Below, piece after piece: positions 1 to 30,467 of a DNA stretch of 30,467 bases. Source of the stretch: a virus; IMG/VR virus record IMGVR_UViG_3300046507_000413, positions 1 through 30,467 of that record. One strand, 5' to 3'. The notes beneath the pieces are model-generated. The model worked only from the letters and a program-made list of their open reading frames with translations, was not told the origin of the DNA and did not search any database. How positions within the stretch are numbered: the first letter of the stretch is position 1; the number at the start of each line of letters is the position of its first letter. Both the position numbers and the translations under genes were made by a program.

Positions 1-396
1 CCGGACTTCGGAAGTGACGATCTTCGTGGAAACCAGCGAAGCATTCAGATCGATCATGTTGTTCGCACTTATCGCCCGAGAAATATCGTTAAAGCAGTTG
101 TCAATCTGCCAGTAGTCGATTTCTACAATTGTCGAGACAGTTTCCGCCCTTCGACGCAACGCCTTTGTATCCGCTTGGGCCACGAGTCTCGCCGAATGGG
201 CGTTCTGTCTACTCATAACGAATATGGCAACTCCCAAAGCGGCTATAGAGCCAATTGCCTGTACCCATGCCGCCCAATCGGAAGGGGCCAATCCCTTCCA
301 TTTGTGCGCCGTAACAACGCTTCCAATTATCTGATGAAGCGCGACAAGCATTGCGATGCACAGCAGCGCGATCACTGCGCGTTCCACGAATTTCAT
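1..396 (-). CDS. Two-helix membrane protein (partial, cut by left edge)
   Basis: Reading the minus strand from an ATG at 396 gives an open frame of 132 codons that leaves the window, so the C-terminus is missing. The protein starts MKFVERAVIALLC, has a first hydrophobic stretch at about residues 7-28 and a second at about 44-61, then a charged, probably cytoplasmic helical part. The second helix begins with WAAWVQAIGSIAAL, nearly the same as in the gene at 1889-2524. I prefer the start at 396 over the ATG at 411, because a GAGG box lies five bases before it and it matches the MNF start of the paralogue. Function is unknown. It is encoded against the direction of the early genes, which suggests expression in lysogeny or as an accessory (moron) gene. 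It may be a superinfection-exclusion or defence protein, but nothing in the sequence proves that. Confidence 0.75.
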   Translation of the reverse strand, partial: MKFVERAVIALLCIAMLVALHQIIGSVVTAHKWKGLAPSDWAAWVQAIGSIAALGVAIFVMSRQNAHSARLVAQADTKALRRRAETVSTIVEIDYWQIDNCFNDISRAISANNMIDLNASLVSTKIVTSEVR

Positions 397-423
397 TCCT
401 ACCTCAGCCATTGCCAAAAAGGA

Positions 424-432
424 ATCATATCA
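424..432 (-). promoter_or_regulatory. Candidate extended -10 promoter of the left membrane gene
   Basis: Read on the minus strand, this is TGATATGAT, an extended -10 (TGn plus TATGAT) about 21 bases of predicted leader before the ATG at 396. No good -35 is seen. It overlaps the start codon of the divergent gene at 432, so use of the two genes may be mutually exclusive. Inference only. Confidence 0.35.
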
Positions 433-869
433 TGATGTATGACCTAAGCCGCACCGAGCGGCAGCACCGCGCCATCAACAACGAAACAACCACCGGCGCG
501 CTGATCCCGAAGCGCTGCGTCTGCGGCAGGACCGCGTTCGCCAAGCAGCTGGAGCAGCACGGCGTGTGCGTCGCGTGCCAGTTCGACGAACGCGCCGCCA
601 CGCTGCAGCCGGAAGACTTGGACATCTTGCGCCACATGCTGGGCGCGACGCCGCACCACCCACGCCTGAACTGGGGCTTCCGCAACCATTATCTCGCCAA
701 TCGCCAGGATCTGCCGCTGATTGAGCGCCTGGTGGCCGCCGGATTCGTCCGCGCCGGCGGGACGCTGCTGCACCTGCAGTACTTCCACGGCACGTCAGCC
801 GGTTGCAAGCTGGCCGGCGTGCGTGGCAAGCGCGCCGACATGGCGCTGGCACTGGGAGTGCGGCCATGA
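432..869 (+). CDS. Phage early hypothetical protein with a zinc-ribbon-like motif
   Basis: A 145-residue protein starting MMYDLSRTERQ. The start at 432 has AAGGA eight bases upstream; the frame is open further 5', but that part lies opposite the minus-strand membrane gene. Around residues 27-49 are two cysteine pairs (CVCG and CVAC), which look like a small zinc ribbon. The C-terminal half resembles short phage proteins of unknown function with a winged-helix-like pattern (an ILRHMLG helix, then LIERLVAAGFVRAG). It ends in ATGA shared with the next gene, so the two are probably translationally coupled. No enzymatic motif is visible. DNA or RNA binding is a guess from the zinc ribbon. Confidence 0.8.
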   Translation: MMYDLSRTERQHRAINNETTTGALIPKRCVCGRTAFAKQLEQHGVCVACQFDERAATLQPEDLDILRHMLGATPHHPRLNWGFRNHYLANRQDLPLIERLVAAGFVRAGGTLLHLQYFHGTSAGCKLAGVRGKRADMALALGVRP

Positions 870-1531
870 CCAAGCTCAAGGCCTACACCGTCCACGACGG
901 CGGCGACCACAGCGTGATTGTGTTCGCCCTGCACAACGTGGTTGCGCGACGCGAGGGTGCCAATGAAATGGATTGCGGCTTTAACGAGGTCGACTACTGC
1001 ACGCGCTCTCCGGAATTCGATGCCTACGCCCCGGGCCCGGTGCCGCCGCTGGCGGCTATCGAGCACGGCTGGTGGTTCGAATGCTCCTGCTGCGGTCGCA
1101 AGGTCGACAGCGACGTGTGCCAATCCGCATACGACGACGGCGAGGACCCGGACCTATTCGGCGCGGTAGCCGACGGCCGGGCCGTCTACTGCAGTGAAAC
1201 GTGCCGTCAGCGTGAATTTTCCGGCCGTCGAGCGCGCGAAGCCGCCGAGGTTGCGCTGATCGAAGTCTTCGAGGCGGAATTCGTCGACGCTACGATCTTG
1301 CACGTATATGCCGACATGGACGGCAATCGGCTGAAAGCCCCAACTTCACCGGCGGCTGGGCGCCGTGTCAACGACGGCAGTGCCATTTCTTTCCGCTTCC
1401 CGGGCGGGAAAGGAAGCGCGCGCTGGCAGCACGGCCACGAACTGCTCTGGGTGGATCGGGAGGACGTTGCCGCATTCTGCGCATGGCGCGGCAAGCCTGT
1501 GCCCGCCGAATACGTGAAAGAGGTTGCATGA
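866..1531 (+). CDS. Conserved phage hypothetical protein with a zinc motif
   Basis: A 221-residue protein. The start MTKLKAYTV is fixed by the four-base ATGA overlap with the gene before it; an upstream in-frame ATG at 803 lies within that gene and is unlikely. The first 60 residues contain the HDGGDHSVIVFALHN stretch seen at the start of a common phage protein of unknown role. Residues about 73-120 carry WWFECSCCGRKV and later VYCSETCRQ, two cysteine pairs spaced like a zinc ribbon. The rest is acidic and mixed alpha/beta. It lies in a tightly packed four-gene early cluster (432-1856). Function is not known. Confidence 0.8.
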   Translation: MTKLKAYTVHDGGDHSVIVFALHNVVARREGANEMDCGFNEVDYCTRSPEFDAYAPGPVPPLAAIEHGWWFECSCCGRKVDSDVCQSAYDDGEDPDLFGAVADGRAVYCSETCRQREFSGRRAREAAEVALIEVFEAEFVDATILHVYADMDGNRLKAPTSPAAGRRVNDGSAISFRFPGGKGSARWQHGHELLWVDREDVAAFCAWRGKPVPAEYVKEVA

Positions 1532-1761
1532 TGCTCTACGACGACAACCACCTCAGCCGCAAGGACCGCGTGCGCGAAGCGGCGCATCAGTCGCACGCTT
1601 ACCGCGCCCGCAGCCTGGCCGACAGCGACCGCTACAACGGCGCCCTGATGCGCCGCGATCCGCGCCTGAACCGCCTGCTGCGGGCTTTCACGGCGCTGCC
1701 GGATGCGGAGCGCGCGGCGTTCGTTGATCGCGCTGTCGCTTTACAGAGGAAAAATCCATGA
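1528..1761 (+). CDS. Small basic early phage protein, unknown
   Basis: A 77-residue protein starting MMLYDDNHLSRKDRVREAA. It begins in the ATGATG that overlaps the stop of the previous gene and ends in an ATGA shared with the next small gene. It is rich in Arg and Ala, predicted mostly helical, with no cysteines and no membrane segment. Its first residues loosely echo the start of the gene at 432 (MMYDLSRTERQ). I do not recognise the family. Its place in the overlapping cluster is the main reason to believe it is real. Confidence 0.65.
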   Translation: MMLYDDNHLSRKDRVREAAHQSHAYRARSLADSDRYNGALMRRDPRLNRLLRAFTALPDAERAAFVDRAVALQRKNP

Positions 1762-1856
1762 CGGCGGTCGACAAATTGCGCGCCGCTGGCATGGCGCAAT
1801 GGGCGGCGAGGGCTATCGATATGGAGTTCGCTTTGCGTAGGGATGGCCGCAAATGA
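1758..1856 (+). CDS. Very small protein (32 residues)
   Basis: A short frame of 32 codons, MTAVDKLRAAGMAQWAARA onward, ending at TGA 1854-1856. Its ATG overlaps the preceding stop as ATGA, and AGAGGA lies upstream at a suitable distance, the same coupling used by the three genes before it. It is predicted to be a single amphipathic helix with a basic tail (LRRDGRK). It lies just before the convergent stop of the minus-strand membrane gene at 1889. Function unknown. It could be a chance frame, but the coupling and ribosome site argue for translation. Confidence 0.5.
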   Translation: MTAVDKLRAAGMAQWAARAIDMEFALRRDGRK

Positions 1857-1888
1857 GCTATTTAACCCCATTCAGCTTTCATCGTTCG

Positions 1889-2524
1889 TTAGGCGGGGAA
1901 ATCCTGACTGCTAATTCGAATTCCCCGGCGCTCGCACTTTTCAATCAACTGATTTTGATGACCAATCAAACGGTCCCGGAATCGTTCGGCATCTTGCACT
2001 CGTCTTCTGCTTCGAGAAATGATGTGATCCAGAACGGCGTCGTTGTGATTTCTAAAGTCAGCGCTCGCTTGCGTGAGAAACAGCCCGAGCTGCAAAGCCG
2101 CCACGCTTGCAATATGGTCTGTCTGCGGCGTAACGAAGTTGTCGAGTATCGCTCGAATGTGATCCATTCGAGCCGCACTTTCCTCGAAAACACCATGCTC
2201 GGTGTCGGTTTCGTGCTCGTTGGCAGCGTGATCCATAACAGAAACTGCCTGATACGCGATCGAAGCGATGTTTTTAGCCGCAAGGGTGCGACTGAAAAGA
2301 TCAGCGTCCAAAGCGCGGGTCATCTCGCTTCGGCGTTGGATCAAAAAGAGAAATCCAGTAATCAGCAGCGCGGCTATCGACCCGATCGCCTGCACCCACG
2401 ACGCCCACTCCGACTTATTCCAGTCGTAGTAAAGCCCGGCGGCGATGAAGCCTGGAAGGAGAAACACCACCATGGCCGGGATCATGACTGCGGGACGAGA
2501 GAGAAACCTCGAAATAAAATTCAT
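1889..2524 (-). CDS. Two-helix membrane protein, paralogue of the gene at the left edge
   Basis: A 211-residue protein. Residues about 11-33 and 43-62 are hydrophobic. The second segment contains WASWVQAIGSIAAL, matching the left-edge gene at 13 of 14 positions, and both proteins begin M-(K/N)-F. After the second helix come RR and a long, mostly helical, probably cytoplasmic region of about 145 residues containing several His and Asp. The gene is more AT-rich than its neighbours and runs against the early operon, so early transcription would be antisense to it. That fits an independently acquired accessory gene expressed from the prophage. I do not know its function. Membrane-anchored exclusion or defence roles are possible but unproven. 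A plus-strand frame over the same DNA (1853-2542) lacks protein-like features. Confidence 0.85.
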   Translation of the reverse strand: MNFISRFLSRPAVMIPAMVVFLLPGFIAAGLYYDWNKSEWASWVQAIGSIAALLITGFLFLIQRRSEMTRALDADLFSRTLAAKNIASIAYQAVSVMDHAANEHETDTEHGVFEESAARMDHIRAILDNFVTPQTDHIASVAALQLGLFLTQASADFRNHNDAVLDHIISRSRRRVQDAERFRDRLIGHQNQLIEKCERRGIRISSQDFPA

Positions 2525-2530
2525 TCGGGA

Positions 2531-2539
2531 ATTTTATCA
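2531..2539 (-). promoter_or_regulatory. Candidate extended -10 promoter of the second membrane gene
   Basis: On the minus strand this reads TGATAAAAT (TGn plus TAAAAT). It shares CATCATGATA with the site at 424-432 and likewise overlaps the start codon of the divergent gene. The expected transcript start would fall at about the ATG at 2524, so the mRNA may be leaderless. No good -35 is seen. Confidence 0.35.
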
Positions 2540-3243
2540 TGATGCGCCGCTCCCCCATGAAGCCCGGCAACGCGCCGATGAAGCGCACTGCATTCGCGCG
2601 CGGCGAGCGCATCGAGGCCCGCGAGGTGACGAAGACCATCACCAAGGCCGCGCGCGCGAAGAAGTGCAAGGTGCGCACCTGCCGCGCTGAGTTCGTGCCC
2701 GATCAGCCATTTGTCGAATGGTGCTCGCCCGACTGCGGCGCCGCCCTGGCGCTGGCCAAGATCGAAAAGCAGCGCCAGGCCGCCGCCAAGGCCGACCGCA
2801 AGGACACCCAGCAGAAGCTCGAAAAGTTCAAACGTAAGGCCGATCACGTCGCAGACTGCCAGAAGGCATTCAACGCCTGGGTGCGGTTCCGCGATCGGTT
2901 CGAGCCGTGCATAGACTGCAACCGTCATTCCGATGGCGCCGCGCTGACGGGCGGCGACTACGACGCCGGCCACTACCTCTCGCGCGGCAGCCATCCGCAT
3001 CTGCGCTTCGACGAGCGCAACGTATTCAAACAACTGAAGGGCTGCAACCGGCCGGGCGGCACGACGGCGGCATCGTTCCGCGCCGGCGTCGTCGCGCGCA
3101 TCGGCCTGGCCGCCGTCGAGGCGCTGGAAGCAGACAACGAACCGCGCAAGTACACGGTCGACCAACTGGTCGCCATGACCGCGCACTACCGAAAATTATT
3201 GAAGGACCTGAAGGCTGCTGCTGGACCAGCACCTGCAATTTAA
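2539..3243 (+). CDS. ninG: NinG-like recombination nuclease (Rap family)
   Basis: A 234-residue protein. After a basic N-terminus comes a zinc-finger-like stretch (CKVRTCRAEF, then WCSPDC) at about residues 43-70, as in lambda NinG, followed by a Lys/Gln/Ala-rich helix (about 76-110). The C-terminal part has the family core: CIDCNRH, then YDAGHYLSRGSHPHLRFDE, NVFKQLKGCNR and FRAGVVARIG. NinG/Rap proteins are endonucleases acting on branched DNA during phage recombination; catalysis here is inferred from family membership. The start is the first ATG of ATGATG at 2539, with GGGA upstream. The length fits NinG (about 200 residues) plus a short N-terminal extension. Unlike the usual lambdoid order, it lies before the replication genes. 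Confidence 0.85.
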   Translation: MMRRSPMKPGNAPMKRTAFARGERIEAREVTKTITKAARAKKCKVRTCRAEFVPDQPFVEWCSPDCGAALALAKIEKQRQAAAKADRKDTQQKLEKFKRKADHVADCQKAFNAWVRFRDRFEPCIDCNRHSDGAALTGGDYDAGHYLSRGSHPHLRFDERNVFKQLKGCNRPGGTTAASFRAGVVARIGLAAVEALEADNEPRKYTVDQLVAMTAHYRKLLKDLKAAAGPAPAI

Positions 3244-3259
3244 CCGAAACGGAAAAGAC

Positions 3260-5890
3260 ATGAGCGCATTTAGCACTGAAGAACAAAAACTGCTGGTCCT
3301 GGCCGATTACGGCCAGTTCCTGCGCGAGAAAATCAAACTGGCGCAGAAGAATGGCTTCGACGTGCCGCTGGAGCAGATCCACCCGGGCCTGAAGCCGCAC
3401 ACCCGGGACATCGTGCGCTGGGCGCTCGCCGGCGGCCAGCGCGCCATCTTCGCATCGTTCGGCCTGCACAAGACCAGCACCAATTTGGAGGTGATGCGCC
3501 AGATCGGCATTCACCGGCCGGGCGGAGTCCGCGGTATCGTCGCGCCGCTGGGCGTGCGGCAGGAGTTCTCGCGCGAGGTGGCGAAGCGTTTCACCGGCGA
3601 CCAGGTGGTCGACCTGCGCTTCATTCGGACCGACGCCGAGATCGACGACCCGGCCACGATCTACATGACGAACTACGAATCGGTTCGCGAGGGCAAGGTC
3701 GACGTCAGCAAGTGGCGCGCGGCCGGCCTGGACGAGGCCAGCGTGTTGCGCAGCTACGGCAGCAAAACCTATCAGGAGTTCCTGCCGATGTTCGAGGGCG
3801 TCGAGTTCAAGTTCGTCTACACGGCCACGCCAAGCCCGAACCGCTTCAAGGAGCTGATCCACTATGCCGGCTACCTGGGCGTCATGGACACTGGGCAGGC
3901 GCTGACGCGCTTCTTCCAGCGCGACACGGAGAAGGCGGGCAACCTGACGCTGTACCCACACAAGGAGCATGAATTCTGGTTGTGGGTGGCCAGTTGGGCG
4001 GTGTTCATCCAGCGCCCGAGCGACCTGGGTCATTCGGACGAAGGCTACGACCTGCCGCCGATCGAGGTCCGGTACCACGAAGTGCCGAGCAACTACGAGA
4101 CGGCCGGTTCCGAGAAGAACGGCCAGGGCCTGCTGATTCCAAACGTGGCCATGGGCCTGTCGGCGGCCGCCGGCGAGAAGCGCGACAGCATGGGCGCGCG
4201 CGTCGCCAAGGTGGCCGAGATCATGGCGGCGGATCCGGACGACCACTTCCTGATCTGGCACGACCTTGAGGACGAGCGTCACGCCATCCAGGCCGCGATA
4301 CCCGGTGTGGTGAGCGTCTGGGGCACGCAGGACCTGGACGAGCGCGAGCAGCGCATCGCCGACTTCAGTGATGGCAAAATCAAGGATCTCTCGACCAAGC
4401 CGATCATCGCCGGCAGCGGCTGCAACTTCCAGGTCCACTGCCACCGCGAGATTTTCGCCGGCATCGGCTTCAAGTTCAATGACTTCATCCAGGCGATTCA
4501 CCGCGTGCAACGCTTCCAGCAGGCGCACCCGGTCATCATTGACATCGTGCACACGGAGGTTGAACGCAAGGTTCTGGCCGACCTACAGGTTAAGTGGCGC
4601 CAGCACGAAGAGATGCAGGCGAAGATGGGTGAGATCATCCGCACCTACGGCCTGGACCAACTGACGATGCAGGATTCGCTCGCGCGCACCATCGGCGTGG
4701 CGCGCCAGGTCGTGGCCGGCGATCGCTTCTCGGTCGCGCACAACGACTGCGTGCTGGAGGCGCTCGAGCAGCCGGAAAACTCGGTCGGTATGGTTTTGAC
4801 AAGTATCCCATTTTCCAACCATTATGAATACAGCCCGAGCTACAACGACTTCGGCCACACGCAGGACAACGACCACTTCTGGCGACAGATGGATTTCCTC
4901 ACGCCACAGCTGCTGCGCATCCTGCAGCCGGGTCGCATCTACGCATGCCACGTCAAGGATCGGATTAACTTCGGCAACGTGACCGGCGCCGGCGTGCCGA
5001 CGGTGAGCCCATTCCATGCCGAGGCGCTGTTCCATGGCCTGAAACACGGTTTCGACTACATCGGCATGATCACGGTCGTGACCGACGTGGTCCGCGAGAA
5101 CAATCAGACCTACCGCCTGGGCTATTCCGAGGTGTGCAAGGACGGCACGAAGATGGGCGTCGGCTCGCCGGAATACATCCTGCTGTTCCACAAGCCGCAG
5201 ACGGACCGCTCACGCGGCTACGCCGACACGCCTGTGGCCAAGTCGAAGCCACTGTGCACCAGCGACGACGGAACACCGGTACCGTTCGACCGCAAGCTGG
5301 CGCCGATTCCCGGCACCGGCTACAGCGTGGCGCGCTGGCAGGTCGACGCGCATGCGTTCTGGCGTTCGAGCGGCGACCGGCTGCTGGGCGCGGCCGAGCT
5401 GGCCAGCTACGGGCCGGCCAAACTGGCGAAGCTGTTCACGGACCTGTCGCTGGCCAACGTCTACAACTCCGAATACCACGTCGCCACCGGCGAGCAGCTG
5501 CTGGCCAACAAAGCGCTGCCGGCCGACTACCTCAGCCTGGCGCCGGGCAGCAGCGACCCGATGGTCTGGCACGACATCGTGCGCATGCGCACCTTGAACG
5601 GCGAGCAGTCGGCGCGCGCGGTCGAGAAGCACGTTTGCCCATTCCAGATCGATATTGTCGACCGCCTGATCCTGCGCTACACGAACCCGGGCGAGAAGGT
5701 CTACGACCCGTTCTGCGGCCTGGGCACGGTGCCGGTGCGCGCGATGAAACTGGGTCGCGCCGGCGGCGGGTCGGAGTTGAACGTCGGTTACTTCGCCGAC
5801 CAGGTGCATTACTGCCGTGCGATGGAGCGCGAAGTCAGTATGCCGACGCTGTTCGACCTGGAACTGATGGATGAGGAGAACGCATCGTGA
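3260..5890 (+). CDS. SF2 helicase-DNA methyltransferase fusion
   Basis: An 876-residue two-part protein. Residues about 1-450 form an SF2-type ATPase: a Walker-A-like FGLHKT at 67-72 (the usual second Gly is His), LDEAS motif II at about 157-161, YTATP at 187-191, and a C-terminal QAIHRVQR motif VI at about 411-418. Residues about 485-876 are a DNA amino-methyltransferase with the catalytic-type TSIPF at 514-518 and the AdoMet-binding DPFCGLGT at 816-823. Motif IV before motif I is the beta-class order, compatible with N4-cytosine or N6-adenine methylation. Related phage and integrative-element proteins are annotated as helicase/methylase; protection from restriction is the likely role. No cognate nuclease gene is adjacent. 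The start has GGAAAAG upstream. The final GTGA overlaps the next gene. Confidence 0.88.
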   Translation: MSAFSTEEQKLLVLADYGQFLREKIKLAQKNGFDVPLEQIHPGLKPHTRDIVRWALAGGQRAIFASFGLHKTSTNLEVMRQIGIHRPGGVRGIVAPLGVRQEFSREVAKRFTGDQVVDLRFIRTDAEIDDPATIYMTNYESVREGKVDVSKWRAAGLDEASVLRSYGSKTYQEFLPMFEGVEFKFVYTATPSPNRFKELIHYAGYLGVMDTGQALTRFFQRDTEKAGNLTLYPHKEHEFWLWVASWAVFIQRPSDLGHSDEGYDLPPIEVRYHEVPSNYETAGSEKNGQGLLIPNVAMGLSAAAGEKRDSMGARVAKVAEIMAADPDDHFLIWHDLEDERHAIQAAIPGVVSVWGTQDLDEREQRIADFSDGKIKDLSTKPIIAGSGCNFQVHCHREIFAGIGFKFNDFIQAIHRVQRFQQAHPVIIDIVHTEVERKVLADLQVKWRQHEEMQAKMGEIIRTYGLDQLTMQDSLARTIGVARQVVAGDRFSVAHNDCVLEALEQPENSVGMVLTSIPFSNHYEYSPSYNDFGHTQDNDHFWRQMDFLTPQLLRILQPGRIYACHVKDRINFGNVTGAGVPTVSPFHAEALFHGLKHGFDYIGMITVVTDVVRENNQTYRLGYSEVCKDGTKMGVGSPEYILLFHKPQTDRSRGYADTPVAKSKPLCTSDDGTPVPFDRKLAPIPGTGYSVARWQVDAHAFWRSSGDRLLGAAELASYGPAKLAKLFTDLSLANVYNSEYHVATGEQLLANKALPADYLSLAPGSSDPMVWHDIVRMRTLNGEQSARAVEKHVCPFQIDIVDRLILRYTNPGEKVYDPFCGLGTVPVRAMKLGRAGGGSELNVGYFADQVHYCRAMEREVSMPTLFDLELMDEENAS

Positions 5891-6069
5891 CGCGCCGCAG
5901 GGTACTCACAGACGCCCAGGTCCGCGAAGTGCGTGCCGCGTACAAGCCGGGCGTGCGCGGCGCCGGGTACGAGTCGCTGGCGCGCCGTTACTCGGTCGGG
6001 ATTTCCACGATCCGCGACATCGTGACCTGTCGGGCAGTGTATGCGCTGTCGCGCGAGGTGCGATCGTGA
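5887..6069 (+). CDS. Small helix-turn-helix protein
   Basis: A 60-residue protein with a GTG start inside the GTGA overlap with the methyltransferase gene; GAGGAG lies upstream. It begins MTRRRVLTDAQVREVRAAY and contains YESLARRYSVGISTIRDIV, a plain helix-turn-helix of the resolvase/Hin C-terminal type often found as a free small phage protein. It probably binds DNA, as a local regulator or a helper at the nearby origin. It ends in another GTGA that starts the replication gene, so the three genes are tightly coupled. Confidence 0.75.
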   Translation: MTRRRVLTDAQVREVRAAYKPGVRGAGYESLARRYSVGISTIRDIVTCRAVYALSREVRS

Positions 6070-6857
6070 ACTACTACCAGCACCATATCGGCGACTTCCG
6101 TGCTGGCACTTTCACCATGGATCGGCTGGAGCGCTGGCTCTACCGCGACATGATGGACATGTACTACGACAGCGAGAAACCGCTCCCTTTGGACCACGAT
6201 GAGCTGTTCTACACACTTGGAACAACCGTTGAACAAGAACGAACGGCCGTTGAACGTCTGTTGAAATTTAAGTTTAGAAAGACAACGGAAGGCTACCGCC
6301 ACGAGCGGTGCGATTCTGAGATTTTGGCGTTTCATGCCAAGGGTGAGAAAGCGTCCGCTGCCGGCAAGGCATCCGCTGCGATTCGCGCAACAAAAAAGCC
6401 AACGGACGTTGAACCTGATTCCAACGGACGTTCAACAGATGTTCAACGTCCGTCAACTAACCATAAACCAATAACCAATAACCATAAACCATTAAAGAAC
6501 ACTACGTCGGCTTCGCCTCCTGGCGACTATCCGCCGGAGTTCGAGGCGGCTTGGGCCGCTTACCCGCCACGGCCCGGTGCGAGCAAGAAGGATTCATGCA
6601 AGGCATGGGCCGCGCGCTGCAAGGAGGGCGTGAGCGCTGCTGATCTGCTGGCAGGCGTGCAGCGGTATGCAAACTACGTGCTGTTTAGCCGCATCGAGCC
6701 GCAGTACACCAAACAGCCCGCTACATTCTTCGGCCCGGGCGAGCACTACAAGGCCGACTGGGCGGTAACGGGCGGCACGCCGCAGAAAGGGCAGCAACAT
6801 GGAAACTTTGGCAAGCAGGATTACAGCAAGGGAGTTGGCCCCAATGGCGAATTCTGA
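6066..6857 (+). CDS. Replication initiator, DUF1376 (YdaU-like) family
   Basis: A 263-residue protein with a GTG start at 6066, fixed by GTGA overlap and a GAGG box seven bases upstream. The N-terminal domain, NYYQHHIGDFRAGT then RLERWLYRDMMDMYYDSEKPLPLD, is the DUF1376 signature found in phage replication proteins. A low-complexity linker (about residues 118-155, with TNHKPITNNHKP) follows and coincides in the DNA with repeats and an AT-rich tract proposed here as the origin. The C-terminal part (FEAAWAAYPPRPGASKKDSCKAW onward) resembles the helicase/loader-interaction region of lambda O/DnaA-like phage initiators. A DnaC-like loader follows directly, so the pair probably starts replication as lambda O and P do. 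The assignment rests on motif recognition. Confidence 0.85.
   Translation: MNYYQHHIGDFRAGTFTMDRLERWLYRDMMDMYYDSEKPLPLDHDELFYTLGTTVEQERTAVERLLKFKFRKTTEGYRHERCDSEILAFHAKGEKASAAGKASAAIRATKKPTDVEPDSNGRSTDVQRPSTNHKPITNNHKPLKNTTSASPPGDYPPEFEAAWAAYPPRPGASKKDSCKAWAARCKEGVSAADLLAGVQRYANYVLFSRIEPQYTKQPATFFGPGEHYKADWAVTGGTPQKGQQHGNFGKQDYSKGVGPNGEF
6225..6500. other. Candidate replication origin: iterons plus AT-rich tract inside the initiator gene
   Basis: Two near-identical 16-base direct repeats, CCAACGGACGTTGAAC at 6399-6414 and CCAACGGACGTTCAAC at 6421-6436, are followed by an inverted copy GTTCAACGTCCGT at 6441-6453, spaced about 20-22 bases. Two shorter CGTTGAAC copies lie at 6227-6234 and 6248-6255. 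Directly after, 6454-6496 is A/C-rich with almost no G, made of repeated AACCATAAACCA/AATAACC units, a plausible unwinding element. Lambda ori has the same design (iterons then AT-rich DNA inside gene O). The match is by layout, not by a known repeat sequence. Confidence 0.6.
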
Positions 6858-7617
6858 GAGTCCGAAAAAGTACGTCAGCGCGGTGCTGCGCACGTGCGGC
6901 GTGCACGGCGAATACACGTCGATGCTGGTGCGCGGCGCCTGGTCGGGGTGCGTGGCCTGCGACCTTGCTGCGGAACGCGATGCGCTGGCCAGCGAGAATG
7001 CCACATGGCGCAAGGAGCTGCGGGCCCGGGAGTGGAGCGAGAAGCTCGGTCGTGCCGCGATCCCTGATCGCTTCGCAGATCGACGCCTTGCCACCTACGC
7101 GCCCGCCTGCGAGGCCGCCGAGCGTGCGTTGAGGGTTGCCACCACCTACGCGGAAAACTTCGACGAGGCGCGCGCCAAGGGCATGTGCCTGATTTTTTGC
7201 GGTGACGTCGGTACCGGCAAGACGCACCTAGCAATCGGCATCGCCCATGCGGTGCTGGAGCAGGGCCGCCAGGCGGTGTTCACGTCGGTCATCCGCGCCG
7301 TGCGGTCCGTGAAGGAAACGTACGCCAAGGGCAGCGGCCGCACCGAGGCGCAAGCGCTGCGCGACCTGATCGAACCGGACCTGCTGATCCTCGACGAAGT
7401 CGGCGTGCAGTTCGGAAGCGACACCGAGAAGATGATCCTGTTCGAGATCATCAACGGCCGTTACGAGGCTTCGCGGCCAACGATCGCCATCAGCAACCTG
7501 GCGGCGACCGAGCTTGAAGCCTACCTCGGCGCGCGGTCGTTCGACCGGCTGCGCGAGGGCGGCGGTCGCCTGGTGGTGTTCGACTGGCCGTCGCACCGTG
7601 TGCGGAGGGCTGCCTGA
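6799..7617 (+). CDS. dnaC: DnaC-like helicase loader (AAA+ ATPase)
   Basis: A 272-residue protein. The first ATG (6799) follows AAGGG and overlaps the previous gene by 59 bases; a second possible start is Met16 at 6844. A cysteine/histidine group at about 33-54 (CGVHGE, then CVAC) resembles the N-terminal zinc site of phage DnaC-type loaders. The AAA+ core has Walker A GDVGTGKT at 135-142, Walker B LLILDEVG at about 195-202, and the ISNLAATELEAYLG region followed by FDRLREGGGRL, typical of DnaC/IstB-like loaders. It probably loads the host DnaB helicase at the origin bound by the upstream initiator. It ends TGATG, overlapping the next gene by one base. Confidence 0.9.
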   Translation: METLASRITARELAPMANSESPKKYVSAVLRTCGVHGEYTSMLVRGAWSGCVACDLAAERDALASENATWRKELRAREWSEKLGRAAIPDRFADRRLATYAPACEAAERALRVATTYAENFDEARAKGMCLIFCGDVGTGKTHLAIGIAHAVLEQGRQAVFTSVIRAVRSVKETYAKGSGRTEAQALRDLIEPDLLILDEVGVQFGSDTEKMILFEIINGRYEASRPTIAISNLAATELEAYLGARSFDRLREGGGRLVVFDWPSHRVRRAA

Positions 7618-8042
7618 TGGCCAAGACCAAGAAGCCGCGCAAGGCATACAAGCCGAAGCCATGTGTCCTGCCGCTCGGGATGCGCAAGGCCATCGAGTTC
7701 GAGATGCCCGGCTTCCAGGCCAGCGTCGCGCTGGGCATGGATCACCTTCAGGAGCAGCACATCTACGACCTGTTGTCTGCCGCCGACATGGCGCGCCGCA
7801 TCGCTCCGAACGGCCACGAGATCCTGCCGGTGGCGAGCGACATGGTGCTGGCTGTCGCCGAAATACAGGCGCGGGCGCAGCGGCTCGGGAAGTTCGGCGT
7901 CACCGGCGACGAGTTGCACGCGCTGCGCGACGGTATCGGCCGCGTGATGCTATTCCTTCGCACGGTCTCGAACTTCGACATCGACCGGGCGTCCAGGTCG
8001 GCACTCGCCGAGTTCGATCGCACCGGGGTGCTGCGGGTATGA
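7617..8042 (+). CDS. Phage early hypothetical protein
   Basis: A 141-residue protein, start fixed by the TGATG overlap with the helicase loader. The N-terminus is strongly basic (MAKTKKPRKAYKPKP); the rest is helical (FQASVALGMDHLQEQHIYDLL, then DMVLAVAEIQARAQRLG) with no cysteines, membrane segments or catalytic motifs. Similar lysine-rich small proteins commonly follow replication genes in betaproteobacterial phages. Function is unknown. It overlaps the next gene by ATGA. Confidence 0.7.
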   Translation: MAKTKKPRKAYKPKPCVLPLGMRKAIEFEMPGFQASVALGMDHLQEQHIYDLLSAADMARRIAPNGHEILPVASDMVLAVAEIQARAQRLGKFGVTGDELHALRDGIGRVMLFLRTVSNFDIDRASRSALAEFDRTGVLRV

Positions 8043-8329
8043 GCGCGCCGATGTCGAGAGAGGAGTACTTGGCCGTGCTGCTGGCGCCCGCGCGCCGCGA
8101 TCCAGAGCCGAGCCGCGCGCTGCCGGCGGCGGCATACCGCGATTCTGCCGAAAGCGTGAAGCTGGAGGCGGAGAAGGTGCGTCTGCCGCGAAAGAAACCA
8201 GCCCCCAAAGGTCAACAAGAAATGGCGATGACTTGCGATAACAAATTTCGGGCAACACCTCTTCCTTTTTTTCATGGATGTGTTAACGTTCGAGCTTCTT
8301 CCAGGGAGCAACAGCATGGGTTTCGCTGA
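8039..8329 (+). CDS. Small hypothetical protein
   Basis: A 96-residue protein starting MSAPMSREEYLAVLLAP in an ATGA overlap. The middle is Arg/Lys/Ala-rich (KLEAEKVRLPRKKPAPKG). The last 30 residues run into the start region of the next gene in another frame and look less protein-like, so the functional part may be the first 65 residues. No family recognised. Coupling to the previous gene supports translation. Confidence 0.5.
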   Translation: MSAPMSREEYLAVLLAPARRDPEPSRALPAAAYRDSAESVKLEAEKVRLPRKKPAPKGQQEMAMTCDNKFRATPLPFFHGCVNVRASSREQQHGFR

Positions 8330-8855
8330 CCGATTTCTGCACGCCGTGAATTCGTCCAATTTGCAGGACGATGCGCATCACCACGACACCGATCCGCTCT
8401 GCGCTTCCGCGCTGGCGGATGCTTCCGGCGCCGGCATCGGCTCGCTGCTGTCGCGCGTGAAGTACGCCGACGGCACGCAGCACAAGCTGTTCGAATCCGG
8501 CAGCGCTAACCTGGCCAGCCTGTTGCGCATCTGGACCACTCGCGTGTTCGAAAAGGGGCGCGAGCGAAAGTGGGTGAGGGAGGGAACTGCCTGGGACGCC
8601 GCCGCCGCCCAGGCGCTGTATCGCCGCGTCGCCGAACGCTCGCTGGCTTATTGGCTCGATGGGAAATGCTCCGGCTGCCACGGCAGCGGCAACACCACAG
8701 AGCGCAGGATCTGCGTGCCCTGCAAAGGAACGGGCCGCAGCGAGATCGGTGGCGGCGGCTTCGAGCGCGAAAGGGCGCTGGATATGGTAAGCGAACTGGA
8801 GGGCTTGCTCAGCGCGCACAATGCACGTGCGCAAAGTAAATTAACCTCACAGTAA
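8316..8855 (+). CDS. Four-cysteine zinc protein, candidate late antiterminator (Q-like)
   Basis: A 179-residue protein starting MGFADRFLHAV at 8316, with AGGGAG upstream; the earlier ATG at 8274 has no ribosome site. Helical N-terminal and central parts (FEKGRERKWVREG, then AAAAQALYRRVAERSLAYWL) are followed by a DnaJ-type zinc site CSGCHGSG at 118-125 and CVPCKGTGR at 133-141. A four-cysteine zinc site after a helical domain is also present in lambdoid Q antiterminators. It is the last early gene, upstream of a promoter-leader-terminator arrangement (9846-10035), which is where Q lies. The Q role is inference from position and zinc motif. It could instead be another zinc-binding phage protein. 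Confidence 0.6.
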   Translation: MGFADRFLHAVNSSNLQDDAHHHDTDPLCASALADASGAGIGSLLSRVKYADGTQHKLFESGSANLASLLRIWTTRVFEKGRERKWVREGTAWDAAAAQALYRRVAERSLAYWLDGKCSGCHGSGNTTERRICVPCKGTGRSEIGGGGFERERALDMVSELEGLLSAHNARAQSKLTSQ

Positions 8856-9797
8856 TGCGTTTTTAATTTCCTCAACATCACCGCATGCCAACGCTTCATG
8901 CACCAAATGTGCAATGCTGGTGTGGAAGCTTTTCATTGTGTCAAACATGTCGCCCAATGCCGCCGCCTCCTTGAGCTCACTAGAGATAAGTGCATTTAAA
9001 GCACCTCGCGCCACGGCCGGTGCAGGGTGATCGCTACAATGAATTTTTCCACCGAAATGGCACTTAAACGTCAGTTCGCGTGGTATCCGTTCGATGGCAT
9101 CCAGTAGTTCAGCCTTAAATCTTCCATCGGGGCGCAAGAATAGATGTGTGACACCACCGATATTTAAACTTCGCGCCGCTGCAGTGATTAGAAACCGTGC
9201 ACCTCCTGAATCCGCACCGGCTCCAATTTGGGGGCAATCATATGGGTGGTCGCGCATAATGGAACAAAAGTTTCCATGATGTTTTACAAAAGATATGCCT
9301 TCCAAGTCGTCAATTGGCACCTGATCTTCAATCATGAATTCGAGACAATACATTCCATTATAGTAATGAGTGTCGCTACTTATGTCATGCCACCAAGGGC
9401 CATCTCGGATCGTTGGATCATAAGGAGTTAGTTGGTTCGAGCGGTCAATATCCGTGATTAAAATTCGACAAGCGGGTGGTTTGTATTGCGTGATAGCCTC
9501 AACCCAATAAAATTTTTTATTTTGGATGAGAGCTTTGAAGTCGTAGTCGAATTTTATGTTGCCATATCGAAATCCGAACGTCCAATAATTAGGTGAAAGC
9601 CACCCAACTAATATGCGGCTCGTATTTAACAATGATTTGTCAAACACTAAGCCTGGTCTGATGCCTTGCCCAGAAGCGATATTAAGCGCTGGTTCCACGT
9701 GAGAGGTGTGACTGATTGTGTCGAATCGAGTGAGCGCGCGATCAGGAGGTGGGACAAAGCCTGGCCCGCGAACTGCATATGTATTCCAAGGATTCAT
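8847..9797 (-). CDS. Accessory (moron) protein with an ADP-ribosyltransferase-like N-terminal domain
   Basis: A 316-residue protein, more AT-rich than the surrounding genes and on the opposite strand. Residues about 25-175 show the order seen in PARP/DarT/KptA-like ADP-ribosyltransferase folds: HTSHVEPAL at 30-38, GIRPGLV at 45-51, RILVGWLSPN at 61-70, FRYGNIKFDYD at 76-86, FYWVEAI at 96-102, and CLEFMIEDQVPIDDLEGISF at 151-170. In such families the last motif carries the catalytic Glu (here E153 would be the candidate) and the first carries the NAD-binding His. The C-terminal 140 residues (with CHFGGKIHCSDHPAP) are unrecognised. No macro-domain antitoxin (DarG-like) is next to it. The ART call is pattern-based inference; that it is a real, separately expressed gene is well supported. 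It overlaps the 3' end of the zinc gene by 9 bases. Confidence 0.85.
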   Translation of the reverse strand: MNPWNTYAVRGPGFVPPPDRALTRFDTISHTSHVEPALNIASGQGIRPGLVFDKSLLNTSRILVGWLSPNYWTFGFRYGNIKFDYDFKALIQNKKFYWVEAITQYKPPACRILITDIDRSNQLTPYDPTIRDGPWWHDISSDTHYYNGMYCLEFMIEDQVPIDDLEGISFVKHHGNFCSIMRDHPYDCPQIGAGADSGGARFLITAAARSLNIGGVTHLFLRPDGRFKAELLDAIERIPRELTFKCHFGGKIHCSDHPAPAVARGALNALISSELKEAAALGDMFDTMKSFHTSIAHLVHEALACGDVEEIKNALL

Positions 9798-9823
9798 ATT
9801 TATCTAGCATTGTTGTTTCGGAA

Positions 9824-9852
9824 ATTTTATTTCTTATTCCTTGTGTTGTAAA
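9824..9852 (-). promoter_or_regulatory. Sigma70-type promoter of the ART-like gene
   Basis: On the minus strand, -35 TTTACA (9852-9847), 17-base spacer, -10 TAAAAT (9829-9824); each box matches consensus at five of six positions. The predicted start is about 20 bases before the ATG at 9797. No clear Shine-Dalgarno follows. Confidence 0.6.
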
Positions 9853-9874
9853 CTCAATCAAAGTGCGCTATCAT
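9846..9874 (+). promoter_or_regulatory. Candidate late promoter (pR'-like), sharing its -35 with the divergent promoter
   Basis: Plus strand: -35 TTGTAA (9846-9851), 17-base spacer, -10 TATCAT (9869-9874, five of six). Its -35 lies on the same bases as the -35 of the minus-strand promoter. Transcription from about 9881 would meet the terminator at 10014-10035 after roughly 150 bases, like lambda pR'-tR'. Inference. Confidence 0.45.
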
Positions 9875-10013
9875 CGAAAAACACACTTCACGCACTCGTA
9901 ATGATCGCTTAGGCGGCACCGATAGCGGGGATTCGAGGCTAGCACCAACTTCGCTGATGCTTTCGCTCGTGTGTAGTAGTTCACTTCACAGATTGTTGTT
10001 GGAACGAACCCAG

Positions 10014-10035
10014 AACCCGCCCAGTGCGGGTTTTT
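10014..10035 (+). terminator. Intrinsic terminator, tR'-like
   Basis: Stem AACCCGC (10014-10020) / GCGGGTT (10026-10032), loop CCAGT, continuing into a T run to 10035. It precedes the first small late ORF at 10061 by 25 bases. Confidence 0.75.
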
Positions 10036-10060
10036 GCATTTCTGCGCCAGCGAGGCGACC

Positions 10061-10222
10061 ATGACCGAAACGACGAAACCCGACAAGCTCCGGGTCCGCG
10101 CGTACATGGAGCGCCGCACGCATGCGCAGCTGGACCCGCCGCCGACGCCCGAGGAAATACGGCGCCAGTTGGGCTGGCACCTGATCCCCGCGAACCGCCA
10201 GCCGGATCGGGATGTTGATTAG
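10061..10222 (+). CDS. Small phage protein (53 residues)
   Basis: Starts MTETTKPDKLRVRAYMERR, with GAGG five bases upstream of the ATG, just after the terminator at 10014. It ends with PTPEEIRRQLGWHLIPANRQ, a motif I have met in short uncharacterised phage and prophage proteins of betaproteobacteria. It is basic with no cysteines. Function unknown. It would be the first gene translated after read-through of the terminator. Confidence 0.65.
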   Translation: MTETTKPDKLRVRAYMERRTHAQLDPPPTPEEIRRQLGWHLIPANRQPDRDVD

Positions 10223-10261
10223 CGTCAAAGCGCCTCGTGGTCAGGCATGTACGCTAGCTTC

Positions 10262-10459
10262 ATGGAACACAGAACATACAGATTTTGCACCGTAGCGCTT
10301 GAACTCGCGCGCATGCATGGCACCTACCTTGCAGCATCATTTCTCGCTGAGCAGGGTGTGCCGATCGATTACGCCATGGCCGCGCTGGCCGGCAACACGA
10401 ATCGAACTGGCTGGCCGCGTGCGCACACCGCGCCGGTTAGCAACGGTGGTGCGCCATGA
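10262..10459 (+). CDS. Small helical phage protein
   Basis: A 65-residue protein from ATG 10262 (MEHRTYRFCTVALELARMHG); another ATG at 10247 would add five residues, and neither has a strong ribosome site. The core LAASFLAEQGVPIDYAMAALAG looks like short helical phage proteins of unknown function in which a helix is followed by a G-V-P turn and a second helix. The tail is low in structure. Moderately supported by protein-like composition. Confidence 0.5.
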   Translation: MEHRTYRFCTVALELARMHGTYLAASFLAEQGVPIDYAMAALAGNTNRTGWPRAHTAPVSNGGAP

Positions 10460-10538
10460 AATAGCCCCGGCCAGACATTTTAGAAGAGCACCAAGCCAGG
10501 CGCCGCCTTCTGGCCGCGCGCGGCGACTTGCGACGAAC

Positions 10539-10811
10539 TCACCCTTGACTGGTGAACCAATGCGGCATTCTATTGATATTCTCCCTGCAGCGCGCGGTGA
10601 GATGTTTGTGTTTTAGCTGATAGTAAATAGCAGCCTCACCACCGGTGTGTGCCTGAAATGGGTATTGCTCGAAGCGCAAAAAAAAGTAGGATTCAGCCAC
10701 AGTGAGGCCACGTAGAACCTCATCGCCTTCGTCATCCACAGTCAGTGCTCTACGATCTACGAGATCGCGTCTGCGCCCATCGTCCAGATCAAGCATCTCA
10801 TCCTCGCTCAT
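10539..10811 (-). CDS. Small acidic hypothetical protein on the minus strand
   Basis: A 90-residue protein, MSEDEMLDLDDGRRRDLVDRR at the start, then LTVAESYFFLRFEQYPFQAHTGGEA and a His/Lys-rich tail. AGG lies three bases before its ATG. No convincing competing plus-strand frame covers it, and the composition is protein-like and slightly AT-rich. Running against the late genes, it could be another accessory gene. Family and function are unknown. Confidence 0.55.
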   Translation of the reverse strand: MSEDEMLDLDDGRRRDLVDRRALTVDDEGDEVLRGLTVAESYFFLRFEQYPFQAHTGGEAAIYYQLKHKHLTARCRENINRMPHWFTSQG

Positions 10812-10889
10812 GGCCTAAAATGAAATATGGTACCCGTCGCCACGAGCTAGCGCAGCACGCTACCGGTGGGAATTAATGCGATACGGAAC

Positions 10890-10956
10890 GCGGTCAGTAT
10901 CAATCACGGAGTTGCTCCGCTTCCTGGCGTGGGTTCGATCCCCACTGCTCGCTCCA
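10890..10956 (+). pseudogene. tRNA-Gly-like remnant
   Basis: A perfect T arm (GTGGG TTCGATC CCCAC, 10929-10945) is followed by TGCTCGC, discriminator T and an encoded CCA (10954-10956). A 5' acceptor strand GCGGTCA at 10890-10896 pairs with six of seven positions. In between, only about 32 bases are present, no normal D arm or anticodon stem can be folded, and the total is about 67 bases. The T discriminator suggests tRNA-Gly origin. It is probably a decayed tRNA, or possibly a tRNA 3'-end fragment of an attachment site. Confidence 0.45.
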
Positions 10957-11045
10957 GCTTCTCGTAGTTGCCGCAATCAGGTGTCGCCTCTAATCAAGCC
11001 ATCCCTGACGCCGCCCGGCATTGAACATAGGCGGCGGACAATTTC

Positions 11046-11119
11046 GCGGGTGTAGCTCAGTGGTAGAGCAGCTGCCTTCCAAGCAGAGGATCCGGGTTCG
11101 ATTCCTCGCATCCGCTCCA
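11046..11119 (+). tRNA. tRNA-Gly (anticodon TCC), CCA encoded
   Basis: Acceptor GCGGGTG (11046-11052) pairs with CATCCGC (11109-11115) with one G-U. D arm GCTC...GAGC, anticodon loop CTTCCAA with anticodon TCC at 11078-11080, T loop TTCGATT, discriminator T, then CCA to 11119. The anticodon stem has a G-A at its outer end and the T stem one C-C mismatch, both more typical of a phage tRNA than a host one. It reads GGA/GGG codons. It lies between the early and late regions, with a terminator 31 bases after it. Confidence 0.9.
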
Positions 11120-11150
11120 GTGTCTGCCGCGCAGTTACCGCTGCGCGCTT

Positions 11151-11185
11151 GCCGCCGACCGCACTCGCGCGCCGGCGGCTTTTTT
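11151..11185 (+). terminator. Intrinsic terminator after tRNA-Gly
   Basis: Stem GCCGCCG (11151-11157) / CGGCGGC (11173-11179), 15-base loop, six Ts at 11180-11185. A second hairpin, CGCGCAG/CTGCGCG (11128-11147), lies between it and the tRNA and may help 3' processing. From here to 11326 I see no gene. Confidence 0.8.
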
Positions 11186-11326
11186 ACACGTGCTGTCCGT
11201 CCATCGCGCACCAGCGGGCGGGTTTCGAAAAGCGGGCGCAGTGGCCGACGCAACATGACCGAGTGGGTCCGGCCGCAGCGTATCGCGGTTCCAGCTCGGA
11301 ACGGGCGGCCACACCAAGGAAATCAC

Positions 11327-11641
11327 ATGGACATCCAACTGACCGAAACGAAGACCTACTCGTTCAAGCTCGGCGACAAGCTGCTGGACGGCTTCGTCAT
11401 CGCCTCCGAGTGGAATGGCATGACCGAGTTGCGGGGTATGGGCGGCGAAAAGATCATCGTCTATGGCATGGTGCGCGGGGCTGCGAACGGCGTTGGTGGT
11501 GCCTTCGGCGAAATCTTCGGCGACATCTTCGCCGGGGCGCGAAAGCCAGGCGAACCGAGTAGCGTCCAGATCATCAGCTCGACTCCGGGAATCGCGAAGC
11601 TGATCGCCGCTGCGCAGCAACCCGTTCCGGCCGCCGCATGA
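11327..11641 (+). CDS. Hypothetical late-region protein
   Basis: A 104-residue protein starting MDIQLTETKTYSFKLGDKL, with AAGGA seven bases upstream; the frame is open further 5' but over the tRNA and terminator, so that part is not coding. The first 50 residues look beta-rich (ELRGMGGEKIIVYGMVRG); the middle is Gly/Ala/Phe-rich (ANGVGGAFGEIFGDIFAGA), perhaps a membrane-associated or flexible helix. No family recognised. It shares ATGA with the next gene. Confidence 0.65.
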   Translation: MDIQLTETKTYSFKLGDKLLDGFVIASEWNGMTELRGMGGEKIIVYGMVRGAANGVGGAFGEIFGDIFAGARKPGEPSSVQIISSTPGIAKLIAAAQQPVPAAA

Positions 11642-11883
11642 ACAAGCACCAGCACCCTTCGAACAACGCCGTCCTCGGCGCGCCGAAAGGCTGGGACCAG
11701 GGCGAGCTGCCATGCTCCGCGCTGCCGATCACCCGCATCCAGGTTGAAGGCATGGACGCCATCGTGAGCTACTGGAAGCCGTCCGAGAACGAACTGGCGC
11801 TGCTGGCCGCCGGCGGATCCGTCGCGCTGACCGTGCTGGGCGTCACGATGCCGCCGGTCATGCTGGCGGTCGACCCGACATAG
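11638..11883 (+). CDS. Conserved small phage protein
   Basis: An 81-residue protein, start fixed by ATGA. The second half, MDAIVSYWKPSENELALLAAG followed by VALTVLGVTMPPVMLAV, matches the pattern of a short phage protein common upstream of terminase genes in proteobacterial phages, with a Trp-Lys-Pro then Ala/Gly-rich stretch. Its role is not known. The next gene starts two bases after its stop. Confidence 0.7.
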   Translation: MNKHQHPSNNAVLGAPKGWDQGELPCSALPITRIQVEGMDAIVSYWKPSENELALLAAGGSVALTVLGVTMPPVMLAVDPT

Positions 11884-11885
11884 CC

Positions 11886-12521
11886 ATGGCGAAGAAGCCC
11901 GCCGCGCCCGGCCAGACCAGGCCGTACCCGCCGGCATCCTTCGCCGACCCGCTGACCGCCCGCTACGCTCCCGCGCCCGAGGTGCTCAAGTGGGTTCGCA
12001 CCGAGATCCTGACGGAGGGCGGCCAGCTGCACAACCCCGACCACGAGCACCTGGAATACGCGGACATCCAGTTCCTTTGGGCGCCGGAGGGCTTCAACAA
12101 GGCCGGCCGCACTGTGCTGGGCATGTGCGAAGAGATGACCTTCCGCTGCGGACCATGGGCCAAAGGCCGCCAGCAACAACAGATGGCCGACTGGTTCGGC
12201 ATGGTGCCGCAGTTCCTGATCACGCTCGACGCCAGCTACTGCCTCAAGTGCAGCGACGTCGAGTTCTGCGCGCTGGTGGAACATGAGTGCTATCACATCG
12301 CGCAGGAGCTGGACATCTTCGGTTCGCCCAAGTTCAACAAGTACGGGCTGCCGGTCCTCTGCATGCGCGGTCACGATGTCGAGGAGTTCATCGGCGTGGT
12401 CCGCCGCTACGGTGCGAGCACCGACGTGCAGCGCCTGATCGACGCCGCTAAGGGTAATCCAGAGGTGGCGAAACTCAATATTGCGAGGGCATGCGGAACG
12501 TGTCTGCTGAAGGCCGCGTAG
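11886..12521 (+). CDS. Putative phage metallopeptidase (HExxH)
   Basis: A 211-residue protein. Residues 133-137 are HECYH inside ALVEHECYHIAQ, the HExxH zinc-protease signature. Downstream, GHDVEEFIGVVRRYG (about 161-175) adds a His and a Glu in the arrangement seen in the putative phage metallopeptidase domain often found just before terminase genes. Other cysteines (CLKCSD, CGTC) may be structural. Substrate unknown; its place suggests a role in late gene control, head assembly or host takeover. Catalytic activity is inferred from the motif only. Confidence 0.75.
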   Translation: MAKKPAAPGQTRPYPPASFADPLTARYAPAPEVLKWVRTEILTEGGQLHNPDHEHLEYADIQFLWAPEGFNKAGRTVLGMCEEMTFRCGPWAKGRQQQQMADWFGMVPQFLITLDASYCLKCSDVEFCALVEHECYHIAQELDIFGSPKFNKYGLPVLCMRGHDVEEFIGVVRRYGASTDVQRLIDAAKGNPEVAKLNIARACGTCLLKAA

Positions 12522-12550
12522 CTGTACGTTGCTTTACAGGAAACTAAAAC

Positions 12551-13009
12551 ATGGCCGCACTAAGAGACGAGGTCAAGCTGTTCATCGTCAATGCGCTGGC
12601 ATGTTACGACGCGCCGACAGCCGTGTCGATTGCCGTAAAGGAAGAATTCGGCCTCGATGTGTCGCGCCAGCAGGTGTCGCTGTACGACCCTGGCACCTAT
12701 GTCGGGCGCAATCTCAGTAAGAAGTGGCGGGACATCTTCACAGAGACGCGGGCCAAGTTCCGCGCCACCGCCGATGATATCCCGATCGCCAGCAAGGCGT
12801 TTCGATTGCGCGCGCTGGGCCGCATGGCTCAGAAGGCCGAGTCGATGCGAAACATCGCGCTGGCCGTCGCCGTTATCGAGCAGGCCGCCAAGGAAATGGG
12901 CGAAATGTACGTGAACAAGGGAAAGGGCGAGCCGGCCGACCAGCAGCCGCCGACGCCTGTCCAGATCAACATCGGCGTGCGCGACGCGTCACGGAAAACC
13001 GATGGATGA
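12551..13009 (+). CDS. terS: Terminase small subunit (DUF2280-like)
   Basis: A 152-residue protein, with AGGAA upstream of ATG 12551. It starts MAALRDEVKLFIVNALACYD and has a helix-turn-helix-like first half (APTAVSIAVKEEFGLDVSRQQVSLY), a basic stretch (LSKKWRDIFTETRAKF), a long helical middle for oligomerisation and a Pro-rich tail. This is the DUF2280 pattern, annotated as phage small terminase. It would recognise the packaging site and recruit the large subunit. It overlaps the large terminase gene by 8 bases. Confidence 0.85.
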   Translation: MAALRDEVKLFIVNALACYDAPTAVSIAVKEEFGLDVSRQQVSLYDPGTYVGRNLSKKWRDIFTETRAKFRATADDIPIASKAFRLRALGRMAQKAESMRNIALAVAVIEQAAKEMGEMYVNKGKGEPADQQPPTPVQINIGVRDASRKTDG

Positions 13010-14282
13010 TCTGGAACTGAACATCCCGCAGGCCGCTTTTCTCAACCTGCCGCACAAATACAAGGCCTATGTGGCCGGCTTCGGCTCCGGCAAGACGTTC
13101 GTCGGCTGCGTCGGCATCTGCATGCACTTCTGGCAGTGGCCGGGCATCAGCCAGGGCTACTTCGCGCCGACCTACCCGCAGATTCGCGACATCTTCTATC
13201 CCACGATGGAGGAGGTGGCCGCGCTGATGGGCCTGCGCATCAAGGTCAAGCAGGGCGACCACGAGGTCGAAGTCTACGAGGGGCGACTTTACCGCGGCAC
13301 GGTGATCTGTCGGTCGATGGAGAAGCCGGAAACGATCGTCGGGTTCAAGATCGGCCACGCGCTGATCGACGAACTGGACGTGATGCCGATGAAGAAGGCC
13401 GAGACGGCCTGGCGCAAGATCATCGCCCGAATGCGCTACAACGTGCCGGGCCTGCTGAACGGCATCGACGTGACGACGACGCCCGAGGGCTTCAAGTTCG
13501 TCTACCAGCAGTTCGTGAAGGCGATCCGCGACAAGCCGTCGCTGGCCACACTGTACGGCTTGATCCAGGCGTCCACGTTCGACAACGAGCTGAACCTGCC
13601 CGAGGACTACATCCCGTCGCTGCTGGCCAGCTATCCGCCGGCGCTGATCGCCGCCTACTTGCGCGGCCAGTTCACCAACTTGACCAGCGGCTCGGTCTAC
13701 CCCGATTTCGACCGCATCAAGAATCGTTCGACGCAGATCATTCTGCCTGGCGAGCCGCTACAGGTGGGCCTCGACTTCAACGTCAACAACATGACCGCCT
13801 GCGTGAACGTGGTCCGCGAGGGACTGCCGCTGACGCTGGCCGAGCGCGTGAAGGTGCGCGACACGCCGGCGATGGCGAAGATCCTGAAGGAAGACTTCAA
13901 GGACAAAGGCCACCAGGTCAAGATTTACCCGGATGCGTCCGGCGCGAACACCAGCAGCAAGAACGCGAGCGAGTCCGACCTGTCGATCCTGCGGCAAGCT
14001 GGCTTCCAGATCGAGGTCGACTACAGCAACCCAGCGGTGAAGGACCGGGTCAATGCCTACAACGGGATGATCCTGAACGCCGATGGCGTGCGCCGCTGGA
14101 AGATCAACACTGACCTCTGCCCGACCACCACCGAGGCGCTCGAGCAGCAGGTATGGGGCAAGGACGGGCAGCCGGACAAAAAATCCGGCCATGACCACCC
14201 GAACGACGCGAACGGCTACTTCATTGTGAAGCGATACCCAATCGTCAAACGCACTGCGACAGCCGAGACGCTGCGGTGGTAA
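13002..14282 (+). CDS. terL: Terminase large subunit
   Basis: A 426-residue DNA-packaging motor and nuclease. ATPase: Walker A GFGSGKT at 26-32, Walker B LIDELD at about 121-126, with TTTPEG (about 158-163) as a coupling motif. RNase-H-like nuclease: acidic residues in GLDFN (D258), PDASG (D311) and HPNDA (D402), in the usual order. The length is normal for this short terminase group. It cuts concatemers and drives DNA into proheads at the portal encoded next. The start codon lies within the 8-base overlap with the small subunit. Confidence 0.95.
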   Translation: MDDLELNIPQAAFLNLPHKYKAYVAGFGSGKTFVGCVGICMHFWQWPGISQGYFAPTYPQIRDIFYPTMEEVAALMGLRIKVKQGDHEVEVYEGRLYRGTVICRSMEKPETIVGFKIGHALIDELDVMPMKKAETAWRKIIARMRYNVPGLLNGIDVTTTPEGFKFVYQQFVKAIRDKPSLATLYGLIQASTFDNELNLPEDYIPSLLASYPPALIAAYLRGQFTNLTSGSVYPDFDRIKNRSTQIILPGEPLQVGLDFNVNNMTACVNVVREGLPLTLAERVKVRDTPAMAKILKEDFKDKGHQVKIYPDASGANTSSKNASESDLSILRQAGFQIEVDYSNPAVKDRVNAYNGMILNADGVRRWKINTDLCPTTTEALEQQVWGKDGQPDKKSGHDHPNDANGYFIVKRYPIVKRTATAETLRW

Positions 14283-14295
14283 CACAAGGATATTT

Positions 14296-15687
14296 ATGAG
14301 CGATGCAGTACGCAAACAGTCTGACGAAGCGGCTGCGCTCAACAAGCACTGCGAGCTGATCAATGATCTGATGGGCGGGACCGACGCCATGCGCGCGGCC
14401 GGGCAACGCCGTCTGCCGCAGTGGCCAGCCGAGGATTCTGAAGCCTATAAATCGCGCCTGGCTGTCGCTACGCTGTTCCCAGCCTACCAGCGCACGATCG
14501 AGGTGCTGGGAGCTAAGCCGTTCAGCAAGCCGGTCACGCTGGGCGAGGATGTTCCAGCACGTATTCGCGAGTGGTGCGAGGATGTCGACCGCGCTGGCCG
14601 CAACCTGCATGCTTTCCTGTCAGAGGTGGGCGCCGAGGCGCTGGGGTATGGGTTCAGCGGCATTCTGGTCGATCATCCGCCGACCCGCGACAAGGATGGC
14701 AAATCGCTGTACGTGACCAAGGCTGATGAGGAAAACGCCAAGGTTCGGCCATATTTCGTTCAAATCCACCCGAGAAGCATCCTTGGCTGGGACAGCGACG
14801 AGCATGGGCTTTCGCAGCTTCGACTGCTTGAGAGCGTTTCCATCCCCGACGGCCGGTTTGCGAAAAAGCAGATCGAGCAGGTGCGTGTGCTGGAGCGCGG
14901 GACGTGGGAGACCTGGCGCGAGTCAAGCGACTTAAAGAAGGAGTGGGTCTTGCACGCCAGCGGCGCCACGAGCCCGCTTAAGTCCATCCCGTTCGTCCCG
15001 ATCTACGGCTGCCGCCTCGGATTCATGATGGCCAAGCCGGGGTTGCTGGAGCTGGCGCACGCCAATGTCGAGCACTGGCAGACCAAGAGCGACCGCCAGG
15101 TGAACCTGCACATGCTGAGTGTTCCGATCCTGTTCGCTCGCATGCTGGAGGAGGTGTCCATCACCGTCGGGCCTGGAAGCGCAGTGAAGGCGAATCACCC
15201 TGAAGCGGATATGAAGTTCGTTGAAATGTCGGGTGTAGCCGTTGGTGCCGCCCGCCAGGTGCTGCTGGACCTAGAAGACCAGATGCGACAAGGCGGCGCC
15301 GAACTGCTGGTGATCAAACCGGGCGGGCAAAGTGTTGCGCAGACGATCGCAGATAACGAGCAGGGCTCCTGCGCACTCCAGAAGGTGGCAGAGAATATCG
15401 AAGACGGCGCCGACATGGCGCTGCAATACATGGCCGACTATATCGGCGAGGCCGACGGCGGGCATTGCACCATCTATACCGACTTCGGGGCGGCGACGCT
15501 TGCCGAGGCCAGTGCAGAACTGCTGTTCAAGAGCTCGATGTCCGGCAAGCTGTCCGGTGAGAGTTACTTCCGCGAACTGCAACGTCGCGGCATCATCGCT
15601 CCCGACTTGACCTGGGAAGAGGAGCTCGAGCGCATCACCGCAGAAGGCCCGGCGCTTGGCACAATGCCAGACCCTGAACAGCCATGA
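14296..15687 (+). CDS. Portal protein (DUF4055-type)
   Basis: A 463-residue protein, AAGGA upstream of ATG 14296. It begins with a helical region (KHCELINDLMGG, then YKSRLAVATLFPAYQRTIEVL), followed by GFSGILVDHPPT, YFVQIHPRSILGWD and IPFVPIYGCRLGFM, features of DUF4055 phage portal proteins. The long C-terminal helical region includes NEQGSCALQKVAENIEDGADMA, typical of the portal stem. It forms the dodecameric DNA channel at the head vertex. Position between the terminase and MuF genes agrees. It shares ATGA with the next gene. Confidence 0.88.
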   Translation: MSDAVRKQSDEAAALNKHCELINDLMGGTDAMRAAGQRRLPQWPAEDSEAYKSRLAVATLFPAYQRTIEVLGAKPFSKPVTLGEDVPARIREWCEDVDRAGRNLHAFLSEVGAEALGYGFSGILVDHPPTRDKDGKSLYVTKADEENAKVRPYFVQIHPRSILGWDSDEHGLSQLRLLESVSIPDGRFAKKQIEQVRVLERGTWETWRESSDLKKEWVLHASGATSPLKSIPFVPIYGCRLGFMMAKPGLLELAHANVEHWQTKSDRQVNLHMLSVPILFARMLEEVSITVGPGSAVKANHPEADMKFVEMSGVAVGAARQVLLDLEDQMRQGGAELLVIKPGGQSVAQTIADNEQGSCALQKVAENIEDGADMALQYMADYIGEADGGHCTIYTDFGAATLAEASAELLFKSSMSGKLSGESYFRELQRRGIIAPDLTWEEELERITAEGPALGTMPDPEQP

Positions 15688-17285
15688 TCGATCCGCTACT
15701 GGACAACGCGGTCCGCCACCAGGTCAATATGACCCAGTACGGCAACTTCGTGCTGGCGAAGATGATCCGGATCCTGAACCTGACCGATGCGGACCTGATT
15801 GGCGCACTGAACGCCGCGCTGGCAGACGTCGACGCCGATTCGTTCAAGGTCCAGCGGCTGGACAAGCTGCTGGCCAGCGTCCGCGAGGTGAACACCCAGG
15901 CCTACGCCGCCTTCTACGGCGGCATGACCGACGAGTTGCGTGCATACGTGGAATACGAGGGCCAGTTCCAGTATGACCTGTACAAGCACGTAGTGCCGGC
16001 GACCTTTAGTATCGCCAGCGTCGTGCCGGAGCAGGTCTACGCCGCCGCGATGGCGCAGCCGATGCAGGGCCGTCTGCTGAAGGGCTGGGCCGAGAACCTC
16101 GGCGCAAACCGCCTGCAGCGCATCAAGGACACGATCGCCGTGGGCTACACCCAGGGCAAGACAACCGCCGACATCGTGCGCGAGATTCGAGGCACCAAGG
16201 CGCTGAAGTATGCCGACGGCCTGCTGGACACGAGCCGGCGCCAGGTTGACGCTGTGGTGCGCACGGCCCTGAGTCACACCGGCCAGATCACCCGGACGCG
16301 CTTCACGGAAGAAAACGAGGACATCCTCGGCGACGAGATGTGGGTGAGCACCCTGGACGGGAAGACCAGCGACGATTGCCGCGCCCGCGACCACCTGCTG
16401 TACACGAAGGTCGACCACAAGCCGGTCGGCCACAGCGTACCGTGGCGCGCCGGGCCGGGCCGGCTGCACTGGTGCTGCCGCTCGACTTCCATCGCGCTGC
16501 TGAAGGGCCAGAAGTCGCTGTACGGCAGCCGCGCGGCGGCCGGCGTCCCGGTGGACGCCAACCTGACCTATAACGACTGGCTAAAGCAGCAGTCGCCGAC
16601 CGTGCAAGATGAGGTGCTGGGCAAGACCAAGGGCGATTTGTACCGCGCCGGCAAGCATGATGCCTCGATCTTCACGAACGACAAGGGCCGTACGCTGACG
16701 CTGAAGGAGATGGCCGAGCGCGATGCGCGCGCCTTCAAGCAGCCGTCGGGCGAGTTCACGATCTACGATCCGGGTTTTGCCCGCGTCGCTGCCGATGTGA
16801 GCACGCCGGCGCGTGCGTCCGCGGTAAAAATCGAGGACGCGATCCGCAACGAAAAGAACGAGTTCGGGGCCTTCGTGGCGCCGGACGGCCAGGTTCTGCT
16901 GCGCCGCGCCGGCGAGCCGGACCGGGTAGGGTACAGCGAGGACGAGTTGCGCGGCATGAAGGGTGCGGTTTTCACGCACAACCACCCGGGCGGGTCGACC
17001 TTCTCTGTGCCGGACGTGAGAAATGCCGCGTTCGCCGACTTGGCCGAGGTTCGCGCCGTGGCGCCGCAGTATCGCCACATGATGTCGGCGAAGGGCAAAT
17101 GGCCGGGCGAGGCAGACATCGAGCCAGCGTTTAATGCCGAATTAACTAAGGCGCAGGCCGATGTTGCTACAATGGTCAAGACAAATCAGCTGAACGTGAA
17201 ATACGCTTCGGCTGAGATTCATCATTTGGCCTGGACTCGCGCCGCCGCGAAGCTGGGCCTTAAATACACCCGCGAGGCCTCGTGA
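15684..17285 (+). CDS. MuF-type minor head protein fused to a JAMM/MPN-like domain
   Basis: A 533-residue protein. Residues about 1-290 are a head-morphogenesis (MuF/SPP1 gp7-like) module, with RQVDAVVRTALSHTGQITRTR and TLDGKTSDDCRARD then HWCCRS, the usual end of the MuF domain. Residues about 370-490 carry a JAMM-like metal site: E393 (NEFGAFV) and THNHPGGSTFSVPD, giving H432, H434, S441 and D444; the His-Ser spacing is one shorter than in RadC. JAMM domains are zinc isopeptidases or related folds. MuF proteins with variable C-terminal effector domains are known in temperate phages. The domain may act in head maturation or be an injected effector. It ends GTGA, overlapping the next gene. 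Confidence 0.85.
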   Translation: MIDPLLDNAVRHQVNMTQYGNFVLAKMIRILNLTDADLIGALNAALADVDADSFKVQRLDKLLASVREVNTQAYAAFYGGMTDELRAYVEYEGQFQYDLYKHVVPATFSIASVVPEQVYAAAMAQPMQGRLLKGWAENLGANRLQRIKDTIAVGYTQGKTTADIVREIRGTKALKYADGLLDTSRRQVDAVVRTALSHTGQITRTRFTEENEDILGDEMWVSTLDGKTSDDCRARDHLLYTKVDHKPVGHSVPWRAGPGRLHWCCRSTSIALLKGQKSLYGSRAAAGVPVDANLTYNDWLKQQSPTVQDEVLGKTKGDLYRAGKHDASIFTNDKGRTLTLKEMAERDARAFKQPSGEFTIYDPGFARVAADVSTPARASAVKIEDAIRNEKNEFGAFVAPDGQVLLRRAGEPDRVGYSEDELRGMKGAVFTHNHPGGSTFSVPDVRNAAFADLAEVRAVAPQYRHMMSAKGKWPGEADIEPAFNAELTKAQADVATMVKTNQLNVKYASAEIHHLAWTRAAAKLGLKYTREAS

Positions 17286-17551
17286 ACACCGGAATCAACA
17301 GCGATCTGCAAGCCACCAGCGTCCCGTCGGTCGACGAGCTGCGCGCGCGCCTGCTGCCGCCTCCCGGGCATGAGAGCGACGTCGTCGTGATGGTCAACGG
17401 CCATCGCGTCTGGAAGAAGCGGGCCGATCTGGCAGCCGGCGAGGCGTACATCGCATTCTTCGGCGGTGATCACAGCGCCGTGCTCGAGCCTGATGATCCG
17501 AAGATCGAAACGCCAGCCGCCGCACCGAAGGAGATCAAGTGGTCCATCTAG
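17282..17551 (+). CDS. Small phage protein, unknown
   Basis: An 89-residue protein with a GTG start in the GTGA overlap and GAGG five bases upstream. It has a Leu/Pro-rich N-terminus (DELRARLLPPPGHES), a beta-like core (DVVVMVNGHRVWKKRADL) and a Pro/Ala tail. No motif or family recognised. It overlaps the following zinc-ribbon gene by 13 bases. Confidence 0.65.
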   Translation: MNTGINSDLQATSVPSVDELRARLLPPPGHESDVVVMVNGHRVWKKRADLAAGEAYIAFFGGDHSAVLEPDDPKIETPAAAPKEIKWSI

Positions 17552-17763
17552 TTCCGGCCTTGCCGAAGCCGGACGAGAAGCCGAGCCGCGCCAAGAGCGC
17601 CTCCAAGCCGGCCGACATGCTGCAGTGCCCGCGCTGCGGTGGCCGCGAGGTCATCGAGACGGTCATCGGGGCCATGATCCAGGCACGCAAGTTGAAGGGC
17701 GGCACGCGGCAGATTGTGTGCGTGGGCTGCCTGATGAAGGGTGAAAGGATAGTGATCGCATGA
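17539..17763 (+). CDS. Zinc-ribbon phage protein
   Basis: A 74-residue protein, GTG start chosen because a strong GAAGGAG box lies just upstream. After a Pro/Lys-rich leader, MLQCPRCGGREVIETVIGAM and IVCVGCLMKGERIVI give two CxxC pairs, a zinc ribbon. Similar short ribbons lie among head genes in many betaproteobacterial phages. It may bind nucleic acid or a structural partner; not known. It shares ATGA with the next gene. Confidence 0.75.
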   Translation: MVHLVPALPKPDEKPSRAKSASKPADMLQCPRCGGREVIETVIGAMIQARKLKGGTRQIVCVGCLMKGERIVIA

Positions 17764-18074
17764 CCATTGGACCTGTGATTCCGCCAGCGATCCTACACTT
17801 CGAGACGCGCTGGACTCCGGAACCGAAAGCAGATGAGGACCTCGACTCGGTATCGCTCAATATAAAACCCTTCTCAGGCATGATTAAGATGATCGGAATG
17901 GAATTTTATGTCGATGTGCCACTGTCATCGTCTGACGAAGTGATGATCATGCTCCTTGACAGAAAATTTCGCTTTATGGCTAAGATTAATCACCAGGACG
18001 TCGCGATGAGGCTTATCACTGTAACAAATCGATTGGACAAAAATACTGCGACGTGCTTGCTCTATCGCGACTAG
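17760..18074 (+). CDS. Hypothetical protein
   Basis: A 104-residue protein, start from the ATGA overlap. It is more AT-rich than its neighbours. The pattern is mixed beta/alpha (LNIKPFSGMIKMIGMEFYV, then MIMLLDRKFRFMAKI) with many methionines. No family recognised. It is the last gene of the coupled block, and a terminator follows 30 bases later. The different composition suggests recent acquisition. Confidence 0.6.
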   Translation: MTIGPVIPPAILHFETRWTPEPKADEDLDSVSLNIKPFSGMIKMIGMEFYVDVPLSSSDEVMIMLLDRKFRFMAKINHQDVAMRLITVTNRLDKNTATCLLYRD

Positions 18075-18103
18075 CACTCCTTTTCTCTCCTCCTTCACCA
18101 TAT

Positions 18104-18134
18104 AAACCGCCCGGGCAACCTGGCGGTTTTTTTT
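18104..18134 (+). terminator. Intrinsic terminator before the scaffold gene
   Basis: Stem AAACCGCC (18104-18111) / GGCGGTTT (18122-18129), 10-base loop, T run to 18134. The scaffold gene starts 74 bases later. The space between holds small GC hairpins (GGCC GGAA GGCC) and no gene. Confidence 0.8.
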
Positions 18135-18207
18135 ATGCCGCAAGCGGACGCGACGCGGTGCACGGCCGGAAGGCCATTGATAGGGCGGATGCCCGGAAAG
18201 TCAGACC

Positions 18208-19005
18208 ATGCCATTCAAATTCAACGCCGACGGCACCATTGCGATGGACGCCGAGAAGAAGCAACCGATTTTCATCAATAAGGATGGTGCCGAGGCCCCA
18301 TTCGATGCTGATAGCACGGTCGATACCATTGGCCGCCTGAACGGTGAGGCGAAGGCGCACCGCATCGCCAAGGAAGCCGCCGAAGCTGCGCTGAAGCCGT
18401 TCAAGGACGCTGGCATCGAAGACCCCGCCGCCGCCGCCGAAGCCATCCGCCTGGCGAAGAACATCAAGGACGGCGACCTGGTCACCGCCGGCAAGGTCCA
18501 AGAGATCAAGGACGCTGCAACTCGCTCCGCCAACGAGGCTGTCGCCAACGCGACCCGCGCTGCCGAAGAAACCCAACGCGCGCTGACCGAACAGAACACC
18601 AAGCTCACGCAGGACCTGAACAACCACATCATCGGCGGCTCGTTCGCCGGCTCCAAATTCATCGCCGACAAGCTGGCCATCCCCGCTGACATCGCGCAAA
18701 AGGTTTTCGGCGATCGCTTCAAGGTCGACAACGGCAAGCTGGTCCCACTGGGCACCGATGGAAATCCGATCTTTTCGGCCACCAACCACGGCAACCATGC
18801 TGACTTCGAAGAAGCGCTGCAGGTGATGGTCGGCCAATACCCTAACAAGGACATGATCCTGAAAGGTTCGGGCGCATCGGGCGGCGGCGCTAAAGGCGGT
18901 GGCGGCACCGCTGGCGCCAAGACCATGCCGCGCGCGCAGTTCGACGGCATGGACCAGGGTGCCCGCGCCGCGTTCTTCAAGGATGGCGGCAAGATCGCCG
19001 ACTAA
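18208..19005 (+). CDS. Capsid scaffolding protein (DUF6651-like)
   Basis: A 265-residue, Ala/Lys/Asp-rich protein. Residues about 45-150 are a long predicted helix or coiled coil (GEAKAHRIAKEAAEAALKPF, then ATRAAEETQRALTEQ), followed by FIADKLAIPADIAQKVFGDRF, an FSATNHG segment and a Gly-rich linker before a short C-terminal helix (GMDQGARAAFFKDGG). This is the usual shape of phage scaffold proteins just before the coat gene, and the N-terminus matches the DUF6651 pattern. It guides coat assembly and is removed later. GGAAAG is upstream of the ATG. Confidence 0.82.
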   Translation: MPFKFNADGTIAMDAEKKQPIFINKDGAEAPFDADSTVDTIGRLNGEAKAHRIAKEAAEAALKPFKDAGIEDPAAAAEAIRLAKNIKDGDLVTAGKVQEIKDAATRSANEAVANATRAAEETQRALTEQNTKLTQDLNNHIIGGSFAGSKFIADKLAIPADIAQKVFGDRFKVDNGKLVPLGTDGNPIFSATNHGNHADFEEALQVMVGQYPNKDMILKGSGASGGGAKGGGGTAGAKTMPRAQFDGMDQGARAAFFKDGGKIAD

Positions 19006-19117
19006 GCAGCACGGCCGTTCGCGGCCAGTACAAGCAATGCACTAGCCGCTACCTGGATGGGGAATACGCGGTGTTTTGGGCTGGATGGCCTGCAATTCAA
19101 TCTCAAACCACCTCATA

Positions 19118-19139
19118 GGCTCGCTTCGCGGGCCTTTTT
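19118..19139 (+). terminator. Intrinsic terminator before the coat gene
   Basis: Stem GGCTCGC / GCGGGCC with TTC loop (19118-19134), five Ts to 19139. The coat ATG is 21 bases on, preceded by the CGAAAGGCT box at 19148-19156. Nothing else is seen in 19006-19117. Confidence 0.75.
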
Positions 19140-19160
19140 CTATTCCTCGAAAGGCTTCCC

Positions 19161-20306
19161 ATGGCAAACGTACTCAGTAATCTTGCAGCAGACATCTACA
19201 AAGCAGCCGATACTGTCGGCCGCGAACTGGTCGGCGTTGTGCCATCGGCAACGCTGAACTTCGACACCGAAGGCGCAGCGGTCGGTGACACCATCCGCAG
19301 CTTCGCAACGCGCGCAGCCGTGGTGCAGACGATCACCCCGAGCATGACGATCCCGGAAGGCACGGATCAGACCGTTGACAACAAAACGATGACGATCAAC
19401 CAGATCGCATCGGTGCAGATTCCATGGACCGGCGAGGACATGAAGCACGTCAACAACGGATCGGGCTTCGAAACGATCTACGGCGACCAGATCCAGCAAG
19501 CCGTGCGCGCCATCGCCAACACGGTGGAGTCGTATGTTGCGCAGCTGGCGTACAAGAATGCATCGCGCGCTTTCGGTACCTCGGGCACCACGCCATTCGG
19601 CTCCAACTTCAACGAAGTGGCCGAGGTGCGTCAGATCCTGGTGGATAACGGCGCATCGATCGACGGCACCGCATCGCTGGTGATGAACACGATCGCCGGT
19701 ACCAAGCTGCGCAACCTGGCGCAACTGCAAAAGGTCAACGAGGCTGGCAACGACAATCTGCTGCGCCAGGGTGAGCTGCTGAACCTGCAAGGCCTGTCGC
19801 TGAAAGAATCGGCCGGCATCGCGTCCGTGACCGCCGGTACCGGTGCGAGCTACACGACCAACACCGCAGGCTACGCTGCTGGCGCCACCGCGATCACCCT
19901 GATCACCGGCACCGGTACCGTGTTGGCTGGCGACGTCGTCACGTTCGCTGGCGACACCAATCAGTACGTGGTTGCCGCTGGTGTCGCCGCGCCTGGTGTC
20001 ATCACGCTGGCCGCGCCTGGCTTGCGTAAGGCCATCGCCGGCTCCGCCACCGCGATGACTGTCACCGCCAGCTACACCGCCAATCTGGCATTCAAGCAGT
20101 CGGCAATCGAAGTTGTGATGCGCCCGATGGCCAGCCCTGCCGGCGGCGACGCTGCCGTTGACAGCATGATCATCCAGGACCCGCGCTCCGGCCTGGTGTT
20201 CGCGGTCGACGCGTACAAGGGCTTCAAGAAGGCCATGTTCATGGTCAGCGCAGTCTACGACGCCAAGGTCTGGAAGCCTGACTTCGTCTCGATCCTGAAG
20301 GGCTAA
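19161..20306 (+). CDS. Major capsid (coat) protein, P22-like
   Basis: A 381-residue protein beginning MANVLSNLAADIYKAADTVG, with RELVGVVPSATLNF, then VRSF-like IRSFATRAAVV and IPWTGEDMKHV, the typical start of P22-family coat proteins. Residues about 215-315 are Thr/Ala/Gly-rich beta (ITLITGTGTVLAGDVVTFAG) and probably form the inserted I-domain. The end returns to the HK97-type core (IQDPRSGLVFAVDAYKGF). It builds the icosahedral shell on the scaffold made by the gene before it. Ribosome box CGAAAGGCT four bases before the ATG. Confidence 0.92.
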   Translation: MANVLSNLAADIYKAADTVGRELVGVVPSATLNFDTEGAAVGDTIRSFATRAAVVQTITPSMTIPEGTDQTVDNKTMTINQIASVQIPWTGEDMKHVNNGSGFETIYGDQIQQAVRAIANTVESYVAQLAYKNASRAFGTSGTTPFGSNFNEVAEVRQILVDNGASIDGTASLVMNTIAGTKLRNLAQLQKVNEAGNDNLLRQGELLNLQGLSLKESAGIASVTAGTGASYTTNTAGYAAGATAITLITGTGTVLAGDVVTFAGDTNQYVVAAGVAAPGVITLAAPGLRKAIAGSATAMTVTASYTANLAFKQSAIEVVMRPMASPAGGDAAVDSMIIQDPRSGLVFAVDAYKGFKKAMFMVSAVYDAKVWKPDFVSILKG

Positions 20307-20334
20307 TCGACCCGGCACCTGCCGGTCCTGCAAT

Positions 20335-20360
20335 GCGGAGGGCTTCGGCCTTCCGCTTTT
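20335..20360 (+). terminator. Intrinsic terminator with TTCG loop after the coat gene
   Basis: Nine-base-pair stem GCGGAGGGC / GCCTTCCGC closed by a TTCG tetraloop, then TTTT (20357-20360). A short CCGGC/GCCGG hairpin (20312-20325) precedes it. The next gene starts 14 bases later. Confidence 0.85.
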
Positions 20361-20373
20361 CTGTGAGAACAAC

Positions 20374-20847
20374 ATGCAAACCACTACCATCCGCGTCATC
20401 GCTGATGTTTCCGACGACAACCCGCTGGGCTTCATCACCATCAACCTGGCCGACTTCAACGCCGAGGTACACACCCCATTCGACGAAGAAGCGCACGAAG
20501 CGCTGGCCGGCGCCGTCCAATCCGGCACCATCGTCCCGAGCATGGCCGAGCTGCTGGGCGCCCGGGACCAAATGCTGGCGCGCTCGAACGAGCTCGACGA
20601 CCGCGAACTGCAGCTGAACCAGCGCGCCGGCGTCCTGGACGACCGCGAAGCTGCACTGCTGGAGCGTGAGCTGGCGAACGAGCAAGAAGCGAAGCGCTTG
20701 GCCGCGCTGGCCGCCGCCCGCGTCACCTCGCCCGACTTCAGCACCATGACCAAGGACGAACTGCAAGCCGCCCTGAAGGAAAAGGGCGTCGACTACCCGT
20801 CGACCGCCAACAAGCCCGACCTGATTGCGCTGCTGACCGCTCCGTAA
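20374..20847 (+). CDS. Head-region protein with coiled coil and HeH/LEM-like C-terminus
   Basis: A 157-residue protein. The N-terminal 60 residues are mixed alpha/beta (IRVIADVSDDNPLGFITINL). Residues about 65-112 are a charged heptad-like helix (ELDDRELQLNQRAGVLDDRE, then ALLERELANEQEAKR). The last 35 residues, MTKDELQAALKEKGVDYP then NKPDLIALLTAP, match the HeH/LEM (SAP-like) helix-extension-helix fold found in many phage head-neighbourhood proteins. It may be a minor structural or DNA-contacting protein. It sits between two terminators, so it can be expressed as its own unit. Confidence 0.75.
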   Translation: MQTTTIRVIADVSDDNPLGFITINLADFNAEVHTPFDEEAHEALAGAVQSGTIVPSMAELLGARDQMLARSNELDDRELQLNQRAGVLDDREAALLERELANEQEAKRLAALAAARVTSPDFSTMTKDELQAALKEKGVDYPSTANKPDLIALLTAP

Positions 20848-20870
20848 GCTCGAACCAGCCGCAACTCCCA

Positions 20871-20893
20871 GCCCGCCGCGCGCGGGCATTTTT
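20871..20893 (+). terminator. Intrinsic terminator before the SGNH gene
   Basis: Stem GCCCGC (20871-20876) / GCGGGC (20882-20887), loop CGCGC, then ATTTTT. A CGAAAGC box (20906-20912) and ATG 20917 follow. Confidence 0.75.
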
Positions 20894-20916
20894 CCGCCCA
20901 TTCGCCGAAAGCACCC

Positions 20917-22446
20917 ATGACCCAGACCACCACCATCAAAGCCGGCGAATCGGCAAAAACCATCACGCTGCAAGAGGGTAAGGCGCTGACGCTGACCGGC
21001 TCGACCGGCGCCGCCGGCGTGGCCTACCTGCTGGACCAGGTGTTGGGCGGTACGAACTCGGTGCGGTCGTGGGCCATCGGTTCCGGCGCGCTGCCGCAGA
21101 TCGGCCCCTACGCCGGCACGCAGCAGTTCCAGATCACCTGCGCCGGGGGCAGTATCGATGCGGTGGTGCAGGATGCGGTTGTAGGTGTCATTCTGCGGCC
21201 GCTGCCCGCCAACTCCGTTGCATTCGCCGGCGACTCCTTGCAAGCCCAATCGGGGCCAATCACCACCGTCGTTCCAGGCGTGTCGGTAACGATCACCAAG
21301 CCTGACATCGGCTGGGGCGGCTGGATGATCCGCAATTCGAATGGCGCGATCAACCTGATACTTAACGCCGCCGTGATCGGCTACACCACCGAGCAGATCC
21401 TGGAGACCATGCCCGCCGTAATCGCGTCCGGCGCGGAGACGATATTCATCAACGGCATGACCAATGACATCGTCAACGGCTGGCCGATCGCCCGCACGAA
21501 GACTGCGCTGGCGGCTTGCTACAAGATGGCGCGCGATGCGGGTCGCCGCGTCGTGATGGTCACCGCGCCCCCGTTGTACAAGCTGACGTCTGTCGAGGGC
21601 GGTAAGTTTGTTGCGCTGAATGAGTGGGTCCGCGAGCAGGCCCGAATCTTCGGCTGCCGACTGGTCGACATCTACAGTCTCGTTTCGGATCCAGTATCCA
21701 CCAATGGTTGGGCCAAGGCCGGCGCGCTGCTGCCCGACAATACCCACCTCGTCGAGCGGACGGCGCGGGCCGGCGGCAAGATGGCTTGGCTGGCGGTAGC
21801 CGACCTGTTCCAGGACCGCTCGGTGCACGCGGTTTCGGTGCTGGACCTGAAAACACTCAATCCGGACGGTCGCAACCTGCTGAGCAGCGCGCTCATGATG
21901 GGTACGACTGGCACCGGGTTGAACATCGGCGCTATCCCAGCCAACTCCGTGGCGGCGGGCATGCAGGTCGGCACCTCGGTGGCCGGCCCGACGATTGTCC
22001 CAAGCCTGGTTGCTCGGGCCGATGGCTACGGTTTCGACCAGGTCATGGAGGTCACGGGCGGGGTCATCATCGGCAGCGACGCCCTGATTCGCAACAACGA
22101 CTCGGCATACACCCGAGTGGTTGCGGGTGACGTGCTGTGGGCCCAGATGTGGCTAGCCGCCGAGAACATGGTGAACGTCTATCGCATCCAGCTGTCGCTG
22201 ACCTGCCGGATCGACGGTGTGCTCTACAACTCGATCGACTGCTCCAGTTCGGGCGATCCGTCGCTAGGGTCTTCGCAATACGACCAGACCTCGTTTGCCA
22301 CCATGCCATTCTCGACGACGCCTTTCCAGCTCCCGGCATCCGGTGTTATCACCTCGGCCACGATTACGGCGAACGTGTACTTCTCCGAGGCCAATGGCAC
22401 GATCAAGCTGTCCGCTGGTCGCCCGCTGATCAGCAATAAGCTATGA
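20917..22446 (+). CDS. SGNH/GDSL-type hydrolase in the head gene cluster
   Basis: A 509-residue protein in three parts. Residues 1-95 are beta-rich (TIKAGESAKTITLQEGKAL), like a virion-attachment or decoration domain. Residues about 98-295 are an SGNH hydrolase: FAGDSL with S107, NGMTND with N183, and PDNTH with D274 and H277, in family order. Residues about 300-509 are a Ser/Thr/Gly-rich beta region, possibly carbohydrate-binding. Such enzymes remove acyl groups from polysaccharides; in phages they are usually on tail spikes. Here the gene lies between coat and neck genes, so the product may decorate the head. The block III Gly is separated from Asn by two residues, as usual for GxxND variants. 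Ends in ATGA coupling. Confidence 0.8.
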   Translation: MTQTTTIKAGESAKTITLQEGKALTLTGSTGAAGVAYLLDQVLGGTNSVRSWAIGSGALPQIGPYAGTQQFQITCAGGSIDAVVQDAVVGVILRPLPANSVAFAGDSLQAQSGPITTVVPGVSVTITKPDIGWGGWMIRNSNGAINLILNAAVIGYTTEQILETMPAVIASGAETIFINGMTNDIVNGWPIARTKTALAACYKMARDAGRRVVMVTAPPLYKLTSVEGGKFVALNEWVREQARIFGCRLVDIYSLVSDPVSTNGWAKAGALLPDNTHLVERTARAGGKMAWLAVADLFQDRSVHAVSVLDLKTLNPDGRNLLSSALMMGTTGTGLNIGAIPANSVAAGMQVGTSVAGPTIVPSLVARADGYGFDQVMEVTGGVIIGSDALIRNNDSAYTRVVAGDVLWAQMWLAAENMVNVYRIQLSLTCRIDGVLYNSIDCSSSGDPSLGSSQYDQTSFATMPFSTTPFQLPASGVITSATITANVYFSEANGTIKLSAGRPLISNKL

Positions 22447-22961
22447 GCCTGACCGTTGAAAACGGCGCCGGCCTGCCGAACGCCGAGAGCTACGCCAGCG
22501 TGGCTGCCGCAGACGCGCGCAACTCTGCCTTGGGCGTGACCGACTGGGCCGCGCTGGGCGAGGGCGCGAAAGAGATCGCGCTGCGCAACGCGACGATCTT
22601 CATGACCGCGAACTATCGCACCCGCTGGGCGGGCCGCCGCGTCTACCAAGCGCAAGCGCTGGATTGGCCGCGGTACGGCGTGGTCGTCGACGAATTCCAG
22701 GTGCTGAGCACCACTGTGCCGGTCGACATCGTCAATGCGTGCATCGACCTGGCAGCGCGCGCCGGCGCCGGTGATGATTTGATGCCAGACCTCGACACCG
22801 GCTCGAACGTCGTGAAGCGCGACAAGACTGGGCCGCTGGAGACGGAGTACTTCCAGAACACCACCGACGCGCGCGAGCGCTTCGTCGCCGTGGACTCCGC
22901 GCTGCAGCCGTACTTCGGCGCGGCCGGCGGTAGCGGCATGATTAAGCTGGTGCGCGGATGA
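22443..22961 (+). CDS. Head-tail adaptor (DnaT-like phage family)
   Basis: A 172-residue protein, start from ATGA. It begins MSLTVENGAGLPNAESYASV and has ALRNATIFMTANYRTRWAG, LDWPRYGVVVDEFQVLSTTV and VPVDIVNACIDLAARA. This is the pattern of the phage family annotated as putative DnaT-like ssDNA-binding protein, whose gene position and shape fit a gp6-like head-tail connector. The connector role is inferred from position, first of the neck genes. Confidence 0.82.
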   Translation: MSLTVENGAGLPNAESYASVAAADARNSALGVTDWAALGEGAKEIALRNATIFMTANYRTRWAGRRVYQAQALDWPRYGVVVDEFQVLSTTVPVDIVNACIDLAARAGAGDDLMPDLDTGSNVVKRDKTGPLETEYFQNTTDARERFVAVDSALQPYFGAAGGSGMIKLVRG

Positions 22962-23332
22962 GCAAATTTCCCGTAGTGCAGATAGAGGGCTGCGCGGCAC
23001 ACGAGAATTCGTATAGCCACAACGGCAAGACGTGGACGGTCACGAACCTGATCGCCCGCGCCAAGGATCTGGAGCAGTTCGACTTGCCGTTGGCCGCGAT
23101 CTACCTTGGCGCCGAGGTATGGACGCCAGAAGGATCGGCGATCGGAATGGCCCACCACATGCGCCGCGCGCTCGATGTCGACACCAGCTACCCGGTGATT
23201 CTCAGCGAAGAGGGCTTCATCATGGACGGTTGGCACCGCGTGCTGCGCGCGCTGATCGATAGCAAGGCCACTATCAGGGCCGTCCGCTTCGCGAAAACGC
23301 CGCCGCATGACTACCTGACACCGACGCCATGA
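22958..23332 (+). CDS. ParB/sulfiredoxin-fold-like small protein
   Basis: A 124-residue protein, ATGA-coupled on both sides. Residues about 44-110 run DLPLAAIYLGAEVWTP, then YPVILSEEGFIMDGWHRVLRA and ATIRAVRF. The DGWHR motif (90-94), after a beta strand and before a helix, is the ParB/Srx nucleotide-binding signature (usually DG-H-R). The family includes nucleases, CTPases and small phage proteins. No HTH is present, so it is not a full ParB. Its place between two neck genes is unusual. Role unknown. Confidence 0.7.
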   Translation: MSKFPVVQIEGCAAHENSYSHNGKTWTVTNLIARAKDLEQFDLPLAAIYLGAEVWTPEGSAIGMAHHMRRALDVDTSYPVILSEEGFIMDGWHRVLRALIDSKATIRAVRFAKTPPHDYLTPTP

Positions 23333-23703
23333 CCGACTACGCCAAGAAAGCCCGCGAAACCGACGCCAAGCTGCGCAAGAAGGGCGGCACCGTCACGCTG
23401 CGCCGCATTGCGCTGGGCGACGACGACCCGGACACCGGCAAGCCGATCAAGACCGTCACCGACTACACGGCCGCCGGCGTCAAGCTGAGCTACGAGGCAG
23501 ATCGCATCGACGGCACGCTGATCCAGTCGGGCGACCAGGAGTTGTACCTCTCGCCGTTGCAGCTGAACGGCCAGCCGCTGCCGGCGCCGACCGTGGGCTA
23601 CCTGGTGCTGATCGCTGGCGTCCAGTTCGCCATCGGTCCGGTGCAGAAAATCGAGCCGGTCGACGTGCCAGTGCTGTACATCCTGCAGTTGAAGGGCAAC
23701 TGA
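23329..23703 (+). CDS. Probable head-closure / neck protein
   Basis: A 124-residue protein, start from ATGA. After a basic N-terminus (DYAKKARETDAKLRKKGG) it is beta-rich: TVTLRRIALGDDDPDTG, VKLSYEADRIDGTLIQ, then DQELYLSPLQLNG and GYLVLIAGVQFAIGPV. The order adaptor, this gene, HK97-gp10-like, tail terminator matches the stopper (head-closure) place in siphoviruses. Assigned mainly by position and fold type. Overlaps the next gene by one base (TGATG). Confidence 0.7.
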   Translation: MTDYAKKARETDAKLRKKGGTVTLRRIALGDDDPDTGKPIKTVTDYTAAGVKLSYEADRIDGTLIQSGDQELYLSPLQLNGQPLPAPTVGYLVLIAGVQFAIGPVQKIEPVDVPVLYILQLKGN

Positions 23704-24101
23704 TGGCCGGGGCATTCAGCGCCGACCTGACCAGCTTCCTGCTCCACTGCGACGGCAACATCGATAAGGCGCACCGCATGGCAGTGGTGCTGGTGGCGCA
23801 GGGCGTCGTGATGGGGAGCCCGGTCAATACCGGCCGTTTCCGCGCCAACTGGCAGTTCGGCAAGGTGCTTCCACAAGGCACGGTATCCACGCTCGACACT
23901 TCCGGCGCAGCGACCATCGCGCGCATGGCCGGCCAGGTCACGAGCGTCAAGGCGGGCGGCGAAGTCTGGGTAGTGAACAACCTGCCGTATGCCGGCCGGC
24001 TGGAATACGGATACAGCCAACAGGCGCCGAGCGGCATGGTCCGCGTCACGCTGGCTAATCTGGCGGCGGCGCTGGAGCAATACATTCGAGGTCTCGCATG
24101 A
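23703..24101 (+). CDS. HK97 gp10-like neck / tail-completion protein
   Basis: A 132-residue protein. GSPVNTGRFRANWQFG (about 39-54) is the hallmark of the HK97 gp10/minor tail Z family (usually TPVDTGRLR.SW), followed by VWVVNNLPYAGRLEYGYS, the standard second motif. These proteins finish the head-tail joint. Coupled to the tail-terminator gene by ATGA. Confidence 0.88.
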   Translation: MAGAFSADLTSFLLHCDGNIDKAHRMAVVLVAQGVVMGSPVNTGRFRANWQFGKVLPQGTVSTLDTSGAATIARMAGQVTSVKAGGEVWVVNNLPYAGRLEYGYSQQAPSGMVRVTLANLAAALEQYIRGLA

Positions 24102-24520
24102 GCAACAAAATCATCCGCGCCGCATTGGAAGGACACCTCAAGGCGTGGTCCGCCGCGCAGGTGCCGCCGATTCCGCTATTCCTGGAGAACCGGGGTAAGG
24201 TGCCGGCCGTGGGCGTGCGCCACATCCGCGCCGACCTGATGCCGGCCGACACGCTCGATCCGAGCCAAGGCGCGCAGCACCGCCAGTATCACGGCATGTA
24301 CCAGGTGGGCATCTTCCTGCCGGAGAACGAGGGCACCGGCGACAGCGATGACCTAGCCAAGGCCATCGAGGTGCTATTCAAGTGCCCGACCACGATCACG
24401 AAGATGGGCCTGAATGTCCAGATCCTGCAGACGCCATCCATCGCGCAGTCGCGGTCCGACGGCGCCGGATTCTGGATGACGCCCATCACCATCAAGTACT
24501 CGGCCAACGACTTCAGCTAA
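24098..24520 (+). CDS. Tail terminator protein (DUF4128-like)
   Basis: A 140-residue protein. AALEGHLKAWSAAQVPPIPL at the start, then RQYHGMYQVGIFLPENEGTG and FWMTPITIKYSANDFS at the end, follow the tail-terminator (lambda gpU-like/DUF4128) pattern of alternating helix and strands. It caps the tail tube and docks to the neck. Last gene of a coupled block; a strong terminator follows. Confidence 0.82.
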   Translation: MSNKIIRAALEGHLKAWSAAQVPPIPLFLENRGKVPAVGVRHIRADLMPADTLDPSQGAQHRQYHGMYQVGIFLPENEGTGDSDDLAKAIEVLFKCPTTITKMGLNVQILQTPSIAQSRSDGAGFWMTPITIKYSANDFS

Positions 24521-24545
24521 ACCGCCGCACTCCGCACCATCCACC

Positions 24546-24568
24546 AGCGCCTTCGGGCGCTTTTTTTT
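24546..24568 (+). terminator. Intrinsic terminator with TTCG loop before the tail-tube gene
   Basis: Stem AGCGCC / GGCGCT closed by TTCG (24546-24561), then seven Ts. A CGAAAGGCT box (24573-24581) and ATG 24587 follow. Confidence 0.88.
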
Positions 24569-24586
24569 CGTCCGAAAGGCTCCACC

Positions 24587-25765
24587 ATGGCTATTCAAAC
24601 CCAAGTCCTTACCAAGGTCATCCGTAAAAAGGAGACCACCTTCGGCACCTTGGCCGGCGCCGCCGGCGCGCGCGAGTTCCGCAAAGTCAGCGACAGCATC
24701 GCGCTGAAGAAGAACAAGATCCAGTCGGCCGCGATCCAGACCAACGCGCAGCGCCCGATGGCGCGCCACGGCGGCCGCACCGTCGACGGCAGCATCGGCG
24801 TCGAGCTGGCGCTGGGCCTGATCGATACGGAACTGGCTGCCATCGTGCGCCGCGACTGGACGGTCGTTACGCCGCTCGCAGGCCTGACCGTTACGGCTAC
24901 CGCGACGGCCCCCCATTTCGTCCGGTCGGCTGGCTCGTTCCTCGCCGACGGCTTGGCGCTCGGTATGCTGTTCAAGCCGAGCGGCTTCACCGGTGGCGGT
25001 GTACCCAACAATGGCAAGTTGTTCACCATCGTCGCTCTGACCGCGACCGAAATCACCGTCGCGGAGACGGTTGCTGCAGCGGCCAGCGCCGCCGGCATCG
25101 GCATCACCGTACCGGGCAAGATCACCTACATCCCCGAGACCGGCCACACCAACGACAGCTTCACCATCGAGAAGTGGTATTCGGCCGTTGCTGAATCGTA
25201 CCGCTTCACCGGTCAGCGCGTCGCCTCGATCAGCATCGGCCTGGCCGCCGACGATAAGGTCTCGGCCGATATCGCCTACATGGGCCAAGATCGCCAAAAG
25301 ACCGGCGTGGCGTACTTCACCTCGCCGGCGGCACCTGGCGGGGGTGACATGCTGGTCACCCCGTCCGGCTTGGCCATCGTCAACGGCACCGCGACCAAGG
25401 TCTGCACCAACTTCAGTTGCGACATCAACGGCAACGCTTCCGTGGGCAAGGTCGTCGGCGCCAACGTCACGCCGGATGTCTTCATGGACATGATCGACGT
25501 CACCGGCCAGATCAGCGTGTACTACGAGAACGGCGTCATGGACGACTACTTCGACCAGGAAACCGCGATCTCGCTGATCAACCGCCTCGACGATGGTATC
25601 GGCGGCGCGTTCGTGATCGCCATGCCATACGTGAAGGTCTTCGGCGGCGGCGAGTCGGGCGACAAGGAAATCATCCGCCAGTACGACTACGTGGCCGGCC
25701 CGAACGCCGCCGGCACCGGCGCCGGCAAGTCGACCATTCTGCTGCAAGACACCACCCTGGTGTAA
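24587..25765 (+). CDS. Major tail tube protein
   Basis: A 392-residue protein, starting MAIQTQVLTKVIRKKETTFG, then EFRKVSDSIALKKNKIQS and RPMARHGGRTVDGSIGVELA. This is the beginning of the long phage tail tube family: repeated beta strands, a central Ala/Thr-rich insertion (about 85-180) and the SFTIEKWYSAVAESYRFTGQ segment. The C-terminal part (ISVYYENGVMDDYFDQETAI) is also typical. It polymerises into the non-contractile tail tube. Set apart from its neighbours by a terminator on each side, which fits a high-copy product. Confidence 0.9.
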   Translation: MAIQTQVLTKVIRKKETTFGTLAGAAGAREFRKVSDSIALKKNKIQSAAIQTNAQRPMARHGGRTVDGSIGVELALGLIDTELAAIVRRDWTVVTPLAGLTVTATATAPHFVRSAGSFLADGLALGMLFKPSGFTGGGVPNNGKLFTIVALTATEITVAETVAAAASAAGIGITVPGKITYIPETGHTNDSFTIEKWYSAVAESYRFTGQRVASISIGLAADDKVSADIAYMGQDRQKTGVAYFTSPAAPGGGDMLVTPSGLAIVNGTATKVCTNFSCDINGNASVGKVVGANVTPDVFMDMIDVTGQISVYYENGVMDDYFDQETAISLINRLDDGIGGAFVIAMPYVKVFGGGESGDKEIIRQYDYVAGPNAAGTGAGKSTILLQDTTLV

Positions 25766-25774
25766 TTCACCAGA

Positions 25775-25800
25775 CCCGGCCACGTGCCGGGCTTTCTGTT
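25775..25800 (+). terminator. Terminator-like hairpin after the tail-tube gene
   Basis: Stem CCCGGC (25775-25780) / GCCGGG (25786-25791), loop CACGT, then a weak T tract (CTTTCTGTTT). A GC-rich leader of about 90 bases, with a further CGCC/GGCG hairpin around 25840-25850, leads to the CGAAAGGCT box at 25881-25889. Confidence 0.6.
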
Positions 25801-25894
25801 TCGGCGCAAGCCACCCTAGCACCGACCGGTCGCTGTCGCCTTCGCGGGCGCGGCGGCCGGCACGGGCACCTATCTACCCGCGAAAGGCTACACC

Positions 25895-26353
25895 ATGAAC
25901 ACCACCAACACCGCTCAAAAAATCGTCTCGGCTGGCTTCGACATCGCGCTACTGGCCAGCCCGGAGAAGATCGCCAAGACCCACACCGTGGAAGTCGCCT
26001 TCGATGACGACGGCAACATGCAGGCGGGCTTCGAGATCGTCGGGAAAAACTCCATTCAATACCGCGATGTGATCCGCACCACCTCGGTCGCCGCAATCAA
26101 GCGCAGCCAGACTAAAAAGGAGCAGATCGACGCCAAGACCCTGGCTGGCGCTGGCACCTTGTACGACCTGGGCGAAGACCGCAACCGCAAGATCGCTATC
26201 GCCGTGATCGTCGGTGCCCCGGGTTTCGTATCGGCCGGCGAGCCCGTCGCGCTGACCGCCGACTTCCTGAACCTGTGCTTCGACGCCCAACCAACATGGC
26301 AGGAGAAGGTGCTGGCCGCCCTGGAAGCTGACGCCAATTTTTTGGCAGTCTAA
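25895..26353 (+). CDS. Tail assembly chaperone (gpG-like, short form)
   Basis: A 152-residue acidic protein, CGAAAGGCT box five bases before the ATG. It begins MNTTNTAQKIVSAGFDIALL and has NMQAGFEIVGKNSIQYRDVI, then GEPVALTADFLNLCFDAQPT and LEADANFLAV. Its place between tail tube and tape measure is that of the lambda gpG chaperone. A slippery TTTTTTG lies 13 bases before the end of its stop codon and the downstream frame is open in -1, so it is also read into a longer form. Confidence 0.82.
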   Translation: MNTTNTAQKIVSAGFDIALLASPEKIAKTHTVEVAFDDDGNMQAGFEIVGKNSIQYRDVIRTTSVAAIKRSQTKKEQIDAKTLAGAGTLYDLGEDRNRKIAIAVIVGAPGFVSAGEPVALTADFLNLCFDAQPTWQEKVLAALEADANFLAV

Positions 26354-26685
26354 AGGATCAGCTGGTCGAACACGCTGCGGCAACGCTAAAGCTCGGCGCC
26401 AAGCAGAAAGACGGTAAGACGCTCGGCTGGCACCTGAACGTGGTGCTCGAGCAGACCGGCGTCATGCCGCCCCAGTTGGACGTGCCGCCCATCCCGCATG
26501 AGCTGCTGCATATCTGGGGCTACTTCCTCCAGTTGAACGCCAAGCGCACCGCCGGCGCCATGGCTGCAAATCCGATCTCGGACGAGCAGATCATGGCGTG
26601 GGAGCGGCGGCACAACATCCAGCTTTCGCCGTTTGAGGGCGAGTGCATCGATGCGCTTGATGCAGCGTTCCTCAGTAACGAATAG
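25895..26685 (+). CDS. Tail assembly chaperone, -1 frameshift fusion (gpGT-like)
   Basis: Reading shifts -1 at TTTTTTG (26338-26344), after codon 150, and continues from GGC 26344 to TAG 26683-26685, adding 113 residues (GSLKDQLVEHAAATLKLGAK, later PHELLHIWGYFLQLNAKRT). The added region has no good start of its own: the first in-frame candidate is GTG 26440, with no ribosome site, but the frame is open right up to the slip site. The fusion would have about 263 residues. In lambda the equivalent GT protein binds the tape measure and recruits tail tube subunits. Confidence 0.8.
26338..26344 (+). other. Programmed -1 ribosomal frameshift site
   Basis: Heptamer T TTT TTG in the zero frame of the short form, a perfect XXXYYYZ slippery sequence. 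The zero-frame TAA (26351-26353) comes two codons later. I could not define a clear downstream stimulatory stem. Confidence 0.75.
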
Positions 26686-26717
26686 GGCGGCCCAGCGCCG
26701 CCCGTATCGAATTCACG

Positions 26718-26739
26718 GCCGCCCATGAGGCGGCTTTTT
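26718..26739 (+). terminator. Intrinsic terminator before the tape-measure gene
   Basis: Stem GCCGCC (26718-26723) / GGCGGC (26729-26734), loop CATGA, five Ts. An extra hairpin, GGGCGGC/GCCGCCC (26685-26703), starts on the last base of the chaperone stop codon. The tape-measure ATG is 14 bases on. Confidence 0.82.
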
Positions 26740-26753
26740 CTATTGGGCTATCC

Positions 26754-29700
26754 ATGACCGTTGACATCGCCACTCTCGCAATCCGGATCGATTCCACCTC
26801 GGTCGCTCCGGCCACGGCGAATCTTGAACGGATGCGCGATGCCGGCGGCCGAGCGGAACAACAGGTCACAGCACTGGATGCCGTAACCCGAAAGCTCACG
26901 CAGTCGCTCGCCCTCTTGGGTGTCGGCGCGGGCGTGGGCGCCATCATTCGGATGGCCGACGAATACACGAAATTCAACGCGCAGTTGCGCCTTGCCACCC
27001 AGTCGCAACGCGAGTACGCCGCCGCCGTGGACGACGTACGCCGCATCGCAAACACCGCCCAGCAGGATCTGGCGGCCACTGGCGTGCTGTACGCGCGCAT
27101 TGCCAACGGTACCCGGGAGCTCGGCATCCAGCAAAAGCAAGTCGCAAGTATCACGGAGGTGGTCAACCTGGCCCTGAAGGTAAGCGGCGCCACGGCGTCG
27201 GAATCGGCTTCGGCCATGCTGCAGCTGTCGCAGTCGTTTGCCTCCGGCACGCTGCGCGGCGAGGAATTCAACGCCGTCAACGAAGCGGCGCCGCGCCTGA
27301 TGAAGGCCCTGGCCGAAGGCATCGGTGTGCCTGTCGGTGCGCTGAAGAAGATGGCGGAGGAGGGCGCGATCACCTCCAAGATCATGGCCGACGTGCTGCC
27401 GCAAGCCCTGCAGAAGTTGCAGGAGGAAGCGAAGCAGGTGCAGACCATCGGCGGCGCCTTCACCGTCCTCAAGAACAACGTCATGGAGTTCGTCGGCGTG
27501 CAGGCGCAGGCGAGCGGTACCGTGTCCGTGCTCACGACAGGCATCGAGGCGCTGGCGAACAACCTGAACCTGATGGCCGGGCTGGTCGGTACTTTGGTCG
27601 CGGTGAACGTGATCAACTGGCTCACCGCCTGGACTGTGAAGACCTATGAGCGCGTCGCTGCAGCATACGCGCAGGTCGCTGCCGAGAATGCCGCACGCGC
27701 CGCCACGATCGCCTCGGCCGAAGCCGACCTGGTCGGCGCCACAGCTTCCGGCGCGCTGGCTGCCGCCACACAGACCGCGATCTTGATCGCCCGGGAGGAG
27801 GCGGTCGTTCGCCTGGCGCAAGCTCGCTCGAACATGCTGGCAGCCACTGCCGCAATCGAAGCAGCCACCGCCGCCGGCGCGCAGAGCTTCGCATTGCGCA
27901 CCCTCCGCCTGGCGACGGCTGAACTGGCTGCCGCCGAGGCCGCCCGCGCGGCAATGATCGCAGAGCTCGCGCTCCTCGGGCAGCAGCAGGCCCGCGTCTC
28001 CGCTCAGATCGCCGCAGCTACCGCCGCGCAGACGGCAGCGCAGACCGCCCTGAATGCTGCGAACGGCGCCGGCGTCGCCTCCATCGGCTTGGCCAGTCGC
28101 GCGATGGGGTTGCTGGGCGGCCCTATTGGCGCCATCGTTACCCTACTCGGCCTGGCCGCGACCGCCTGGATGGTGTGGGGCAAGAAGTCGGAGGAGGGTA
28201 ACAAGCAGGCTGCCGAGTCGTTCGATGAAGCGCAAGTGCGGATCGTCAAGGGCCTCGACGAGCAGATCGCAAAGAACGAAAAGCTGATCCAGTTGCAAGG
28301 CGCTGGCCGCTCGAAAAGCGCAGCCGAGCGCGACCTGCCGATCATCGAGCAGCTCACCGCAGCATCGAAGCGCTTGAGCGACATCAACAACCTCGCCGGT
28401 GAGTTCGAGGCGGGCAAGGGCAAGAGCAACACCGAGATCCTATTCGCCCGCGCCAAGGTGATGGGAGATATCGCCGATCTGACCGAGAAGATGCAGAAGC
28501 GCAACTCGACGGGCGACCTGGCAGCGGAAGGAACTCGCCAACAGCAGTTGACGAAGTGGTACGGCGAGAACGGCACCGCTGCTCAGCGCCTGGCGGCTGA
28601 ACTGGACAAGCTGAAGAAGCAATTCGGTGAGATCCCGCCAGAGATGGAGAAGCTCGTCCGCGCCAAGTTCGCAGACAAGAACGCTGCCGCGTCCATTAAG
28701 CAGGAGCAGACCGCCTACCAGAACCTGATGACCTCGATCGAGGAAAAGATCGCCGCCAACAACCTGGAGCTGTCGGGCTACAACCAACTTTCAGAGTCGC
28801 AAAAGCTGACCCTGAAGTTGGACGCGGAAATTTCAACGGGAAAAACCAAGTTGACCGCCGGTGATATCGAGCACGCACGCTCGATGATTGCTGTCGTGGC
28901 CAGTACCGATGCCGTCATCGCCTCAAACAAGCGCGCCACCGCTGGTGCGGCCGAGTTCACCGCCATGCAGCAGGCCCACGACGAACAGGTCGCAAAATCA
29001 ATTCAGACCGCGCAAGATGAAGCCGCCAAGAATGAAGAATTGGTCATTACCTTTGGAATGACCAAGGCTGCTGTCGAGCAGCTGGAACTCGCACGTCTGC
29101 AAGATCAGCTGGCGCAGCGGTCTTCCACCGGCATGACGCTGGACGAAATCGCTGCGCTGGAGAAGTTGATCGATGCGAAGAAGCGGAACGTGGCTGCCGT
29201 CACGCGCGGCGAGGATCTGGCGGGTGCGCAGAAGAGTGCTGAGGAGCTAGCCCAGTTCTTGGACCCGGCTAAGGCACAGAGCTTCGGCGATGCCCTGCGC
29301 GATGCATTCGGTGGCGCCAGCAGCTCGGTGAGCAAGTTGACCAATTCGCTTCAGGCGATGGCACGGACGCAAGCTGACTACGAGAAGCAGCGGGGCAACG
29401 CCGCCAACAAATACCTGAATGGTCTGTCCGACGAAATCGAATATAACAAAGATCTGTCGAACATCAACAAACAGCAGACATCGGAGCGCCTCGGTAGCTA
29501 CGGTGACATGGCAGGCGCTGCAGCCGGCTTCTTCAATGAGCAGAGCAACGGCTACAAGGTGCTGCAGGGTGTGTCGCAGGCATTCCACGTTGCCCAACTT
29601 GCCATGAACTTGGCATCTATCGGCCCGGCTATTGCCGCCGGCGCCGCGCAGATGTTCGCGCAGTCTGGCTGGGGCGGGTTCGCCGGCGTTGCCGCGATGA

Positions 29701-30467
29701 TCGGCGTGATGGCGGCGTTGGGCGCAGCCACTAGCGGCGGCAGCGGCGGGCCGTCTGCTAAGCAGCGGCAGGAAACACAAGGTACCGGCTCGGTGCTGGG
29801 CGATTCCAGCGCAAAGTCTGACTCCATCGCTCGCGCCATCGAGTTGGCCGCGACCAACTCCAGCATCGAGTTGACGCACACGGCCGGTATGCTGGCGTCG
29901 CTGAAGGCGATCGAGAATTCAATCAGTGGGCTGGGGAACCTGCTCGTGCGCGGCTCCGGCCTGACCGGCGAAGTTTCCGGAGGCAGTAAAAGCGCAACCG
30001 AAAACCTCGTGAACAACGATACGTTCCAACTGGTGTTCGGTGGGGTGATCGGGCTTGCGTTCAACAAGCTGGACCAGGCGCTTGGCGGCTTCGGTGGCAA
30101 GTTGGCCAGTTCTGTTTTCGGCGGCAAGGTAACGGCGCTCGATACCGGCCTCACGGCAAATGCGGCCTCGTTGGCCTCGATCATGTCCGGCGGCCTGAAT
30201 GCGCAGCAATACACTGACACGAAGAAGTCCGGTGGCTTGTTCCGCAGCGACAAATACAGCACGTCGACGACCAACCTCGGCGCCGAGGCGAACGATCAGT
30301 TCGCGAAGGTGATCTTGGCCCTGTCGAATAGCGTCAAGACCGCTGCCGACCTGCTTGGTGTGGGCGGCGACGCCTTTACCGCCAAGCTGAACTCATTCGT
30401 TGTCGACATCGGCAAGATCAGCCTGAAGGACATGGACGGCGAGGAGATCCAGGCGGCACTGGAAACT
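26754..30467 (+). CDS. Tail tape measure protein (partial, cut by right edge)
   Basis: Open for 1238 codons to the window end, C-terminus missing. Residues about 1-260 are the tape-measure N-terminal domain: TLAIRIDSTSVAPATANLER, ADEYTKFNAQLRLATQSQRE, GVLYARIANGTRELGI and LRGEEFNAVNEAAPRLMKAL. Hydrophobic segments at about 274-296, 452-476 and 945-990 and long Ala-rich helices between them (for example 300-440) are typical. The protein sets tail length, is wrapped by the chaperones encoded just before it and is ejected with the DNA. The start MTVDIATLAI at 26754 follows a terminator; a weak ribosome site is present. Confidence 0.92.
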   Translation, partial: MTVDIATLAIRIDSTSVAPATANLERMRDAGGRAEQQVTALDAVTRKLTQSLALLGVGAGVGAIIRMADEYTKFNAQLRLATQSQREYAAAVDDVRRIANTAQQDLAATGVLYARIANGTRELGIQQKQVASITEVVNLALKVSGATASESASAMLQLSQSFASGTLRGEEFNAVNEAAPRLMKALAEGIGVPVGALKKMAEEGAITSKIMADVLPQALQKLQEEAKQVQTIGGAFTVLKNNVMEFVGVQAQASGTVSVLTTGIEALANNLNLMAGLVGTLVAVNVINWLTAWTVKTYERVAAAYAQVAAENAARAATIASAEADLVGATASGALAAATQTAILIAREEAVVRLAQARSNMLAATAAIEAATAAGAQSFALRTLRLATAELAAAEAARAAMIAELALLGQQQARVSAQIAAATAAQTAAQTALNAANGAGVASIGLASRAMGLLGGPIGAIVTLLGLAATAWMVWGKKSEEGNKQAAESFDEAQVRIVKGLDEQIAKNEKLIQLQGAGRSKSAAERDLPIIEQLTAASKRLSDINNLAGEFEAGKGKSNTEILFARAKVMGDIADLTEKMQKRNSTGDLAAEGTRQQQLTKWYGENGTAAQRLAAELDKLKKQFGEIPPEMEKLVRAKFADKNAAASIKQEQTAYQNLMTSIEEKIAANNLELSGYNQLSESQKLTLKLDAEISTGKTKLTAGDIEHARSMIAVVASTDAVIASNKRATAGAAEFTAMQQAHDEQVAKSIQTAQDEAAKNEELVITFGMTKAAVEQLELARLQDQLAQRSSTGMTLDEIAALEKLIDAKKRNVAAVTRGEDLAGAQKSAEELAQFLDPAKAQSFGDALRDAFGGASSSVSKLTNSLQAMARTQADYEKQRGNAANKYLNGLSDEIEYNKDLSNINKQQTSERLGSYGDMAGAAAGFFNEQSNGYKVLQGVSQAFHVAQLAMNLASIGPAIAAGAAQMFAQSGWGGFAGVAAMIGVMAALGAATSGGSGGPSAKQRQETQGTGSVLGDSSAKSDSIARAIELAATNSSIELTHTAGMLASLKAIENSISGLGNLLVRGSGLTGEVSGGSKSATENLVNNDTFQLVFGGVIGLAFNKLDQALGGFGGKLASSVFGGKVTALDTGLTANAASLASIMSGGLNAQQYTDTKKSGGLFRSDKYSTSTTNLGAEANDQFAKVILALSNSVKTAADLLGVGGDAFTAKLNSFVVDIGKISLKDMDGEEIQAALET

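What the first reader, a model, noticed from the sequence alone, without database searches (positions are those of the whole stretch)
6225..6500. Lambda-style replication origin inside a DUF1376 initiator gene
Three 13-16-base repeats (6399, 6421 and inverted at 6441), spaced by about two helical turns, plus two partial copies upstream, are followed directly by a 40-base A/C tract almost free of G. This is the lambda gene-O layout, but in an unrelated initiator family. The repeats fall in a low-complexity linker of the protein, so the protein sequence is free to follow the DNA signal. It suggests DUF1376 proteins bind iterons within their own gene.
Basis: partly seen in the sequence, partly recalled or inferred. 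Interest (0 to 1): 0.7.

Follow-up and report, generated by a model that had tools for sequence, protein, structure and literature searches.

The report
Phage replication origin inside DUF1376 gene
A virus of bacteria appears to carry its DNA-replication start point inside the gene for the protein that should open it, and hundreds of related viruses share the design: swappable 11-base binding sites next to an almost unchanging 7-base repeat track.

Summary
The gene (6066-6857) is a DUF1376 protein followed directly by a DnaC-like helicase loader. Its linker encodes tandem 11-bp iterons (6401-6455), followed at once by five tandem 7-bp units AACCAnn (6459-6493). These lie in the longest G-free run of the window. 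Neither 7 nor 11 is a multiple of three, so the repeats are a DNA signal, not a peptide repeat.

Comparison with 237 non-redundant relatives shows three things. (1) The AACCAnn array is invariant at silent sites while codons elsewhere are saturated. In blind scans of viral contigs it lies almost only in DUF1376 genes. (2) The iterons upstream differ between phages, in at least five multi-member classes, but keep the 11-bp period and the position. (3) Iteron class matches a short peptide just after the winged helix: AGKASAxxR with GTTCAAC, SAxxRW with TGCGAACGCA, GGRPrk with CCCAG. There are no contradictions among classifiable genes.

The best explanation is a theta replication origin embedded in its initiator gene. 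The layout is that of lambda O and of RepA_N plasmids, but in an undescribed initiator family with a new, highly conserved unwinding or loading element. No binding or replication was tested.

The parts
6066..6857 (+). DUF1376 initiator-type gene (GTG start, 263 aa): winged-helix N-domain, helix with AGKASAAIR segment, linker holding the origin, C-terminal replication-protein domain
   Evidence: PF07120 residues 2-86, E 1e-23; PHROG primosomal/replication proteins; AF2 model
6342..6392 (+). Codons 93-109 (GEKASAAGKASAAIRAT): putative iteron-specificity segment at the end of the long helix
   Evidence: Columns 93-109 hold most of the mutual information with iteron class; motif x iteron table without contradictions
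6221..6263 (+). Auxiliary upstream 11-mers AACAACCGTTG (6221-6231), AACGGCCGTTG (6242-6252), AACGTCTGTTG (6253-6263) inside the winged-helix coding region
   Evidence: recurs in 9 non-redundant genes only, mostly window-like
6401..6455 (+). Main iteron array: five tandem 11-bp units, AACGGACGTTG / AACCTGATTCC (degenerate) / AACGGACGTTC / AACAGATGTTC / AACGTCCGTCA
   Evidence: period-11 autocorrelation in relatives
6459..6493 (+). Tandem heptamer array AACCATA AACCAAT AACCAAT AACCATA AACCATT; candidate unwinding / helicase-loading element, G-free on the coding strand
6799..7617 (+). DnaC-like helicase loader gene, start overlapping the end of the initiator gene
   Evidence: phrog_50 E 4e-70, IstB-like ATPase PF01695 E 4e-19

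Best explanation
The stretch 6401-6493 is the phage's theta-replication origin, embedded in the linker of its own initiator gene. DUF1376 protein binds the tandem 11-bp iterons, one protomer or half-site per helical turn. This strains and melts the adjacent easily-melted array of AACCAnn heptamers. The C-terminal domain and the next gene's DnaC-like ATPase then load host DnaB on the exposed strands. The protein sequence of the linker follows from the DNA signal. Shown by computation: the repeats, their periods, silent-site conservation of the heptamers, change of iterons between relatives, and coupling of iteron class to a peptide at residues 93-109. Inferred: binding, melting, loading and origin function.
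For: Gene identity and loader neighbour; loader (IstB/DnaC-like) or DnaB-like ATPase downstream in five of ten relatives examined. Motif-free autocorrelation in 205 non-redundant genes: lags 11/22/33 upstream (0.41/0.38/0.36 against about 0.25) and lags 7/14/21/28 in the tract (0.64/0.61/0.59/0.50), flat in the DUF domain and downstream; the 50 genes retrieved independently of the linker give the same. Codon entropy 0 at 7 of 8 tract columns (0.16 at the eighth) against 0.8-2.5 bits at conserved domain residues. In genes retrieved by the domain alone, AACCA is 97-99% conserved even where the amino acid changes (ATA/TTA/AGA/AAA/ACA/GTA). Blind scans: 171 of 176 loci with five heptamers have DUF1376 in the covering ORF. 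Distinct iteron classes at one position. Tract is the longest G-free run and in the third-weakest duplex region of the window. Winged-helix model.
Against: No binding, melting or replication data exist. The window's GC skew gives no clear minimum at the site. Strict heptamers were in none of 24 DUF1376 genes sampled blindly from Proteobacteria genomes, though some carry variant CCA-repeat tracts and iterons at the same spot. Only 43% of genes with a tract exceed the 99% null for a four-copy 11-mer; many arrays are degenerate. Fold matches are weak (best Z 6.4).
Confidence: 0.85

Rival explanations
1. The repeats are an operator for autoregulation of the replication operon (or a site for another regulator), and the A/C tract is incidental.
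For: Tandem palindromic 11-mers could also be repressor sites; lambda-type origins and operators lie close together (own knowledge).
Against: The array lies mid-gene, not at a promoter; it is directly followed by the heptamer tract; the tract is near-invariant while iterons change, which an operator does not predict.
Confidence: 0.06
2. The tract acts as RNA: a G-free, C-rich, unstructured mRNA stretch bound by Rho or another RNA-binding protein.
For: Coding strand is G-free with CC every 7 nt, the composition of Rho-binding RNA (own knowledge).
Against: A terminator inside the first gene of the replication operon would cut off the loader; coupling to 11-bp iterons is unexplained; the tract also lies in the third-weakest duplex region of the window.
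Confidence: 0.04
3. Protein-level conservation: the linker peptide (NHKPITNN) binds a partner such as SSB or DnaB, and DNA repeats are a by-product.
For: The peptide is nearly invariant in many members and the reading frame of the tract is fixed.
Against: Silent positions are invariant where conserved residues elsewhere use all codons; amino acids change while AACCA stays; period 7 and 11 are out of frame.
Confidence: 0.03
4. A rival to the novel reading only, not to the origin itself: iteron class and the 93-109 peptide covary only because they sit side by side and are exchanged together by recombination, without contact.
For: The two lie within a few tens of bases in most genes.
Against: Information does not fall off evenly: residues 56-79 carry less than residues 44-55, which are farther away. 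The coupling holds at winged-helix identity under 35% (107 of 107 pairs). In L301, AGRASA near nt 290 goes with GTTGAAC iterons at nt 527-637, although L301 also has some copies nearer.
Confidence: 0.35

Closest known systems
Bacteriophage lambda gene O / ori-lambda and Stx phage origins (PMC7466680)
   Same: Iterons plus easily melted tract in the middle of the initiator gene, loader gene next; in lambda two iterons plus the AT-rich tract are the minimal unwinding unit (cited there)
   Different: N-domain is DUF1376; 11-bp tandem iterons; tract is an ordered AACCAnn heptamer array conserved at silent sites across many phages
RepA_N plasmid initiators, e.g. pSK41 Rep (PMC5703833)
   Same: Origin iterons lie in the centre of rep and encode a linker; winged-helix N-domain binds them; C-domain varies with host
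   Different: No sequence match found between the DUF1376 profile and any RepA_N or DnaD chain in the PDB; heptamer array not mentioned in the passages read; the hosts here are mostly Proteobacteria
Bacillus subtilis oriC: DnaD recognition element opposite the DnaA-trios (PMC10201434)
   Same: Short periodic element in the melted region thought to steer strand-specific helicase loading; the bottom strand here (TGGTTnn) also holds TnnT motifs
   Different: Chromosomal origin, different initiator and period; resemblance only
Plasmid P1 oriR tandem heptamers (own knowledge, not tested)
   Same: Five tandem 7-mers beside iterons as unwinding element
   Different: P1 units carry Dam sites and are intergenic; unrelated sequence and initiator

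Membership tests
DUF1376 (PF07120) | Profile match above gathering score | tested here: met
   84 bits against 30.1
Lambda-type embedded origin (architecture) | Several iterons inside the initiator gene | tested here: met
Lambda-type embedded origin (architecture) | Adjacent easily melted, strand-asymmetric tract | tested here: met
   Third-weakest region and longest G-free run of the window
Lambda-type embedded origin (architecture) | Helicase-loader gene next to it | tested here: met
   DnaC-like loader at 6799-7617
Lambda-type embedded origin (architecture) | Initiator binds the iterons and replication starts there | not testable with these tools
   Needs bench work
Lambda O protein family | O-type DNA-binding N-domain | tested here: not met
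   N-domain is DUF1376; only linker/C-terminal parts of some members match O-like PHROGs; ST64B and CSP3 proteins share the C-part but lack the tract
RepA_N / DnaD-like winged helix | Sequence or fold match of the N-domain | tested here: inconclusive
   DnaD N-domain 2vn2 Z 5.2, rmsd 2.9 over 73 residues, level with other winged helices; no sequence hit

The most novel reading that the evidence does not exclude
DUF1376 initiators use a two-part code. A short helix-end peptide (residues about 93-109) reads phage-specific 11-bp iterons, and a widely shared AACCAnn heptamer array serves as the common unwinding and helicase-loading site. Peptide and iterons can be exchanged together, which would let related phages keep separate origins while sharing the same loading element.
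Probability: 0.5. Interest if true: 0.82.

Novelty: new variant of a known kind. Interest (0 to 1): 0.74.

Why it matters
DUF1376 is a large phage family without assigned function: a full-text search of 5.39 million open papers found five that mention it at all. The evidence gives it a role and gives many phages and prophages a predicted origin that can be located by a 7-mer pattern. It also offers a natural data set for how an initiator's DNA specificity changes, because iteron sequence and protein segment vary together in dozens of natural examples. The heptamer array is a clean, testable candidate for what an unwinding or loading site must contain beyond being AT-rich.

Tried and rejected
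GC skew across the window: weak, no decisive minimum. Peptide-level explanation of the tract: rejected by silent-site invariance and out-of-frame periods. Tract shared by all O-like initiators: ST64B Sb42 and Burkholderia CSP3, which share the C-terminal part, lack it. Fold search: only generic winged helices, no hit with E under 0.001 in Foldseek; no O-protein structure was listed. PDB sequence search with the domain profile: one marginal, partial hit to Glr2806, E 0.0013, not pursued. Literature: no paper found linking DUF1376 to an origin, nor a matching heptamer. Strict heptamers are not universal in the family: some members have 6-bp CCAGAA repeats or variant heptamers at the same spot.

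Full report
WHAT IS THERE. The gene at 6066-6857 (GTG start) encodes 263 residues. Residues 2-86 match DUF1376 (PF07120, 1e-23). The whole protein matches primosomal and replication PHROGs. The next gene, 6799-7617, is a DnaC-like loader. The window is a virus record. Its nearest relatives come from Duganella and Janthinobacterium and viral contigs.

THE REPEATS. CGTTGAAC occurs four times in 30 kb, all in this gene, and the count is not reproduced by synonymous shuffles (0 of 300). Read in 11-bp steps, 6401-6455 is five tandem units, one degenerate. Three more units lie at 6221-6263 in the winged-helix coding part. This second cluster recurs in only nine non-redundant genes, so I treat it as auxiliary. 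In the linker the same DNA repeat is read in different frames (T-D-V-E at 6402, N-G-R-S-T at 6423), a first sign that DNA, not peptide, is selected.

THE TRACT. The 'A/C tract' is a tandem heptamer array, AACCAnn x5, at 6459-6493. It lies in the longest G-free run of the window (44 nt, 6453-6496) and in the third most easily melted region.

RELATIVES. Loci were gathered in four ways: whole-protein search, blind DNA patterns, domain-only searches that cannot bias the linker, and a Pfam search of 398 Proteobacteria genomes. After removing near-duplicates there are 237 genes; the set used as linker-unbiased has 79 (it also holds the window and a few named phage hits). Of those 79, 43 have four perfect heptamers and 52 reach 17 of 20 fixed positions. 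Synonymous shuffles of the same genes reach 20 of 20 in 2 of 395 trials.

SILENT-SITE TEST. In 43 aligned genes, conserved residues of the domain use nearly all their codons (entropy 0.8-2.5 bits). The tract columns N-H-K-P-I-T-N-N use one codon each, with a single exception (47 non-redundant genes). In genes retrieved by the domain alone, the residue before T varies (I, L, R, K, T, V) but its codon ends in A in every case. Over 52 arrays AACCA is 97-99% conserved while positions 6 and 7 are free. The constraint is therefore on DNA.

PERIODICITY TEST. Without any iteron motif, the 110 bp before the tract show peaks at lags 11, 22 and 33. The tract shows peaks at 7, 14, 21 and 28 (it was located by its heptamers, so this second result is partly by construction). 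The DUF domain and the region downstream are flat. Part of the 11-bp signal remains in synonymous shuffles because the amino acids themselves carry it, but the observed peak is higher.

SPECIFICITY TO DUF1376. Of 176 loci with five heptamers, found by DNA patterns without reference to any protein, 171 have a DUF1376 domain in the covering same-strand ORF, and four of the other five look like DUF1376 genes cut at contig ends.

SWAPPED ITERONS. The iterons upstream of the constant tract fall in at least five multi-member classes, among them CGTTGAAC, TGCGAACGCA, AACAGGTGTTG, AACCCAGCAGC and GATCCCAGTGG. Iteron class covaries most with residues 93-109, less with residues 44-55, and least with 1-7, 15-19 and 70-79. 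Among classifiable genes, AGKASAxxR goes with GTTCAAC (38:0:0), SAxxRW with TGCGAACGCA (0:18:0) and GGRPrk with CCCAG (0:0:6). All 871 same-motif pairs share the iteron class and none of 1020 different-motif pairs do, at every level of winged-helix identity. AGKASA codons vary, so this segment is conserved as protein. Caveats: 132 of 205 genes have too few copies to classify; the motif patterns were written after seeing the alignment; the pairs are not independent. A partial check is the 29 genes without a canonical tract: most AGxAS genes carry GTTCAA sites, four of five SAxxRW genes carry TGCGAA-type sites, and no AGxAS or SAxxRW gene shows the other's sites in number. Two NAGGRxKAW proteins (L431, L457) go with related 11-bp repeats of another kind, CAACCGCGGTG-like. 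Contact and linked exchange cannot be separated by sequence alone.

STRUCTURE. The AlphaFold model (43-row alignment) gives a confident winged helix (residues 8-80) with a long helix 80-109 that ends in the specificity segment. Structural matches are ORC2 winged helix (Z 6.4) and DnaD N-domain (Z 5.2), at a level common to winged helices.

MECHANISM. By analogy with lambda, where two iterons and the neighbouring AT-rich tract suffice for unwinding (PMC7466680), and with pSK41, where the origin lies in the centre of rep and the encoded linker is dispensable (PMC5703833), I propose: DUF1376 binds the iterons, the heptamers melt, and the C-terminal part with the loader places DnaB. C-terminal domains and downstream ATPases differ between members while the heptamers do not. 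What reads the heptamers is therefore probably common to all: the winged helix itself or a conserved host factor. This last step is inference.

VERDICT. The kind of origin is known; the initiator family, the heptamer element and the apparent specificity code were not found in the literature searched.

Noticed in passing
window 3260-5890 (+): 876-residue ORF that matches phage DNA helicase (phrog_16, residues 20-874) and carries an N6_N4 DNA methyltransferase domain at 511-845: a possible helicase-methyltransferase fusion directly before the replication module.
   Followed up: no
L003 / L013 / L014 (gene 3001-4065) and L298: An extra segment of about 80 residues (YMPGEGVMYAVRV...VKVGVTANMKSRLHQLRSKYG) is inserted between the specificity segment and the iterons in two distant DUF1376 proteins; no Pfam match in L003. 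Iterons stay next to the tract despite the insertion.
   Followed up: partly
window 1-417 (-) and 1889-2524 (-): Two minus-strand ORFs share the stretch WVQAIGSIAAL near hydrophobic segments; they look like related small membrane proteins of unknown role, no Pfam match.
   Followed up: partly
window 8847-9797 (-) within 8850-10050: Island of low GC (0.41-0.50 against about 0.64) with a minus-strand ORF of 316 aa without Pfam match: likely acquired cargo gene.
   Followed up: partly
L431 about 540-680, L457, L300, L297, L449, L452 (gene coordinates): Members without canonical heptamers have 6-bp (AACCAG)n repeats at the same position after the iterons, suggesting the AACCA core at 6-7 bp spacing is the general rule.
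   Followed up: partly
window 5887-6069 (+): 60-residue ORF with weak helix-turn-helix matches (CENP-B_N 0.005, phrog_4629 0.001) just upstream of the initiator.
   Followed up: no
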